Below, piece by piece: positions 1-64,000 of a stretch of 64,000 nt of DNA. Every line of letters begins with the position of its first letter. Position 1 is the first letter of the stretch. A model generated the notes under the pieces. The model was not told the origin of the DNA. It made no database searches and worked only from the letters and a program-made list of their open reading frames with translations. A program made the position numbers and the translations under genes. Source of the DNA: Thalassotalea ponticola (GTDB lineage: Bacteria > Pseudomonadota > Gammaproteobacteria > Enterobacterales > Alteromonadaceae); assembly GCF_041379045.1 (NCBI RefSeq), contig NZ_CP166871.1, forward strand, positions 1,364,001-1,428,000, read 5' to 3'.

Positions 1-1442
1 GTTTGCTCGCTTTTGCTGCTTCGACGGCGCTGTTTTACTCGATCGGCAAATAAGTCGTCTTCGGTGATCAGGGCAAACGGCTGTTTACCGCGATAAATAA
101 AGCCGTGTGCCAAAGCGTTGACACTGATGGCGATATCGCACTCTGTGGTTAAGAACTGATCCAAGCTGGCAACTTCTGTCGCTTTGATTTGTTCGCGCTG
201 CAATAACTCGCTTAAGGTTTCGCGTCGACCTTGTGATTCAGCCACAAATAAAATCGGCAGCGACTGTTCTCGGCACTGGTTAATAAATTCAATTAGCGCA
301 GCCAGAGGCTGTTTTAATTGGTGATTAACCGCAATTTTGGGCAAGGCTTGGGTGGCAAAGTGTTGTTTACCAGCGGAGCTGCTGGCGTTTTTGGCAACAT
401 CGATGCGTTGGTAATCTTTAAACTGGGCGAACAGTTGCTCTTTGCTCAAAAACAGCGCACTTGGCGCAAGCAGTGGCCGCAACGGATCGTAGCGGCGGTC
501 TTCATAGCGAAAGTTTAAATCGTGAATAAACTGGTCTAGGTGTAACTCGGTATCGCCGTAATTGATCAGCAAGGTGTGCGATGGCAAGTAATCAAATAAG
601 GTTTCGGTGTGTTCAAAAAACAGCGGTAAGTAGTATTCTATACCCGCTGGAATGATACCTTTAGATACTTGATAGTAAATCGAGTCTTTGTCGTTACTAA
701 CTTTTAATTGCTCGCGATAATTTTGGCGGAATAAGTTAATGGCTTCTTGGTCGGTTGGAAACTCATGCGCAGGTAACAACTCAATCGCTTTTACCGTATC
801 GGCTGAGCGTTGGCTATCTACGTCAAAGGTGCGAATTGACTCGATTTCATCATCAAAAAAATCTAAGCGAAACGGTACGTTACTGCCCATCGGATACAAA
901 TCGACAATGGCGCCTCTGGCGCTAAATTCGCCGTGCTCCATTACTTGATCAACGGCGCGATAACCGCTTTGCTCTAAATCTAACCGCAACTTGTTGATGT
1001 CTTTGTTATCACCCGTTTTGATTATCAGGGTATTGGCATCAATATACTGTTTTGGCGCGATGCGATGGGTTAAGGTGTGCGCGGGAACAATAACAATACC
1101 TTGTGTCATCCTACTGAGTTTGTACAAGGTGAGTAGGCGCTGTGAAATAATATCCTGATGCGGCGAAAAACTGTCGTACGGCAGGGTTTCCCAGTCAGGA
1201 AATAGGCAAATGTCCAAATCAGCTTGACTGATACTGCCCAGCTCGTGCTCTAGGCGCAAGGCGCAGGCGGTATCTTGGGTGACTAGTAGGGTTAAGCCTT
1301 TATGGGCAAGAGCGCCGTGGTAAATGGCAATGGTGTCGCTTGAACCAGCTAAATCAAGCCATTGCTTTTTATCGTTATGAATACGCGTTGTGGCTTTTGT
1401 AGCGTTAACGGGTGGCGTAAATATATCGGCAGCTGTTGTCAT
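1..1442 (-). CDS. mfd: Transcription-repair coupling factor Mfd, N-terminal part (runs off the window)
   Basis: Reading the minus strand from the ATG at 1442-1440 gives an open frame of about 480 codons that leaves the window at base 1, so the C-terminal part is missing here. The protein begins MTTAADIFTPPVNATK and contains the UvrB-like N-terminal module of Mfd, with segments such as FPDWETLPYDSFSPH and GEFSARGAIVDLYPMGS that I recognise from that family. Mfd removes RNA polymerase stalled at DNA damage and recruits UvrA. The visible part covers the UvrB-homology region and approaches the RNA polymerase-interaction domain; the helicase motor lies outside. It is divergent from lolC, a common arrangement in gammaproteobacteria. 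Confidence 0.93.
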   Translation of the reverse strand, partial: MTTAADIFTPPVNATKATTRIHNDKKQWLDLAGSSDTIAIYHGALAHKGLTLLVTQDTACALRLEHELGSISQADLDICLFPDWETLPYDSFSPHQDIISQRLLTLYKLSRMTQGIVIVPAHTLTHRIAPKQYIDANTLIIKTGDNKDINKLRLDLEQSGYRAVDQVMEHGEFSARGAIVDLYPMGSNVPFRLDFFDDEIESIRTFDVDSQRSADTVKAIELLPAHEFPTDQEAINLFRQNYREQLKVSNDKDSIYYQVSKGIIPAGIEYYLPLFFEHTETLFDYLPSHTLLINYGDTELHLDQFIHDLNFRYEDRRYDPLRPLLAPSALFLSKEQLFAQFKDYQRIDVAKNASSSAGKQHFATQALPKIAVNHQLKQPLAALIEFINQCREQSLPILFVAESQGRRETLSELLQREQIKATEVASLDQFLTTECDIAISVNALAHGFIYRGKQPFALITEDDLFADRVKQRRRSSKSEQ

Positions 1443-1816
1443 AAAATTTCTATCTAACGTTAGTTTGGCGTTTGTTGTCGTTATCGCGCGTGCTTAGGGC
1501 AACGGCTCGTTACTCTATCGCCCGTTAATGGGGTCGCATCGATTGCCTTTGTCGGCAAGTGATAGCTGAGCATTGACCTCTTTGAGCATTGACCTCTATG
1601 AGTATAGGGCGTGTTATGGCGATAGTTAACTTACCCGATCAGCTAATACGCATTGCAGGCCCAACTCGGCTTAGCGTATTAGTCTTGCTTGGTACACTGT
1701 TTGCCCACAGCGATAAAAAAGGCTAATCATAGCACCGTTGTTCTGTTCAACCCAAGTGATTAAGTGCTATCATGGCGACAAATGTAATTATAATTATAAG
1801 CGTGACAAAAATTTAG
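1443..1816. other. Divergent intergenic region mfd/lolC
   Basis: This 374-base gap must hold the promoters of mfd (leftward) and lolC (rightward). A 16-base tandem direct repeat, TGAGCATTGACCTCTT then TGAGCATTGACCTCTA, occupies 1567-1582 and 1583-1598. An AT-rich stretch just before lolC (about 1781-1800) could contribute a -10 element, but I cannot define a clean promoter. A 42-codon open frame from about 1598 has no ribosome binding site and is not called. Confidence 0.6.
1567..1598 (+). repeat. 16-bp tandem direct repeat upstream of lolC
   Basis: Two adjacent 16-base copies differ only in the last base (T versus A). They sit between the divergent mfd and lolC genes. They may be a simple slippage duplication or a paired protein-binding site; nothing in the sequence decides between these. 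Confidence 0.8.
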
Positions 1817-3109
1817 ATGTTTCAGCCGGTTAGCTTATTTATCGGATACCGATACAGTCGCAGCCAAAATCGCTCAGGTTTTGTCTCATTTATTACCTTC
1901 TTTTCTATCGCCGGTATCCTACTGGGCGTTGCCTCGTTGATCACTGTGGTTTCGGTGATGAACGGCTTTGAAGGGCAACTTAAACAACGTATTTTGGGGC
2001 TGGTTCCACACGTGGTTATTAGCCCGAAAAATGGCGCGTTTGACGATGTCGATCAGTTTATCGCCTCGTTTAGTGATGATCCGCGGGTCAAAGGAGCAAC
2101 GCCGTACGTGCAAAGCGAAGCGTTTATTCAGTCCCCCGGTCACTTGCAAGGCGTATTAGTACAAGGTATATCACCGCGCTATGAAAGCCAATACGCCTTG
2201 GTTGCCCAGAAGATGCAAATCGGTCAGTTAACCGACTTACAAGCACAACAATACCGCATTATTATGGGCACCACATTGGCGCGCAAGCTCGGCGTGCAAA
2301 TTGGCGAAAAAGTACGCATTGCCTTACCCAACAAAACCATTTTTACCCCCATGGGGCGGGTGCCGGTACAGCGTAATTTCACCCTGTCAGGGGTGTTTCA
2401 AGTTGGCTCAGAAGCCGATCAACACATGGTGTTTATTCATCATCAAGACGCAGCGCGATTAATGCGCCAGCCAAAAAATCACATTGACAATGTGCGCTTG
2501 TATTTACACGATGCATTTGATGCCAAAGCGGTTAGCAGCGAATTGGCACAGCGCATTAATCAAAAAAGTGCGCAACAAAGTGCGCAACAAAATGGGCAAC
2601 AAGGTCAACAAACTGAACAGCCGTTTGACATATCTACCTGGAATGCTAGCCAAGGCAGTTTGTTTGCCGCCGTACAGTTAGAAAAAAACATGATGTGGTT
2701 GATGCTCGGGCTGATTGTTGCCGTTGCTGCCTTTAATATTGTCTCCGCCTTGGTGATGGTGGTTATTGATAAGCAAGGGGAGATCGGTATCTTGCAAACC
2801 TTGGGGATGAAGCGCCAACAAATACTGCAAATTTTTATCACCCAAGGTATGGTTAATGGCCTGTGGGGGACCTTACTAGGCGCTGTTGTCGGCGTGTTAT
2901 TAACCTTAAATATTAACTCTATTTTGTCATTTTTTGGCGTTAACCTTCTCGGCCAAGGGGGCTTTGCCCAAACCTTGCCAATAGAATTGCAAATTGAGCA
3001 GGTCGCACTCATTGTAGCGCTTGCCATTGCAATGAGTTTAATCGCCACTTTATATCCCGCGTATCGAGCATCGAAAACCCAACCTGCAGAGGTATTACGA
3101 AATGAATAA
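1817..3109 (+). CDS. lolC: Lipoprotein-releasing ABC transporter permease LolC
   Basis: This 430-residue inner-membrane permease belongs to the LolC/E family. Together with LolD and LolE it extracts outer-membrane lipoproteins from the inner membrane and hands them to LolA. The N-terminus (LFIGYRYSRSQNRSGFVSF) and first membrane segment (about residues 22-50) are typical. A large periplasmic domain follows, then three C-terminal membrane segments (about 290-420) ending in the family signature LYPAYRAS. A glutamine-rich low-complexity stretch at about residues 248-269 looks like an insertion in the periplasmic domain. It overlaps lolD by 8 bases, so the three genes form an operon. Confidence 0.95.
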   Translation: MFQPVSLFIGYRYSRSQNRSGFVSFITFFSIAGILLGVASLITVVSVMNGFEGQLKQRILGLVPHVVISPKNGAFDDVDQFIASFSDDPRVKGATPYVQSEAFIQSPGHLQGVLVQGISPRYESQYALVAQKMQIGQLTDLQAQQYRIIMGTTLARKLGVQIGEKVRIALPNKTIFTPMGRVPVQRNFTLSGVFQVGSEADQHMVFIHHQDAARLMRQPKNHIDNVRLYLHDAFDAKAVSSELAQRINQKSAQQSAQQNGQQGQQTEQPFDISTWNASQGSLFAAVQLEKNMMWLMLGLIVAVAAFNIVSALVMVVIDKQGEIGILQTLGMKRQQILQIFITQGMVNGLWGTLLGAVVGVLLTLNINSILSFFGVNLLGQGGFAQTLPIELQIEQVALIVALAIAMSLIATLYPAYRASKTQPAEVLRNE

Positions 3110-3827
3110 TGTGTTGGTGTGTGACAAGTTGGTAAAGCATTATCAACAAGGTCCGCAAAAAACGGAAATTTTAAAAGGTCTTGATTTGCGTGTGCGCGAT
3201 AACGAACTGGTGGCTATTGTCGGTAGCTCGGGCTGTGGTAAAAGTACTTTTTTGCATTTGGCCGGTGCGTTAGATACGCCAACGTCGGGGTCGGTGTTTA
3301 TTGATGGCACCGACATCTATGCCTTAAGCGATAAACAACGCGCCGATTTTCGCAATAAACACTTGGGCTTTATTTATCAATTTCATCACCTAATGATGGA
3401 GTTTAGCGCTGAAGAAAACGTCGCTATGCCGCTGCTTATTCGCGGCGACAAACCAAAGCAGGCACTGCAACAAGCGCGAGAAATGTTAACCAAAGTCGGC
3501 TTGAGTCATCGCTTTAGTCATCGCCCAGGTGAGCTCAGCGGCGGTGAACGTCAGCGAGTGGCCATTGCCAGAGCCTTGGTGACCAAGCCGTCAATTGTAC
3601 TTGCCGATGAGCCTACTGGTAATTTAGATTTTGATACCGCGGAGCAAATCTTTGCCTTGATCAAAGAGCTCAACCAATCGATTGGCACCAGCTTTGTGGT
3701 GGTCACCCATGATATGGGCTTAGCCGCTCGTATGGACCGACAGTTAAAACTAGATCACGGTGTGCTCGTTGACTTGTCAAGCAATGCGCAACCGCAAGTC
3801 GATGTACCGTCAACGGCAGTAGAGTAA
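3102..3827 (+). CDS. lolD: Lipoprotein-releasing ABC transporter ATPase LolD
   Basis: This 241-residue cytoplasmic ATPase powers the LolCDE lipoprotein extractor. Walker A is GSSGCGKST (residues 41-49), the ABC signature is LSGGERQRVAIARAL (about 144-158) and Walker B leads into LADEPTGNLD (about 165-174). The segment FIYQFHHLMMEFSAEENV is the LolD-specific Q-loop region. The start codon lies within the last codons of lolC (translational coupling) and lolE begins 6 bases after the stop. Confidence 0.96.
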   Translation: MNNVLVCDKLVKHYQQGPQKTEILKGLDLRVRDNELVAIVGSSGCGKSTFLHLAGALDTPTSGSVFIDGTDIYALSDKQRADFRNKHLGFIYQFHHLMMEFSAEENVAMPLLIRGDKPKQALQQAREMLTKVGLSHRFSHRPGELSGGERQRVAIARALVTKPSIVLADEPTGNLDFDTAEQIFALIKELNQSIGTSFVVVTHDMGLAARMDRQLKLDHGVLVDLSSNAQPQVDVPSTAVE

Positions 3828-3833
3828 GTCGCT

Positions 3834-5078
3834 ATGTATCAACCACTCAGTGCATTTATTGGCTTGCGTTACGTGCGCTCTAAGCAAAACAAAGGCTTTG
3901 CGTCGTTTATTTCGGCATCGTCTACCATCGGCATTGGCTTGGGGGTAATGGTACTTATTTTGGTGTTGTCGGCGATGAATGGGTTTGAGCGCGAGTTAAC
4001 CAAACGCTTATTGTCGATTTTTCCTCATGGTGAGTTTATTGCGGTAGCCGAGCCCATTGACAACTGGCAACAACGGGTGTCATTGCTCAATCAGCAACCC
4101 AACGTAACACAGGCAGCGCCGCTGGTTAAACTTGGCGGCTTACTGCAAAAAGGTGAGCGCTTAAAAGCGTTAGAACTGCGCGCGGTGTTGCCTGAGTACG
4201 AAACCAAAGTGTCGAGTATTGAGCAGTTTATCTCTGCAGGCTCGTTTGCCGACCTCAGTGGCAACAATATGGTGATAGGTAAGGGCATTGCCAATAAATT
4301 GCAGGTTAGTGTGGGCGACAGCGTGCAATTGTTATTGCCAAGACCCGGTAGTGATAACGCCCATTTTGCCTCGCCTATTAAGCGCAATATGACTATCGCA
4401 GCGATATTTGACTTTGGCGGTTCTATCGACGAGACACTGGCGTATATTCCGCTGCCAATGGGCCAGGAAATCGCCGCTATCGGCGATAAAGTGCATGGCC
4501 TACGCATTGCCGTTGACGATGTTTTTGCCGCCCCTCAAATCGTGCGAGACATTGGCATGCAGCTCGATATTTATGTGTACATGGATGACTGGACGCGCAG
4601 TCAAGGCCATGTGTTCAACGACATTCAACTGGTGCGAACGGTGATGTTTGTGGTGATGTTATTGGTGATTGCGGTGGCAAGCTTTAACATTGTGTCCAGT
4701 TTGTTTATGGCGGTTAACGACAAAAAAAGCGATATTGCCATCTTGAAAACCATGGGGGCAAAACCGCGTACCTTAATGCTCAGCTTTGTTTTTCAGGGGC
4801 TGACCAATGGGGTGTTAGGGGCGCTTATCGGCGGTCTTTTGGGTGCTTACTTAGCCAATAACTTAACCGAAATCGTGTTAACTATAGAGCAGGCATTAAA
4901 CGTTAAGTTTTTGTCGGGCGATATTTATTTTATTGATTTTATTCCCACCGAATTGCACAGCCAAGATGTGATAGTAACAGTCATCGCGGCGCTGATCCTT
5001 AGCTTGATAGCCACTTTGTATCCGGCTTGGCGAGCCAGCAAAATTGACCCGGCACAAGTACTTGGTCAAGGGGGCTAG
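3834..5078 (+). CDS. lolE: Lipoprotein-releasing ABC transporter permease LolE
   Basis: This 414-residue permease is paralogous to LolC in the same operon. It has the same architecture: an N-terminal membrane segment after SAFIGLRYVRSKQNKGFASF, a periplasmic domain, and three C-terminal membrane segments ending in LYPAWRASKIDPAQVLG. Being the third gene and distinct from the upstream LolC, it is named LolE by position and similarity. It probably forms the asymmetric LolC-LolE pair that binds the lipoprotein. A rho-independent terminator lies about 150 bases downstream. Confidence 0.94.
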   Translation: MYQPLSAFIGLRYVRSKQNKGFASFISASSTIGIGLGVMVLILVLSAMNGFERELTKRLLSIFPHGEFIAVAEPIDNWQQRVSLLNQQPNVTQAAPLVKLGGLLQKGERLKALELRAVLPEYETKVSSIEQFISAGSFADLSGNNMVIGKGIANKLQVSVGDSVQLLLPRPGSDNAHFASPIKRNMTIAAIFDFGGSIDETLAYIPLPMGQEIAAIGDKVHGLRIAVDDVFAAPQIVRDIGMQLDIYVYMDDWTRSQGHVFNDIQLVRTVMFVVMLLVIAVASFNIVSSLFMAVNDKKSDIAILKTMGAKPRTLMLSFVFQGLTNGVLGALIGGLLGAYLANNLTEIVLTIEQALNVKFLSGDIYFIDFIPTELHSQDVIVTVIAALILSLIATLYPAWRASKIDPAQVLGQGG

Positions 5079-5120
5079 CCGCTAAACTTACTTGGCCAAG
5101 AATTTAGGGCTGAGACAATA

Positions 5121-5222
5121 TATTGAGTGCTAAGGAATCAAGGCATTAAGTCGCTAAGGCTCTAAGGAACTAAGGAACTAAAGAGCTGAGGAATTAGGGA
5201 GCTAAGGAATTAGCGAACCAAT
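5121..5222 (+). repeat. Degenerate CTAAGGAA-type repeats after lolE
   Basis: This stretch contains many imperfect copies of CTAAGGAA, AACTAAGG and GCTAAGG at irregular 7-9 base spacing. It is non-coding and lies between the lolE stop and the lolE terminator. It may be a decayed relative of the exact heptamer array further downstream, which on the opposite strand also carries TAAG steps. Confidence 0.6.
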
Positions 5223-5226
5223 AAGT

Positions 5227-5259
5227 AAAGGCGGCGAGTGAATACTCATCGCCTTTTTT
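5227..5259 (+). terminator. Rho-independent terminator of the lolCDE operon
   Basis: The arms AAAGGCGGCGAGT and ACTCATCGCC pair with a GAAT loop, one G-T wobble and one mismatch, and are followed directly by a run of six T. It lies on the plus strand downstream of lolE. Confidence 0.75.
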
Positions 5260-5297
5260 CTTTTCTGCTCAGATGCATACACATCTAGGGGCGCGTG

Positions 5298-5577
5298 GCT
5301 TAGCGCTTACAGCTTGTCGCTTACAGCTTACCGCTTACCGCTTACCGCTTACCGCTTGCAGCTTACCGCTTGCAGCTTACCGCTTATCGCTTACAGCTTA
5401 ACGCTTATCGCTTACCGCTTGCAGCTTAACGCTTACCGCTTATCGCTTACAGCTTACAGCTTATCGCTTACAGCTTGCAGCTTACCGCTTACCGCTTATC
5501 GCTTACAGCTTATCGCTTACAGCTTGCAGCTTAACGCTTACAGCTTATCGCTTACAGCTTGTCGCTTACAGCTTATT
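5298..5577. repeat. Heptamer tandem array, 40 units in register (GCTTAxx)
   Basis: From GCTTAGC at 5298 to GCTTATT at 5577 the sequence is an uninterrupted run of 7-base units beginning GCTT, mostly GCTTACA, GCTTACC, GCTTATC, GCTTGCA and GCTTAAC. The length of 280 bases is exactly 40 units with no insertion or deletion, although positions 5-7 vary. The last unit overlaps the TAA stop codon (minus strand) of the DUF2062 gene. On the minus strand the units read TGTAAGC, GGTAAGC and GATAAGC. The open frame across it is a by-product of the 7-base period. Confidence 0.95.
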
Positions 5578-6091
5578 ACACGTTTCTAGTTAAACGCTTT
5601 TTCCAGTTGCGGGTTACTTGATAGCGCCAAATAAAATTAATCACAAAGTAGCCGAGGGTAGCAAAGAAAATGGCACATACCAAACAACCGAGTAAAAACG
5701 GACCACCCACCGTTGACAGACTCGACACAAACCACTCCCACGATAAGCTAAATTCAAATTGCTTTTCCGGTACGCCCATTAACGTGGTGCCAAGTACATA
5801 ACAAAAATAAAAAATTGGCGGAATGGTTACTGGATTACTCACCCACACTAAGGCCACCGATAACGGTAAGTTGGCGTGAAAAATAATGGCTAAGCCGGCA
5901 GCGAAAATCATTTGAAATGGCACTGGAATAAAGGCCATAAACAAACCAACAGCAAAGGCTTTAGCAACCGAACGACGATTTAAATGCCAAAGATTTGCAT
6001 CGTGTAACACCTCACCAAAAATTTGCAGGTACTTATTTGATTTGATACTGGTGTGATCCGGTAAATAACGTTTTATCAGTTTTTTTGGCAT
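5576..6091 (-). CDS. DUF2062 family inner-membrane protein
   Basis: This 171-residue protein has the DUF2062 pattern. A basic N-terminus (MPKKLIKRYLP) is followed by a conserved segment (VAKAFAVGLFMAFIPVPFQM) and then hydrophobic helices with the family hallmark WVSNPVTIPPIFYFCY. Three or four membrane segments are visible at about residues 45-75, 80-105 and 125-155, and the tail is basic. The function of the family is unknown. The gene is divergent from comEC, and its stop codon lies inside the last unit of the heptamer array, so the array forms its 3' flank. Confidence 0.85.
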   Translation of the reverse strand: MPKKLIKRYLPDHTSIKSNKYLQIFGEVLHDANLWHLNRRSVAKAFAVGLFMAFIPVPFQMIFAAGLAIIFHANLPLSVALVWVSNPVTIPPIFYFCYVLGTTLMGVPEKQFEFSLSWEWFVSSLSTVGGPFLLGCLVCAIFFATLGYFVINFIWRYQVTRNWKKRLTRNV

Positions 6092-6257
6092 AACTTAATT
6101 GGAAAATACGATTTGTGATACAACTTCTTATGCGACGTTTTGTGTGGCATCGATGTTAATTGCAGTCAGCCACCAACGCTTGGTCTATACTGTTAAGCTT
6201 AGTCAAACGATGCGTTAAACACCGAAGCGATCGCGCAAAAAAATTGGAATCTTCACT

Positions 6258-9218
6258 ATGGAACGGTGGTTACTCTGCTTTTTGACAGGAGGTGTTATCG
6301 CCTGCCTGATCCCTGCAAATGTTGGCATATTCTATCTGCTTGCGCTCTATTTGTCTTCTGTTGTTGTACTGTTTTTGCTATCTAAGCTCGTTTTTGCTCT
6401 GTCTAGCCGACAAATCAGCTATTTGGTTATCGCCTTTAGCCTTGGTTTTAGCTACCTTTTGTATAACGCCATTGTTTATCAGTCGCTACGCGGCAATTCG
6501 CTTAATCAATCGCCCAATCATTCGCTCACTAATGAGAAAGAGGGAGGCGCTAGTGCGCTAATAACCCAGTTGGCATCGTTTCGTTTTTACCCGCCGATAA
6601 CCGCTAACCCATACCCAAATCCCGTTCATGTGCGCGCCGAGGTGTTATCGCTTATTCCCAGTTCAGAGTCGCTAGATAACGCTGGCGATAAAAGCACAGA
6701 GACGAGGTTAACAGCGGCAGCAAATCGCGGCGTCAAAGTCACCTTGGCAATAGACGTTATTGACCAACACCCGTTAACAAAACCCATTATTGCGCGATTG
6801 CATTTTAACTCAATCTTGTTACCTCTTGCCCGGCAAGGCGACGGGTCACGCCAAGGTTTGGTGGCGATTAGTCAAGGCGATCGGCTTACATTGCAAGTTA
6901 AGCTTAAGCCGGCACACGGTTTTGCCAATCTGGGGAGTTTTTCCTATGCGCGCTGGCTTAAACACCATGGCATTCACTTTACTGGCTATGTCAAACAAAT
7001 GGAAAACCATCGATTGGATTGGGCCAGTAACGCGGGCTCTGCGGGCTCTATTGTTCGCGATGGCCAAGACGATGCTTATGCTGATGACTACGGCCTTGAT
7101 GACTGGAATCAGGTGATAGTGCAATCGCCCAGTAAGCGCCAGCAAGTTCAACATCGACTAACATTAGCATTCAATCACGGTGATACCCCGATTGCGCCTG
7201 AGCTTAAGGCTTTATTATTGGCACTGTCGATAGCCGATAAAAGCCAAGTTAGCGACGAGCAATGGCAATTACTGCGCGACACAGGTACAGCCCATTTATT
7301 TGCCATATCGGGCTTGCACTTGTCACTTATTGGTACACTGGGTTTTGTCCTTGGGCGGTTGTGTTTATACCTTATTACAAGTTACCGCCTGCTCAGTTGT
7401 TACGGTTATTATTTGCCTCTGCTAAGCAGTATCATTTTGGCGACTGTGTACGCTTACTTAGCCGGTTTTGCCATCCCAACCGTACGCGCGTTGGCGATGC
7501 TAGTGGTGTTGGTGGTGTTGAGTTTGTTAAAACGGCCGTTTATGCCACTTAGATACGTGCTGTTAAGTACTTTTGTGGTAATACTTATCGAGCCGTTTGC
7601 CTTGTTTGACAGTAGCTTTTATTTGTCACTGCTCGCCGTGGTGGTGATCATCTACGGCTTGTTTTACTTTGCACATCGAATGCGCCATCACAGTGCATTG
7701 CGGCGTTGGTTCATCGCGCTAGTGCTGGTACAAGTGTTGGTGTCATTGGTGGCGTTGCCGTTGTCATTGCTGTTGTTTGGCCAAGCGTCATTGGTATCAC
7801 CGATTGCCAACGTTGTGGTGGTGCCGGTGATGTCGATGACGGTGATCCCGCTGTGCTTGCTAGCAACATTAACTAGCGCGTTGTCAGTGCCGCTTGCTCA
7901 TGCCATATTTGAGCTCAGTGCGCACTTGATGCAAGCGTGTCTTTGGTATTTAACCACATTGGTGACGCACTGGGGGTCGGCATTGAATCTGACCAATTTA
8001 GGAGCAAGCCTGCAAGCGGCATTACTGTTGTTGTCTGCTACGGCGTTGTTCAGTTGGCTGTTGCCACTTGATACCAAGGCCAAGGTTAAAATGTTGGTGA
8101 TCAGCGTTAGCGCGTTTTTAGTGATACCGGCAACACTGTCGTCACTAATACAGCAATTGAGTGCAGAGCTAAGCCTCACTAGCGCTAAAGAAAGTGGTGA
8201 CAATGACGCCCGTCAGCCATCACCCATTCAACCCTTGGCCCTTAAGACTTCAGCGACTGAACAGACACCGTGGCAACTGGTGGTGTTTGATGTTGGTCAT
8301 GGCTTGGCGGTATTGATTGAGCCCAATCAACGAGCCGTGTTATACGATACCGGAGCGAGTTACAAAAGTGGTTTTAATTTTGTCGATGCGGTTATCATCC
8401 CGTATTTGCGCTTTAAGTCAATTACCCACCTTGATTACACACTGATAAGCCATGGCGATAACGACCATGCTGGCGGCTTGTCGGCGCTGATAGACGCTCG
8501 GCTAACAGGCGCACTTATCACTAATATCAGCGCTATCGACAGGTATATCGAGCAAGGTGATATGGTCAGCGCACTAAAATCCAATCTAAAACCAAATCTA
8601 AAACCAAAACTAAAACCAACACCAACACCAACACCACAATTGCAATCACATTTAAAAACGGTAAAGCCAGCTCAGTTGGCTAATCAACACCACAAGGCTC
8701 TAAATGCTAATCGCGCGAACACGGTGTTGCACTATGGTTGCTATGCGGGACAGACCATGCGATGGCAGGGGCTAACCATTAGCACCTTGTCACCACAGCG
8801 AGCCGAAGGGGACAAAAACGACGATTCGTGTGTTTGGCTAGTTACGGACAACCACCACAAAGTGCTTATTCCGGGCGATATTTCCGAGCGCATAGAGCAG
8901 CAGTTGTTAGCGCGGTTAGACACCGACTTTAGTGTGGTTATTGCCCCGCATCACGGCTCTAAAACCTCATCTAGTCAGGCGTTTGTCGAACAGCTGCAAA
9001 GCCAATATGTGGTCTATAGCAGCGGTTTTTTAAATCGATGGCAAATGCCTGTAAGTAAGGTTCAAGCGCGTTATCAACAAGCCGGTACAGCCGCGTTTAA
9101 TACTGCGGTAGACGGTATGGTTGTATTTCAATTTTTGCCAAGCGGCGATCTGCCAGATAAGCGCATCGAGGTTTTTACTTATCGGCAACACCTGCGGCCA
9201 TTGTGGCCGTTTAATTGA
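6258..9218 (+). CDS. comEC: ComEC/Rec2 family DNA internalisation protein
   Basis: This 986-residue polytopic inner-membrane protein should form the channel that carries transforming single-stranded DNA into the cytoplasm. It has an N-terminal membrane/DUF4131 region, a competence-domain core (about residues 310-620, containing TAHLFAISGLHLSLIG), and a C-terminal metallo-beta-lactamase-like domain with VFDVGHGLAVLIEP (about 676), SHGDNDHAGG (about 730) and APHHGSKTSSS (about 895). A Lys/Pro/Thr-rich repeat at about residues 772-794 interrupts the last domain and is unusual. The length is somewhat above the usual 750-850 residues, partly because of insertions. Just upstream of msbA, as in many gammaproteobacteria. 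Confidence 0.93.
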   Translation: MERWLLCFLTGGVIACLIPANVGIFYLLALYLSSVVVLFLLSKLVFALSSRQISYLVIAFSLGFSYLLYNAIVYQSLRGNSLNQSPNHSLTNEKEGGASALITQLASFRFYPPITANPYPNPVHVRAEVLSLIPSSESLDNAGDKSTETRLTAAANRGVKVTLAIDVIDQHPLTKPIIARLHFNSILLPLARQGDGSRQGLVAISQGDRLTLQVKLKPAHGFANLGSFSYARWLKHHGIHFTGYVKQMENHRLDWASNAGSAGSIVRDGQDDAYADDYGLDDWNQVIVQSPSKRQQVQHRLTLAFNHGDTPIAPELKALLLALSIADKSQVSDEQWQLLRDTGTAHLFAISGLHLSLIGTLGFVLGRLCLYLITSYRLLSCYGYYLPLLSSIILATVYAYLAGFAIPTVRALAMLVVLVVLSLLKRPFMPLRYVLLSTFVVILIEPFALFDSSFYLSLLAVVVIIYGLFYFAHRMRHHSALRRWFIALVLVQVLVSLVALPLSLLLFGQASLVSPIANVVVVPVMSMTVIPLCLLATLTSALSVPLAHAIFELSAHLMQACLWYLTTLVTHWGSALNLTNLGASLQAALLLLSATALFSWLLPLDTKAKVKMLVISVSAFLVIPATLSSLIQQLSAELSLTSAKESGDNDARQPSPIQPLALKTSATEQTPWQLVVFDVGHGLAVLIEPNQRAVLYDTGASYKSGFNFVDAVIIPYLRFKSITHLDYTLISHGDNDHAGGLSALIDARLTGALITNISAIDRYIEQGDMVSALKSNLKPNLKPKLKPTPTPTPQLQSHLKTVKPAQLANQHHKALNANRANTVLHYGCYAGQTMRWQGLTISTLSPQRAEGDKNDDSCVWLVTDNHHKVLIPGDISERIEQQLLARLDTDFSVVIAPHHGSKTSSSQAFVEQLQSQYVVYSSGFLNRWQMPVSKVQARYQQAGTAAFNTAVDGMVVFQFLPSGDLPDKRIEVFTYRQHLRPLWPFN

Positions 9219-9229
9219 ACCAAGCTGCT

Positions 9230-9264
9230 ACTCCTTGGCGCTATAGCAACTCCTTAGCGCTATA
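9230..9264 (+). repeat. Two 16-bp direct repeats upstream of msbA
   Basis: ACTCCTTGGCGCTATA at 9230-9245 recurs as ACTCCTTAGCGCTATA at 9249-9264, with one mismatch and a 19-base period. They lie between comEC and msbA. A regulatory role is possible but unproven. Confidence 0.75.
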
Positions 9265-9431
9265 ATTGTTGTGTTATGGTGAAAATATCGCCAGCTAGTG
9301 CGCATTTTGGCTATTATTAACAGCAACGACCGCTATGTTGTGAACAAAAGCTTTAGGTTAACACTATGATTTACTACTTTTTCTTGTAAAATAGACGGAT
9401 CAGCTAATTTACGCCTCAATTTGAGACTTAT

Positions 9432-11219
9432 ATGCAAAACACCGCGCCTAAGATTGCCGCAGATTCGGCACAACAAGGTACCAACAAGCAAGTCAGTACG
9501 TGGCAACAGTTTCGTCGTCTATTTGGCTATACTCGAGGTCTTCGAGCAGGCTTTGCGTTATCTATTATTGGCATGTTGGCGTACGCCGGCATTGACACCC
9601 TGTTTTTTTCACAACTACAACCACTCATTGACGATGGTTTAACCAACGCCAATCCGAACATCCTAAAATACGCGCCAATTTTTGTCTTAGTCGCCTTCGC
9701 GCTGCGCGGTGTGTGTCACTTTATTGCCACCTATTGCTTGGCCTGGATGGGTAATCACGTGGTGATGCGACTTAGACAGCAACTGTTCGAGCACATCGTT
9801 GCGATGCCGGTGCCATTTCACGATCAAGAGTCAACCGGTAACTTAATTTCAAAAATCACCTACGACACCGAACAATTGCTCAATGCGGTTTCTAAAGCGC
9901 TGTTAACGCTGATCAAAGAAGGCGCCTTTGTTATTGGTTTATTGGGCTTAATGTTTTATTACAGCTGGCAGTTATCGGCGATTTTCTTGTTGATTGTGCC
10001 GGTTGTTGCCGGCGTTGTTGTGGTGGTGTCAAAGCGCTTTCGCGCGGTGAGTTCTCGCATTCAAAAAATGATGGGCATTGTCACCAGTGCCTCAGAGCAA
10101 ACCTTTAACGGTCACAAAGTGGTGTTGACCTTTGGTGGCCAACAACGGGAATTTGAGCGCTTTGCCAAAATTAATAACCAAAATCGCCAACAGCGAATGA
10201 AGCTCGTTGCCGCCAAGGCAAGCAGTGTACCGGTGATTCAAATCATTGCCTCGTTTGCGTTGGCGTTTGTGTTGTATATGGCTGGACAAGACGGCTTTAT
10301 TGAAACCCTGACGCCGGGTATTTTTACCACCGTTGTTACCTGTATGATCATGTTGTTGCGCCCACTTAAGATGCTGACCACGGTCAATAGTGAATTTCAG
10401 CGGGGCATGGCGGCAGCAGCCAGCGTGTTTGAGGTACTCGACCAAGAGGTTGAGCAAGACAGCGGCACATTAACCGTTGATCGGGTTAAAGGCGACATTG
10501 TTTTTGAGGATGTCAGTTTCTCCTATCAAGGCAGTGAAAAACAAGCACTAAAAAACATCAGCTTTGCCCTCGAATCAGGCAAGTCATTGGCGCTAGTGGG
10601 GCGCTCGGGCTCGGGTAAATCGACCATTAGCTCACTATTGTTGCGTTTTTATCACGCCGACAGCGGCGCGGTTAAAATTGATGGCGAAAACATTCGCGAT
10701 TACCAGCTCAGTAATTTACGCCGTCAATTTGCCTACGTGTCGCAACAAGTGGTGTTGTTTAACGATACCTTGGCCAATAACATCGCCTACGGTAAGCCAG
10801 AGGCAACGCGTGCTGAAATTGAAACAGCGGCCAAAGCCGCCCATGTACTTGAGTTTGCCGAAGGTTTACCAGAAGGACTTGATACCAATATTGGTGAAAA
10901 CGGCAGTATGTTAAGTGGTGGTCAGCGCCAGCGGGTGGCCATTGCGCGCGCCTTGTTGTGCGATGCACCTATTTTGATCCTCGACGAAGCCACCAGTGCA
11001 CTTGACACCGAATCAGAGCGTCACATTCAAGACGCATTGACCCATTTGCAAAAAAATCGCACCAGCGTGGTGATAGCGCATCGCCTATCAACCATAGAAA
11101 ATGCCGATAACATTGTGGTTATGGATCAAGGTGAATTAATTGAGCAGGGCAGTCATAGCGAACTGCTCGCCAAAGGCGGTGCCTATGCGCAGCTGCACGC
11201 GTTTCAGTTTGGCCAATAG
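9432..11219 (+). CDS. msbA: Lipid A export ABC transporter/permease MsbA
   Basis: This 595-residue half-transporter flips lipid A-core across the inner membrane. Six membrane helices occupy about residues 30-325. The nucleotide-binding domain carries Walker A GRSGSGKST (about 389), signature LSGGQRQRVAIARAL (about 493), Walker B ILILDEATSALD (about 513) and the switch His in VIAHRLSTIENAD. The next gene is lpxK, the usual msbA-lpxK pairing, which supports MsbA rather than a drug exporter. It has no N-terminal peptidase domain, so it is not a double-glycine-leader exporter. Confidence 0.95.
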   Translation: MQNTAPKIAADSAQQGTNKQVSTWQQFRRLFGYTRGLRAGFALSIIGMLAYAGIDTLFFSQLQPLIDDGLTNANPNILKYAPIFVLVAFALRGVCHFIATYCLAWMGNHVVMRLRQQLFEHIVAMPVPFHDQESTGNLISKITYDTEQLLNAVSKALLTLIKEGAFVIGLLGLMFYYSWQLSAIFLLIVPVVAGVVVVVSKRFRAVSSRIQKMMGIVTSASEQTFNGHKVVLTFGGQQREFERFAKINNQNRQQRMKLVAAKASSVPVIQIIASFALAFVLYMAGQDGFIETLTPGIFTTVVTCMIMLLRPLKMLTTVNSEFQRGMAAAASVFEVLDQEVEQDSGTLTVDRVKGDIVFEDVSFSYQGSEKQALKNISFALESGKSLALVGRSGSGKSTISSLLLRFYHADSGAVKIDGENIRDYQLSNLRRQFAYVSQQVVLFNDTLANNIAYGKPEATRAEIETAAKAAHVLEFAEGLPEGLDTNIGENGSMLSGGQRQRVAIARALLCDAPILILDEATSALDTESERHIQDALTHLQKNRTSVVIAHRLSTIENADNIVVMDQGELIEQGSHSELLAKGGAYAQLHAFQFGQ

Positions 11220-11287
11220 GCCGACGCGTTAACGGCAATCCGCGGTGGAGCACTTGATTACATGCAGATACAGGATAGGAACACAGT

Positions 11288-12292
11288 GTGCGTTTAATTG
11301 AAAAAGCGTGGTTTTTAGACCATCCAATCAAATGGCTGTTATTGCCACTTAGCCCCGTGTTCTGGGCGCTTAGCGCGTTGCGTCGATTACTCTATAAACT
11401 GGGGCTGTTGGCTCAGCCTAAACTTTCGGTGCCGGTGGTGGTTGTCGGCAATATTGGCGTTGGCGGTAACGGTAAAACACCAGTGGTGGTTTTTTTAGTC
11501 GAACAGCTCAAAGCACGCGGTTTTAAGGTGGGCGTTATTAGTCGCGGCTACGGCGGTGACAAGCTTACAGAACCCTTGCTAATTGACGATAATACATCCG
11601 CCCAACAAGGCGGGGACGAGCCGGTGTTAATTTACCAACGCACTAAGGTTCCCGTGGTTGTTAGCCCCGACAGAGTGGCCAACGTAGAGCGCTTAATCGA
11701 GCTTGGTTGCAACCTGGTGATCAGTGACGATGGCCTGCAACACTATCGATTAAAGCGCGATGTGGAGCTTGTGGTCATTGACGGCAAACGCCGTTTTGGC
11801 AATGGTTGGTTACTTCCCGCTGGGCCGCTACGCGAGGGTTTGTGGCGGTTAAATACGGTGGATAGGGTTATTGTTAATGGCGGTTTGGCCGATGTTAACG
11901 AAATGGCCATGCACCTAGAAGCACAACAGCTGGTTAATATACGCAGTCAACAGCGCGTCAGCGTTGCAGAGTTTATCAGCGCTCACAGCCACAATGTGAA
12001 CGCATTAGCCGGTATTGGCTCGCCACAGCGCTTTTTTGATACCTTAACAACGCTTGGTTTTACCCTGCAAAACGCGGTTGGCTTTGTTGACCATCATCAG
12101 TTTAACGAGTGTGATATAACTCAATTTGATTCAAGCGTACCGCTGTTAATGACCGAAAAAGACGCGGTAAAATGTAGTGATTTTACTGGCGACAACGGCT
12201 GGTATTTAACCGTAGACGCACATTTTAGCGATCGCGATAACACCAATTTATTAAATTTAATTACCACGAGATGTAAAAACTATGGCATTTGA
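11288..12292 (+). CDS. lpxK: Tetraacyldisaccharide 4'-kinase LpxK
   Basis: This 334-residue inner-membrane-associated kinase phosphorylates the 4' position of the lipid A disaccharide. The P-loop is in [16 protein letters not shown] (about residues 51-66), followed by GVISRGYGG and the downstream motif [11 protein letters not shown], both typical of LpxK. Translation starts at a GTG with AGGA about 8 bases upstream. It overlaps the Trm112-like gene by 11 bases and shares the operon with msbA and kdsB. Confidence 0.95.
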
Positions 12293-12467
12293 TATAAAAC
12301 TGATGGAAATCTTGGCTTGCCCAGTATGCAAAGGCAAACTGGCGATCAACAACGAAAAAACCGAGCTAATATGCAAGTTTGATCACGTTGCATACCCCAT
12401 TGAAAATGACATTCCGGTGTTACTAGAGAGCGAAGCGCGCAAATTAACCGAAGACGAGAGAAACTAA
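12282..12467 (+). CDS. Trm112 family protein (YcaR-like)
   Basis: This 61-residue protein matches the Trm112/YcaR family: [14 protein letters not shown] near the N-terminus, then [18 protein letters not shown]. It carries a CPVC pair and one further Cys. The family is often annotated as hypothetical or zinc-binding and is thought to act as a small partner protein. It sits between lpxK and kdsB exactly as in E. coli, overlapping both genes (11 bases with lpxK, 1 base with kdsB). Confidence 0.92.
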
Positions 12468-13261
12468 TGAGCTTTGTTGTTGTGATCCCGGCTCGTTACC
12501 AATCGAGCCGATTACCCGGTAAGGTGCTTGCCGATATTCAAGGCAAGCCGATGATCCAATGGGTATACGAAAAAGCGCTTGCCTCGGGGGCTGATAAAGT
12601 CATTATAGCCACCGACAACGATGCGGTTGAGCAGGCGGTAAAAGGTTTTGGCGCCGAAGTTTGTCGAACCCGCGCTGATCATCAATCGGGCACTGAGCGG
12701 TTGGCTGAAGTGGTAGTTCAGTATGGCTTTAACGACGATGACATTATTGTTAACGTGCAAGGAGATGAGCCGTTTATCCCCAGTGAAAACATTGCCCAAG
12801 TGGCCAACAACTTAGCCGCGCAAAACAGCGCTGCTCATCCTGCTCGCATGTCAACACTGGCTGTGGCCATTAGCGAGGCCGACGAGGTGTTTAACTCCAA
12901 CGCGGTAAAAGTGGTATTAGACAAAAACGGCTATGCGCTTTACTTTTCAAGGGCCAGCGTGCCTTATAACCGCGATGCATTTGCCGCAACAGGTAAGATA
13001 AGCGAGTTGAGCAAGGCGCAATCAAACCACTACTTACGCCATATAGGCATATATGCCTATCGCGCTGCGTTTATCAAAGACTACGTCAGTTGGCCGGCTA
13101 GTGAGCTAGAGCACATTGAAGCGCTTGAGCAACTGCGGGTATTGTATCAAGGTGAAAAAATTCACGTTGACGTTGCGCAAAACCGGCTGCCCGTAGAAGG
13201 GGTCGATACCCAACAAGATCTGGATAAAGCCAGACAATACGCGGCAACGCTAAGCCGGTAA
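12467..13261 (+). CDS. kdsB: 3-deoxy-manno-octulosonate cytidylyltransferase KdsB
   Basis: This 264-residue cytoplasmic enzyme activates Kdo as CMP-Kdo for LPS inner core synthesis. The N-terminal nucleotide-binding motif [18 protein letters not shown] is diagnostic, followed by GTERLAEV and [10 protein letters not shown]. It overlaps the preceding stop codon (TAATG). It is the last gene of the msbA-lpxK-Trm112-kdsB operon. Confidence 0.96.
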
Positions 13262-13388
13262 CACTGAATCAGTAACACTAACCCAGTAACGAGTACTTAC
13301 AACACGGCTAACGCTGAGTTTGCACGACTTAGCCTGCAGCTAGGTTGATTAGCGGTTAACACAACCTGTTTCCCTTAGCTTTTATGCC

Positions 13389-13422
13389 ATTCCGCGCTGT
13401 AACACTAGATACAGCGCGGAAT
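13389..13422. repeat. Perfect 13-bp inverted repeat downstream of kdsB
   Basis: ATTCCGCGCTGTA and its exact reverse complement TACAGCGCGGAAT are separated by 8 bases. No T-tract follows directly on either strand, so it is a strong stem-loop that might end or stabilise the kdsB transcript rather than a classical intrinsic terminator. Confidence 0.8.
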
Positions 13423-13552
13423 AAAAATCGCCCCACACTGTTTGCTTTTTTTACAATTAAGCCCTACCTAATATAGCCAATTTTCATCAAAGCCCTTAAA
13501 AACAAGCGTTTATAAAAGTTGGCTCGATGTATGCTTTGTATATATCGCTAAT

Positions 13553-13647
13553 GACAGTATTTCATGCTCGCTAAGTTTGAAATGGTCGTTTTAATAGTTT
13601 TCATAAAACGTTTAGCATCCTGGCGCTTACCCGGCGCCTTTTTTTTT
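13553..13647 (+). ncRNA. Candidate small RNA (promoter plus terminator, no ORF)
   Basis: A possible promoter, TTGGCT at 13519-13524 and TATATC at 13541-13546 with a 16-base spacer, lies about 75 bases before an intrinsic terminator (GGCGC, 7-base loop, GCGCC, then nine T, 13622-13647). The resulting RNA would be about 95 bases with no evident coding frame. I do not recognise it as a known family such as Spot 42 or RyhB. This is inference only. Confidence 0.3.
13622..13647 (+). terminator. Intrinsic terminator in the kdsB-M13 peptidase gap
   Basis: GGCGC and GCGCC form a stem around a 7-base loop and are followed by nine consecutive T. It is more than 350 bases after kdsB and about 300 before the next gene, so it may end a small RNA or a long kdsB 3' extension. 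Confidence 0.7.
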
Positions 13648-13940
13648 GCCTATTCATTTGTTATAGCGGGTGTTGCGGTTCGCTGGTACGCAAAAACCGT
13701 ACATTTATCACTGCGCATCGATTAACCCATTTTAAACTCCAACAAAATCTGTAACAAAATTTAAATGATTTAAGCCAACACTGGATCTTAATGCCAATAA
13801 TTCGTAGTATGCCAAAGACAATTTTTTATTAACGCATGGTTTACCTTGTTATTACAACGAGTTGTTGCCGCCATTTATGTCGATGGCGCAGCGTATAAAA
13901 ACACTAAAGTAAACCAAAAGAAGCATTAAGGGATGTGATC

Positions 13941-16016
13941 ATGAAACACGTAATTGCGGGCGCATTGTGCTCATCGCTATTGCTGTTAGCCGGTTGTAAT
14001 GAAACCACGGCAAGCAGCGCACCAGAACAACCTCAAGCAGCACTTAAAACAGAAAAAACGGCATTGGCTTCAGGTATCGAAAAAGCCAATATGGACACCA
14101 GCGTGCGTCCTCAAGACGACTTTTATTTATACGTTAATGGCGGTTGGTTGAAAAACACCGAAATGCCAAGTGATAAAACAGCGATTGGTTCGTTTTATGA
14201 CTTGCGCGACAAATCTGACGAAGACGTAAAAGCGATTATCGAAGAGCTTGCCTCAGCAAGCGATTTGAAAAAAGGCTCAGACGAGCAAAAAGTGGCGGAT
14301 TTATTTAACTCATTTATGGACGAGAAAACCATCAATGAGCTTGGGGTTAAACCAATTGAGCCAATTTTAGCTGACATTGCGGCACTTGAAAGCAAAGACG
14401 ACTTATCGGTGTTTTTTGCCAAAGCACAAAAAATGGGCTTAGACTCTCCGATTTATTTTTACGTTGGCGTTGATGCGAAAAACTCTGACCGCTACGCGCC
14501 ACACGTATGGCACTCAGGTTTGGGTTTACCAGATCGCGATTACTACTTTAAAGAAGAAGAACGCTTTGTCAAAATGCGTGCTGACTACGTTGCACACTTA
14601 GCAAAAATGTTTGAATTAGCGGGTCAAGACAACCCACAACAAGCGGCCGAGTCTATTATGGCCCTTGAGACCAAAATGGCCGAACACCACTGGACTCGAG
14701 TAAAAACACGTGACAGTGAAGCCCGTTATAACCTAAAGAAAACCGCCGAGTTAAACCAAGTTACCGACGCTATTAACTGGAACGCCTGGTTAAAAGAGCT
14801 TGGCGTTGACAATCAAGCCGACATTATTATTAACCAGCCAGACTTTGTTGAAGCCTTTGGTTCTATTGTTGCCGATACCGATATGGCAACATGGAAAACC
14901 TACTTAACGTGGCAAGTTATCGGTGGTTTTGCGCCGTACTTAAATGACGAGTTAGCACAGCAACACTTTGAGTTTTACGGTAAAAACCTAAACGGTCAGC
15001 AAGAACAGAAGGCACGCTGGAAGCGCGGTGTCAGCTTGGTTAACTCAAACCTTGGCGAAATCATTGGCAAGGTATACGTTGCGCGTCACTTCACCCCTGA
15101 AGCGAAAGAACGCATGACCGACTTGGTTGAAAACTTGCGCGTTGCTTACGGTGAGTCTATTGATTCACTAGAGTGGATGAGCGATGACACCAAAAAAGCG
15201 GCACGAGTAAAACTGGCAGCGTTTACACCGAAAATTGGTTACCCAGACAAGTGGGAAGATTACTCAGCTATTGAGATTAATAAAGACACGTTAGTGGCGA
15301 ATTTGATCAGTGCTGACAAAGTTGGCCACACTAAGCAAATTGAAAGACTGAATGGACCAATTCGCGATTGGGAATGGCACATGACGCCTCAAACGGTTAA
15401 CGCTTACTACAACCCAACCGTTAACGAAATTGTGTTCCCAGCAGCAATCTTACAACCGCCATTTTTCAACCTAGCAGCAGACGATGCGGTTAACTACGGT
15501 GGCATTGGTGCGGTTATCGGCCACGAAATGGGCCACGGTTTTGATGACCAGGGTTCAAAATACGACGCTGACGGTAACATGAAGAACTGGTGGACCGAGC
15601 AAGACTTAGCTGAATTTAAAAAGCGCTCAGAGCAACTGGTTGCCCAATACGACGGTTATCAAGTATTTGACGACTTGAACGTCAACGGCCAGCTTACCCT
15701 AGGTGAAAACATTGGTGATTTATCAGGTTTAACCATTGCTTATCGCGCCTACAAAAACTCGCTAAATGGCGAAGAAGCACCGGTCATTGACGGTTTAACC
15801 GGCGATCAACGCTTCTTTATGGGCTACGCGCAAATTTGGCGTGGCAAGCGCACCGAGCAAGCGATGCGCGAGCGCGTAAATACCGATCCGCATTCGCCTG
15901 GTCACTTCCGCGCAATTGGCTCGTTGTCAAATATGAATGAATTTTATCAAGCATACGACGTGAAAGAGGGCGATAAGATGTACATCGCACCAGAAAAACG
16001 GGTAAAAATTTGGTAA
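13941..16016 (+). CDS. M13 family zinc metallopeptidase, exported lipoprotein (PepO-like)
   Basis: This 691-residue neprilysin-like (M13) endopeptidase has a lipoprotein signal peptide ending in LLLLAGC, with the acylated Cys at residue 19. The zinc site is IGHEMGHGFDDQG (HEMGH at about residues 527-531) with the downstream GENIGDLSG, whose Glu and Asp complete the site. The substrate-binding segment NAYYNPTVNEIVFPA precedes it. An in-frame GTG lies two codons earlier at 13935, but AAGGGA at 13928-13933 is spaced correctly for the ATG at 13941, so that start is preferred. It probably cleaves peptides at the outer membrane or in the periplasm. Confidence 0.92.
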   Translation: MKHVIAGALCSSLLLLAGCNETTASSAPEQPQAALKTEKTALASGIEKANMDTSVRPQDDFYLYVNGGWLKNTEMPSDKTAIGSFYDLRDKSDEDVKAIIEELASASDLKKGSDEQKVADLFNSFMDEKTINELGVKPIEPILADIAALESKDDLSVFFAKAQKMGLDSPIYFYVGVDAKNSDRYAPHVWHSGLGLPDRDYYFKEEERFVKMRADYVAHLAKMFELAGQDNPQQAAESIMALETKMAEHHWTRVKTRDSEARYNLKKTAELNQVTDAINWNAWLKELGVDNQADIIINQPDFVEAFGSIVADTDMATWKTYLTWQVIGGFAPYLNDELAQQHFEFYGKNLNGQQEQKARWKRGVSLVNSNLGEIIGKVYVARHFTPEAKERMTDLVENLRVAYGESIDSLEWMSDDTKKAARVKLAAFTPKIGYPDKWEDYSAIEINKDTLVANLISADKVGHTKQIERLNGPIRDWEWHMTPQTVNAYYNPTVNEIVFPAAILQPPFFNLAADDAVNYGGIGAVIGHEMGHGFDDQGSKYDADGNMKNWWTEQDLAEFKKRSEQLVAQYDGYQVFDDLNVNGQLTLGENIGDLSGLTIAYRAYKNSLNGEEAPVIDGLTGDQRFFMGYAQIWRGKRTEQAMRERVNTDPHSPGHFRAIGSLSNMNEFYQAYDVKEGDKMYIAPEKRVKIW

Positions 16017-16077
16017 CAACTTAGGCCACCGTCAATGCGAGTGGCCTTGGTCAATACCAAGAGTGTTGATATGATGT

Positions 16078-16116
16078 AAAAGCGATCGAGGTGTTGTGCC
16101 TTTGATCGCTTTTTAT
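16078..16116 (+). terminator. Terminator after the M13 peptidase gene
   Basis: AAAAGCGATC and GATCGCTTTT form a 10-bp stem around a 16-base loop, ending in a T-rich tail. A second hairpin without a T-tract (AGGCCAC, 11-base loop, GTGGCCT) lies just before it at 16023-16047. Confidence 0.75.
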
Positions 16117-16209
16117 TTACCTGTTTGTCGCGTTTAGGTTGATTGTTTCCCTTTTGCTTACATTTATACTTAATGAGCAAACATTACACAAACGACAAGG
16201 CGTTAGTAC

Positions 16210-17103
16210 ATGACCGCAATCAGACACCTGCTTCTTTCTGCTATCACTGTTATGACGTTAGCGGTTTTTACATTGGCAAATGCAACGATGAAACCTCACA
16301 TTAATACCAGCCTTCAACTTTGGTCAGTAAAAAATGAGCTAAAGTCAGATTTTAAAACGACCTTGTCACACATAGCCGAGCTTGGCTTTGATGGGGTTGA
16401 ATTTGCCGGTGAATTTGGCTCATATAACAACGACGCCAAAGGGTTAAAGGCGCTACTTGATGACTTAGGTTTAAAAGTGAGCGGGGCCCATGTGCCGTTA
16501 GAGCAACTTACTGGAGAGCGTTTTGAACTGCTTGTTGAGTTTTATCAGATTTTAGAGACGCCAGTATTGATAATTCCGATACATCAATCGGCCTATCAAG
16601 CTGATACAGTGGATCGGTTCATTTCAACCTTGCAAAGTCTGTCAACAAAGCTCAAGGCATACAATATGCGTTTGGGATACCATAATCACTGGCAAGAATT
16701 TGAGCCGTTCAACCAAATCACCTATTGGGATCATATTGCTCAGTCAACGACCAGTGATATTGTTTTGCAACTCGACATCGGTTGGGTCGCTTATGCCGGA
16801 AAAGACCCAGTGCAATACATTAAGCGATATCCCAAAAGAACATTTACCGCACACTATAAAGCCAAACCCACTGGAGTCCAATTCAATAAAGTCAAAGTTA
16901 GCCAAGCAACGCCTAATTACCAAGGCAAACCCTTGATTGGTCAAGATGAGATAAACTGGGCAGAGGTGTTACACGCGCACTTGAGCGTTGGTGGCGGCCA
17001 GTGGGTCGTGGTAGAGCAAGAAGAATATCCGGCAAATCTGACACCATTGCAAGCGGTTGCCGTATCTAAAAACGCCTTAGACAAGCTGATTAAATCTTTG
17101 TGA
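16210..17103 (+). CDS. Exported sugar phosphate isomerase/epimerase-like TIM-barrel protein
   Basis: This 297-residue protein has an N-terminal signal peptide (hydrophobic stretch to about residue 23) and then the AP-endonuclease-2/xylose-isomerase-like TIM barrel. Likely metal ligands sit in GVEFAGEFG, LGYHNHWQEF, LQLDIGWV and VVVEQEEY. The family isomerises or epimerises sugars or inositols; the substrate cannot be read from sequence. An exported member suggests action on periplasmic carbohydrate. It stands between the M13 peptidase terminator and the first exopolysaccharide locus. Confidence 0.8.
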   Translation: MTAIRHLLLSAITVMTLAVFTLANATMKPHINTSLQLWSVKNELKSDFKTTLSHIAELGFDGVEFAGEFGSYNNDAKGLKALLDDLGLKVSGAHVPLEQLTGERFELLVEFYQILETPVLIIPIHQSAYQADTVDRFISTLQSLSTKLKAYNMRLGYHNHWQEFEPFNQITYWDHIAQSTTSDIVLQLDIGWVAYAGKDPVQYIKRYPKRTFTAHYKAKPTGVQFNKVKVSQATPNYQGKPLIGQDEINWAEVLHAHLSVGGGQWVVVEQEEYPANLTPLQAVAVSKNALDKLIKSL

Positions 17104-17199
17104 TAGCCTTTTTAGCCGGCCTATACCGAGAACGTTTTACAAAAGGCGCTACCACGGTTATTATTTGGTTATTACCAAAATAAAAAAAACAACGACAGT

Positions 17200-17454
17200 A
17201 TGACTGATCGCAACGCGAATAATAATAGCATCACGAATAACAACAGCAATGCCGACATCACTGAGTCTGCCGCTAAAACGCGCCGAGACTTTATGAAAAA
17301 ATTCGGCAAGCTCGCAGCCGTAACCCCCGTTGCCTTAACCACGCTTATGTCGCCAGAAACCTCGGCGGCGCCCAAGTCGTGTAAACCCAACATAGACAAT
17401 AAGCATTGTCCTAATGGCTCAGCAGGTGCCACTAAGCCCAAAGCGGGCTTTTAG
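17200..17454 (+). CDS. Small protein with twin-arginine signal, unknown function
   Basis: This 84-residue product has an Asn-rich N-terminus, then TRRDFMKKFGKLAAV, a good match to the Tat motif (RR-x-F-x-K), a weakly hydrophobic stretch and an AxA-type cleavage site (SAA) near residue 56. The mature part would be only about 28 residues with two cysteines (SCKPNIDNKHCPNGSAG). I do not recognise the mature domain. No good ribosome binding site is visible. It lies just before a second exported protein and the exopolysaccharide genes. Confidence 0.6.
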   Translation: MTDRNANNNSITNNNSNADITESAAKTRRDFMKKFGKLAAVTPVALTTLMSPETSAAPKSCKPNIDNKHCPNGSAGATKPKAGF

Positions 17455-17491
17455 TTAGTCAGCATGATCAGCTAGGCAAAAGGAAATAAAA

Positions 17492-18073
17492 ATGAATAAA
17501 AAATCCATCGCCTTAACCGTTTCACTGTTTTTTACCTCATCGGTCGTTGCTTTGGCTATGGTAAAACAAGAGTCGTTACCGCAATTGCCAGCACTTGCTA
17601 ACACCTCGTTGCAAAGCGAACCATTAAATCGTCAGCCAGCTGAAGCAACAGCCCAAGCTCAAAACCAAGCTCAAACTGCCAACAATACTCAGCAACAACG
17701 CCAGCAGGGCACAGACAATACGCCAGCAGAGCAAAGCGACAACGATTCGCCAGTCGATAAAAACAAGGCGCTTAGACAGCGCATTGTTGAAACGGCAAAA
17801 CAACAAAGCAGCGCGACTAAAGTTACTTCGAGTGCTGCTAATAGCCAAGCTACAACAAAGCCTGTGCTAGCCACTGAGCGCGCAGTACCAAACACAACAA
17901 CACCAAATACAACCACGCCAAGAGCGACCGCTGCAGAGTTAGCGCGCCAAGCGAAAGCCAATGATCCACGAGCGCTGTATTTAGCGCCTCCGGTGCCGCC
18001 GGGTACCTTTGGTGGTGGCAATGGCAATGGTGGCCCAGGTGGTGATGCGTTAAATGCGGCGTCGGCCAACTAG
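17492..18073 (+). CDS. Secreted low-complexity protein, unknown function
   Basis: This 193-residue product follows AAAGGAAAT, a good ribosome binding site. The N-terminus (MNKKSIALTVSLFFTSSVVA) is a signal peptide or anchor. The rest is low-complexity, rich in Gln, Asn, Thr, Ala and Ser, and ends in a Gly-rich tail containing GGNGNGGPGGD. It has no recognised domain. It is probably exported or anchored in the periplasm together with the preceding Tat-signal protein; a link to the downstream polysaccharide genes is suggested by position only. Confidence 0.65.
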   Translation: MNKKSIALTVSLFFTSSVVALAMVKQESLPQLPALANTSLQSEPLNRQPAEATAQAQNQAQTANNTQQQRQQGTDNTPAEQSDNDSPVDKNKALRQRIVETAKQQSSATKVTSSAANSQATTKPVLATERAVPNTTTPNTTTPRATAAELARQAKANDPRALYLAPPVPPGTFGGGNGNGGPGGDALNAASAN

Positions 18074-18108
18074 CATGCCAATAGGTGTAACATGGTTAAT
18101 CCGTTATC

Positions 18109-19716
18109 ATGCTTACCCGTACAAAACGCTCAGGCAGTAAGCTTATGAGTGCTGAGATATCATCTTCGGCTAAGGCACCTGTAATAGCTCAACCAAGACA
18201 CACCGAGCTCCTGACAGAGCATTCCCGCTGCGTTAATCAACAACACGCACAACCGATAAAAGCGATGGCAATAAGCGTGAGTTTTTACGCTTTATTAGCA
18301 CTTATTTTGTGGTTGCCGATACCGCTTGGGTCAAATAGACCGTGGGCGTGGTCTATTATGCAGGTGGCTAGCTTTGCGATTTTGGCTACCTTAGTGATGG
18401 CGCTCGAGCCTCGGCAGATTATTCAATCTTTGCGTCGATACGCACCGCTTGTTGTGGCGCTATTTTTGTTTGTGGTTTATCAACTGATACAAATTATGCC
18501 ATTGCCACTTGAGCTGGTCAGTCAGCTAAGCGTTAATAGTGCACTGTTGCACAAGCAAGCGTTGAGCGTGCAAGGTCTAACGCTAACCGAGATGCCTTGG
18601 GTAACTCTTGCCCTTGATCCCACACAAGCGGGTATTGCTGCATTAAAATCGATGAGTTACTTGGCGATCACATTAAGCGTATTGCTATTGGTAAACAGTT
18701 TTCGCCGCTTAAAGCTATTGATGTTTGCCCTGATTGTTGCCGGTACCTGGCAAGGTTTTTACGGTGCGATTAGCGCGCTAAGTGGGCAGTCTACCAGCTT
18801 TTTTTTAGAGCTTGCCAATAGCACTAACACCAATAACGGTAGCGCCAATGGCAGTTTTGTTTATCGCAACCATTACGCCAACTTTTTGATGCTGTGCTTA
18901 GCTATTGGCTTAGGGTATTTGGTAGCCACATTACACGCTAATAAACAAGCCGCTAGTAGTGCAAAAGATCACGCCAGACGTTGGCTTAGCACGCTTATTT
19001 CCGGTAAAGCTGCCCTTCGAATCGCCTTGGCCATTATGGTGGTGGGCATTGTGTTGTCGCGCTCGCGCATGGGTAACAGTGCGTTTTTTATCGCTCTTAC
19101 CATAACTGGTGTCTTGGCATTGCTTTTAATGCACAAAAAGTCGAAGTCGTTGGCGGTGTTGTTAGCCAGTGTGCTGCTGATTGATAGTTTTATTTTAGGC
19201 TCTTACTTTGGCATTGATAAGGTAAAAACTCGCATTGAACAAACGCGTATTGAGCAAGAGGTGCGCGTTGATGTAAATCAGTACTCGTGGCAGTTGGTGA
19301 AACTGTTTCCCACGGTGGGTGTTGGCGGTGGTGGCTATTACAGTGCGTTTGGCTTAGTGCAAGGCGATAACATTCATGCTTTTTTTGATCACGCTCACAA
19401 TGACTACCTGCAATTTGCAGTGGAATACGGTTTAGTAGCCACGATGTGGCTTGGTAGCATTGTGTTGGTTAGTTTGTACTATGCGTTGATGGCGATGCGC
19501 CGGCGGCGAGCGCCACTATTACAAGGCCTAGGTTTTGCCTGTTGTTTAGCCATTATTGGCATGCTAATACACTGTACGGTAGATTTTAATTTACAAGCAC
19601 CGGCCAATGCCGCCTATTTTCATATTGTGTTAGCGCTGGCTTGGATAGCCCATGTTGGTTTACCGTCTAAATCAGGTGGTAACAGCTCAAAAACTAGGCT
19701 AACGGTAAAAAGATAA
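18109..19716 (+). CDS. O-antigen ligase/polymerase (Wzy_C) family membrane protein
   Basis: This protein of up to 535 residues has about 10-12 hydrophobic segments and a large periplasmic loop with conserved O-antigen ligase-like features: FVYRNHYANFLML (about residue 255), LSRSRMGNSAF and the loop motif FFDHAHNDYLQFAVEYG. It is expected to polymerise or ligate undecaprenyl-linked glycans in the periplasm. The first ATG lacks a good ribosome binding site; an in-frame ATG at 18145 is an alternative start that would remove 12 residues. It is the first membrane gene of exopolysaccharide locus 1. Confidence 0.85.
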   Translation: MLTRTKRSGSKLMSAEISSSAKAPVIAQPRHTELLTEHSRCVNQQHAQPIKAMAISVSFYALLALILWLPIPLGSNRPWAWSIMQVASFAILATLVMALEPRQIIQSLRRYAPLVVALFLFVVYQLIQIMPLPLELVSQLSVNSALLHKQALSVQGLTLTEMPWVTLALDPTQAGIAALKSMSYLAITLSVLLLVNSFRRLKLLMFALIVAGTWQGFYGAISALSGQSTSFFLELANSTNTNNGSANGSFVYRNHYANFLMLCLAIGLGYLVATLHANKQAASSAKDHARRWLSTLISGKAALRIALAIMVVGIVLSRSRMGNSAFFIALTITGVLALLLMHKKSKSLAVLLASVLLIDSFILGSYFGIDKVKTRIEQTRIEQEVRVDVNQYSWQLVKLFPTVGVGGGGYYSAFGLVQGDNIHAFFDHAHNDYLQFAVEYGLVATMWLGSIVLVSLYYALMAMRRRRAPLLQGLGFACCLAIIGMLIHCTVDFNLQAPANAAYFHIVLALAWIAHVGLPSKSGGNSSKTRLTVKR

Positions 19717-19970
19717 CGGTAAAACAAGAAAAAATACTAATAAAAACACATGGCTACGAACTTTTTGTGGCTTTTTAACGTAAACTTAATACAATGGTAA
19801 GGTTGCACAGGTTTAACCGTTTTTTGATGAATAATTTATGACCGTAGATGTATAAAAACGCTAAAGAAAAATACAAATATAAATAAGAAAATAAATAAAA
19901 AATTTAAATAAAAATAGTGTAACAAACACAACAACAATAACACGCCGTAACAAGGAATTGCGCTGGGTAA

Positions 19971-21446
19971 GTGAAACGTATTTTAAGAAGTAATACATTA
20001 TTCGCTTTAGTGGGCCTGCTAATACATATTAGTGGGGCAGGCGTTGCTGTTGCTGAAAATCAACCCGGCCAGATTCAACTTGAACAAAGTGCGGTTCCAG
20101 TAACCACACCATCTCAAATCGCTAAACAAGAGCCTATACAAACAGCGCCAAGTACCTCAGTACTCGACTCTTTGGAGAGCCAAGCGTCGGCCAATGTTGA
20201 TGACAATACCACAAGCCCAATATACACCAACAACAGCACGGGCAGTAATACACTGACGATTGATGTTGATAACCCGCAAACCTTACTTGGCCAAGTTGGC
20301 GGTTTTGACATTACCAGTAATCTACGCGTTTCTCAGGTGTACACCGATAACTTGTTACAAGACAAAGACAGTGAAATACATACCTTTGTTACCAATATTG
20401 CACCATCGTTGCAGTTCAATAAACTCGATGGCTTAAATCGCTATAACATGAACTATCAGTTTGATCACCGTAACTTTTCGGCTCGCGGCCGAGATAATAT
20501 CACTAATCAGCGATTAAGCGCCTCAGGCTTATTTGACTTTGATATTCGCCATCGCCTCAACGCCAACATTAATTATGCTTGGTTGCACGAGATGCGCGGA
20601 CGCGATTTTTCAAACGGCTTTGGCGATCAGTTAACCGAGCCCACATCGTATAACGTTCTCAATGTGTCAACCGCGTATATCTATGGTAGTAAAACAGCCG
20701 CAGCCAATTTAATTTTTGACTACCGCATTAGTGATATTAACTACGACAGCGTCTACCTTGACGAGCTAAACCTGGATGACCCTATACCCGATACTGATGA
20801 GCGCTTTGATATTACCGCCGACCGTGAGCACCAAACGCATACCTTGGCATCAACGTTTAAGTATCGATTAGGGGCGTTTACCGATATGTCATTGCGCTTA
20901 ACTTACAAAGATACCGACTACGACACCAAGCGCTACAACCAAGCCAGCTTAAACAACCGAGAATACGAGATAAGTGGTCGCTTTGCCTGGCAAGGCTCAG
21001 CCATTACCACCGGATATGTTGATGTGGGTTATGCAACGCGAAGCTATAGCGATGATGCGCGCAGCAGTAAACAGGGTATTCGCTGGAAAGCTGGGGTATT
21101 ATGGCAGCCATTAACGTATTCCAATGTTGATGTATCAACCGCCCGACAAATTTACGAGCCCAAGGGCCAAGGTAGCTACATTGAAAATGCCAATATCAGT
21201 TTGGCTTGGCATCACAATTGGCTGTCTCGTTTAGGCAGTCGAGTTGCGGTATCGTTTAATGAAGACGATTACGGCGACTCTACGCGAAAGGATGATAACC
21301 GCTTATTGAACGCCAGTGCACAATACCAGATGCGCGATAACTTAAAGTTTGATGTATCGTTTACGCACCATCAGCGCAGCAGTAATGTTGCCGATATGCG
21401 TTTTACCGAAAATCGTTTGTCGTTTAATGTTAATTACCAGTTGTAG
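19971..21446 (+). CDS. Outer-membrane beta-barrel protein of the exopolysaccharide locus (BBP2/VpsM-like)
   Basis: This 491-residue protein starts at GTG, has a signal peptide (through VAVAENQP) and then a repetitive beta-strand pattern of alternating aromatic and polar residues from about residue 110 to the C-terminus, ending in Asn-Tyr-Gln-Leu after several YR/WQ strands. It resembles the putative beta-barrel porin (BBP2) proteins found beside OPX and Wzc-like genes, as vpsM is in Vibrio. It probably helps the polymer cross or attach to the outer membrane. An OPX gene follows immediately. Confidence 0.78.
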   Translation: MKRILRSNTLFALVGLLIHISGAGVAVAENQPGQIQLEQSAVPVTTPSQIAKQEPIQTAPSTSVLDSLESQASANVDDNTTSPIYTNNSTGSNTLTIDVDNPQTLLGQVGGFDITSNLRVSQVYTDNLLQDKDSEIHTFVTNIAPSLQFNKLDGLNRYNMNYQFDHRNFSARGRDNITNQRLSASGLFDFDIRHRLNANINYAWLHEMRGRDFSNGFGDQLTEPTSYNVLNVSTAYIYGSKTAAANLIFDYRISDINYDSVYLDELNLDDPIPDTDERFDITADREHQTHTLASTFKYRLGAFTDMSLRLTYKDTDYDTKRYNQASLNNREYEISGRFAWQGSAITTGYVDVGYATRSYSDDARSSKQGIRWKAGVLWQPLTYSNVDVSTARQIYEPKGQGSYIENANISLAWHHNWLSRLGSRVAVSFNEDDYGDSTRKDDNRLLNASAQYQMRDNLKFDVSFTHHQRSSNVADMRFTENRLSFNVNYQL

Positions 21447-21453
21447 TCGTTAT

Positions 21454-22095
21454 ATGAATAGTTTTTATATGAATATTTTTTCTCGTTTTTTATCACCGCA
21501 GCTAACGTTGTTTTTGGCCTGTGTTTTGCCGTCACTGTTTGCACTGCAACCTAATCACGCTTTTGCTAACACAGCAACTAACACAGAAACTAAAGCAGCC
21601 TCATCAACCGCTAACAACAATACCAACCAGCTGTATCGCCTTGGCGTTGGCGATACCATACAAATTTATGTGTTTGGAGAAGACGAGCTGTCAAAGCAAT
21701 TTAAAATTAACCAACGGGGTAGTATCAATTACCCATTTTTAGGCGAGGTTAGTGTTAACCAACTTACCTTAAGTGATGTGGAGCAGCGCATTGTTAATGG
21801 CTTAAAGCCCGATTATTTAATTAACCCCAGTGTGTCGGTATCCATTGTTGAGTATCGGCCATTTTTTATTGAAGGCGAAGTGAAAAAGTCGGGCGCGTAT
21901 GCCTATCAACCCGGGCTTACGGTTGCCAAGGCGGTCGCCTTAGCGGGCGGTTTTACCGAGCGCGCCTCAAAAAGCAAAATATTTATTCAGCGCGCTGGTA
22001 TCAACAAAAGCGAGGCTAACCAAGCGACGAACGCCCAATTAAACAGTGCGGTGCAACCGGGCGATATTATTACCGTTAAGCAGAGCTTTTTCTAA
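21454..22095 (+). CDS. Polysaccharide export protein (OPX/Wza-like, VpsN-like)
   Basis: This is a 213-residue protein from the ATG at 21454, chosen because an earlier open frame would lie inside the preceding gene. A hydrophobic signal sequence is followed by the Poly_export domain (LYRLGVGDTIQIYVFGEDEL, about residues 57-76) and a SLBB domain (FFIEGEVKKSGAYAYQPGLT, about 140-160). It has no lipobox Cys, unlike Wza at 31092. It would form or line the periplasmic/outer-membrane export channel for the locus 1 polymer. An alternative start is the ATG at 21469. Confidence 0.88.
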   Translation: MNSFYMNIFSRFLSPQLTLFLACVLPSLFALQPNHAFANTATNTETKAASSTANNNTNQLYRLGVGDTIQIYVFGEDELSKQFKINQRGSINYPFLGEVSVNQLTLSDVEQRIVNGLKPDYLINPSVSVSIVEYRPFFIEGEVKKSGAYAYQPGLTVAKAVALAGGFTERASKSKIFIQRAGINKSEANQATNAQLNSAVQPGDIITVKQSFF

Positions 22096-22153
22096 GCTGG
22101 TATTTACACCGCTATTAAAGCCTTTATTTGAGCCTTTTTAGAAGAGAAATTTA

Positions 22154-24388
22154 GTGAACCAACAAGTGCCTTTACATTCAACTTCTCCCCCTGATGCGTC
22201 GCATACCGCTAAGGTGATGCAAGACCATAATGACTTTGATGACATCGATTTTAAACAGCTGTTTTCGGTGCTGATGAGTCACAAATGGCATATTCTGTTA
22301 TTTACCTTGGTAGTAGGCCTATGTGCAGCCCTGTACGCGTACTCTCTCACCCCAATTTACCGTGCAACGGCAACCATGCACCTTGACGCAGGCCAAGCGC
22401 GAGTTGACGATTTACAAGATGTGTATCAAGACACTACCGCCAGCGAAGAGTTTTATTACACCCAGCTAGAAATTATTCGTTCAACCTCGGTGGCAGAGCA
22501 GGTAGTAAAAAACTTACGCCTTGAAAATAACCCGATTTTTCGCGTTGATAAACTGGTACTACTTGAGCGCAATCCCGATTTGTTAACGCTGTCAGAGCAA
22601 CAATTAAACGAGCGTATTGTGCAAATGCAGTATCAAAGTGCGGTAGGTTTTGTACAAGGCGGTTTATCGGCAACACCGTTAAAAAACACCCAGTTGGTTA
22701 ATATTAGCTTTACCTCGGTATATCCTCACATGACGGCCTTGGTAGCCAATGCGCTAACCCAAGCGTATATTGATAACCACATGCAGGTTAGTCTTAATCG
22801 CATTGAAAAGTCAGCGCAGTGGTTAAATACCTCGCTTGCTGGTTTAAAAGCCAAGCTCAATCAATCGCAAGATGCGTTGCAAGCATTTAGAGAGCGCGAG
22901 TCACTGGTTGATATTGGCGGGATAAAATCACTGGCGGCCAACGACGTTGAGTCGCTGTCTACTCAGTTATTGCAAGCCAAACAAACGTTAAAAGACATTG
23001 AATTGGTATATCAACTGACGAGCAAAAACACGACGCAAGTAACCGAGCTGGCCACCTTGCCCGATGTGTTAAACCACCCCGATATTCGCCAAGCCATAGA
23101 GCAACAACGCCAAGCACAGCGCAAGTTAGATAATTTAGCACTCACTTACGGCAAAAAGCACCCCAAAATGATTGCTGCTGTTGCCGAAGTAAATCGCGAG
23201 CGTGCCAATGTGCAAAAAAACATTGAAAGCTTAGCCAATACCATAGGTAGCGATTATCAAAAGGCGCAACAAACCGTAAGTCAATTGCAGGTGTCGTTAA
23301 ACAATGCCAAACAGCAGTATCAAAAATTGACTCGACTTGACGATGAACATCGCACATTAGAGCAAGAAGTCGAAACCAACAAGCAACTGTATACCTCGTT
23401 TTTTAATCGATTACAGGAAACCGCTGAGCTACAGCGTTTTGAAGCCAATGTCGCCCGAGTTATTGAGCCTGCCGTACAGCCAAGTAGCCCGATAAAGCCA
23501 AACAAAAAACTGATTGTGGTGATCGCCATGTTAACCGCGGCGGCGGCAGCTGTTGGTGCGGTGTTATTGCTTGAAGCGTTAAATAGCACCATTCGCTCTG
23601 TGGATGATGTTGAAACCAAATTGCACAAAAGCTTGCTGGGTATTGTGCCGTTGATCGGTCAATACAACGATAAAACCAGAAAAGATAGCAACGAGCAGGT
23701 GTTACCTGCAAGCTATTACAGCCAAGGTGGCGACAGCGCCTTTAGTGAATCTATTCGCACCTTGCGCACCAGCTTAAGTTTGCTCAGCCTAGAAGATAAT
23801 CACAACGTGGTAAGTATTACCTCAAGCATTCCGGGTGAAGGCAAAACGACGGTAGCCATTAGCTTAGCAAGTGCGTTAGGGCAGTTACACAAAACGCTAC
23901 TAATTGACACCGATATGCGTCGCCCAACTGTGGCTAAACGCTTTAACTTGGCCGATAACCAGCCAGGACTGTCTAATGTGATCGCCGATACTCATAGCTT
24001 TGAGCAATGTGTTCACCACTGTGAGCAAACCAACCTTGACGTACTCAGTGCGGGTCATAATGCACCAAATCCGCAAGAGTTACTGGCGTCAAACCAATTT
24101 AGCCAACTATTGCAGACTTTGCGCACTCGTTACGATCGCATTGTAATTGATACTGCACCGGTACAAGCAGTGAGTGACGCCATGTTAGTTGCTCGGTTAA
24201 CCGATAGGCATTTATACGTGGTTAAAGCCGATGCTACCAAAGAAGCGGTGGTTAAAGCCGGTTTAAAACGCATGAGTCTAGCAGGTGTTAACGTTGATGG
24301 TATTGTGCTTAACCAAGTAGATTTAAGCAAAGCGCGCCAGTATCAAGACTTTGCCGGTTATTACGATCACTACGGTTATGCAACGTAA
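22154..24388 (+). CDS. Wzc-like polysaccharide co-polymerase with tyrosine kinase domain (VpsO-like)
   Basis: This 744-residue inner-membrane protein starts at GTG. It has an N-terminal Wzz domain with a membrane helix (about residues 46-66), a long periplasmic coiled-coil region with a GNVR-type segment, a second helix near residue 455, and a cytoplasmic BY-kinase domain: Walker A SSIPGEGKTTVA (about 557), Walker A' LLIDTDMRRP, Walker B VIDTAPV. The C-terminus YQDFAGYYDHYGYAT is a tyrosine cluster for autophosphorylation. It sets chain length and couples synthesis to export. No phosphatase gene lies in this locus; the Wzb at 30532 might serve both kinases. Confidence 0.92.
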   Translation: MNQQVPLHSTSPPDASHTAKVMQDHNDFDDIDFKQLFSVLMSHKWHILLFTLVVGLCAALYAYSLTPIYRATATMHLDAGQARVDDLQDVYQDTTASEEFYYTQLEIIRSTSVAEQVVKNLRLENNPIFRVDKLVLLERNPDLLTLSEQQLNERIVQMQYQSAVGFVQGGLSATPLKNTQLVNISFTSVYPHMTALVANALTQAYIDNHMQVSLNRIEKSAQWLNTSLAGLKAKLNQSQDALQAFRERESLVDIGGIKSLAANDVESLSTQLLQAKQTLKDIELVYQLTSKNTTQVTELATLPDVLNHPDIRQAIEQQRQAQRKLDNLALTYGKKHPKMIAAVAEVNRERANVQKNIESLANTIGSDYQKAQQTVSQLQVSLNNAKQQYQKLTRLDDEHRTLEQEVETNKQLYTSFFNRLQETAELQRFEANVARVIEPAVQPSSPIKPNKKLIVVIAMLTAAAAAVGAVLLLEALNSTIRSVDDVETKLHKSLLGIVPLIGQYNDKTRKDSNEQVLPASYYSQGGDSAFSESIRTLRTSLSLLSLEDNHNVVSITSSIPGEGKTTVAISLASALGQLHKTLLIDTDMRRPTVAKRFNLADNQPGLSNVIADTHSFEQCVHHCEQTNLDVLSAGHNAPNPQELLASNQFSQLLQTLRTRYDRIVIDTAPVQAVSDAMLVARLTDRHLYVVKADATKEAVVKAGLKRMSLAGVNVDGIVLNQVDLSKARQYQDFAGYYDHYGYAT

Positions 24389-25130
24389 TTCACTAAACAT
24401 GGCGCAGCAACCATCTGCCGATGATAAGGCTATGGTTCAACCAAAACGTTACGCACTGAGCAAAGCCCTGCGGCTTTTGTTGCTGCTATTGCTTAGTGTG
24501 TTGGTGTTTACCGCCGCTAGGTTTGGCCTTGGCAATGCCTTATTTAAACCGGTAGAGGGGCAGATTAGAATATTGCAAACTATTTCTAATGATACGGCCT
24601 CTAACAATACGGCCTCTAATGATAAAGCGCACGATAACAATCAAACCGTACACGCTCAGTCAGCACTACAAGCCATATACCAACAGCAGTTAACAGCCAT
24701 AAACCGAGTGTTGTGGCTGCACCGTAACCCCCAATATTTAGAGGCCAAAGCCCAACTGTTAGAGCTAGGTGTGCGCTTTGGCTTTAATGATAAGACACAG
24801 GCGCTAACCCAAGCCAATCGCTTATATATTGAGTCGATTACTAAGCGCCCAGCATGGCCAGTAACCTATTCGTCGTTGGCGTTAAATAAATGGCATTTAG
24901 GCGAGTTTGACCGCGATTTTGTTACCTATTTAGTGCAAGCGCATTACTTGGGCAAAAATGTGCCACAAGTTAAGCAGGTATGGCAGTACGTAGCAAATTC
25001 GATTAACCAAGCAAGCACTAGCGAGCTAGCCATGCTGTTTACTGAGCTGTTTAAAGAGCACAGCGCCATTGTTGCCTATTACCAGCAAGCCGATAATGCC
25101 AATGCGACACCAACTCAGCAGGTAAAGTAG
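24378..25130 (+). CDS. Membrane-anchored exopolysaccharide locus protein (VpsP-like)
   Basis: This 250-residue protein starts at an ATG overlapping the end of the Wzc-like gene by 11 bases; an ATG at 24399 is an alternative. One membrane segment (LRLLLLLLLSVLVFTAARFG) near residues 30-50 is followed by a periplasmic domain with helical, TPR-like content (LWLHRNPQYLEAKAQLLELG). Position after OM barrel, OPX and Wzc matches vpsP in Vibrio vps loci, and the general features fit that family, whose biochemical role is not settled. Confidence 0.65.
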   Translation: MQRNSLNMAQQPSADDKAMVQPKRYALSKALRLLLLLLLSVLVFTAARFGLGNALFKPVEGQIRILQTISNDTASNNTASNDKAHDNNQTVHAQSALQAIYQQQLTAINRVLWLHRNPQYLEAKAQLLELGVRFGFNDKTQALTQANRLYIESITKRPAWPVTYSSLALNKWHLGEFDRDFVTYLVQAHYLGKNVPQVKQVWQYVANSINQASTSELAMLFTELFKEHSAIVAYYQQADNANATPTQQVK

Positions 25131-25135
25131 GCGCT

Positions 25136-26497
25136 ATGGCATTTACCCAAGTACCGCTTAATCACCATCACTTGTTAAGCTTATGGGTTAACGAGCTAAC
25201 TAGTGAGGCGCTGTTGTTTGAACAACACAGCAAAACGCTAAACGCAATAAGCCCGCTTCAGGTTAGTATGTTATTGGCAATTGACGACGGACTAAGTAAA
25301 GATGCCATTAGCCAGCTACTGAGTGAGCAGGGCGTTAGTGAAACACAGATTAGCAACGCATATCAGCAGGTAGTAGCTTGGTTTAATGCCGAAGAGCCAA
25401 CAGCAGAGCAAGCAGAAGCTGGATCTCTAAGCTACCAAAATGGCCAGTATCCAGAATTACATGCTAAAGCCATTAGCCAACCCCTAGCCATTACCCAACG
25501 TATAGCAGATATATTTTATGTAACGGTTTCGAATACGGTATTTAGTATTAGCGTGCAAACGCAAACGCAAACGAAAGACCAAATCCAGCAACAAGCACTT
25601 CAGTGGTTATTTACACAGGCAAAAACTATCTTACAACCAATTTGCTTAAACGACGCTGATACAGCTAACCCGCGCAAACAACAGTCATTAGCACCACAAT
25701 CATCCCAACAAAAATCAAACAAAAATAGGGAGAAAGTAGCCTTACAGCTTTGCTTTCATCAGCAAAATTTTGCCTTACGAGCTAACGGCATTGTGGTTGA
25801 ACAGGTAAACAACATCCAACAACTGTTACCCTTGTTAATTGATCGGTTGCAAATTTTGGCGTATCAAATCCAACACTACCAATTGGTATTTCACGGCGCT
25901 GCATTAAAACACAGGGAGCAGCCAATCACATTAATGCTACCGGGTAAATCAGGGGTAGGTAAATCAACATTGGCCACGCACTTAACTCAAGCGGACTTTG
26001 CGCTGTATTCTGATGAAATTATTGCCTTTGACCCAAATAACACGCTGTTTACCATAGGGCTACCCATTGCCATTAAAGCGGGCAGTTGGCAAGCCGTGCA
26101 ACAGTACTACCCTGCGTTACCTCAACAACCCGTGTGGCAGCGCCTTGATGGTCGGCAAATAAAATACGTTTGGCCAAGAGAGTTTGTTAAGGGCAATCAA
26201 CTGGCAAACAAGGCCAGTAAAACCATCATCTTATGCCCAAACTACCAACAGCATGCCGAACCCAGTATGGTGAAGCTAACCACTAGCGAGGCTCTCACCG
26301 TAATGACGCAAGGCGGTTATCAACTCGGCCACGAGCTTAGCAACCAAAGCGCCAATGACATTATTGAGTACTTTGACTCGTTAACCGCTTTTCAGCTAAC
26401 GTACAGTACAACGGAACAAGCAATGGCTATGGTGAGTCGGTTATTGGCAAACGTTGCACCTAGCGAACAAGAACATCAAAACAACATACTAACGTGA
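25136..26497 (+). CDS. PqqD-like domain fused to HPr kinase-like P-loop protein
   Basis: This 453-residue protein has two parts. The first about 90 residues (EALLFEQHSKTLNAISPLQV through VVAWF) resemble PqqD, the recognition-element fold that binds peptide leaders. The C-terminal half resembles HprK-related kinases, with P-loop LPGKSGVGKSTLATHL (about residues 268-283) and YSDEIIAFDP about 20 residues later. The middle (about 100-220) is Gln-rich and variable. HprK-related kinases with PqqD and nucleotidyltransferase genes occur in exopolysaccharide loci and, separately, in lasso-peptide clusters, where the kinase phosphorylates the peptide. Here the substrate is unknown. It overlaps the next gene (GTGA). 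Confidence 0.78.
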   Translation: MAFTQVPLNHHHLLSLWVNELTSEALLFEQHSKTLNAISPLQVSMLLAIDDGLSKDAISQLLSEQGVSETQISNAYQQVVAWFNAEEPTAEQAEAGSLSYQNGQYPELHAKAISQPLAITQRIADIFYVTVSNTVFSISVQTQTQTKDQIQQQALQWLFTQAKTILQPICLNDADTANPRKQQSLAPQSSQQKSNKNREKVALQLCFHQQNFALRANGIVVEQVNNIQQLLPLLIDRLQILAYQIQHYQLVFHGAALKHREQPITLMLPGKSGVGKSTLATHLTQADFALYSDEIIAFDPNNTLFTIGLPIAIKAGSWQAVQQYYPALPQQPVWQRLDGRQIKYVWPREFVKGNQLANKASKTIILCPNYQQHAEPSMVKLTTSEALTVMTQGGYQLGHELSNQSANDIIEYFDSLTAFQLTYSTTEQAMAMVSRLLANVAPSEQEHQNNILT

Positions 26498-27735
26498 TCA
26501 ATACAAAACCTGATAAAACTAACGCTACTGAAGCTAAACCTAATGAAGCAAGGCCAAATACAATGCTAGCAATAAGCCAACAGCTACTTGACGATATAAG
26601 CCAATGGTTTGATCACCGCGTCCCAGTATCCGCGAAGCTTATTAGCCGTTTACACCACGAACCAGATCTACTTGCTTTAATTGCCTTTCTCAACGAACAC
26701 TGGTTATTAGGTGCCTTTGTTGACAGGTTAAAACAAGCAAACGTGTTTGTTCAGTTAGAGCCTGAGTTACAACACTATCTAGAGCATATCAGTGAGTTCT
26801 ATCAAACACGCAACGAAGCGCTACAGCAAGAAGTAATAAACGTAGTTAGCCTATTGCAACAGGCTAACATTAACGCCATCGTATTAAAGGGCGCAGCGGG
26901 TTTGTTTAACCAAACCTTTGTGCCGTTATCAACCCGCTTTATGACCGATATAGATATACTGGTACCTAGCGACCAACAACAGCAGGCTATAGCAACATTA
27001 CTCAAGCAAGGTTACTGGCAGGATAAAGACGAGCTTGATATTGCGGCAAAAAATCACCACCACGCACCGCCATTATCACGAGATAACAACGGCTTGTGTA
27101 ACATTGAAGTTCACCAATGGCCAATTCAAAAACGCTGGCATGCTATATTGTCACCTGAGCAAGTGTGGCAAACGGCGAAACCTTTGCCATTAATAACAAC
27201 TAAAGAGACTAATGACTTGAACTTGTGCGCATTACAATTGGCACCAACCGAGCAAATGATTTTAGCCATTGCCCACTGTGAACTATCGCACCGTGCCTTT
27301 TCTGAACAGCAAATTGATTTTAGGCAGTTGCACAATAGCGCTTGCTTAATTAAACGTTTTCATAACCAAATAAACTGGCAACAAGTTCAACGGCAATTTA
27401 GCCAACAGCAACAATTGCTACCACTGCAAGCCCACCTACTTATGGTGCAAAAGTTTTTTGCGCAGAGCACGCCTATAAATTGCCAAAGCCCACAAGCAAT
27501 AGAGCATTTAAATCGTTGCGTAACCGATCTGATAAAACGCCAAGGTAAAATCAGCCCATGGCGCATGCTGAAAGGTGTGCTGCAAGGCTACAGCAAACAA
27601 CATATCGATGTTATGTATGGTGCTGTTAACTATTGGCAACTTAGTAAAGGGCGATTACAACACGCCAAACGTCATTTAAAAATGTTGAGTAAACCCGACT
27701 ACCTAAAAGCGTTTATCAACCGCTTACGCCAGTAA
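26494..27735 (+). CDS. Nucleotidyltransferase family protein (NTP_transf_5-like)
   Basis: This 413-residue protein starts at a GTG overlapping the previous stop (GTGA), so it is translationally coupled to the PqqD-HprK gene. The core has NINAIVLKGAAGLF followed by RFMTDIDILVP (about residues 149-159), the Lys-Gly and Asp-x-Asp pattern of the uncharacterised nucleotidyltransferase family PF14907, then a helical C-terminal region. Such proteins accompany HprK-related kinases in exopolysaccharide and lasso-peptide loci. The nucleotide and acceptor are unknown. Confidence 0.8.
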   Translation: MINTKPDKTNATEAKPNEARPNTMLAISQQLLDDISQWFDHRVPVSAKLISRLHHEPDLLALIAFLNEHWLLGAFVDRLKQANVFVQLEPELQHYLEHISEFYQTRNEALQQEVINVVSLLQQANINAIVLKGAAGLFNQTFVPLSTRFMTDIDILVPSDQQQQAIATLLKQGYWQDKDELDIAAKNHHHAPPLSRDNNGLCNIEVHQWPIQKRWHAILSPEQVWQTAKPLPLITTKETNDLNLCALQLAPTEQMILAIAHCELSHRAFSEQQIDFRQLHNSACLIKRFHNQINWQQVQRQFSQQQQLLPLQAHLLMVQKFFAQSTPINCQSPQAIEHLNRCVTDLIKRQGKISPWRMLKGVLQGYSKQHIDVMYGAVNYWQLSKGRLQHAKRHLKMLSKPDYLKAFINRLRQ

Positions 27736-27741
27736 TGCTTT

Positions 27742-27913
27742 AACGTCATCCTCATATTTCACGTCATCCAAATATTCAACGTCATCCCCGCGCAGGCGGG
27801 GATCTCCAAACCACCAAACGAGCCTTTAATTGTCATCTCCACTATTAACAGACACTCCATATTTTCACGTCAGCCCATAATGAACCGTCATCCCCGCACA
27901 GGCGGGGATCTCC
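27742..27913. repeat. Left palindromic-repeat block beside the GIY-YIG gene
   Basis: Two full copies of a 28-base element (27780-27807 and 27886-27913) read CGTCATCCCCGC, a four-base centre, then GCGGGGATCTCC; the GC-rich parts form a stem. Short partial copies, CGTCATCC, precede them at about 27743 and 27762. The sequence between the copies, including CCAAACGAGCCTTTAATTG, recurs in the right block after the GIY-YIG gene. These are REP-like elements with no coding content. Confidence 0.9.
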
Positions 27914-27994
27914 AATCAAGACAAACAATTTTCAAACTAGATACCAAAAATTCACTATGATAAAGATCCCCTCTAATTGAAAAGGACTTCAATT

Positions 27995-28282
27995 ATGAAA
28001 CAACCTGCAGTTTATATTCTTTCGAATAAAACCCATTCAGTGCTATACGTTGGTGTGACAAGTAATTTAACAAGACGAATTTACCTGCATAAACAGCATT
28101 GTGTTGAAGGCTTCACTAAACGGTATAACGTTCATAACCTAGTTTATTTTGAGCTTTTTGATGACATGGAAAATGCGATTTATCGCGAGAAGCGCTTGAA
28201 ACGATGGGAGAGAAGTTGGAAGGTTCGATTAATTGAACAAACAAATCCTGAATGGCTCGATTTGTATTACCAATTGCTTTAA
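27995..28282 (+). CDS. GIY-YIG nuclease superfamily protein
   Basis: This 95-residue protein starts at the ATG at 27995 behind AAAAGGA; an upstream TTG at 27977 is less likely. It has the GIY-YIG core in a variant form: VYILSNKTHSVLYVGVTSNL with the following Arg of TRRIYLHKQ, a Tyr-Arg-Glu-Lys segment (NAIYREKRLKRW) supplying the catalytic Glu, and WLDLYYQLL at the end. This is the single-domain COG2827/UPF0213-like family, whose members are often small and of unknown role. It sits between two blocks of palindromic repeats that resemble each other, suggesting a mobile or repeat-associated gene. Confidence 0.88.
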   Translation: MKQPAVYILSNKTHSVLYVGVTSNLTRRIYLHKQHCVEGFTKRYNVHNLVYFELFDDMENAIYREKRLKRWERSWKVRLIEQTNPEWLDLYYQLL

Positions 28283-28311
28283 TCCTGACTCGAGTTTTTA
28301 TGCATCCTCAA

Positions 28312-28343
28312 GAGATCCCACACAACGACATTGTGGGATGACG
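28312..28343. repeat. Inverted variant of the palindromic repeat
   Basis: GAGATCCCACA, a 9-base loop, then TGTGGGATGACG. The ends (GAGATCCC and GGGATGACG) match the 28-base element read on the opposite strand, but the stem core differs. It directly follows the GIY-YIG gene and could also act as a transcript-end hairpin. Confidence 0.75.
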
Positions 28344-28430
28344 TTGTTTGCGATGGGCGCCGATTTGCGTGAGGTGCATAGGGCGCACGATTCATAAGCC
28401 TATTTCCCGCGCTCGAAATTAAACGTCATC

Positions 28431-28555
28431 CTTTATTTCAACGTCATCCCCGCGCAGGCGGGGATCTCCTAGACACCAAACGAGTCTTAATTGTCATCCT
28501 CACAATTTTACGAATCCCCACATTTAACGTCATCCCCGCGAAGGCGGGGATCTCC
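28431..28555. repeat. Right palindromic-repeat block beside the GIY-YIG gene
   Basis: Two full copies of the 28-base element (28442-28469 and 28528-28555) in the same orientation as the left block, preceded by a partial CGTCATCC at 28433. The spacer carries ACACCAAACGAG, then TTAATTGTCATC, in the same order as in the left block. The block as a whole is therefore an imperfect direct repeat of 27762-27913, enclosing the GIY-YIG gene. Confidence 0.9.
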
Positions 28556-28761
28556 AAACCACAAACAGAGCCTAAAATACCTCACTCTAACTGCGATACT
28601 TTTATTGTGATTGACTCGTAACGGATTTCTACCAAACTAAAAAATGAAAGCAATGGAATTGCCCCGTAACTTACTAAATTAAATGTAAAATATTTATTAA
28701 GTCGGCTGGTGAAACTACGATGCTAATACGTGACGAAAAACGCAAATAAAAGGAGATTATC
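28556..28761. promoter_or_regulatory. Upstream region of the microcin-like gene
   Basis: This AT-rich 206-base region must contain the promoter of the peptide gene. It ends in AAAAGGAGATTATC directly before the ATG, a strong Shine-Dalgarno sequence (AAGGAG) at correct spacing. I cannot assign a -35/-10 pair with confidence. Confidence 0.45.
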
Positions 28762-28977
28762 ATGCGTGAATTAACAGTTAATGAACTATCAGAAATCAAC
28801 GGCGCTTATTCAACCGAAGAGCTAGGTGCAGCAGTATTTGCCGGCGGTGTGGCAGGTGCGTTAAGTGGCTCGCTAGCCGGTGGCGTAGGTGCTGGTCCAG
28901 GAGCCTTTACGGGGGCAGTTATTGGCGGAATCAGTTATTTAAGCTACGAGTTGTACTTAGAGTACATAGCCAACTAA
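28762..28977 (+). CDS. Microcin/class II bacteriocin-like peptide with double-glycine-type leader
   Basis: This 71-residue peptide begins MRELTVNELSEINGAYS, very like the colicin V leader (MRTLTLNELDSVSGG), with a probable cleavage after Gly-Ala at residue 15. The rest is Gly/Ala-rich and hydrophobic (VFAGGVAGALSGSLAGGVGAG), as in the membrane-active class II microcins and Blp-type peptides, and ends in an aromatic, acidic tail. It has a strong AAGGAG ribosome binding site and its own terminator. No peptidase-containing exporter is in the window, so export would need one elsewhere. Toxic activity is inference. Confidence 0.75.
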   Translation: MRELTVNELSEINGAYSTEELGAAVFAGGVAGALSGSLAGGVGAGPGAFTGAVIGGISYLSYELYLEYIAN

Positions 28978-29023
28978 CGCTTACATTTAAGCATTACACT
29001 AAAAACTTTAATCCAATAGACAC

Positions 29024-29053
29024 AAAGGCAGTCTTAACTCGCTGCCTTTTTAT
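29024..29053 (+). terminator. Terminator after the microcin-like gene
   Basis: AAAGGCAG, a 10-base loop, then CTGCCTTTTTATT. It lies between the peptide gene and the small membrane-protein gene, so read-through would be needed to co-express them from one promoter. Confidence 0.75.
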
Positions 29054-29067
29054 TGAAGGACTAAGTC

Positions 29068-29232
29068 ATGACAACAAAACAATTTAATCTAATGGTAATA
29101 ACCAGCGTTGCAATTAGCTTAGGGATAATTTCTAGCAAAGTATCATTTTTGCCATTGGTTATCATCGCTGTTGTATTGGGTGTAGCTGGGCAATTACTTT
29201 GCCGATACGCCAGCAAATATTGGCTTAAATAG
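29068..29232 (+). CDS. Small membrane protein, candidate immunity protein
   Basis: This short gene encodes 54 residues, starting MTTKQFNLMVITSV behind GAAGGA with good spacing and ending YASKYWLK. Two hydrophobic segments (about residues 8-22 and 26-46) are separated by a short polar turn, with a basic C-terminus. Small two-helix membrane proteins next to class II bacteriocin genes are commonly immunity proteins, and it lies 90 bases after the microcin-like gene. No sequence family is recognised; the role is inferred from position and topology. Confidence 0.55.
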   Translation: MTTKQFNLMVITSVAISLGIISSKVSFLPLVIIAVVLGVAGQLLCRYASKYWLK

Positions 29233-29783
29233 CTGCGCGCCTATAACATTTGATCTAAGGGTATTTATACCTAACAGTTTGCCGGAAGTAATTCCGGTTA
29301 ACTTTACTTACAGTATGTGAGGTTTGTCATTAAGCCATATAGCTCGTGACTCGCTAAACATCACAAACATCCGCAACAAAATACGCAAAAACCTACCAAA
29401 AACTGCTAGAAAAACACACTTATCGCACTAGTTAAACGGCAAGACACAATTTAACCAATATCGCTTACATTTTTTACCAAAATGGCGTAGCAACACACGT
29501 CTAATTTTTTTATAATGCCAAATCAATATAAGTACAACGTTACCAGGTGTTCAAACATTCACCACTTGTGATTTGGTATTGCTAAAAATATAAGCAAGCT
29601 GTTTGAATACTAAGCAGTATTTTCGGCAATAACGGTGCGGCACTCAAATATATATCCATTAGCAATTTACCGCTAAGGTGATGATTACAATGCCGTTGTT
29701 ATTGCGCTGTTTATGGTGCCATGCAGTGTGGGCAATTTAATTGCTATTAGCACTTTAAACAAAAAGAAAAGGGTAGTAGTATT
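29233..29783. other. Long intergenic region upstream of rfaH
   Basis: About 550 AT-rich bases. It contains a perfect hairpin CCGGAA-GTAA-TTCCGG (29282-29297) that may end the small membrane-protein transcript, and a good -10 sequence TATAAT at 29511-29516 with only a weak -35 match. The RNA leader before rfaH could be about 250 bases. No open frame with a ribosome binding site was seen. Confidence 0.5.
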
Positions 29784-30305
29784 ATGACCGCAGTAGCTAA
29801 GAGTGCTTGGTATGTTTTAACCAGCAAACCAAGAGAGGAGCAACGTGCTCACGACAACTTAGTGTCGCAAGGATTAGAAGTATTTTTACCGAAAGTTGCT
29901 ACGGTAAAAAAGAAAAAGGGAATTAAGGCTGTATCTCTTGACCCATTATTCCCCAATTATTTATTTATTCGCTTAAATCCTGAACAAGCTAACTTTAATG
30001 CCGTGCGTTCTACGCGTGGTGTTGGCAGTTTTGTTAAATTTGGCTTGCAACATGCGGTTATTAGCAACGACATTATTAATGCGTTACAACACCACCAAGT
30101 AAGCAATAACGAACCGAAAACGCTAGAGCAGTTGCTTAATTTACAGGTGGGCGACAAAGTGCAAATTAATCAAGGACCGTTTGCTGGTTTAGAAGCCATT
30201 TACAAAGCAAAAGACGGTCTTGAACGCAGCATTTTAATGGTTAAAATGCTGGGTAAAGAAAACGATGTGCCGGTAGATAACCAGCATTTTGATAAAGTAA
30301 GCTAA
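29784..30305 (+). CDS. rfaH: Transcription antiterminator RfaH
   Basis: This 173-residue NusG paralogue has an N-terminal NGN domain (WYVLTSKPREEQRAHDNL, then VFLPKV and LFPNYLFIRL) and a C-terminal KOW-type domain (GDKVQINQGPFAGLEAIYKA). The region after position 60, with VRSTRGVGSFVKFG, is RfaH-like rather than NusG-like. RfaH loads on RNA polymerase paused at ops sites and allows transcription of long surface-polysaccharide operons. An ops-like element lies about 150 bases downstream, just before wzb-wza-wzc, which supports the call and predicts the target operon. Confidence 0.9.
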   Translation: MTAVAKSAWYVLTSKPREEQRAHDNLVSQGLEVFLPKVATVKKKKGIKAVSLDPLFPNYLFIRLNPEQANFNAVRSTRGVGSFVKFGLQHAVISNDIINALQHHQVSNNEPKTLEQLLNLQVGDKVQINQGPFAGLEAIYKAKDGLERSILMVKMLGKENDVPVDNQHFDKVS

Positions 30306-30429
30306 TTGCCACTGATTACCACTAGAGCAATCAACGCAATTAGCTCAAATGCCGCTGATAACCAGCGCAAAAAAGATTAATAATCAGTTGTAAACAACGT
30401 TTTTACAACATTACAAACGCCGTTATCTG

Positions 30430-30467
30430 TATGCCTTTTGGAGCCAAACCAATGGGCGGAAGCGTGC
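30430..30467 (+). promoter_or_regulatory. ops/JUMPstart-like element before the polysaccharide operon
   Basis: GGCGGAAGCGTGC at 30455-30467 matches the ops consensus GGCGGTAGCGTGC at 12 of 13 positions. The preceding bases (CTGTATGCC, then GAGCCAAACCAAT) echo the JUMPstart region of enterobacterial O-antigen and capsule operons. It lies between rfaH and wzb, so RfaH recruitment here would affect the whole 30-55 kb cluster. Confidence 0.75.
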
Positions 30468-30531
30468 CTAAACGGCCTTATAACAGCGTTTAAAACCAAG
30501 CCTAAATAATCTAAATAGAAGCCTGCTCAGT

Positions 30532-30966
30532 ATGTTTGATAATATTTTAACCGTATGTGTTGGTAACATTTGCCGCAGCCCCGTGGCTGAGCGCATGCTA
30601 GCCAAACAGTTACCGAATAAAACAGTGAGCAGTGCTGGTATTGGTGCTTTGCAAGAGCACGGCATAGAGCCACATATGGTGAGTTTGCTAGAGCAACACG
30701 GCTATAACGGCCAAAACCACAGTGCTAGGCAAATTAGCCATAGCATGGTAAACGATGCCGACTTGATTTTGGTGATGGAAAAAAAACACCAACAGTTGCT
30801 AATGCAAAAATACCCAGCTGCCTCTGGTAAAATTATGTTACTTGGTAAGTGGCATAATGATGAGGAAGTGGCCGACCCTTATAAAAAAAGCCAAGAAGCA
30901 TTTAATCATGCTTTTACCCTTATTGATAAACATTGCCAAGCTTGGTGCAGTAAGATTGGCAATTAG
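30532..30966 (+). CDS. wzb: Low-molecular-weight protein tyrosine phosphatase Wzb
   Basis: This 144-residue cytoplasmic phosphatase has the active-site loop CVGNICRSP near the N-terminus (Cys9 and Arg15, C-x5-R) and the general-acid Asp in VADPYKKS near residue 125. It should dephosphorylate the Wzc C-terminal tyrosine cluster and so control polymer length and export. It is followed by wza and wzc as in capsule operons. Confidence 0.93.
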   Translation: MFDNILTVCVGNICRSPVAERMLAKQLPNKTVSSAGIGALQEHGIEPHMVSLLEQHGYNGQNHSARQISHSMVNDADLILVMEKKHQQLLMQKYPAASGKIMLLGKWHNDEEVADPYKKSQEAFNHAFTLIDKHCQAWCSKIGN

Positions 30967-31091
30967 TATTGGTTAATTGCCAACGTTAAGCTTTAGCTTG
31001 TATAAAAATGCAAGTAACCTAAAGCAGCTAAAGAATAAAACTTGTTAGACAAACAAATTAAACCACAGTCACTATAAAAACTGATAATCAC

Positions 31092-32216
31092 ATGACTAAA
31101 TTAAAAGCTCTCACTACCTCTCTAATGCTACTTGGCTTAACGGCCTGTACAATTCCTGGTGGACACATAGAAGGCGTAAGTGCCAAAGACGGTGCGACTA
31201 ATAGCCAATCAAGTGAAGAACTCGATTTTGATATTACCGAACAGGTCAATACCATATTAATTACCCCCAATGTACTTAATAGCATTAAAGAGCGAGAGCC
31301 TTCTGCAACGCAAAATCAAATGCTAGAGCAGGAACTACAAAACTATGCTTATACAGTAGGGGCAGGTGACGTACTTACTGTGACTGTCTATGATCATCCT
31401 GAGCTAACCACACCAGCTGGTCAATTTCGCGATCCAGAACAAGCTGGTAATTTAGTTGATGCCAAAGGCAATATGTTTTACCCCTACATTGGTCGTATTC
31501 ACGTTGCAGGTAAAAGTGTTGAACAGATCCGTGTAGAGCTTACTGAGAAACTCAGCCGTTACATTGAAAACCCACAAATTGATGTAAAAGTAGCCGCGTA
31601 TCGCTCAAAGCGCACGTACGTAACAGGCGCGGTTAGCCAACCTATGGTTATGCCCATAGCCAATATTCCGGTTACCGTACTTGATGCCATTAACCAAGCA
31701 GGCGGTATAAGCGACGACGCCGATTGGCGCAGTGTTATTTTAACCCGCGACTCTAAAGAAGAACGTTTAGATTTATACGCCTTATATCAAAAAGGCGATA
31801 TGAGCCAAAACCGCCTCTTGCGCCATAACGATATTGTGCACGTGCCCCACAACGATGCTACCAAAGTGTTTGTTATGGGTGAAGTCAGCAAAGCAGCCAC
31901 ACTACCTATACACCGCTCGGGTTTAACCCTTGCGGAAGCCTTGGGTAACGTAGGTGGTTTTAACGAAATGACCGCCGATGCCAGCGGTATTTTTGTATTG
32001 CGTGCCAGCACTGATGCCAACAAAGTTGCCGATGTATACCAGCTTGATGCGTCAAATGCCGCTGCGCTGATACTGGCTACCCAATTTCACTTACAACCAA
32101 TGGATTTGGTTTACGTGACCAGCGCACCAATTGCCCGTTGGAACAAAGTTATTTCATTGCTGCTACCAACCGTACGTGGCTTAGATGACCTAAACGATTT
32201 TGAAAACAATTTATAG
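31092..32216 (+). CDS. wza: Polysaccharide export outer-membrane lipoprotein Wza
   Basis: This 374-residue protein has a lipoprotein signal with lipobox LTAC (acylated Cys19), a Poly_export domain (YTVGAGDVLTVTVYDHPEL, about residues 90-108) and at least two SLBB-type domains (RTYVTGAVSQP and KVFVMGEVSKAA). The length is close to E. coli Wza (379), which forms the octameric outer-membrane translocon. It lies between wzb and wzc. Confidence 0.94.
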   Translation: MTKLKALTTSLMLLGLTACTIPGGHIEGVSAKDGATNSQSSEELDFDITEQVNTILITPNVLNSIKEREPSATQNQMLEQELQNYAYTVGAGDVLTVTVYDHPELTTPAGQFRDPEQAGNLVDAKGNMFYPYIGRIHVAGKSVEQIRVELTEKLSRYIENPQIDVKVAAYRSKRTYVTGAVSQPMVMPIANIPVTVLDAINQAGGISDDADWRSVILTRDSKEERLDLYALYQKGDMSQNRLLRHNDIVHVPHNDATKVFVMGEVSKAATLPIHRSGLTLAEALGNVGGFNEMTADASGIFVLRASTDANKVADVYQLDASNAAALILATQFHLQPMDLVYVTSAPIARWNKVISLLLPTVRGLDDLNDFENNL

Positions 32217-32361
32217 GCTGCACCTGCAGCCCCCAAAAAAAATAGCAATTAAAAAATAGAAAAAGTAAAAATAATAAAAAACAGCTAGCGCCAACATTAC
32301 GCTAGCGCTTAACCCTAATACTCCAATAAAGTACAGAACAGTATTGCCTACGGACAGCCTA

Positions 32362-34650
32362 ATGAGTCAAGAGCAACTAAACACCAAACTTAACCAACAC
32401 AACAGCCATCATATTAATGAGCAGAGTGATGACATCGATTTTTCTCGTTACTTTAACTTGTTACTTGAAAATAAATGGCTTATTGCTGGTGTAACCACCT
32501 TATTTGCCATTGCAGGGGTAATTATTGCCTTACTGCAAACACCTATTTACAAGGCTGACGCCTTAGTGCAAATAGAGCAAAAGGCCACAGGTGTTCCGGG
32601 CCTTGGTGATATGGAAGAGCTGTTTGGCGCTGAATCAAAAGCCATTACCGAAATCGAATTATTAAAATCACGCAAAGTACTGGGTGATGCGGTTGACGAG
32701 CTCAAACTTGATATTATTGCCAAGCCTAAGCACTTTGGTAAGTTGGGTGAATACTATGCTCGTAAATACGCACACAGCTACTTTGGTGGGCAAATTACCA
32801 ATGTCAATGCCAACAGTATTACAACGTTTAATAAGCCGTTTATTTCTACGTTTTTTGACAGCAGTTACGCGTGGGGTGGTGAGCACATTAACGTTGCTCA
32901 GTTTAAAGTGGCTAAACCGTTTTTAGGTAAAACCTTTGAGCTTATTGCAAAAGACAATGATCAGTACCAAGTGTACCTTGCTGGCGAGTTGGTATTTTCA
33001 GGTAGAGTAAACCAAGTTGCCACTAACCAAGATAACAGTATTCAACTGCTGGTAAACAACTTAAAGGCGCAATCGGGCACTGCGTTTACCCTAACTCGTA
33101 CCTACCGCGCCGATGCCATTGCTAAGCTTCAAAGCTCGTTACAAGTAGCTGAAAAAGGCAAGCAGTCTGGTATTTTAACCCTCGCGTTACAGGGCCCTAA
33201 CCGCCAACAAGCTGAAGATACCTTAAACGCCATTGCCGATGCGTTTTTACTGCAAAACGTAAAACGCATGAGCCAAGAGGTTGAAAAATCAATTGAGTTT
33301 TTAAACAAAGAACTGCCTAAAATTGATGCCGCTCAGGTACAAGCTGAAAATACGTTAAACAAGTTCCGCTTAGACAACGATGCCATCGACTTAACCCTAG
33401 AAACCGAGTCGGTGCTTGAGCAATTGGTAGAATTAGACACCAAAATACATGAGCTGTCGTTTTTAGAAGTTGATATTGCACAAAAGTACACCCAAGAGCA
33501 TCCTAAGTACCAATCGCTTCTTGCTAAAAAACGCGATTTAGAAGCACAAAAGCAACAGCTTAATGCGCAAATTAAAGACTTACCGCAAGCTCAACAACAA
33601 ATTTTGCGTATGGCACGCGATGTTGAAGTAAACCAACAAATTTACCTTGCACTGCTTAACAAAGTACAAGAGCTCAACGTGGTAAAAGCCTCAACCGTTG
33701 GCAACATTAATATTGTTGATTACGCGCAGGTGAGCCGCTTTCCTATTAAACCGAAAAAATCCCTCATCGTGGTTATTATCACCTTGTTAGGTGGTTTCTT
33801 AGCGGTTGCCTACGTTATCTTAAAATCGGCATTCCACCGTGGTGTTACCAACCCACAAGATTTTGAAGATGTTGGACTTAACGTATACGCCACCGTGCCG
33901 TTATCAGAAGATCACATAAAGCGCACGCAACTGGCCCGTTTGCAAGATAAAGTAAAACGCAATAAGCGCAAAGCACAGCGCCATGAGCTATTGGCTGAAG
34001 TTAACCCCGCTGATATGGCTATCGAAGCCATCCGAAGCCTTCGTACGTCATTGCACTTTGCGATGATGGAAGCAAAAAACAACGTAGTGATGATCGCCGG
34101 TGCCAGCCCAGAAGTGGGTAAATCATTTGTCTCATCTAACCTTGCCGCCGTTATTGCCCAAGCTGGGCAAAAGGTGTTGGTCATAGACGCCGATATGCGT
34201 AAAGGCTACATGCACAAAATCTTTCAGCTTAACGAGCAAAACGGCTTGTCTGATATCCTCGTAGGCAAATTAAGCATAGAACAGGCGACGCAAAACGCCG
34301 GTGTTGACAACCTGCACTTTATAAGCCGTGGTAACGTGCCACCAAACCCAAGTGAAATATTAATGGGAGAGCGTTTTTCAACGCTAATTGAACACGCTAA
34401 AGCCAACTATGATTTAGTAATCATCGATACACCGCCAATTCTTGCGGTAACGGATGCGGCCATTGTGGGTAATCACGCAGGTACCTCATTAATGTTGGCG
34501 CGTTATGATTACAGCCCACTTAAAGAAATAATCGCCGGTGCCAATCGCTTTGACATCAATGGCGTCGACATTAAAGGCATCATTTTTAATGCGGTTGAAA
34601 AACGTCAATCAGATTATGGTTACTACCACTACGGATATGAGTACAAGTAG
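32362..34650 (+). CDS. wzc: Tyrosine-protein kinase/polysaccharide co-polymerase Wzc
   Basis: This is a 762-residue protein from the ATG at 32362 (an in-frame TTG six codons earlier is less likely). It has an N-terminal Wzz domain with a membrane helix (about residues 35-57), a periplasmic domain with long helices, a second helix near 470, and a BY-kinase domain with Walker A GASPEVGKSFVSS, Walker A' VLVIDADMRKG and Walker B VIIDTPPIL. The C-terminus (YGYYHYGYEYK) is a tyrosine cluster. It pairs with Wzb and Wza to control capsule or O-antigen assembly. It is a distinct copy from the kinase at 22154. Confidence 0.94.
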   Translation: MSQEQLNTKLNQHNSHHINEQSDDIDFSRYFNLLLENKWLIAGVTTLFAIAGVIIALLQTPIYKADALVQIEQKATGVPGLGDMEELFGAESKAITEIELLKSRKVLGDAVDELKLDIIAKPKHFGKLGEYYARKYAHSYFGGQITNVNANSITTFNKPFISTFFDSSYAWGGEHINVAQFKVAKPFLGKTFELIAKDNDQYQVYLAGELVFSGRVNQVATNQDNSIQLLVNNLKAQSGTAFTLTRTYRADAIAKLQSSLQVAEKGKQSGILTLALQGPNRQQAEDTLNAIADAFLLQNVKRMSQEVEKSIEFLNKELPKIDAAQVQAENTLNKFRLDNDAIDLTLETESVLEQLVELDTKIHELSFLEVDIAQKYTQEHPKYQSLLAKKRDLEAQKQQLNAQIKDLPQAQQQILRMARDVEVNQQIYLALLNKVQELNVVKASTVGNINIVDYAQVSRFPIKPKKSLIVVIITLLGGFLAVAYVILKSAFHRGVTNPQDFEDVGLNVYATVPLSEDHIKRTQLARLQDKVKRNKRKAQRHELLAEVNPADMAIEAIRSLRTSLHFAMMEAKNNVVMIAGASPEVGKSFVSSNLAAVIAQAGQKVLVIDADMRKGYMHKIFQLNEQNGLSDILVGKLSIEQATQNAGVDNLHFISRGNVPPNPSEILMGERFSTLIEHAKANYDLVIIDTPPILAVTDAAIVGNHAGTSLMLARYDYSPLKEIIAGANRFDINGVDIKGIIFNAVEKRQSDYGYYHYGYEYK

Positions 34651-34997
34651 GGTACGTCTTATCAAATGTGCAGCACATATCATGCGCCCAATAGCACACC
34701 CTGGTTGGACTTTTGGTAGGAGTTATAAGTTATACGCGCCGTCATTGTAGCAAACGACTGTATGGATGCTGGAGGTAGAGCAACGCTTTAGCAGTTGCCG
34801 AACTCGTAACCTCGTTACTATGTGACTTTAAAGTGAAATCAAACTTACCATAACGGACAACAATACCTAAAAACACTGACCAATGGGCATGAAATGTTTC
34901 ATGCCTTGTATTTTCGTGAAACGAACAACGTGACTTGCGTTTTTCGTTACATGGCGATATTTAACACATTAACAGACATACTAATAAGACTCAGAAC
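34651..34997. other. Intergenic region between wzc and rmlB
   Basis: A 347-base gap. It contains a near-perfect palindrome GGCATGAAA-TG-TTTCATGCC (34886-34905) followed by TTGTATTTT, which could be a terminator or an operator, and presumably an internal promoter for the sugar and transferase genes. No gene is visible. Confidence 0.5.
34886..34914 (+). terminator. Possible terminator or attenuator (palindrome plus T-rich tail)
   Basis: A 9-bp stem (GGCATGAAA with TTTCATGCC) with only two bases between the arms, followed by a T-rich stretch. A two-base loop is too tight, so the outer pairs would form the stem. It lies between wzc and rmlB and might reduce read-through unless RfaH is loaded; that role is inference. 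Confidence 0.4.
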
Positions 34998-36077
34998 ATG
35001 AACATTCTTGTTACAGGCGGCGCTGGCTTTATTGGCTCTGCGGTTATTCGACACATCATTCACCATACCAACGATTCGGTTCTTAACGTCGATAAATTGA
35101 CGTACGCTGGTAACCTCGAATCGCTTGCTGATGTTGAAGACAGCCCTCGCTATACGTTTTCCCAAACCGATATTTGTGACGCAAGCGCGATTGAAGAGCT
35201 GTTTGCACAGTTTCAACCTGATGTCGTTATGCACTTGGCGGCCGAAAGTCATGTTGATCGTTCCATTGATGGGCCTCGAGAGTTTATTGAAACTAATATT
35301 ATGGGTACTTATATCTTGCTTGAAGCAGCGCGCAAGTATTGGGTGATGCTCGATGGAGAGAAAAAAGCGAAATTTAAATTTCATCACATTTCAACCGATG
35401 AAGTGTACGGCGATTTGGAAGGACCAGAGGATTTGTTCACTGAGCAGACACCGTATGCGCCGAGCTCGCCATATTCTGCATCCAAAGCTTCGAGCGATCA
35501 CTTAGTGCGTGCTTGGATCAGAACCTTTGGTTTACCGACCGTGGTGACCAACTGTTCGAACAATTATGGCCCGTATCATTTTCCTGAAAAGCTCATTCCT
35601 TTGATGATCTTAAACGCCTTAGATAAGAAATCATTGCCAGTCTATGGCAATGGCCAGCAGATCCGAGACTGGTTGTTTGTTGAAGATCACGCTCGTGCAC
35701 TTTATTTGGTTGCGACAAAAGGCGAGACAGGGGAAACCTACAATATCGGTGGACACAATGAAAAAGCGAATATCGATGTCGTTAAAACCATCTGCACTTT
35801 ACTTGAAGAATACGTACCGTTTGTATCAAATTCAGCCGAATCATCGCCTGAGATAAAGTCCTACGCAGATTTAATTACCTATGTGAAAGACCGACCGGGT
35901 CACGATGTTCGCTACGCCATTGATGCGTCGAAGATTGAACGAGAACTTGGCTGGACGCCCGTTGAAAGTTTTGAAAGCGGTATTCGAAAAACCGTAGAAT
36001 GGTACTTAAATAACAAAACGTGGTGGCAACATGTGCTGGATGGCAGTTATGCCTTAGAGCGCTTAGGCTGTAAATAG
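34998..36077 (+). CDS. rmlB: dTDP-glucose 4,6-dehydratase RmlB
   Basis: This 359-residue short-chain dehydrogenase makes dTDP-4-keto-6-deoxyglucose. It has the NAD motif [15 protein letters not shown] (residues 6-20), [15 protein letters not shown], the Thr-Asp-Glu of [12 protein letters not shown] and the catalytic [12 protein letters not shown] (about residue 159). It precedes rmlA; rmlC and rmlD are absent from the window, so the product probably goes to an aminosugar rather than rhamnose. Confidence 0.95.
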
Positions 36078-36083
36078 GAAATT

Positions 36084-36962
36084 ATGATGACGCATAAAAC
36101 CAAAGGCATTGTATTGGCGGGCGGCTCAGGCACCAGACTTTATCCGATAACCAAAGGCATGTCGAAGCAATTATTACCAGTTTACGATAAGCCGATGATT
36201 TATTATCCACTTTCGGTATTAATGCTTGCAGGGATACGAGAAATCCTCATTATCACAGCACCAGAATACTTAGATAGCTTTAAGTCGTTATTGGGGGATG
36301 GCAGTCAATTCGGTGTTGTGCTGGAATATAAAGTACAACCAAGTCCGGATGGGTTAGCGCAAGCCTTTATTTTGGGAGAAGAGTTCATTGGCGACGATAA
36401 TGTTTGTCTGGTTTTGGGCGACAATATCTATTTTGGCCAAGGATTTTCACCATTACTCCTAAAAGCAGCCAAACGTGAAGAAGGGGCTACTGTATTTGGT
36501 TATCAGGTACGAGATCCCGAACGATTTGGTGTTGTCGAATTTGATGAAAATCAAAAAGCCCTGTCTATCGAAGAAAAGCCTGAAAAAGCAAAATCCAGTT
36601 TTGCGGTCACCGGTTTATATTTTTACGATAATAGTGTGGTTAATATTGCCAAAAATATCAAACCATCGGCGCGCGGTGAATTAGAAATTACCTGTGTGAA
36701 TAATGAATATCTCAAGTCAGGAAAATTACACGTTGAATTACTTGGCCGAGGTTTTGCTTGGTTAGATACAGGCACATACGATAGCTTAATGGATGCTGGG
36801 CAATACGTGCAAACTATCGAGCATCGACAAGGTTTTAAAATAGCTTGTCTTGAAGAAATTGCCTTCAATCAAGGCTGGTTAAGCGAAGACGAAATAAGAG
36901 AAATCGCCAAACCACTGATGAAAAATTCTTATGGCGAGTATTTGATTAATTTGATTGATTAA
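36084..36962 (+). CDS. rmlA: Glucose-1-phosphate thymidylyltransferase RmlA
   Basis: This 292-residue cytoplasmic enzyme makes dTDP-glucose. It has the nucleotidyltransferase motif [20 protein letters not shown] near the N-terminus, [13 protein letters not shown], and the segments [12 protein letters not shown] and GFAWLDTGT typical of RmlA. It starts at the first of two consecutive ATG codons, behind GGAAATT. It supplies substrate to RmlB immediately upstream. Confidence 0.96.
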
Positions 36963-36989
36963 TCGAAGCACTAAAAAGCATATAGGTTT

Positions 36990-38417
36990 ATGCACGATAA
37001 ACAACAAATTAAGAAAGGCTTCTTTTGGAGCGCTTTAGATAGCATCGGCAACCAAGCTTTAGGTTTAGTGGTCAGTTTAACTTTGGCTAATATTTTGGGC
37101 CCTAGCGCATACGGATTGGTTGCCATGTTAGCAATTTTTATTGCTATTGCTAATGTGTTTGTTAATAGTGGGTTTAGCGCTGCGCTGATCAGAAAAATTG
37201 ATCGTAATGAAGCTGATTTTGCGACAACATTTTACTTTAGTTTGGTCGTATCTCTAATTTGTTATGCGTTATTGTTTATTTCTGCACCTTATATCGCTGA
37301 GTTTTATGAACAGCCAGAGTTGGTAGAGTTAACAAGAATATTAGCGCTTAATATCATTGTAGCCACGTTCGGGATAATACCAAGAACCAAGTTAACCGTT
37401 GCCCTAGACTTTAAGAAACAAGCAAAATGCAATGTGATTTCTTTAGTGCTTGGTGGGGGAGTCGCACTTTATTTGGCTGTTTCTGGGTACGGTGTGTGGG
37501 CTCTAGTAGGTCAGCAACTAACATCAATGCTAGTCAATACGTGCATGCTCAATATTGTTTCGCCATGGAAACCGAAAGTTGCATTCTGTAAGAAGTCATT
37601 TAAAGACTTGTTTGGTTTTGGCTCAAAATTGATGTTATCGGGCTTGCTCGATGCCATTTATAATAACCTTTACGGTTTGATTATTGGTAAGCAATACAGT
37701 CCAGCCCAACTTGGCTTATTCAATCAGGCTAATACGTTATCGACAATACCAGCGACAACCATCACGAGTGTTATTCAAAAAGTTAATTATCCTATCCTAA
37801 GTGCGATACAAAATGATCAAGACAGGTTGGAGAAAGCTTACTTAAATACTTTGCAGTTTGCTGCTGTAATCATTTTTCCAATCATGTTTGGCATATGCAT
37901 TATCTCTGACCCACTTGTTGCATTGCTTTTAGGCGAACAGTGGTTAGGCAGTGCACCCTTAATAAGCATTTTGACAATGGCGTTAATCTTATATCCCATT
38001 CATGCTATCAATTTAAATATGCTCCAAGTAAAAGGTCGCTCTGATCTTTTTCTAAATCTTGAAGTAATCAAGAAAGTAATAACGACAATTATGCTCATCA
38101 TAACCGTACCTTTAGGGATTGAGGCGATGTGTATTGGGATGGTGATTCAGTCTTATTTAGCACTTTTTGTTAATACCTATTACACCGGAAAACTGTCGAA
38201 ATTAACGGCCATAAATCAACTGAAAGCCATACTGCCTACAGGCGTTATCACTGCATGTTCAGCATTTATGGGCTATCACGTGGGGAGCGTTTTTACACAG
38301 GCCATTATACAAATAATTGTGATGTTATTATCCGCACTTTCTATGTACATTTTGTCCATGTTTTTGATCCAACGTCCTTTACTTGTTTCATTAAAAAGTA
38401 CGATACAAGCAAATTAA
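36990..38417 (+). CDS. Polysaccharide flippase (Wzx/WzxC-like, MOP superfamily)
   Basis: This 475-residue inner-membrane protein has about 12-14 hydrophobic helices. The N-terminus (GFFWSALDSIGNQALGLVVSLTLANILGPSAYGLVAM) is characteristic of the WzxC/TuaB group of MOP flippases. It should move the undecaprenyl-linked repeat unit across the inner membrane for Wzy-dependent polymerisation. It is the only clear flippase in the 30-55 kb locus. Confidence 0.88.
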   Translation: MHDKQQIKKGFFWSALDSIGNQALGLVVSLTLANILGPSAYGLVAMLAIFIAIANVFVNSGFSAALIRKIDRNEADFATTFYFSLVVSLICYALLFISAPYIAEFYEQPELVELTRILALNIIVATFGIIPRTKLTVALDFKKQAKCNVISLVLGGGVALYLAVSGYGVWALVGQQLTSMLVNTCMLNIVSPWKPKVAFCKKSFKDLFGFGSKLMLSGLLDAIYNNLYGLIIGKQYSPAQLGLFNQANTLSTIPATTITSVIQKVNYPILSAIQNDQDRLEKAYLNTLQFAAVIIFPIMFGICIISDPLVALLLGEQWLGSAPLISILTMALILYPIHAINLNMLQVKGRSDLFLNLEVIKKVITTIMLIITVPLGIEAMCIGMVIQSYLALFVNTYYTGKLSKLTAINQLKAILPTGVITACSAFMGYHVGSVFTQAIIQIIVMLLSALSMYILSMFLIQRPLLVSLKSTIQAN

Positions 38418-38436
38418 CTTCTTTTTTGGAAATTCA

Positions 38437-39513
38437 ATGATCGCTTTAAATAGCCCTGTTAAACCTAATTTAAATAAACTACTGCCGTTACTTGAAAAAG
38501 TTAACAATAGTGGTTGGTATACCAACTTTGGTCCTTTACATAATGAGTTAACAGAACGGCTTGAAGATTATTTAGGCGTAAAAAATTTATTACTGACCAA
38601 TAACGGTACCTCTGCGTTGCAAGTAGCGGCAAAAGCAATTGGCTCAAGATCGATATTAGCAACGCCGTTTAGTTTTGTCGCAACCGTCAGTGCATTTAAA
38701 TGGCAACAAGATGACGTGGCTTTTACGGACATCGACGCCAAAACGCTTAACCTCTGCCCCGACGCGATCATGAACGCTTATCGCAAAGGTTGTAAGGCTG
38801 ATACTATTGTTGCCACTCACGTTTATGGTAACCCTTGTGATGTAAAAGGTATCAATGCAGTTAGTGAAAAAAATAACTGCCAAATCATCTATGATGCAGC
38901 CCATGCATTTGGTGTGAAACTGAATAATGGCTCAGTCCTCAATTATGGCCATGCCAGTACATTAAGTTTTCATGCAACCAAGATTTTTCATACCGTTGAA
39001 GGTGGTGCCATTGTGTTTAAGGATAAAGGAAATTTTGAAACAGCTAGAGAAATTATAAACTTTGGTATTAACCCTGAAAATGGAATAGTAGATGTTGGTA
39101 TAAATGCGAAACTTAACGAGTACCAAGCGGCGGTAGGCTTAGTCAATCTAGAGGAAATCGACGATATTGTTAATCATAGAGCCGAATTATTCTATGCGTA
39201 TAGAAACGGACTAAAAGATATTGTCGAACTTCCTGAGTGGCACCCAGAAGCAAACGCCAATGGAGCTTATATGCCTGTATTGTTAAATAATGCTGAAACC
39301 TTAAAGAAGGTATCGCAAGTTCTCAACAACAGAAATATCCAAAGCCGACACTACTTTTCCCCGTCTCTCGATGAGATTTTCGAGGATAGTCCCAGCTTTG
39401 GGACAACCAATAGCTTAAATGTAGCTAATAGAATTTTGTGTCTCCCATTGCATGCACACCTGACGATAGAAGACGTGAATACAGTTATTAGTGCGATAAA
39501 AGAAGGAATTTAG
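38437..39513 (+). CDS. DegT/DnrJ/EryC1 sugar aminotransferase
   Basis: This 358-residue PLP enzyme has NNGTSALQVAAKAI near the N-terminus, IIYDAAHAFGV with the PLP-binding Asp, and SFHATKIFHTVEGGAI, whose Lys is the Schiff-base residue. The neighbours RmlA, RmlB, an acetyltransferase and a WecF-like transferase suggest it converts dTDP-4-keto-6-deoxyglucose to dTDP-4-amino-4,6-dideoxy-glucose or -galactose (VioA- or WecE-like). Stereochemistry cannot be read from sequence. Confidence 0.88.
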   Translation: MIALNSPVKPNLNKLLPLLEKVNNSGWYTNFGPLHNELTERLEDYLGVKNLLLTNNGTSALQVAAKAIGSRSILATPFSFVATVSAFKWQQDDVAFTDIDAKTLNLCPDAIMNAYRKGCKADTIVATHVYGNPCDVKGINAVSEKNNCQIIYDAAHAFGVKLNNGSVLNYGHASTLSFHATKIFHTVEGGAIVFKDKGNFETAREIINFGINPENGIVDVGINAKLNEYQAAVGLVNLEEIDDIVNHRAELFYAYRNGLKDIVELPEWHPEANANGAYMPVLLNNAETLKKVSQVLNNRNIQSRHYFSPSLDEIFEDSPSFGTTNSLNVANRILCLPLHAHLTIEDVNTVISAIKEGI

Positions 39514-39515
39514 TT

Positions 39516-40067
39516 TTGGCTTTTTATACTCAAAAAGAACTAGAAAAAATTGGTTTTAAATCGCTAGGAAATAATGTAAAAGTTTCTAAATTAGCATCAT
39601 TTTACAACCCCGGTAATATTGAAATTGGCGATAATAGTCGAGTCGATGATTTTTGTGTCTTATCTGCAGGCGTAGGTGGTCTATCAATTGGACGTTACGT
39701 ACACATTTCAGTTTATGCCTCGATTATTGGTGCAGGCAAAGTAACTTTGGAAGATTTTACGTGTATTTCTGGAAGATGTTCCATCTATTCAAGTAATGAC
39801 GACTATTCTGGTGCTTATATGACTAACCCTACAGTGCCAAGCGAATATACAAATGTAACCCACGCACCCGTTACGATTAAAAAACATAGTTTAGTTGGTG
39901 CCGGAAGTATTGTTTTACCAGGGGTGGAAATTGGCGAGGGTTCGGCTGTTGGCTCTTTATCATTAGTAAATAAAAGTCTTGAAGCCGGATTTATTTATGT
40001 AGGGAATCCAGCTAAAAAACTAAGGAAGCGAAAATCTACTTGTAAAGATTTAGAGAAACTTTTATGA
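39516..40067 (+). CDS. Left-handed beta-helix (hexapeptide) acetyltransferase
   Basis: This 183-residue protein starts at TTG with GAAGGA about 8 bases upstream, and no ATG is available nearby. It has repeated hexapeptide turns (IEIGDNSRVDDF, LSIGRYVHIS, HSLVGAGSIVLPGVEIGEGS) of the LbH fold and ends GNPAKKLRKRK. It probably N-acetylates the 4-amino sugar made by the preceding aminotransferase. An O-acetyltransferase role is also possible. Confidence 0.85.
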   Translation: MAFYTQKELEKIGFKSLGNNVKVSKLASFYNPGNIEIGDNSRVDDFCVLSAGVGGLSIGRYVHISVYASIIGAGKVTLEDFTCISGRCSIYSSNDDYSGAYMTNPTVPSEYTNVTHAPVTIKKHSLVGAGSIVLPGVEIGEGSAVGSLSLVNKSLEAGFIYVGNPAKKLRKRKSTCKDLEKLL

Positions 40068-41224
40068 AGAGCGCTAAGTCATTGAAGATACTTCACCTAG
40101 CACCAGATGAAAAGTTTATAGATATGGGGCTTAGGGCTTTTAAAAAAGTAGCACCTCATTCTAATCAATTGCTGGTCATATCAGATACACCAGTACTCAA
40201 ATATATCGAAAGTGAAGTGGATAAGATTTTTTCGGAGTCAGAGCTTGATAGTGAAAAATTTTCAAATTATATCTACCAGTTCGATGTAGTTGTTTTGCAC
40301 TCGTTATGTCGGGTTAATATTCCTTTCCCAAAACATGTCAAGACATTATGGATCGGCTTTGGAATGGATTACTATGACTTAATATCGGATAACTTTGACG
40401 ACTTGTTACTACCTAAGACTAGACAATTGAACTCTCTCAGTCAGAGTAAAATATTCAAGTTAAAAAGAGCACTAAAAAAAATCCCTGCAGTAGAAAAAGT
40501 GCATAGAAAGCTTCATGGTCAAAAGACTAAAAGTGAATACTTGCAACGAATCGATTATTTTGCGCCTGTATTAGAAAGCGAATACGAAATGGTAGCCTCA
40601 AAAGACGCTAAGTTTAAGCCAAAATTTGCGGATTGGAATTATGGTACTCTAGAAGATGATTTGGTAAAAGACCTACCTGACCTTATGAGCGATGCTCAAT
40701 ATATACTACTTGGTAACAGCGCGACTATAACAAACAATCATGTCGATGCTTTCGAACTATTGGAACAACTAGACTTGAAAGACAGGAAGATCATATGTCC
40801 TCTAAGCTATGGCGATGAGGACTATCGAAATAAAGTGCTTAATCGTGGTAAAGATATCTTTGGAGCGAACTTTCTACCTATCACTAAATTTATGAGTGTT
40901 GATAATTATTTGTCGACACTATCTTCTTGCTCTGTTGTTATCATGAATCACTTGCGGCAACAAGCCTTGGGTAACATTATAACTATGTTATATCGTGGGG
41001 CAACGGTGTTTCTCAATAAGCAAAACCCTGTTTATGATTTTTTTAAAGAGCAAGGTGCAGTTTTATATGCAATAGATGAGTTAGAAGCGGATAACTCACT
41101 TATTAATTATCGGTTAACACCTAAAGAAGTTGAGCTAAATAAATCGATTTTGTTACAGCATTGGTCTCGCCAAGCCATTAATAATAAGACAGAACAATTG
41201 ATCAACAAATTAATGTCGAATTAA
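40064..41224 (+). CDS. WecF-like 4-acetamido-4,6-dideoxyhexosyltransferase (GT56 family)
   Basis: This 386-residue protein overlaps the acetyltransferase gene by 4 bases. It resembles WecF, the transferase that adds Fuc4NAc from its dTDP donor in enterobacterial common antigen synthesis, in segments such as ILLGNSATITNNHVDAFELL, KIICPLSYGDEDYRNKV and MNHLRQQALGNIITMLYRG. Together with RmlAB, the aminotransferase and the acetyltransferase this defines a module that makes and transfers a dTDP-linked 4-acetamido-4,6-dideoxyhexose, here to an O-antigen or capsule repeat unit. Confidence 0.85.
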   Translation: MKSAKSLKILHLAPDEKFIDMGLRAFKKVAPHSNQLLVISDTPVLKYIESEVDKIFSESELDSEKFSNYIYQFDVVVLHSLCRVNIPFPKHVKTLWIGFGMDYYDLISDNFDDLLLPKTRQLNSLSQSKIFKLKRALKKIPAVEKVHRKLHGQKTKSEYLQRIDYFAPVLESEYEMVASKDAKFKPKFADWNYGTLEDDLVKDLPDLMSDAQYILLGNSATITNNHVDAFELLEQLDLKDRKIICPLSYGDEDYRNKVLNRGKDIFGANFLPITKFMSVDNYLSTLSSCSVVIMNHLRQQALGNIITMLYRGATVFLNKQNPVYDFFKEQGAVLYAIDELEADNSLINYRLTPKEVELNKSILLQHWSRQAINNKTEQLINKLMSN

Positions 41225-41597
41225 TAACATGAATTTAAAAAGAAGCTCTTAAGAGTGTAAAATAATAAAAATTATCATCTGCTAGTGTAACTCTTCAAGT
41301 TATTCAGATTGTACCTTTATGTAGCGCAAATTTTATAACACATTTTACACGTTTATTGGCCACACTACCGCTTACATTAATGGCGTCAACCCCTAGCCTA
41401 TTTTTGTGTTATGTCATTGCAAGTTTAAATGAACTGGTATCGATAAGCACCTTTCTTGTGTTTTCTTTAACCATTTACGTAAATATTGTAGCTTAATTTA
41501 ATCACTAGCATAGTGACTCTTTGAATAAAAAGTAATTGGTGAGTACGGTGCATATTGTCTTGTAGTCTAGATGTTTTGAGTAGGAAGTTAATTTATT
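41225..41597. other. AT-rich intergenic gap in the glycosyltransferase cluster
   Basis: A 373-base gap inside an otherwise tightly packed cluster. One plus-strand frame stays open from about 41264 to 41494 without a usable start codon and would encode a hydrophobic peptide (for example LQVIQIVPLCSANFI), which may be a gene remnant. The gap ends in AGGAAG before the next gene. I see no other feature. Confidence 0.5.
41264..41494 (+). pseudogene. Possible membrane-protein gene remnant
   Basis: About 75 codons are open without a start codon; the predicted product is strongly hydrophobic and ends TIYVNIVA at a TAA. It vaguely recalls the N-terminal helix pattern of MOP flippases, but this may be chance in AT-rich DNA. 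Its position in a long gap of the transferase cluster is what makes a decayed gene plausible. Confidence 0.2.
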
Positions 41598-42527
41598 TTG
41601 AGTAATAAACGAAAGCCACCATCTTGTTCGGTCATAATCACGACTTACAATAGTCATGAGTGTATCAGTGCAGCTATAGATTCAATTCTCAAACAACACT
41701 CTGTTAATGTTGAGATAGTAGTTGTTGACGATTGTTCTCAAGACATACATAAGTTAGAAAGTGTGTTAAAGAGCTATTCTAATTATCCAATTCGCCTCAT
41801 TCAGAATTTGCAAAAAGGTAATGCTAATGTTTCAAGGAATATTGGCATAGGGCATGCTAAATACGATTATGTAGCTTTTTTAGATGCAGACGATGTTCAT
41901 GAACCCAAACATTTAATAGAGAGCATAAGTGCACTTAACCATAAGAATGCTTCTCTATGTTTCTCTAAAGTGCAATTTTCTAAAGGTGAAATAATTCAAC
42001 CTTATCCGCAGCCCGCTTTTGATGGAGACATCGCTAAGTTTATTTTCAATAATGGTGTAGCGGTTACGTCTTCGATAGTTGCAAAGAGATCTGCGTTGCT
42101 TCAATGCATGTTTGATGAAACATTAGAGAAACATCAAGATTGGGACTTTTTGCTACGGTTTGAGAGACAGTTTCCTGTTTGTCAATCTGACTATATAGGT
42201 CTAACTTATACGCTTTCAACAGGCGTTAATATGAGTAGTAAGGCGAATCCCGCAGCGACTATTCTCTTTTTGAATAACACGCTTCCCAAACAGTATCACA
42301 AGTCTATGATACACAGTCAGCTTTCGATGATTATCGATAAGAAAGATTCTTTATCACTAAACACGCTGAAAAATGAAATACTCAACAATTACAATTTTGA
42401 TAAAAAAATATTAGGTCGAAGTGCATTTTTATACATAGCCCTTTTTTCTAGAGGGTTCCACAAGGTACTATTTCCTATATATCGCACCTTTGTTTTAATC
42501 AGAAAATCTTATAATAAACTTTTATGA
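41598..42527 (+). CDS. Glycosyltransferase family 2 protein
   Basis: This 309-residue GT-A transferase starts at TTG with AGGAAG about 10 bases upstream; no suitable ATG is near. It begins SVIITTYNSHECISAAIDSI and has VVVDDCSQD and the metal-binding FLDADDVHEP (about residues 93-102). A later HQDWDFLLRFE is the usual GT2 acceptor-side motif. It transfers one sugar of the repeat unit; donor unknown. The gene is AT-rich. Confidence 0.85.
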   Translation: MSNKRKPPSCSVIITTYNSHECISAAIDSILKQHSVNVEIVVVDDCSQDIHKLESVLKSYSNYPIRLIQNLQKGNANVSRNIGIGHAKYDYVAFLDADDVHEPKHLIESISALNHKNASLCFSKVQFSKGEIIQPYPQPAFDGDIAKFIFNNGVAVTSSIVAKRSALLQCMFDETLEKHQDWDFLLRFERQFPVCQSDYIGLTYTLSTGVNMSSKANPAATILFLNNTLPKQYHKSMIHSQLSMIIDKKDSLSLNTLKNEILNNYNFDKKILGRSAFLYIALFSRGFHKVLFPIYRTFVLIRKSYNKLL

Positions 42528-42601
42528 CTAAGCAAGAAACGACTGAGATAAAGCTATTTGGCTACCTCGTAGTACACTCAGCTAATATTTGACTTATACA
42601 T

Positions 42602-42775
42602 ATGTTTGTTTACTTGAATTTTGATGAATTAAGCTACGTTGTATACATTACTAGTGATCTTATTATCATATTCTTCTCGCTTTTAACAATATCTTTGGGT
42701 TTTTCTTACCTGGTCATATTCATTGAAAAACTAATAATCAATCAAGGTTATAAAACACGTGCACTCAATACCTAA
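42602..42775 (+). CDS. Possible small membrane protein (57 aa)
   Basis: A 57-residue open frame starts MFVYLNFDELSYVVYI and has a hydrophobic segment at about residues 20-45, ending GYKTRALNT. It overlaps the start of the next gene by 17 bases. No ribosome binding site is visible, so translation is doubtful; it may be chance or a remnant. It is the only candidate in the 231-base gap between two transferase genes. Confidence 0.25.
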   Translation: MFVYLNFDELSYVVYITSDLIIIFFSLLTISLGFSYLVIFIEKLIINQGYKTRALNT

Positions 42776-43499
42776 AATCATTCATTATTGCTGGTTTGGT
42801 AATAACCCCAAACCAGCCTCTGTTTTAAAGTTCATCGAAAACTGGAAATCCGTACTTCCTGAGTACGAAATTAAAGAATGGAACGAGACAAATTTTGATG
42901 TAAATATTTGTAAATACACGGCGCAAGCTTATGCCGCTAAAAAATACGCTTTTGTTAGTGATTACGCTCGCTTGTATGCTTTATATTGTCACGGTGGAAT
43001 ATACTTAGATACGGACGTAGAGATTTGTAAAGACTTTTCAGATTTAACCCAACAAGCAGATGTCACTTTGGGGCTAGAAGAGTTTAATTTTGTCGCAACA
43101 AGCACAATGGCTGCAAAACCCAAATCTATCTTCATTAAAGAATTTATGGAGAGTTATCATAGCAGAGAGTTCAAACTTTTTGCTAGTACATTAGATATGA
43201 CCACAAACGTTGAAGTACTAACCAACAAGCTAATAGCTATAGGGCTTCTAAAAGAAAACAAGCAACAAGAGCTTAGATTTAATAATGAAACGATCTTAAT
43301 TTTGGAGCAGGAGTATTTTTCACCTTACGATTATGTGAATTTTATTGATAATCGGACTGGTAAAACAGCTACGGTGCATCACTTTGGAAATAGCTGGGTA
43401 GGGGGCAAATCCAAATTTATTCATGCTATCAAATTGAGCATCGTCAAAATATTTGGTGGAAAAATGGTTAAGTTTATTAGAGAAGTTGTAGCCAAGTGA
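42759..43499 (+). CDS. Glycosyltransferase family 32 protein (DXD motif)
   Basis: This 246-residue protein starts at GTG. It has the characteristic N-terminus IPKIIHYCWFGNNPKPASV and the segment FVSDYARLYALYCHGGIYLDTDVEI, with the Asp-x-Asp donor/metal site near residue 85. This family transfers hexoses or N-acetylhexosamines in capsule and O-antigen synthesis; the donor cannot be predicted here. It overlaps the next gene by 4 bases (GTGA). Confidence 0.9.
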   Translation: MHSIPKIIHYCWFGNNPKPASVLKFIENWKSVLPEYEIKEWNETNFDVNICKYTAQAYAAKKYAFVSDYARLYALYCHGGIYLDTDVEICKDFSDLTQQADVTLGLEEFNFVATSTMAAKPKSIFIKEFMESYHSREFKLFASTLDMTTNVEVLTNKLIAIGLLKENKQQELRFNNETILILEQEYFSPYDYVNFIDNRTGKTATVHHFGNSWVGGKSKFIHAIKLSIVKIFGGKMVKFIREVVAK

Positions 43500-44689
43500 A
43501 GAAAAAAATACTAATTACAAACTACGATATGGAGATCGGTGGCGTTGAGCGTAGCTTAATCTCTATGTTGAATAATTTCGATCATGATAATTATGATGTT
43601 GATCTTCATCTCCATTCACATTCAGGGCCTTTACTTGACTTGTTATCTGATAAAGTCAATTTGTTAAAAGAGCTTGAGACCTGTAAGACTTTTAGAATGT
43701 CTATAGTAAATGTATTTAGACGAGGCTACCCAATTCTTGCAATAAAGAGATTGTTTGCAAAAGTTTCTTCTTTACGGTATCGAGTATTGAGTCGATCTAA
43801 AGACTCAGGATACTATCAGGCTCAGAAAATTTGGGAAAAAAGTATTACAAACATAGATTCATTAAACGCTGAATACGATGTTGCAATTAGTTACCTATGG
43901 CCACACCATTTTACCGCATTCAACGTAGATGCGAGAGTTAAGATTGCTTGGATTCATACAGATTACTCAACCATTGACGTTGACGTAGAAAAGGACTTAG
44001 CAATATGGAAAAAATTCGATTATATCATTAGTATTTCTGATGCTTGCTCCATAGCTTTTATTGAAACTTATCCTGAATTAAAAGATAAATTAGTAATGGT
44101 TGAAAATATTACCAGTCCTAACTTTATTAGGGATATGGCGCAAAAAGGTGAAACACCAGAGCTGAAACCTGACTATTTTAATATCGTTAGCACTGGTCGG
44201 TTGTGTGAGCAAAAGGCATTTGATAAAGCCGTTGAAGCATTGCGTCTTATACGTAACATGGGATACGATAAAATACGGTGGTATATCATTGGAGAGGGCG
44301 GTGAAAGGGAGAATATTGAAACTTTAATTAATGAGTACAAGTTGAATAATGATTTCATATTATTAGGAAGTAAAATAAATCCATATCCTTATATGAATAA
44401 TGCCGACCTTTACGTGCAACCATCCCGATACGAAGGGAAAGCCGTAACTATAGCCGAGGCAAAAATACTCGCTAAACCCATTCTTATAACAAATTATCCT
44501 ACATCATCTAGCCAGCTAACTCACGGCATAGATGGTGAAATATGTGAACAAAATGTTGAATCTATCGCTCAAAGTGTTATTCAGTTTTATCAGAATAAAA
44601 ATATTGGACTTAAGTATTCGAACTATTGCCAAAAACAGAATTACTCTAATAGTGAAGAGTTAGATAAGCTTTATAGTATTTTTCAATAG
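43496..44689 (+). CDS. Glycosyltransferase family 4 protein
   Basis: This 397-residue GT-B transferase starts at GTG overlapping the previous stop. The N-terminal domain begins ILITNYDMEIGGVERSLISML. The C-terminal nucleotide-sugar domain has IVSTGRLCEQKAFDKAVEAL (about residue 230) and the E-x7-E region SRYEGKAVTIAEAKILAKPI (about 312). It adds one sugar of the repeat unit. Donor unknown; the gene is AT-rich. Confidence 0.88.
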   Translation: MKKKILITNYDMEIGGVERSLISMLNNFDHDNYDVDLHLHSHSGPLLDLLSDKVNLLKELETCKTFRMSIVNVFRRGYPILAIKRLFAKVSSLRYRVLSRSKDSGYYQAQKIWEKSITNIDSLNAEYDVAISYLWPHHFTAFNVDARVKIAWIHTDYSTIDVDVEKDLAIWKKFDYIISISDACSIAFIETYPELKDKLVMVENITSPNFIRDMAQKGETPELKPDYFNIVSTGRLCEQKAFDKAVEALRLIRNMGYDKIRWYIIGEGGERENIETLINEYKLNNDFILLGSKINPYPYMNNADLYVQPSRYEGKAVTIAEAKILAKPILITNYPTSSSQLTHGIDGEICEQNVESIAQSVIQFYQNKNIGLKYSNYCQKQNYSNSEELDKLYSIFQ

Positions 44690-44700
44690 AGTCTCAAAAA

Positions 44701-45774
44701 TTGCTCGATTTTATCCCTTTAAACATCTATATCCCTATATATTTGTGTTTTTTGTTTTTATCATTAGCCTCTGTTAGCTTGATTATCTGTCAGCATAACA
44801 ACACGAACACAATGTCTTTAAAAAGTGTAAGGATTGTAGGTGCCTGCTTTGTACTGTTTTTTATGATTTATATCGGTTTTCGTCCACTTAGTGGTCGATA
44901 TTTTGTTGATATGATAACTTATGCTCATTTATTCGAAACAGTAGAAAATGGCGGTGATATCGCATCTATTGAACCCGCTTTTTTTGCATATATGAAGTTT
45001 TTATCTTCGTTTACATCGCTAGATGGTTTTTTCTTCATTACGTGCTTTATTTATACTTTTTGTGTATTCCTTGCGTGTAGAAGATTTTTCGATAAAAGTT
45101 GGGCCGTTCCTTTTTTCTTTATTGTATTAAGTGCATTTTTTTTCAGTTATGCCACTAATGGAATGCGTAATGGATTAGCTACATCTATCTTTTTGTTAGG
45201 CCTATCCCAGAAAAGGTGGGGTAAGTGGGGACTAATTTTACTGTCTATTACTATTCACTCCTCTTTAGCACTACCAGCCACAGCTACATTGTTTTTTAAG
45301 TTTTATAAAAGAGTGCCTAGCTATTTGTTTGGTTGGCTATTTTGTTTGCTTGTTTCTGCTGCCATCCCCTCTATAGGACCATGGTTGTCATCCTTGGGGG
45401 TATTCAACGATAAGTTTAACGACTACGCATTGGCTAGCTCGTACTCTGAAGCCTCTGGCAAAATTGGTTTCAGAGTGGACTTTCTTGCTTTTTCAATTTT
45501 GCCCATATTGTTGGCGTATTATTTTATATTTAAACGTAGATTTTATGATCCTCTTTATAATGAAATAGTTTGTATATATTTAACTGCTAATGCATTTTGG
45601 TTATTGGTTATTAGAGTTCCTTTTTCAAATCGATTCGCATACCTTTCTTGGTTTTTATATGGTCTTGTGATTTCATACCCTCTAGTAAAGAGAGTATTTA
45701 TCAAGCGACAGAACCAAGTTGTGGCTTTATTATTAATAACTTTATTTTTATTTCATTTCACTTTTCTGTATTAA
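44701..45774 (+). CDS. EpsG family membrane protein, probable repeat-unit polymerase (Wzy)
   Basis: This 357-residue protein has about 9-10 hydrophobic segments. It begins at TTG (LDFIPLNIYIPIYLCFL) without a strong ribosome binding site. Features of the EpsG group include IGFRPLSGRYFVDMITY near residue 58 and SYATNGMRNGLATSIFLLGL near 145, with HSSLALPATATLFF. Being the only such protein among transferase genes in a Wzx-dependent locus, it is the likely polymerase. Sequence conservation in this family is low, so the role is partly from context. Confidence 0.82.
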   Translation: MLDFIPLNIYIPIYLCFLFLSLASVSLIICQHNNTNTMSLKSVRIVGACFVLFFMIYIGFRPLSGRYFVDMITYAHLFETVENGGDIASIEPAFFAYMKFLSSFTSLDGFFFITCFIYTFCVFLACRRFFDKSWAVPFFFIVLSAFFFSYATNGMRNGLATSIFLLGLSQKRWGKWGLILLSITIHSSLALPATATLFFKFYKRVPSYLFGWLFCLLVSAAIPSIGPWLSSLGVFNDKFNDYALASSYSEASGKIGFRVDFLAFSILPILLAYYFIFKRRFYDPLYNEIVCIYLTANAFWLLVIRVPFSNRFAYLSWFLYGLVISYPLVKRVFIKRQNQVVALLLITLFLFHFTFLY

Positions 45775-45784
45775 TCGGTGTTTT

Positions 45785-46654
45785 ATGCTAGTTACTGTGG
45801 CAATTCCATTTTACAATCCAGGGCCTTTTTTTATTCATGCAATAAACTCAGTATTGCATCAAACTTATGAAAATTTAGAAATCTTATTGGTTAATGATGG
45901 TTCCACCGATGGCTCACTAGAGTTAGCGTTGGGGATATCTGATAGCCGAGTTTCGGTAATAAGCGATGGTATCAATCTAGGCTTGAATTATCGATTAAAC
46001 CAGATTATTGATTTGGCGTCAGGGAAGTATTTAGCGAGGATGGACGCTGATGATTTAATGGCGCTAAATAGAGTCGAGCGTCAAGTAAACTTTTTAAAAA
46101 AAAATCCTCATCTTGATCTTGTCACCACTGGGTTATGTTCAATAGATAGGTCTTGTAAGGTGTTAGGACTAAGAGGTCCAGAAACGGAAGGGGAAGATAA
46201 GGAACTTAATCTTGAAAGTTTGCTGTTTGGATACAAATCTCCGATTCATGCATCACTATTAGCAAAAACTTCTTGGGCTAAAAGAAATAAATACAATGAA
46301 ACATACAGTCGCATTGAAGATTATAATTTATGGCTAACCGCACAAAAGAATAATGACTTAAATATAGGCTTCCTACCAGATTATTTATATTTCTATGAAG
46401 AAAGTAATAGCATAAGGCCTGAGCTTTTGCGTTTATCATATATAAATCAAGTTCGACTTTTGCTTGAGCAGTTTTATGATGATTTTTCATTTTACATAAA
46501 ATTTAGATTTATTTTTAAGTGCTTGATCAAGTCCCTTGTTGTGAGCGTGCCCTTTGTCGATACAATATTACTTCGCAAAAGAAACATGGTTGAAAAATCA
46601 GCGGTAAAAGCCTTAGAGCAAGAAATAAATGCAATATTGAAATTAGCAAAGTAA
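45785..46654 (+). CDS. Glycosyltransferase family 2 protein
   Basis: This 289-residue GT-A transferase has TVAIPFYNPGPFFIHAINSV, ILLVNDGSTDGSLELAL, and the metal-binding ARMDADDLMALNRVERQ near residue 85. A C-terminal basic, partly hydrophobic region may attach it to the inner membrane. The donor sugar is unknown. It begins 10 bases after the polymerase gene and ends 2 bases before the next transferase gene, in a compact operon. Confidence 0.88.
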   Translation: MLVTVAIPFYNPGPFFIHAINSVLHQTYENLEILLVNDGSTDGSLELALGISDSRVSVISDGINLGLNYRLNQIIDLASGKYLARMDADDLMALNRVERQVNFLKKNPHLDLVTTGLCSIDRSCKVLGLRGPETEGEDKELNLESLLFGYKSPIHASLLAKTSWAKRNKYNETYSRIEDYNLWLTAQKNNDLNIGFLPDYLYFYEESNSIRPELLRLSYINQVRLLLEQFYDDFSFYIKFRFIFKCLIKSLVVSVPFVDTILLRKRNMVEKSAVKALEQEINAILKLAK

Positions 46655-46656
46655 TC

Positions 46657-47814
46657 ATGGATAAAAAATCGAAAAAGCTTGTAATTGTTACAACCGTTCC
46701 TATTACATTAAAAGGAATTTTGCGAAATCAACCTAAATACCTTGACCAGCATTATGATGTGACACTGATTTCTAGTCCATCCATTGAATTGGATGACGTA
46801 TCAAATCATGAAAATGTCACGACATACGCGGTACCGATGACTAGAGGTATAAGCCCTTTTAAAGATTTATCATCGATAATAGCGATGATTAAACAGCTAA
46901 GGCGAATTAAACCTGTAGTTGTTCACTCTTATACTCCTAAAGCTGGTTTGGTTGCTATGTTAGCAAGTTTTGTCTGCCGAGTTCCTGTTCGTATTCATAC
47001 TTTTACAGGGTTAATGTTTCCTACGGCGACAGGGATTAAGAAAAAAATATTAATCTGGATAGATCGCTTAATATGCGCTTGTGCTACGACTGTAGTTCCT
47101 GAAGGAAGTGGCGTTAGACAAGATTTGATTGATTATCGTGTTACCAAGAAAAAGCTCGAAGTCATTGGTAATGGTAATATTGCAGGCGTCGATACCCATT
47201 TTTTCTCAAAAGAGGCGATATCTTCTGAAAACCTCGATAGTAAATTGCGTAATACGTTAGCGCTTCCGGATAGCGCATTTGTATTTTGCTTTGTAGGTCG
47301 CTTTACACAAGATAAAGGGATTGCAGAGCTAATTTCGTCCTTCAAGCAACTACCTGAAAAAGCTCATTTAGTGTTAGTTGGAGAAACTGATAAACGAATA
47401 CCTATTACAGATGATATTGCTCTCGTAATTGATAGCCACCCTCGCATTCATAACTTGGGCTGGCAAAACGATATACGTCCGGCGTTAGCAATTAGTGACG
47501 TTTTAGTGTTACCAAGCTATCGAGAAGGCTTTCCGAATACGCCATTGCAAGCTGGTGCGATGGGGCTTCCTTGTATTGTAACTGATATTAACGGGTGTAA
47601 TGAGATCATTGTGGGGGGCTACAATGGTTGGGTTATATCTGCCAAGGATGTCAAATCGTTGAAAAATGCAATGATGGAATCCATGGAGTCTGTTAGCTTA
47701 ACCTCACTTGGAGCTAATGCTCGTGAAAACATTGAACTGAAATTCGAACAAAATTTGCATTGGCAAAATATGTTGCACTTTTATCAACATCAACTCAATT
47801 CCCTATCTAAATAA
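46657..47814 (+). CDS. Glycosyltransferase family 4 protein
   Basis: This 385-residue GT-B transferase has an N-terminal domain with VVHSYTPKAGLVAMLASF and RIHTFTGLMFPTATG, which resemble enzymes acting early on undecaprenyl-linked sugars. The donor domain has CFVGRFTQDKGIAELI (about residue 208) and LPSYREGFPNTPLQAGAMGL (about 287). It is placed just before the initiating sugar transferase gene, suggesting that it adds the second sugar (inference). Confidence 0.9.
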   Translation: MDKKSKKLVIVTTVPITLKGILRNQPKYLDQHYDVTLISSPSIELDDVSNHENVTTYAVPMTRGISPFKDLSSIIAMIKQLRRIKPVVVHSYTPKAGLVAMLASFVCRVPVRIHTFTGLMFPTATGIKKKILIWIDRLICACATTVVPEGSGVRQDLIDYRVTKKKLEVIGNGNIAGVDTHFFSKEAISSENLDSKLRNTLALPDSAFVFCFVGRFTQDKGIAELISSFKQLPEKAHLVLVGETDKRIPITDDIALVIDSHPRIHNLGWQNDIRPALAISDVLVLPSYREGFPNTPLQAGAMGLPCIVTDINGCNEIIVGGYNGWVISAKDVKSLKNAMMESMESVSLTSLGANARENIELKFEQNLHWQNMLHFYQHQLNSLSK

Positions 47815-47833
47815 AATTCAAGTGTAAAAATAA

Positions 47834-48427
47834 ATGAAAAGATTATTTGATTTTTCAGTTGCGTTAATCGCATTGATGCTGTTTTCACCAGTAATGCTAA
47901 TAACAGCGCTTCTCGTGCGAGTTAAGTTAGGTTCTCCAATCCTGTTTAAACAACCCCGTCCAGGCCTACATGGGAAGGTGTTCAATATGTTTAAGTTTAG
48001 AAGTATGTTGGATGCTTTTGATGAAACTGGCATTCCATTGTCAGATGAGCAGCGTTTAACACGCTTTGGGCAGGTGCTTCGTTCAACTAGTCTTGATGAA
48101 TTGCCAGGCCTTTGGAATGTATTAAAGGGAGATATGAGTCTGGTGGGGCCTCGCCCTTTATTGGTAGAATATTTGCCTTTATACAATAAGGAGCAAGCCC
48201 GTCGTCATGAAGTGCGACCAGGTATTACTGGCTGGGCTCAAGTCAATGGACGAAACTCCCTTTCTTGGAGCGATAAATTTAAATTGGACGTTTGGTACGT
48301 GGAGCATCAAAGCTTTTGGCTTGATATTAAAATACTTTTGTTAACAGTTAAAAAGGTATTCATAAAAGAAGGGGTTTCAGCGGAAGATCATGTAACCATG
48401 CCGCCGTTTCGTGGAGAGGAAGATTAA
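47834..48427 (+). CDS. Initiating undecaprenyl-phosphate sugar phosphotransferase (PglC/WcaJ C-terminal type)
   Basis: This 197-residue monotopic phosphoglycosyl transferase has one N-terminal re-entrant hydrophobic segment ([21 protein letters not shown]), [20 protein letters not shown], the catalytic [20 protein letters not shown] and [18 protein letters not shown]. It lacks the five-helix N-terminal domain of WcaJ/WbaP, as in PglC-type enzymes. It loads the first sugar-phosphate on undecaprenyl phosphate. It is the only initiating transferase in the window, so both polysaccharide loci might depend on it. Confidence 0.93.
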
Positions 48428-48429
48428 AA

Positions 48430-49449
48430 ATGAAATTGACCATAGTTGTTCCGGTCTACAATGTAGAAGATTATTTAGCAAGGTGTCTTGTATCAATATC
48501 TGAGCAAGGACTAAATAATTCTGAGTATGAAGTGATATGCGTTAATGATGGTAGCACGGATAATAGTAAAGATATCGCTCTAGAGCACTCAAACCTTTTT
48601 GTAAATTTCCGACTGATCTGTATCGAAAATGCAGGGCTTAGTAACGCCCGCAATATTGGTTTGCAACATAGTCGTGGTGAATATGTATATTTTATTGATT
48701 CCGATGATTTTCTTGCTATTGGAGCGTTAAATTTACTGCTAACAGAAGCAATAGAAAAAAAACTTGATTTCTTAGGGTTCGATATGTTGCGAACAAGCGG
48801 AAATTCTATTCCTAAAGTAAATTCTTTGCGCTCTATGAGCCCAATAGTTCATGGATTAAAGTTTATCGCAGAAAATAACTATAATAACGGTGCGTGCGCC
48901 TACTTGGTTAGAAAAAAAGTACTAACAGAAAATGATATTTATTTCGCACGAGGAAAAATGTGCGAGGATGGACCATTTACTACAGAGACATTAAGTAAAT
49001 GCGAAAGAGTGTCGTATACACCGACAGCTATATATGCCTATTATCAGAATCCGAACAGCATAACTACGAGTCATAACCCTCAACATTTATGTCGATTACA
49101 AGATGGATTTTTATATGCTATTGATTATTTTAATCAAAAAGTAAGTGAGTTAGAAAAATTAGGAGAACTAGCGACTGCTAGAAGGCTAATGAATCGACGA
49201 GATTCGTATGTTTTCTTTTATTTATCAAGATTGACTAAATTTGATTTGAAGTTCAATGAAGTAAAAGCGATGGTTAATGATCTTGATAAAAAAGGGGTTT
49301 ACCCGATTTATTGTTTTCCTAATTCTGACTACCCTGGTCTCAAATATAAAGTCGCAACTCTGTTATTTAGTCACCCTGTAACGTTATTTATGTTAATTAA
49401 AATTTTTGCAATCAATAATAAGAGAAAAATCCGAAGTAATGTTGAATAA
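48430..49449 (+). CDS. Glycosyltransferase family 2 protein
   Basis: This 339-residue GT-A transferase begins KLTIVVPVYNVEDYLARCLV and has ICVNDGSTDNSKDIAL, ENAGLSNARNIGLQHSRGEY and the metal-binding FIDSDDFL near residue 94. It is in the same transcription unit as the initiating transferase (2-base gap) and overlaps the ATP-grasp gene by 11 bases. Donor unknown. Confidence 0.88.
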   Translation: MKLTIVVPVYNVEDYLARCLVSISEQGLNNSEYEVICVNDGSTDNSKDIALEHSNLFVNFRLICIENAGLSNARNIGLQHSRGEYVYFIDSDDFLAIGALNLLLTEAIEKKLDFLGFDMLRTSGNSIPKVNSLRSMSPIVHGLKFIAENNYNNGACAYLVRKKVLTENDIYFARGKMCEDGPFTTETLSKCERVSYTPTAIYAYYQNPNSITTSHNPQHLCRLQDGFLYAIDYFNQKVSELEKLGELATARRLMNRRDSYVFFYLSRLTKFDLKFNEVKAMVNDLDKKGVYPIYCFPNSDYPGLKYKVATLLFSHPVTLFMLIKIFAINNKRKIRSNVE

Positions 49450-50401
49450 TATATTAATTTTATCTGCTGGTCGTCGAGTGTCTTTAGTAAAGGCGTTTCA
49501 AAGCGCTGTAAATCATTTAAATATTTCAGCTGATGTGTATGGAGCAGACATGAATCCTGCAATGTCCGCTGCCTGTAATGTGTTAGAAAATAGTTTCACG
49601 CTACCACATGTTAGCTCAGAGAAGTATCTATCAGAGCTAAAAAAACTTTGTCTAGAACAGTCAGTCAAACTAGTAGTTCCAACAATCGATACCGAATTAT
49701 TAAAACTTGCAAAGGAAAAATCCGAATTTTTAAAGTTAGGGATAACGGTAGTTGTCTCTGATTTAAGCTTAGTTAAGCCTTGCAGAGATAAACGGTTGAC
49801 ACATGATTTGTTTACATCAATCGGCATTGATGTACCTAAAACATACTCAAATTTTGAAATCTCGTTTCCTTGTTTTTCGAAACCGATAGCAGGGAGTTTA
49901 AGCCAGAACATTCGAATTTTGAATAACCGAGAAGAGTTAGAAAGTTGGGATATAAATATTGATGAGATGATGTTTATGGAAATTGTCTCAAGTGAAGAGT
50001 TCGATGAATTTACTATTGATATTTATTATGCTCGTGATGGTCAATTGAAGTGCATTGTCCCAAGACAGAGGATAGAAGTTCGCGGTGGCGAAATAAGTAA
50101 AGGCAAAACAAATAAGTCGTTAGTTAATTTAATAAAAGCACCGATGTCTAAAATTAAAGGAGCGTTTGGCTGTTTGACATTGCAGGTGTTTAAATCGAAG
50201 ACATCAGATCAAATGTTCGGGATAGAAATTAACCCTAGATTCGGTGGCGGCTTTCCACTAAGTAACGCGTCAGGTGCTAGGTACCCTGAGCTTTTAGTTA
50301 GAGAAGTATTTTTAGACGAAACGATAGATTACTTTGATGATTGGGAAGATAATTTAGTCATGCTTCGATACGATGCAGAAGTGCTTGTCCGACATGGTTA
50401 A
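49439..50401 (+). CDS. ATP-grasp domain protein in polysaccharide cluster
   Basis: This 320-residue protein starts at the ATG at 49439, overlapping the previous gene by 11 bases. An N-terminal Rossmann-like region (NILILSAGRRVSLVKAFQSA) precedes an ATP-grasp fold similar to carbamoyl-phosphate synthase large-chain-like proteins: SFPCFSKPIAGSLSQNIRIL, FMEIVSSEEFDEFTIDIYYA, and the metal site MFGIEINPRFGGGFPLS near residue 268. It probably forms an amide or similar bond using ATP. The substrate is unknown; with the adjacent HAD and aminotransferase genes it may decorate a sugar with an amino acid or amine. Confidence 0.8.
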   Translation: MLNNILILSAGRRVSLVKAFQSAVNHLNISADVYGADMNPAMSAACNVLENSFTLPHVSSEKYLSELKKLCLEQSVKLVVPTIDTELLKLAKEKSEFLKLGITVVVSDLSLVKPCRDKRLTHDLFTSIGIDVPKTYSNFEISFPCFSKPIAGSLSQNIRILNNREELESWDINIDEMMFMEIVSSEEFDEFTIDIYYARDGQLKCIVPRQRIEVRGGEISKGKTNKSLVNLIKAPMSKIKGAFGCLTLQVFKSKTSDQMFGIEINPRFGGGFPLSNASGARYPELLVREVFLDETIDYFDDWEDNLVMLRYDAEVLVRHG

Positions 50402-51047
50402 GCTATCAACATACGATGTTGTCGTATTCGATTTAGACGATACATTATATTCTGAAAAAGACTATGTGTTGTCTGGATACAAACATGTGTCGCAGTTGTT
50501 ATTAGATACATATGGAATCAATGCCGAAGCGGAATTTCTTAATTGCTATTTTATCGGTAAAAAAGATACCTTTGATTACATAATTAAAAAATTTAGGCTT
50601 CCTCAGTGTGTAAAAGAACATTTGATAGCAGCTTATCGTTATCATCGACCAGAAATATCATTGCATGACACGGTGAAAGAAACATTGGAGGGGCTTGAAC
50701 AGCTCAATATACCAACGTATTTGATAACGGATGGCCGAAGTATTACTCAACGATTAAAAATTGCTTCTCTGGGATTAGCGAAATATTTTAAACAAATCTA
50801 TATCTCGGAAGAGGTGGGGGCAAGTAAACCAGAACTAAAGTCCTTCGTTAGTATTTCGTCTTTCGAACCTAATGCAAAAATCGTATACGTTGCTGACAAC
50901 CCCAAGAAAGATTTCATTGCACCTAAAGCGTTAGGTTGGGCATCTATTGGCTTATTAAACTCGTCATCAAGAGTACATCCACTAACAGATAACTATCAAG
51001 ATGCGGCTGATGTTTGGTTAGCCTCATTTGCTAATCTAAGAATTTAA
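50394..51047 (+). CDS. HAD family hydrolase
   Basis: This 217-residue HAD-IA-type hydrolase starts at the ATG at 50394, overlapping the ATP-grasp gene by 8 bases. Motif I is VVFDLDDTLYSE (nucleophile Asp and second Asp), motif II is in TYLITDGRS, motif III Lys lies in GASKPELKSF, and motif IV is in IVYVADNPKKDF. It probably removes phosphate from a small sugar or nucleotide-like intermediate. Translational overlap suggests it works with the ATP-grasp enzyme. Confidence 0.85.
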   Translation: MVKLSTYDVVVFDLDDTLYSEKDYVLSGYKHVSQLLLDTYGINAEAEFLNCYFIGKKDTFDYIIKKFRLPQCVKEHLIAAYRYHRPEISLHDTVKETLEGLEQLNIPTYLITDGRSITQRLKIASLGLAKYFKQIYISEEVGASKPELKSFVSISSFEPNAKIVYVADNPKKDFIAPKALGWASIGLLNSSSRVHPLTDNYQDAADVWLASFANLRI

Positions 51048-51055
51048 AAATAAGT

Positions 51056-52249
51056 ATGTTAAACACTAAATTTTCTCCTTGGCCTTCATTTACTGAAGAG
51101 GAAGCCAATAAAGTATCTGAAGTTCTTCTATCAAACAAAGTCAATTACTGGACTGGGCAAGAAGGTCGCGAGTTCGAAAAAGAATTCGCTGCGTTTAGTG
51201 ACAGTAAATATGCGATCGCTGTTGGTAACGGTACGTTAGCCCTTGATTTAGCTCTGGTTGCTCTTGGTATTGGTGCTCGGAACGGTGGCAGTGAAAAAGA
51301 TGAAGTTATCGTTACTTCTCGAACGTTTTTAGCGTCTGCGTCGAGTATTGTTACTGCTGGGGCACGCCCAGTGTTTGCTGATGTCGATGCCAATTCGCAG
51401 AATATAACAGCAGAAACGGTATCTGCTGTGATGACAGAAAAGACTCGTGGCATTATCGCGGTGCACTTAGCGGGTCTTCCGTGTGAAATGGATGAACTGA
51501 TGGCACTCGCAGAGTCTCGTAACATTTTTGTGATTGAAGATTGTGCACAAGCACATGGCGCAAAATACAAAGGTCGTTCGGTTGGCTCTATTGGGCACAT
51601 TGGTTGTTGGTCATTTTGCCAAGATAAAATCATGACGACTGGTGGTGAAGGCGGCATGGTTACCTGTAATGATGAAACATTATGGCGCAAAATGTGGGCT
51701 TATAAAGATCACGGTAAATCATATGAAGCGGTTTATGAACGTGACCATGCACCAGGGTTTCGCTGGTTACATGAATCTTTCGGTACCAACTGGCGCTTAA
51801 CTGAAATGCAATCGGCGATTGGTCGTATCCAATTAACACGTATGCCAGAATGGTTCGCAACTCGTAATAAATACGCTGCTATGATCGCATCAGTTTGCGC
51901 TGAGTTTGACTGTATTCGTGTGCCGGCAGTGCCAGAGTACGTTGAACATGCGCAATACAAATATTATGTTTTCGTGCGTCCTGAACTGTTAGTCGACGGC
52001 TGGGATCGCGACCGCATTGTCAGTGAGATTAACGCACAAGGCGTACCGTGTATGCAGGGCTCATGCTCTGAAGTGTATTTAGAAAAAGCTTTCGATGATA
52101 CCGATTTTAGACCATCCGAGTCTTTGCCGGTAGCAAAAGAGCTTGGTGAAACTAGTTTAATGTTTTTGGTGCATCCAACTCTTACCGAAGACGAGATGCA
52201 ACGAACAACAAACGTCATTGCAGCAGTATTTCAGCAAGCTGAACAGTAG
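51056..52249 (+). CDS. DegT/DnrJ/EryC1 family aminotransferase
   Basis: This 397-residue PLP enzyme has AIAVGNGTLALDLALVALG, VIVTSRTFLASASSI, FVIEDCAQAHGAKYKGRSVG (PLP-binding Asp) and FCQDKIMTTGGEGGMV, whose Lys forms the Schiff base. It is a second aminotransferase, different from that at 38437, and less AT-rich than the transferases before it. It may make another amino sugar from a keto-sugar nucleotide. The substrate is not evident. Confidence 0.87.
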   Translation: MLNTKFSPWPSFTEEEANKVSEVLLSNKVNYWTGQEGREFEKEFAAFSDSKYAIAVGNGTLALDLALVALGIGARNGGSEKDEVIVTSRTFLASASSIVTAGARPVFADVDANSQNITAETVSAVMTEKTRGIIAVHLAGLPCEMDELMALAESRNIFVIEDCAQAHGAKYKGRSVGSIGHIGCWSFCQDKIMTTGGEGGMVTCNDETLWRKMWAYKDHGKSYEAVYERDHAPGFRWLHESFGTNWRLTEMQSAIGRIQLTRMPEWFATRNKYAAMIASVCAEFDCIRVPAVPEYVEHAQYKYYVFVRPELLVDGWDRDRIVSEINAQGVPCMQGSCSEVYLEKAFDDTDFRPSESLPVAKELGETSLMFLVHPTLTEDEMQRTTNVIAAVFQQAEQ

Positions 52250-52258
52250 GTTTAGATT

Positions 52259-53425
52259 ATGAAAATTGCTATTGCCGGCACAGGTTATGTTGGCCTTTCA
52301 AATGCAATGTTACTAGCGCAGCATAATGAAGTAGTTGCGGTTGATATTGTTCCGGAAAAAGTAGAGTCGTTGAATGATAGAGTTTCTCCTATTGTAGATA
52401 GTGAGATATCCGAATTTTTACAGCGTGACGATTTAAACTTTCGTGCGACGCTTGATAAAGAATCGGCTTATTCAGGTGCTGATTACGTTGTTATCGCAAC
52501 ACCAACAGATTATGACCCTGTAACCAATTACTTTAATACATCTACCGTAGAGGCGGTTATCAGAGATGTAATGGTGATTAACCCATCGGCATGTATGGTG
52601 ATTAAGTCTACCGTACCCGTTGGCTATACTCGCCGTATTCGTGAACAGCTAGGTTGTGAGGGGGTGATTTTCTCACCAGAGTTTTTGCGTGAAGGTCAAG
52701 CGTTATACGATAACTTACATCCATCGCGCATCATTATAGGTGAAAACTCTGAACGAGCACGCATATTTGCAAACTTATTGGTACAAGGTGCGCAAAAATC
52801 AGATATTGACGTGTTGTTTATTAGATCAACGGAAGCTGAAGCGGTTAAGCTGTTTTCAAATACCTATTTGGCGATGCGTGTGGCGTACTTTAATGAACTG
52901 GATTCGTATGCAGAAGTACATGACTTAGATACTAAGTATATTATCGAAGGGATTTGCTTAGATCCGCGGATTGGCGCTCATTATAATAATCCGTCTTTTG
53001 GCTACGGTGGTTATTGCTTACCAAAAGATACCAAGCAGTTATTGGCGAACTACCAAGACGTACCAAATAACATGATCGCGGCGATTGTTGATGCGAACCG
53101 TACTCGTAAAGATTTTATTGCAGACTCAGTTATCGCCCGCGAGCCCAAAGTGGTAGGTATTTATCGTTTGGTTATGAAATCGGGCTCAGATAATTTTAGG
53201 GCATCGTCTATCCAGGGCGTGATGAAACGCATCAAAGCTAAGGGTATTGAGGTGGTGGTGTTTGAGCCTGTTCTTGAAGAAGATGAGTTTTACCACTCAC
53301 GAGTGATTCGCGACTTTGAAGCATTTAAAGTGATGTCAGATGTGATTGTATCTAATCGCATGCAAGACGAGCTAACTGATGTTGCGGATAAGGTATATAC
53401 AAGGGATTTATTTGGTAAAGACTAA
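52259..53425 (+). CDS. ugd: UDP-glucose 6-dehydrogenase Ugd
   Basis: This 388-residue enzyme oxidises UDP-glucose to UDP-glucuronate. It begins [20 protein letters not shown] (NAD-binding motif) and is close in length and sequence to E. coli Ugd, with [19 protein letters not shown] and the catalytic Cys in [15 protein letters not shown] near residue 248. It suggests that glucuronic acid, or a derivative, is in the surface polymer. It overlaps the next gene by 1 base. Confidence 0.95.
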
Positions 53426-55344
53426 TGCTATTTAGACTAGATATTAACGCACTAAGAGCTTTTGCTGTAATTGCAGTTGTTTTGTTCCATTTTAATGAAA
53501 GTTGGCTCCCAGGGGGATTTGCTGGGGTTGATGTCTTCTTTGTTATTTCTGGTTTTTTGATGACAGGAATAATAATAACAGGAATAGAGAAGAACAATTT
53601 TTCAATTTTAGAGTTTTATGTTGCAAGAGCAAATAGAATTATACCTCCTTTAGCTTTCATGTGCTTATTGTTATCGCTATTCGGTTTTTTTTACTTAACT
53701 CCAAATGACTTTGCCACTTTAGGAAAGCATATCGCGAGTAGTATTACATTCTTGTCCAATATCGTGTATTGGAGAGAGTCTGGGTATTTTGATGCCGCTT
53801 CGCATGAAAAGTGGTTATTACACACTTGGTCTTTATCAGTGGAGTGGCAGTTTTATATAATATACCCTTTGATTTTGGTAGCTTTGAAAAAGTTACTATC
53901 ACTGTCAACTATAAAAAAAGTTATAGTTGGTGCCACAATTTTTAGTTTTATTTTCAGTATTTTTGCAACTTATAAATGGCCAAGTGCATCGTATTTCTTA
54001 CTTCCAACGAGGGCTTGGGAAATGATGATTGGTGGAGTGGCATTTATTTACCCGATAAAACTTCGAAACGAGATTGGAAAATATCTTTCTTATATCGGGC
54101 TAGCTTTAATATTTTTATCGTATGTATTTATATCTAAGAATGACATGTGGCCTGGATACCTTGCGCTGATACCTGTATTAGGGACTTTTCTTGTAATTCA
54201 AGCAAATCAAGTAAGTAGCCGGATCAATAATAATTTTGTTATACAAAATATAGGTAAATGGTCTTATTCCATATATCTATGGCATTGGCCTTTAGTTGTC
54301 CCATTCTACTATTTTGCCGTGGGAGAAGATTATGTTTATGTTGGCTTGTTTATGTCTGTTTTATTAGGTTATTTAAGTTTCAAATATATTGAAAGGTTTA
54401 AGTTTAGGAAGGACTTTTGTAACCTAAGGCAGATAACAAAATTTAAACCTGGTTATTTTGCATTATTAACTGGGCTTATCGGCGTGACCGTTTTTGCATT
54501 TGAAGGATTAAAAGAGAGGTACCAACTAGAACCTGCATTAGAGGCTTTAAAACCACACCTAGTAATGCCTATGAGAGATAATGGGTATTGCTTTTATTCT
54601 TTTCATAATACTGGCAATTCAATAAGTGAAAATATTGGAACTGATTGTTATTTAGGCGCAGACAAGAGTAGCGATACTCCAATAGTATCCACTTTATTGT
54701 TTGGTGACTCTTATGCAGGTCATAATGAGCCATTTTGGGACGAAATTTTTAAGTTTAGGCAAGAGTCATTTCAGTCTATATCAACCAATTGGTGTATCGC
54801 ATCGTTTTCTAATAACTACACTGGTCCGATATCTTCTCATTCATATCAACAATGCTTGCTGAATAGAAAGTATTTACACGAGAACATGCATAAGTATAAA
54901 AATATCATATTTGCCGGTGCTTGGGGGGGGGCATTAGAACAAAATCAGTTAGATGATTTTAAAGCTGTCGCAAAGAAAGCAGCGGAAATGGATATTAATA
55001 TAATTATTATGGCTGCACCGATAAGTTATAAACAAAATCCTTTAAAACTATTTTGGGTCGATGTCTATGCTAAAGTGGGATTTGAACTACAAAATGTACT
55101 GACTAATGATACTTTAACGGCGCAGGCAAATCATGAATTAGCAATATTGGCTAAAGAATATTCCAATGTTAAGTTTCTATACCGTGATTATCTTTTTAAT
55201 GATGATAATACTTTTGACGTAAACGGTATATCTGTTCCGTATAGCCTTGATAGAGCGCATATTTCACTTTTAGGGTCTAAAAAGTCTGCCGAGTACTTTA
55301 TGTCACAAGAGGTGTTTCCAGAGATTATGATGTCTATTGACTGA
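53425..55344 (+). CDS. OafA/YrhL-type acyltransferase with SGNH domain
   Basis: This 639-residue protein combines an N-terminal acyltransferase-3 membrane domain (LRAFAVIAVVLFHFNESWLP, then GVDVFFVISGFLMTG; about ten helices to residue 350) with a C-terminal periplasmic SGNH hydrolase-like domain whose Ser is in LLFGDSYAGHNEPFW and whose Asp/His lie in LDRAHISLLGSKKSAEYF. This is the O-acetyltransferase type that modifies O-antigen, acting after flipping or during polymer export. It is the last gene of the polysaccharide locus, followed by a strong terminator. Confidence 0.93.
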   Translation: MLFRLDINALRAFAVIAVVLFHFNESWLPGGFAGVDVFFVISGFLMTGIIITGIEKNNFSILEFYVARANRIIPPLAFMCLLLSLFGFFYLTPNDFATLGKHIASSITFLSNIVYWRESGYFDAASHEKWLLHTWSLSVEWQFYIIYPLILVALKKLLSLSTIKKVIVGATIFSFIFSIFATYKWPSASYFLLPTRAWEMMIGGVAFIYPIKLRNEIGKYLSYIGLALIFLSYVFISKNDMWPGYLALIPVLGTFLVIQANQVSSRINNNFVIQNIGKWSYSIYLWHWPLVVPFYYFAVGEDYVYVGLFMSVLLGYLSFKYIERFKFRKDFCNLRQITKFKPGYFALLTGLIGVTVFAFEGLKERYQLEPALEALKPHLVMPMRDNGYCFYSFHNTGNSISENIGTDCYLGADKSSDTPIVSTLLFGDSYAGHNEPFWDEIFKFRQESFQSISTNWCIASFSNNYTGPISSHSYQQCLLNRKYLHENMHKYKNIIFAGAWGGALEQNQLDDFKAVAKKAAEMDINIIIMAAPISYKQNPLKLFWVDVYAKVGFELQNVLTNDTLTAQANHELAILAKEYSNVKFLYRDYLFNDDNTFDVNGISVPYSLDRAHISLLGSKKSAEYFMSQEVFPEIMMSID

Positions 55345-55457
55345 TTTGCCAATGATTTGTTGTGTATTAACTTAACTAGCGGGTTATAGCAGTACTGTAC
55401 CAAAAAGTAATCTAGTTAGTTCAGTTCAATGATACTTATTTTCTTGGGTTTTGATAG

Positions 55458-55490
55458 AAGAAGCCGGTTTTGTACCGGCTTCTTTGCGTT
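55458..55490 (+). terminator. Terminator at the end of the polysaccharide locus
   Basis: AAGAAGCCGGT, a five-base loop, then ACCGGCTTCTT followed by TGCGTT. It is a strong 11-bp stem. A near-identical terminator (same GAAGCCGG/CCGGCTTC core and GCGTT tail) lies at 62643-62676. Confidence 0.8.
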
Positions 55491-55538
55491 CTAGACATTA
55501 AATATCGCACTGACCCACCAAGTAGTGAGTATCTAAAA

Positions 55539-55567
55539 AAGTGACAATACTATGGTCGAAGTGACAA
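55539..55567 (+). promoter_or_regulatory. Two AAGTGACAA direct repeats upstream of cysD
   Basis: The 9-base sequence occurs at 55539-55547 and 55559-55567, exactly 20 bases (about two helical turns) apart on the same face. They lie about 170 bases upstream of the cysD start, so they might bind a regulator. I cannot match them to a known consensus. Confidence 0.35.
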
Positions 55568-55739
55568 ATATTTCTATGCAGGACCGTGTTGTTCAGGTAG
55601 CCGAACAGGTGCCATAGCATACCTTAATTCAATAAACTTCTTAACTTCAATGTGTTCATGCCTAAAAGCCATGCTAAACTACATTAATGTAAACTTTACG
55701 TTAAACGTTTTTAATTGGTCGTTAATAAGAACAAATACC

Positions 55740-56639
55740 ATGAACTTAACACACCTAAAGCAGCTAGAAGCTGAATCTATTCATATTATTCGAGAAGTCG
55801 CTGCTGAGTTTGATAATCCGGTTATGTTGTACTCAGTAGGTAAAGACTCGGCAGTAATGTTGCACCTTGCCTTAAAAGCCTTTTATCCGGCCAAACCGCC
55901 ATTTCCATTAATGCACATTGATACCACCTTTAAATTTAAAGAGATGATTGCCTATCGCGATAGCATTGCTAAAAAGTTTGGTTTGGATTTAATTGTGCAT
56001 ATTAACCAAGAAGGGGTTGAAGCGGGTATTAACCCCTTTGACCACGGTAGCGCCGTACACACCGATATCATGAAAACCCAAGCCTTAAAACAAGCGCTTA
56101 ATAAACATCAGTTTGATGCGGCATTTGGTGGTGCGCGCCGTGATGAAGAAAAATCGCGTGCCAAAGAGCGGGTATATTCGTTTCGCGATAAGAATCATCG
56201 TTGGGATCCCAAAAACCAACGCCCGGAGCTGTGGAATACCTATAACGGCAAAGTCAACAAAGGCGAAAGCATTCGCGTGTTTCCGTTATCGAACTGGACA
56301 GAGCTTGATATTTGGCAATACATTTACCTTGAAAACATTGAATTACCAGCATTGTATTTGGCGGCAGAGCGCCCGGTAGTACATCGTGATGGCACCTTGA
56401 TTATGGTAGATGATGATCGCCTACCACTTGAAGAAGGCGAAACACCACAGATGAAAATGGTGCGCTTTAGAACGTTAGGCTGTTATCCCTTAACGGGCGC
56501 GGTAGAATCAAACGCGACCACGGTGCCAGAAATTATTCAAGAGATGCTGCTTACCAAAACGTCAGAGCGCCAAGGTCGAGTGATTGATAAAGACTCGAGT
56601 GCTTCGATGGAGAAGAAGAAGATGGAGGGTTATTTTTAA
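55740..56639 (+). CDS. cysD: Sulfate adenylyltransferase subunit 2 CysD
   Basis: This is a 299-residue enzyme subunit from the ATG at 55740 ([14 protein letters not shown]); an upstream in-frame ATG gives a non-conserved extension. The PP-loop [17 protein letters not shown] is clear, followed by [15 protein letters not shown] and [19 protein letters not shown]. With the GTPase CysN it makes adenosine 5'-phosphosulfate (APS) from sulfate and ATP. In most relatives cysN follows directly; here a repeat block and a small four-helix gene intervene. Confidence 0.96.
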
Positions 56640-56644
56640 CTGAA

Positions 56645-56790
56645 GGTTAAAAATAAGCTACAAGCTTTAAGAGGTAAGCTGTAAGAAAGAGTGAAAAGCT
56701 GTTAGCGATAAGAAGAGTAAAAGCTGCAAGCTATAAGAGGTAAGAAGAGCAAAAAAGCGGTGAATAGCGAAATTTGCGCTAGGCTTATAA
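56645..56790 (+). repeat. Degenerate TAAGC/TAAGA heptamer-like repeats after cysD
   Basis: Units such as AAGCTGTAAG, AAGCTGCAAG, GGTAAGA and GATAAGAAGAG recur with irregular spacing. They resemble the minus-strand units of the exact array at 5298-5577 (TGTAAGC, GGTAAGC, GATAAGC) but are decayed. They fill the gap between cysD and the inserted small gene. Confidence 0.7.
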
Positions 56791-56815
56791 TTCTGAATTA
56801 ACAAAGGGAGTTGTT

Positions 56816-57160
56816 ATGAATTATGAGAAGCTCATTGTATGGAAACAGTCTGTTCAACTATCTGCTGCACTTTTTAAGCATTTTAAATGTTCTAACGATT
56901 TTGGTTTTAAAGATCAAATAACTCGTTCAGGGCTATCGATACCCAGTAATATTGCCGAAGGTATGGCGAGAGAATCGGTTAAAGAAAAAGCTCATTTTCT
57001 GGCTATTGCGAAAGGCTCGTGTGCTGAGCTTAAAACGCAAATCATTATTGGTATTGAAATAGATTATATAGAACGTGATTTGGGTAATCGTTGGCTTAGC
57101 TTGGCTAATGAGATAGATGCCATGTTAACAGGGCTTAGAAACCGAATTCGCTCTGTTTGA
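56816..57160 (+). CDS. Four-helix-bundle protein (S23/IVP-type)
   Basis: This 114-residue protein has a strong ribosome binding site (AAAGGGAG). The sequence (YEKLIVWKQSVQLSAALFK, then FGFKDQITRSGLSIPSNIAE and AHFLAIAKGSCAELKTQI) matches the four-helix-bundle family first seen in 23S rRNA intervening sequences (S23 ribosomal protein, TIGR02436). The function is unknown. These genes are found as mobile-looking insertions near repeats. Here it lies between cysD and cysN, 17 bases before cysN, with heptamer-like repeats on its 5' side. Confidence 0.88.
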   Translation: MNYEKLIVWKQSVQLSAALFKHFKCSNDFGFKDQITRSGLSIPSNIAEGMARESVKEKAHFLAIAKGSCAELKTQIIIGIEIDYIERDLGNRWLSLANEIDAMLTGLRNRIRSV

Positions 57161-57176
57161 AAGTGGGAAAACAATA

Positions 57177-58589
57177 ATGAATACAGAACAAGAATTATTA
57201 GAAAACGATATTGAAGAATATCTGCGCGTACATGAAAACAAAGACATGTTGCGTTTTTTAACTTGCGGTAATGTGGATGACGGTAAATCAACGTTAATTG
57301 GTCGTTTGTTGCATGACTCAAAATTGATTTTTGAAGATCACATGGAAGCGATCAAAAAAGACTCGAAAAAATTTAACACCACTGATGGTGAGTTTGATTT
57401 AGCGCTATTAGTTGATGGCTTGCAATCAGAGCGAGAGCAGGGCATTACCATTGATGTAGCGTATCGTTATTTTGCCACCGAAAAGCGCAAGTTTATTATT
57501 GCCGACTGCCCAGGCCACGAGCAATATACCCGTAATATGGCCACCGGTGCGTCTAACTGTGACTTGGCTATTGTAATGATTGATGCGCGCTACGGCGTAC
57601 AAACCCAAACCAAACGCCATACCTACATTGCATCCCTATTGGGCATCAAGCACATTATTGTTGCCGTAAACAAAATGGATTTGGTGGGCTACTCACAAGA
57701 AGAGTACCGCAAAATAAAAGATGATTATCGAGCGTTTGTTTCGTCGTTAAATATACCTGATGTGCGCTTTGTACCTATTTCGGCATTAAATGGCGATAAC
57801 GTGGTTAATCGCTCAGACGCGATGGACTGGTATCCAGGTGCCACGCTTATTACTTTACTTGAAACGGTGAAGGTTACCGATCATAAAAACCGCAGTGATT
57901 TTCGCCTGCCGGTGCAATACGTAACCCGTCCTAACCTAGATTTTCGCGGGTTTTGCGGCACGGTTGCTGGCGGTGTGATTAACGTGGGTGATGTGATCAC
58001 CGCCTTACCATCTGGCAAAACCTCAACGGTTAAAGCCATTGTTACCGCCGATGGCGAATTACAATCGGCAACGGTAGGCCAAGCGATTACCTTAACCTTA
58101 AACGATGAAATTGATATTTCTCGTGGTGATGTCATTGTGCGCTCAAACAAGCTGGCCACGGTATCTGATCACTTTACAGCAACCATTGTGTGGATGAGTG
58201 AAGCGGCACTGCAACCAGGCAAAGAGTACGAACTAAAACTAGCCAGTAAAAACATTTATGGTCGCATTGATAACATCAATTATCGCATTGACGTGAACAC
58301 TCTAGAGCACAGCGATGAAGATGAAGTGAAGCTCAATGAAATTGCATCGTGTAATGTTATTACCAACGGCCCTGTGGTAATCGATACCTACGACAAAGTG
58401 CCCGGTACCGGCTCATTTGTTGTTATTGACCGTCTAACCAACATTACTGTGGGAGCGGGTATGATCACCCATACCCAAGTAGCTACCAATGGCGATGTCA
58501 AAGTGGTACGCGAATACACCATTGCAGAACAAGAGCTCAATGCGCTTATTCGTAAAAACTACCCAGAGTGGGGCTGTAAAGAAATTTAA
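57177..58589 (+). CDS. cysN: Sulfate adenylyltransferase subunit 1 (GTPase) CysN
   Basis: This 470-residue translation-factor-like GTPase has G1 GNVDDGKSTLIGRLLHD (about residues 32-48), G3 ADCPGHEQYTRNM and G4 NKMDLV, followed by two beta-barrel domains. It couples GTP hydrolysis to sulfate activation by CysD. It lacks a C-terminal APS kinase domain; that role is filled by the separate cysC downstream. Confidence 0.96.
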   Translation: MNTEQELLENDIEEYLRVHENKDMLRFLTCGNVDDGKSTLIGRLLHDSKLIFEDHMEAIKKDSKKFNTTDGEFDLALLVDGLQSEREQGITIDVAYRYFATEKRKFIIADCPGHEQYTRNMATGASNCDLAIVMIDARYGVQTQTKRHTYIASLLGIKHIIVAVNKMDLVGYSQEEYRKIKDDYRAFVSSLNIPDVRFVPISALNGDNVVNRSDAMDWYPGATLITLLETVKVTDHKNRSDFRLPVQYVTRPNLDFRGFCGTVAGGVINVGDVITALPSGKTSTVKAIVTADGELQSATVGQAITLTLNDEIDISRGDVIVRSNKLATVSDHFTATIVWMSEAALQPGKEYELKLASKNIYGRIDNINYRIDVNTLEHSDEDEVKLNEIASCNVITNGPVVIDTYDKVPGTGSFVVIDRLTNITVGAGMITHTQVATNGDVKVVREYTIAEQELNALIRKNYPEWGCKEI

Positions 58590-58950
58590 TTGCGCCTTCA
58601 CTTTAAAACAAAGTCGGCAGCGGTCATTACCAAGTTAACCAAAACAAACGCCACACTGTCACGTGGCGTTTATGCTGTTTAGCTTAGCTTAAACGTAAAC
58701 GCATCATCTGCCGCCTAGCTACTTTACTAGTAACTTTATCAGCAACTTTATTCGCTACTCTTTTCGTTTCTTTGGTCGCTGATTGTTCACTGTTTGGGTA
58801 TAAGATGATGCGCTCAACGTATGTAAGCGGGTACTGTTGTTAAGAGGCACGCTGAATGATTTTATGGGGCTATGCTTATTATCGGTGTTGATACACATGT
58901 ACAGCGTACTTTATCAATTTATTCGTTCATAGTGGGAACAAACTGATTTA
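58590..58950. other. Intergenic region between cysN and the SLC13 permease gene
   Basis: A 361-base gap. It holds a hairpin AAACGCCAC-8 bases-GTGGCGTTT (58646-58671), a likely terminator or attenuator after cysN, then a short region with degenerate ACTTTA/ACTCTT repeats (58718-58770). No gene or clear promoter seen. Confidence 0.5.
58646..58674 (+). terminator. Terminator-like hairpin after cysN
   Basis: AAACGCCAC and GTGGCGTTT form a 9-bp stem with an 8-base loop. The T-tract is only three bases (part of the stem), so termination may be partial, allowing read-through to the permease gene. Confidence 0.55.
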
Positions 58951-60681
58951 ATGGACTACGTTGACCAATGGCTGATGGCCATTATTTTTGGCTTAACCCT
59001 GATCGGCTTGGTGCGTTACCAACATGCGCCAGAGCGAGTGTTTGCAGCCGCGGCACTGGCCTGTTTGGCGTTTGGATTAGCGTCAACCGAATCACTATTA
59101 ACCAACGCCACAAACCCAGGGTTGGTTACCTTACTGCTATTACTGGTTTGCTCGTTTGCCATTGACAGAACCAGCTTGTTGCGGGTTATTTGTAGTAAGC
59201 TGATTGTTCCATCCAAGGTGGCCACTTATAGTCGTTTGTTATTGGGTACTGCATTAAGCTCAGCGTTATTAAATAACACGGCGGTGGTGGCTACTTTGAT
59301 CACGCCCATTAAAAACAACAGCGTTATTAACCCGTCTAAGTTGTTGCTGCCGTTATCGTATGCCGCCATTTTGGGTGGTACTTTAACTTTGGTTGGTACC
59401 TCTACCAATTTAATTGTTAATTCAATGGTGCTCGAAAAAGGCTTGCCAAGTTTGGGCTTTTTCGATTTTACCTTGGTGGGGGCAATGGCGTGTGCGTCTT
59501 GTTTTGTTGTGGTGTTGTTGCGCTTATCAGTATTGCCTAAGCATAAAGTACAAGACACCACAAAACCCAGCTACTTTATAGAAGCGCAGGTAGCGCCAAC
59601 CTCAAGCTTGTGTGGTCGTACGATTGTAGAAAACAACTTGCGCAATTTAGACTCGCTGTATTTATTAGAAATCATTCGCCACGGCAAACTCATTTCACCT
59701 GTGCGCCCCAATACCCTTGTTCAAGCCAACGATCGGTTAATATTTACCGGTGATGTATCAAAAGTAAAAGTACTACAGCAGTTTGATGGATTGCGGTTAT
59801 TTGCCGAGCAAGACGACTTATTGTTTGATAACTTAACCGAAGTGTTGGTAAAACCAGGCGCGTCAATTATTGGCTTAAGTATTAAACAATCGAGCTTTCG
59901 CGCCCGCTTTGACGCCGGCGTGGTGGCTATTCGCAGAGAAGGCGGTATGCTGTCAGGCAAGCTTGGCGATATGGTAATAAAAGCTGGCGATTTTTTGGTG
60001 TTGGCGGTGGGTAAAGATTTTGCTGGGCGTCGAAATTTGTCAAAAAACTTCTTTTTACTGTCGGGTGTCACACCAGAAAATATTTTGCTCGGATGGCGCA
60101 ATTCCTACACGGTTATAGGTTTTGTCGTTACGGTGGCTGCATCGGTGCTATTGCCCATCACATTACTCGAATGCTTATTGTATTTTGTTGCCAGCTTGTT
60201 TGCCTTTGGCTGTTTAAGCGTAAACGAAGTGAAGCGCCGCTTTCCGTTTGGTATATGGCTCATTGTGAGTGCGGCACTTACCTTATCAAACGGTCTTGAA
60301 AACAGCGGATTATCAACGCAGTTAGCGCATTGGGTTGAACACTATGTTAATGATAAAAGTGTAATGTTGGCATTTGTCTGTGTGTATTTAATCACCTTAT
60401 TACTTACCGAAATGGTCACGAACAATGCCGCCGCTGCACTTATATTTCCCATTGCATATAACGTAGCCCAGGGTTTAGGTGTTGATCCCATGCCGTTTAT
60501 TATGGCCGTGGCATTTGCCGCCAGTGGTAGTTTTATTTTACCGTATGGGTATCAAACCAATTTAATGGTATTTAATGCGGGTCATTACCAATTAAAAGAA
60601 TTTTTAAAAATGGGTATTCCGGTATCGTTAACCTATAGTGCGGTGGTGCTGTATATGATCCCCGTTGTGTTTCCGTTTTAA
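58951..60681 (+). CDS. SLC13-family permease with TrkA-C domains, probable sulfate transporter
   Basis: This 576-residue membrane protein is of the ion-transporter (SLC13/ArsB-like) type. Membrane segments flank the SNT motif LGGTLTLVGTSTNLIVNSMV (about residue 145) and its C-terminal counterpart SGSFILPYGYQTNLMVFNAG (about 525). Two TrkA_C regulatory domains lie between, at about residues 205-275 and 290-370. Its place between cysN and cysC, in a window without cysPTWA, makes sulfate the likely substrate, as in the similar vibrio and shewanella arrangement. Confidence 0.88.
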   Translation: MDYVDQWLMAIIFGLTLIGLVRYQHAPERVFAAAALACLAFGLASTESLLTNATNPGLVTLLLLLVCSFAIDRTSLLRVICSKLIVPSKVATYSRLLLGTALSSALLNNTAVVATLITPIKNNSVINPSKLLLPLSYAAILGGTLTLVGTSTNLIVNSMVLEKGLPSLGFFDFTLVGAMACASCFVVVLLRLSVLPKHKVQDTTKPSYFIEAQVAPTSSLCGRTIVENNLRNLDSLYLLEIIRHGKLISPVRPNTLVQANDRLIFTGDVSKVKVLQQFDGLRLFAEQDDLLFDNLTEVLVKPGASIIGLSIKQSSFRARFDAGVVAIRREGGMLSGKLGDMVIKAGDFLVLAVGKDFAGRRNLSKNFFLLSGVTPENILLGWRNSYTVIGFVVTVAASVLLPITLLECLLYFVASLFAFGCLSVNEVKRRFPFGIWLIVSAALTLSNGLENSGLSTQLAHWVEHYVNDKSVMLAFVCVYLITLLLTEMVTNNAAAALIFPIAYNVAQGLGVDPMPFIMAVAFAASGSFILPYGYQTNLMVFNAGHYQLKEFLKMGIPVSLTYSAVVLYMIPVVFPF

Positions 60682-60815
60682 AGCGGATAAGCGGTAATAA
60701 GCTTTAAGCGGCAAGTCGCTAGCTGTAAGCGGTAAGGCTGTAAGGCGGTAAGCTATAAGGCTATAAGCTGTAAGCTGTAAGCTGTAGGGTGGTAAGGCGG
60801 TAAGCTGTTTCGAGT
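60682..60815 (+). repeat. Degenerate heptamer repeats between permease gene and cysC
   Basis: TAAGCGG, TAAGCTG and TAAGGCG units recur (for example GTAAGCTGTAAGCTG and GGTAAGGCGG), partly in exact 7-base register near 60760-60790. They read in the opposite direction to the plus-strand GCTTA units at 5298-5577 but are the same sequence family. They fill most of the gap between the permease gene and cysC. Confidence 0.8.
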
Positions 60816-60877
60816 TGGCCTTAGGGTGACAATGCATTATGGTTAACGATAAATAAAACAAAAAGAAAGAATTAAAC

Positions 60878-61501
60878 ATGAAAACAGAAAACACGGTGTG
60901 GCACGAGCAGCACGTAAGCAAACAACAGCGCAGCGCGCAAAAAAAGCAAAAGCCTTGTGTGCTTTGGTACACCGGCTTAAGTGGTAGTGGCAAATCAACC
61001 ATTGCTAATGCCGTTGACGAGTTGCTGTATCGCATGGGACAGCATACCTACGTGCTTGATGGCGACAACGTGCGCCATGGCTTAAACGGCGACTTAGGCT
61101 TTAGTGACGAAGACCGAATCGAAAACATTCGTCGCATTGGCCAAGTCGCTAAACTGTTTGTTGACTCAGGATTAATTGTAACCACCGCGTTTATTTCACC
61201 GTTTCGCGCCGACAGGGCAATGGCTCGTGAGCTACTTGACGATGGCGAGTTTATAGAAGTGTTTATCGATACCCCAATTGAGGTATGCGAACAGCGCGAT
61301 CCCAAAGGTTTATACAAAAAAGCTCGTGCTGGTGAGATAAAAGAATTTACCGGTATTACCTCAGAATATGAACCGCCAGAGCAGGCCGATATTCATGTGA
61401 AAACAGACGAATTGACTATCGAACAATGTGCGCAGCAAGTGGTTGATTACTTAATAACGCATGGTTATGTGGGCGGGAAAGCTGCAAGTAATGAACTGTA
61501 A
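60878..61501 (+). CDS. cysC: Adenylylsulfate kinase CysC
   Basis: This 207-residue cytoplasmic kinase phosphorylates APS to PAPS. It has P-loop [17 protein letters not shown] (about residues 29-45), [19 protein letters not shown], the segments [13 protein letters not shown] and FISPFRADR, and [14 protein letters not shown]. The length is typical of single-domain CysC. It completes the pathway from sulfate to PAPS started by CysDN. Short heptamer-like runs lie on both sides. Confidence 0.96.
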
Positions 61502-61606
61502 GGTTGTAAGGCGGTAAGGCTGTAAGGTGAAGAGCGGGAAGTTTTAAGCTGTAAGCCACAAGAAGCAAGCTGCAAGTGATAAGCGGTAAGCTATAAGGCT
61601 GTAATG
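61496..61606 (+). repeat. Degenerate heptamer repeats after cysC
   Basis: Units such as CTGTAAG, GGTAAGG, AAGCTGTAAG and GATAAGCGGTAAGC extend from the cysC stop codon to about 61606. They are of the same TAAGC family as the runs before cysC and after cysD. The cysC stop codon lies at the edge of the run. Confidence 0.75.
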
Positions 61607-61649
61607 ATCTTGTTGAAAAAATAACACTAAATTAAAGGATTATTGGTTA

Positions 61650-62618
61650 ATGTACTACGACGTTTTTAATGGTGATGCCGATGGTATCATCGCTTTATTG
61701 CAGTGGCGTTTAGCGTATCCTGTTACGGATGGCCAACAGCATATGTTAGTAACTGGTGTGAAACGTGATATCGCTTTACTTGGCAAGTTTGAAGCTAGGC
61801 AAGGTGATAGCGTTACGGTATTAGATATCTCGATGGAAAAAAACCACGAAGCCCTAGCTGTACATTTGCAACATGGTGCCAAGGTGTTTTATGCCGATCA
61901 TCACCGTGCGGGCGATATTCCTGAGCATGAGATGTTAGATGCTCATATTGATTTAGATGCCAATACCTGTACCGCATTAATTGTTGATGGCTTACTGCAA
62001 GGGCAGTATCATCATTGGGCGATTACCGCTGCATACGGTGATAACCTTATTGCCAAAGGTGACGAGCTAGCAAAAGTAGCTGACTTAAGTGCCGAGCAAG
62101 CCGCGCAGTTAAAAGAGCTTGGCACTTTAATAAACTACAATGGTTATGGTTCAACCGTGGCTGATTTGCACTTTGCCCCCGATGCCTTATTTACTGCGTT
62201 ATTACAGTACACATCACCGTTTGATGTTATTGCCGATCAAAGCTCACCGTTTTACCAGCTAAAAGCTGCTTATGAGCAAGACATGGCCAATGCCAAGGCT
62301 ATATCACCAATGCATCAAAGCCCAACATTAACGGTAATTGAATTACCTGATGAAGCCTGGGCAAGACGCATTAGTGGTGTGTTTGGTAACTTGTTGGCAA
62401 ATAATGCACCAAATTCGGCACATGCAGTATTTACCATGAATAAAGACAAAACCTACACCGTATCACTGCGCGCACCGTTAAATAACAAGCAAGGCGCTGG
62501 AGATATCTGCAGCCAGTTTGCCACCGGTGGTGGCCGTGCAGCCGCTGCGGGTGTTAATGCGTTAGATAAAAACGATATTGGCCATTTTATTGAGGCGGTT
62601 GAATCGTATTACGGTTAG
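61650..62618 (+). CDS. DHH superfamily phosphoesterase-like protein
   Basis: This 322-residue protein has a good ribosome binding site (AAAGGA). It begins MYYDVFNGDADGIIALLQW with the DHH-type Asp-x-Asp (FNGDADG), followed by KVFYADHHRAG (the DHH motif) and the C-terminal Gly-rich substrate motif CSQFATGGGRAAAAG of DHHA1. Members hydrolyse phosphodiesters such as oligoribonucleotides or cyclic dinucleotides, or PAP. Being next to cysC, removal of the PAP by-product is one possibility, but this cannot be shown from sequence. Confidence 0.85.
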   Translation: MYYDVFNGDADGIIALLQWRLAYPVTDGQQHMLVTGVKRDIALLGKFEARQGDSVTVLDISMEKNHEALAVHLQHGAKVFYADHHRAGDIPEHEMLDAHIDLDANTCTALIVDGLLQGQYHHWAITAAYGDNLIAKGDELAKVADLSAEQAAQLKELGTLINYNGYGSTVADLHFAPDALFTALLQYTSPFDVIADQSSPFYQLKAAYEQDMANAKAISPMHQSPTLTVIELPDEAWARRISGVFGNLLANNAPNSAHAVFTMNKDKTYTVSLRAPLNNKQGAGDICSQFATGGGRAAAAGVNALDKNDIGHFIEAVESYYG

Positions 62619-62642
62619 ATTGTCATAGTTATGATGTATTAG

Positions 62643-62676
62643 AAAGAAGCCGGCATCTGCCGGCTTCTTTGCGTTT
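62643..62676 (+). terminator. Terminator after the DHH gene (end of cys operon)
   Basis: AAAGAAGCCGGC, a four-base loop, then GCCGGCTTCTTT followed by GCGTTT. It is a 12-bp stem nearly identical to the terminator at 55458-55490, and the two bracket the cys block. Confidence 0.8.
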
Positions 62677-62892
62677 AAGGGGGGATGTGGGAATCACAAT
62701 CGCTCTTTACTTTTTATCTTGTATTTGAGCCTCGTTTTTAACCTAACCGTGTACAAAATCTACAGGTAAATCGATTTATTGGGCTAAGCCTATCAAGTAA
62801 TAGGATAATAAATTATTACCTCTTTTGTTTATCGTTGTTAGCTTGTAGAATCGTCCGCTTTTTATAATTAACAATAAAAGGCCACACCGGCA

Positions 62893-64000
62893 ATGTCCGT
62901 ATTTTCGCTTTGTGCGACCAAATTTTCGCAATCGCTTTTGACTCAACGAATACCAACTCAACAGTTCTCTACTAAAAAGCTAGGGGCTCAATGCCAAGCG
63001 CGTGCAGTAAAAGCGGCGTTAGTGTGTCTGCTAAGTGTTGCTGCTATCGGTCAGGTGGTTAAAGCACAAACTGCCAATGATATGGAAGTAAACAGTGAGG
63101 CGCCATCAACACCTTTGACAGGCATCAGCACAAATTTATCTGCCCAAGCCTACACCGGGCTCTTTAATACCCCTAATGCGCAAACACTGGATTGGGGCTC
63201 GCTAGGGTTTAATTATTCCGATAGCTATTTTGATAAAAGTACAAGCTTTATCGAGCAACCGGGCTTTGTTCGCGCCCATGACATGAAGTTTAGCGCCGGT
63301 ATTTTACCTGGCGTTGAGGTTACTGGCCGTTTAGGTACTCGAAGTATCGACTGCAACATGTATCGGGGTTCCAATTGTGGCTTTCGCGATTTATCGGCTG
63401 CACTAAAATGGCAGTTGCCGTTTTTACCTAAAGCATTCGACGATTTCGCTGATGTAGCCATTGGTATTCAGGATGTGGGCGGTGCGTCTAAGTTCTCAGA
63501 AACCTATTACATCAGCGCCGATAAAAGCGTGGCGTTAAATCGCTTTGGTACTATGCGTTTTAGTGCGGGTGTGGGGATGTCTGATAATGCCCTTGGCTGG
63601 ATGAACGGACTCTTTGCCGGTGTCGAGTATCAAGTGGTTGATAACCTGCAACTGGTCGCCGAATACGACGCGCATGCGCTAAACGTTGGTGTAAAAGCGT
63701 ATGCGCCACAGTCGTGGTTACCAGCGGGTTGGCAAGTCAGTGGCAGCGTGCAATTGCATTCGTCAGCGCCTGATCACAATGAACACGATCAATGGTTCAG
63801 TTTAGGGGTGCGAATTCCGCTAACGTCTAACCAGCGCTCTGATGCCAGCAGGTATTCGCGTACAGCAGCTCAATCATCAATCGCCGATGCTGAGCAAGGC
63901 GAGGTGGCGAAAAAACCAGCCGAAGAGCGCAACCGTGTTCCTTTGGCAAACTCAAACGGTAAACGCGACCAAGCGTGTACGAAATGCAATAACGTTCAAG
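62893..64000 (+). CDS. YjbH-like outer-membrane exopolysaccharide protein (partial, runs off the window)
   Basis: An open frame from the ATG at 62893 continues to the window edge (369 codons visible). A hydrophobic segment (ALVCLLSVAAIGQVVKAQ) begins about 45 residues in, so the signal sequence is preceded by an unusually long polar stretch, or the true start is further downstream. The mature part begins with NLSAQAYTGLFNTPNAQTLD and continues as beta-strand-rich sequence, matching the YjbH family of outer-membrane proteins in exopolysaccharide secretion. The C-terminal part is missing. It may be co-regulated with the polysaccharide loci. Confidence 0.75.
   Translation, partial: MSVFSLCATKFSQSLLTQRIPTQQFSTKKLGAQCQARAVKAALVCLLSVAAIGQVVKAQTANDMEVNSEAPSTPLTGISTNLSAQAYTGLFNTPNAQTLDWGSLGFNYSDSYFDKSTSFIEQPGFVRAHDMKFSAGILPGVEVTGRLGTRSIDCNMYRGSNCGFRDLSAALKWQLPFLPKAFDDFADVAIGIQDVGGASKFSETYYISADKSVALNRFGTMRFSAGVGMSDNALGWMNGLFAGVEYQVVDNLQLVAEYDAHALNVGVKAYAPQSWLPAGWQVSGSVQLHSSAPDHNEHDQWFSLGVRIPLTSNQRSDASRYSRTAAQSSIADAEQGEVAKKPAEERNRVPLANSNGKRDQACTKCNNVQ

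Follow-up and report, generated by a model that had tools for sequence, protein, structure and literature searches.

Two small adjacent genes of Thalassotalea ponticola, encoding a 71-residue peptide with a double-glycine-type leader and a 54-residue membrane protein, appear to form an orphan bacteriocin/immunity cassette – one whose peptide would be exported in trans – and we put the probability of this reading, in which killing and immunity are predicted, at about three in four. The genes lie within a stretch of 64,000 nucleotides (hereafter the window) that is part of a single-contig 3.35-Mb genome. No published description of the pair was found in the literature searched. In marine Thalassotalea the pair represents a well-supported candidate bacteriocin family, and a second genus has homologous pairs as well.

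Table 1. Features of the cassette, in window positions, and of one G001 locus (G and L numbers denote genomes and loci).
Feature	Position	Strand	Basis or remark
5'-leader box and ribosome binding site (AACGCAA..AAAAGGAGAT)	28739..28761	+	Common to related cassettes
71-aa ATG ORF	28762-28977	+	Putative precursor: 15-aa leader and 56-aa core
15-codon double-glycine-type leader MRELTVNELSEINGA	28762..28806	+	Predicted cleavage after Gly-Ala
56-aa core and stop	28807..28977	+	Aligned homologues, AlphaFold model, composition
Intergenic terminator-like hairpin followed by T tract	29025..29051	+	Stem 29025-29048
54-aa two-helix membrane protein, candidate immunity protein	29068-29232	+	Adjacent homologues, AlphaFold model
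Double-glycine peptide ORFs of G001	L052:5746-6094		Past 124-aa PCAT C-terminal fragment

A sequence-only reading of this DNA had picked out a peptide of 71 residues with a colicin V-like leader and a Gly/Ala-rich core, followed 90 bases after its stop by a 54-residue two-helix membrane protein, with ribosome binding sites at both genes, and all of this holds. AAAAGGAGATTATC stands directly 5' of the peptide ORF and GAAGGACTAAGTC directly 5' of the 54-aa ORF, both with good ribosome binding sites, and the spacing is indeed 90 bases. The leader MRELTVNELSEINGA is identical to the MccV signal peptide at eight of 15 residues, taking the MccV letters from PMC10231218. Class II microcin leaders are described as 15-18 aa long (PMC10233263) and as ending in GG or GA (PMC9746304, PMC10233263), as does the leader of the 71-aa precursor; the Gly-Ala site, which the same reading had regarded as unusual, is thus an ordinary one.

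The predicted core (5.36 kDa) has a GRAVY of 0.72, a charge of about -4, no Cys, and 41% Gly+Ala. Read by eye, it contains two GxxxG ladders, G28-G32-G36-G40 and G47-G51-G55, with Pro46 between them, and it terminates in ..YLSYELYLEYIAN, where the Ser/Gly-rich siderophore motif of class IIb microcins is absent. An AlphaFold model made from a ten-row alignment has helices at residues 18-38 and 44-68 (mean pLDDT 77.8, pTM 0.58). GxxxG motifs are known from bacteriocins thought to insert into membranes (PMC5380434). When the core is shuffled at constant composition, 0.2% of shuffles of the whole core and 3.3% within the Gly-rich segment reach its GxxxG count, a moderate excess only, and the length of its longest ladder is unremarkable (reached by 7% and 21%, respectively).

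Among Pfam families, Bacteriocin_IIc (PF10439) matches peptide residues 2-57 (E 2.3e-5) with 24.7 bits, under its gathering cut-off of 27.1, and a protein database's precomputed table, which uses another model release, assigns this family to the peptide. Other Pfam matches are also sub-threshold (MccV, E 0.006; DUF6861, 1e-5; DAP_B, 0.08), an NCBIfam search gave no match, and fold searches returned common helical hairpins only, with microcin E492 among them at background level. The peptide's nearest named relative, from Thalassotalea sp. HSM 43, is annotated as hypothetical, and among 17 matches in the protein database one, from Pseudoalteromonas arctica, is 64% identical. The adjacent 54-aa protein is modelled by AlphaFold as two helices, at residues 3-24 and 27-52 (mean pLDDT 77.6, pTM 0.38). 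A small membrane protein adjoining the toxin gene is a class II microcin trait, and the immunity proteins of this class are reported to range from 51 to 216 aa (PMC10233263); the conserved neighbour here is a candidate for such a protein, its protective role being predicted.

The sequence-only reading implied that the peptide should have leader-type homologues, that the 54-residue frame should be conserved, and that a peptidase-domain ABC transporter with an HlyD-type adaptor should be encoded elsewhere in the genome, and each of these was found. Strong full-length matches to the peptide are present in five of 15 Thalassotalea genomes – that of the window, G009 (71% identity), G011 (65%), G006 (63%), and G003 (51%) – with weaker matches (E 2e-4 to 0.04) in three of these five and in two more. 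The 54-aa protein is more divergent, with 42% (G009), 39% (G003), and 35% (G011 and G006) identity to the window copy; at E <= 1e-3 it is matched in exactly the same five of 59 genomes, each time adjoining the peptide.

Because synonymous changes exceed non-synonymous ones between relatives, the two frames are evidently not chance ORFs and are under purifying selection. For the peptide frame, comparison of the window with its nearest relative, G009, gives a pS of 0.70 and a pN of 0.20, and the close relatives G011 and G006 differ by 13 synonymous changes and one non-synonymous change. For the 54-aa frame the corresponding values are a pS of 0.81 with a pN of 0.37, and 10 synonymous changes with one non-synonymous; between G011 and G003 the ratio is about 1, synonymous changes not being in excess. 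On these comparisons the membrane protein is less constrained between the more distant pairs and is evolving faster than the peptide. The usual pattern is a conserved leader with a variable core, whereas window and G009 show the reverse, the core (pN 0.17) being better conserved than the leader (pN 0.29), a point against the orphan-bacteriocin reading.

In both the window and G009 the pair is located between genes for an NTP_transf_5 protein and RfaH, in gaps of about 2.05 kb and 2.1 kb, respectively. The same gap is only 0.4-0.5 kb long in G010, G007, G004, and G013, and 1.4 kb in G008, where it contains an unrelated 312-aa ORF; none of these five has the cassette there, and the stretches fetched from G005, G006, and G002 gave no match to RfaH. 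The neighbouring genes are different in G006, G011, and G003. Because it is absent from the same gap in relatives and lies beside other genes elsewhere, the pair is, on its distribution, an accessory cassette. A 27-base palindromic repeat (GTCATCCCCGCG.AGGCGGGGATCTCC; positions 27781-28555) occurs four times in the gap before the window cassette and nowhere else in the window at <=3 mismatches, and a stand-alone GIY-YIG gene (27995-28282) lies among the copies.

Homologous pairs are also found outside the genus. Of 395 family genomes, 23 had matches at E <= 1e-4 to a profile of ten peptide homologues, and ten regions were fetched from nine of the 18 matched non-genus genomes. In G094 (L127), genes for a C39-peptidase ABC protein (PCAT; 9771-11942) and an HlyD protein (15606-16850; Pfam HlyD_3, 3.5e-11) are on one strand, and between them lie a peptide ORF closely homologous to that of the window (14668-14892, E 7.8e-31), a 54-aa homologue of the membrane protein immediately after it (14475-14639), and other double-glycine peptide ORFs. 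A second pair (peptide 8954-9154, membrane protein 8692-8850) is situated about 0.6 kb past the PCAT gene. An HMM of the five Thalassotalea membrane proteins recovers both G094 proteins, at 5e-11 and 6e-7, among the 4,661 ORFs of the fetched loci, and hhalign gives the second a probability of 95%. G102 has a weak match to this HMM (0.09, or 4e-6 with G094 included in the HMM) in an ORF whose sequence overlaps the peptide gene's end; the other seven fetched genomes have no 54-aa homologue at E <= 0.5, and other small membrane ORFs adjoin several of their peptides. The G094 pairs tie the family to a class II microcin-type PCAT/HlyD cluster. The G094 stretch (L127:1-19725) has the form of a multi-peptide microcin-type island, in which one PCAT and HlyD are surrounded by six or more double-glycine peptide ORFs, two of these ORFs having near-identical upstream segments.

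The genome of the window encodes a single PCAT (L002:7116-9407, 763 aa), located 0.66 Mb from the pair. The Cys-His-Asp triad described for PCATs (PMC10233263) is represented by C31/H104/D120, residues also present at the aligned positions of all 12 PCATs with which this one was compared. Neither Walker A nor LSGGQ is disrupted, and bacteriocin transporters, 4ry2 and 8vp3 among them, are the PCAT's best sequence matches of solved structure. An HlyD protein (L002:9467-10903, 478 aa; Pfam HlyD_3, 7.9e-19) is encoded before the PCAT, and two proteins in the genome have two OEP (TolC-family) repeats each above cut-off. The close grouping of precursor, immunity, PCAT, and MFP genes that is a class II microcin trait is therefore seen in G094 and not here.

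This PCAT has no evident local cargo, a leader-motif search of the 18 kb around it revealing no peptide ORF. Nor was one found at the related PCAT loci of G009, G006, G011, G003, and G001 (at G009 one motif match falls inside the PCAT gene itself, and the G003 contig starts 568 bases before the PCAT), whereas all five loci of the other PCAT type (G014, G013, G008, G002, G012) have one or more leader-motif peptide ORFs. Conversely, the window gene is the sole match in its genome to a 16-row profile of double-glycine peptides of the genus at E <= 10 and to the leader DNA pattern, and a genome search with PF10439 gives only one other match, at E 0.33 inside a 698-aa frame; judged by these searches it is the only convincing leader-type cargo in the genome. 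Since the genome has an exporter lacking local cargo and a cargo lacking a local exporter, one of each, export in trans is the simplest reading. The MccV exporter has been described as highly promiscuous (PMC10231218). With one cargo and one exporter lying far apart, export in trans is directly testable.

Several other genes are found at the exporter locus. A 59-aa membrane ORF is located just upstream of the HlyD-PCAT genes (L002:11088-11267) and in G009 (L078:8571-8747), the two being 58% identical, and a search of 11 other exporter loci gave no significant match; it is a candidate for an immunity protein, a regulator, or an exporter accessory. A protein of 132 aa encoded beside the PCAT gene (L002:6419-6817) has a signal-like N-terminus, contains numerous KGKCGEGK repeats, and gave no Pfam match. 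These repeats are reminiscent of the EGKCG-type copper-binding RiPP precursors. An IS4-type transposase gene (L002:4955-6325) is close by.

Within the genus, the PCATs are split by a 100/100 branch, and all five pair genomes are among the six on one side, with the pair in none of the nine other genomes, five of which have PCATs on the other side and four no strong PCAT (Fisher p 0.002, ignoring kinship). The sixth genome on the window's side, G001, has other orphan double-glycine peptides. Mapped onto the genus PCAT tree, the pair requires two changes, 22 of 500 shuffles needing no more. However, the G094 PCAT belongs to the other side, with 62-77% identity to the five PCATs there and 42-52% to those on the window's side, and its inclusion gives three changes, equalled by 58 of 500 shuffles. 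The association with one PCAT clade thus fails outside the genus, and the pair goes with PCAT presence and not with PCAT type; G094, whose PCAT is of the other type although it has two pairs, argues against an exclusive partnership of pair and PCAT type, while the main reading is left standing. The leader DNA pattern occurs in nine of the 15 genomes, all of them among the 11 with a strong PCAT (p 0.011), with no match for the reversed control.

G001 also carries a 124-aa C-terminal PCAT fragment (L052:4189-4563) about 1.2 kb before its two double-glycine peptide ORFs (Table 1). The fragment is 58-79% identical to PCATs of the other type and 52-61% to those of the window's side, and the locus is possibly a decayed microcin cluster. 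Orphan cassettes may then be remnants left by decay of a local exporter – as the G001 fragment suggests – and dispersed orphans may be taken over by a second exporter.

The cassettes share sequences upstream of the peptide gene. A box pattern derived from seven aligned cassettes (AACGCRA-N0-5-AAAGGARAT-N1-7-ATG) has eight matches in the 15 genus genomes, one of them in the genome of the window, and one match for the reversed control. All eight precede double-glycine peptide ORFs and are in the five pair genomes, and seven of these ORFs are followed by a small membrane protein gene; seven of the eight places went into the pattern, so the independent information is its absence elsewhere and the extra match in G003. 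That match precedes a 47-aa double-glycine ORF (L051:215-358) lying directly before the toxin cassette and matching Pfam ComC weakly (16.6 bits against 20.4), which is a possible inducing peptide. Inverted repeats seen by eye just before the box at L049, L050, and L051, ATAGGCT..AGCCTAT in G011 and G006 and AAGGTTGAA..TTCAACCTT in G003, are possibly an upstream terminator or a regulatory hairpin.

In G009 two cassettes are arranged in tandem: one is homologous to the window pair, and the other combines a two-Cys peptide with another membrane protein than that of the pair. Their upstream regions are 81% identical, as would be expected for swapped promoter-leader modules. The two-Cys peptide matches the microcin E492 model at E 5e-4, with 20.6 bits against a cut-off of 50. 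This second cassette type, with the same 5' box, encodes a 74-75-aa two-Cys double-glycine peptide and a 69-aa membrane protein and is present in G009 (L048:6853-7080 and 6585-6794) and G006 (L054:3053-3277 and 2795-3004), where another similar 70-aa membrane ORF comes after it.

A terminator between the two genes, claimed by the sequence-only reading, is supported by a stem followed by T's with a z of -4.1 (-3.6 over the entire intergenic stretch), although it is missing from the output of a simple terminator scan over 28300-29800. Its presence there is no peculiarity, as that reading had supposed, since a hairpin is found at six of the eight peptide/membrane-protein junctions examined (the window, both G009 cassettes, G011, G006, and the second G094 pair), with z from -2.4 to -6.5 and with G011 and G006 being near-copies; it is absent from the junctions of G003 and the first G094 pair. 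The stems differ in sequence, and long T tracts follow them in the window, G011, and G006. The hairpin may reduce expression of immunity relative to toxin, or stabilise the toxin message. Taken further, these features could be combined tentatively into a dispersed regulon for microcin production in this Thalassotalea lineage, in which stand-alone cassettes are swapped as modules of promoter, 5' box, and leader, a single cargo-less exporter operon serves them in trans, and a hairpin that is rewritten yet positionally kept sets the toxin:immunity ratio; this is conceivable, and the odds are somewhat against it.

In the mechanism that we propose, the single PCAT would recognise the 71-aa precursor through its double-glycine-type leader and cleave it after Gly-Ala, and export would proceed via the PCAT and the HlyD-type adaptor encoded 0.66 Mb away and then through an outer-membrane channel. 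The mature 56-aa peptide, a predicted glycine-zipper helical hairpin, would insert itself into the inner membrane of competitors, probably related ones, and disrupt it, and the 54-aa protein would block it in the inner membrane of the producer, thereby conferring immunity. Whether such a peptide acts by diffusion, as a microcin, or while bound to the cell surface, as in the contact-dependent Cdz system, the sequence fits both, and the Cdz-like form – in which the exported peptide aggregates on the surface of its producer and kills on contact only – is compatible with the other steps of the orphan-cassette explanation. As judged by eye the peptide fits the four published sequence criteria for Cdz-like bacteriocins, namely a length of 60-151 aa, a leader ending in G[G/A/S], glycine zippers flanked and not interrupted by Pro or charged residues, and a short, charged or polar C-terminus (PMC5380434); a small membrane immunity candidate adjoins it, and its core is Cys-free, with the Gly+Ala content (41%) and GRAVY (0.72) given above. 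However, the C-terminus fits least clearly, since Tyr and Leu are abundant in it too, the excess of GxxxG motifs over shuffles is only moderate and the longest ladder unremarkable, and no exporter of the C39 type, the only type sought, lies within 10 kb of the pair. We regard contact-only killing as rather unlikely. 'Class II microcin' is not the sole label that the sequence allows. That label, proposed by the sequence-only reading, thus stands in part: leader, homologues, and exporter components agree with it, while the export genes are not adjacent and Cdz-like sequence criteria also fit.

Two further explanations dispense with a working weapon. The peptide could be a secreted double-glycine signal, for instance in biofilm control – a role such peptides have in a cyanobacterium (PMC4997328) – with the 54-aa protein as its membrane receptor or partner. 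The core is strongly conserved, as a signal would be, and in G003 the 47-aa ORF with its weak ComC match and shared 5' box lies just upstream; but a glycine-zipper helical hairpin with a small two-helix neighbour has the anatomy of toxin and immunity, the pair is patchy (5/15) and has, in G009, a neighbouring second peptide that differs in its core and comes with a membrane protein of its own, and the window ORFs scanned (17.5 to 30.3 kb) include no kinase or receptor, all of which make signalling improbable. Less probable still, the pair could be a toxin/immunity relic that is no longer exported or expressed: it is isolated from any exporter, repeats and a stand-alone GIY-YIG gene accompany it in a variable gap, and loss of exporters near such peptides does seem to occur, to judge from the G001 fragment. 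Against this, both frames are open with good ribosome binding sites, the 5' box is shared, selection is evident across species, and an exporter with its catalytic residues persists in the genome. An orphan cassette exported in trans accordingly seems the best account of the pair.

A cassette far from its exporter would be missed by searches that start at the PCAT neighbourhood, an example being the Cdz screen, which in its first step covers about 10 kb around a C39-type exporter/T1SS (PMC5380434); the shared 5' box may help in finding more orphan cassettes. The verified class II microcins number only ten, all from E. coli and Klebsiella, and the survey reporting them covered Enterobacterales, Vibrionaceae, and Pasteurellaceae (PMC9746304). 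Compared with known systems, the match to Bacteriocin_IIc extends over most of the peptide's length but falls below the family's cut-off. The Cdz bacteriocins of Caulobacter (CdzC/D/I) are similar in length, leader, glycine zippers bounded by Pro/Glu, a partly polar C-terminus, and a small transmembrane immunity candidate, but here there is one zipper peptide per pair and the pair is not beside a T1SS. From class II microcins such as microcin V and E492, which belong to Enterobacteriaceae, the Thalassotalea pair differs in the remoteness of its export genes, in a core of 56 aa against 60-90 aa (PMC10233263), and in having neither Cys nor a visible Ser/Gly-rich tail in that core. It shares with them the 15-aa leader length, the residues in common with MccV, a permitted GA site, a small membrane protein next door, and PCAT, HlyD-type, and TolC-family proteins in the genome, and its homologues in G094 are housed within a PCAT/HlyD cluster.
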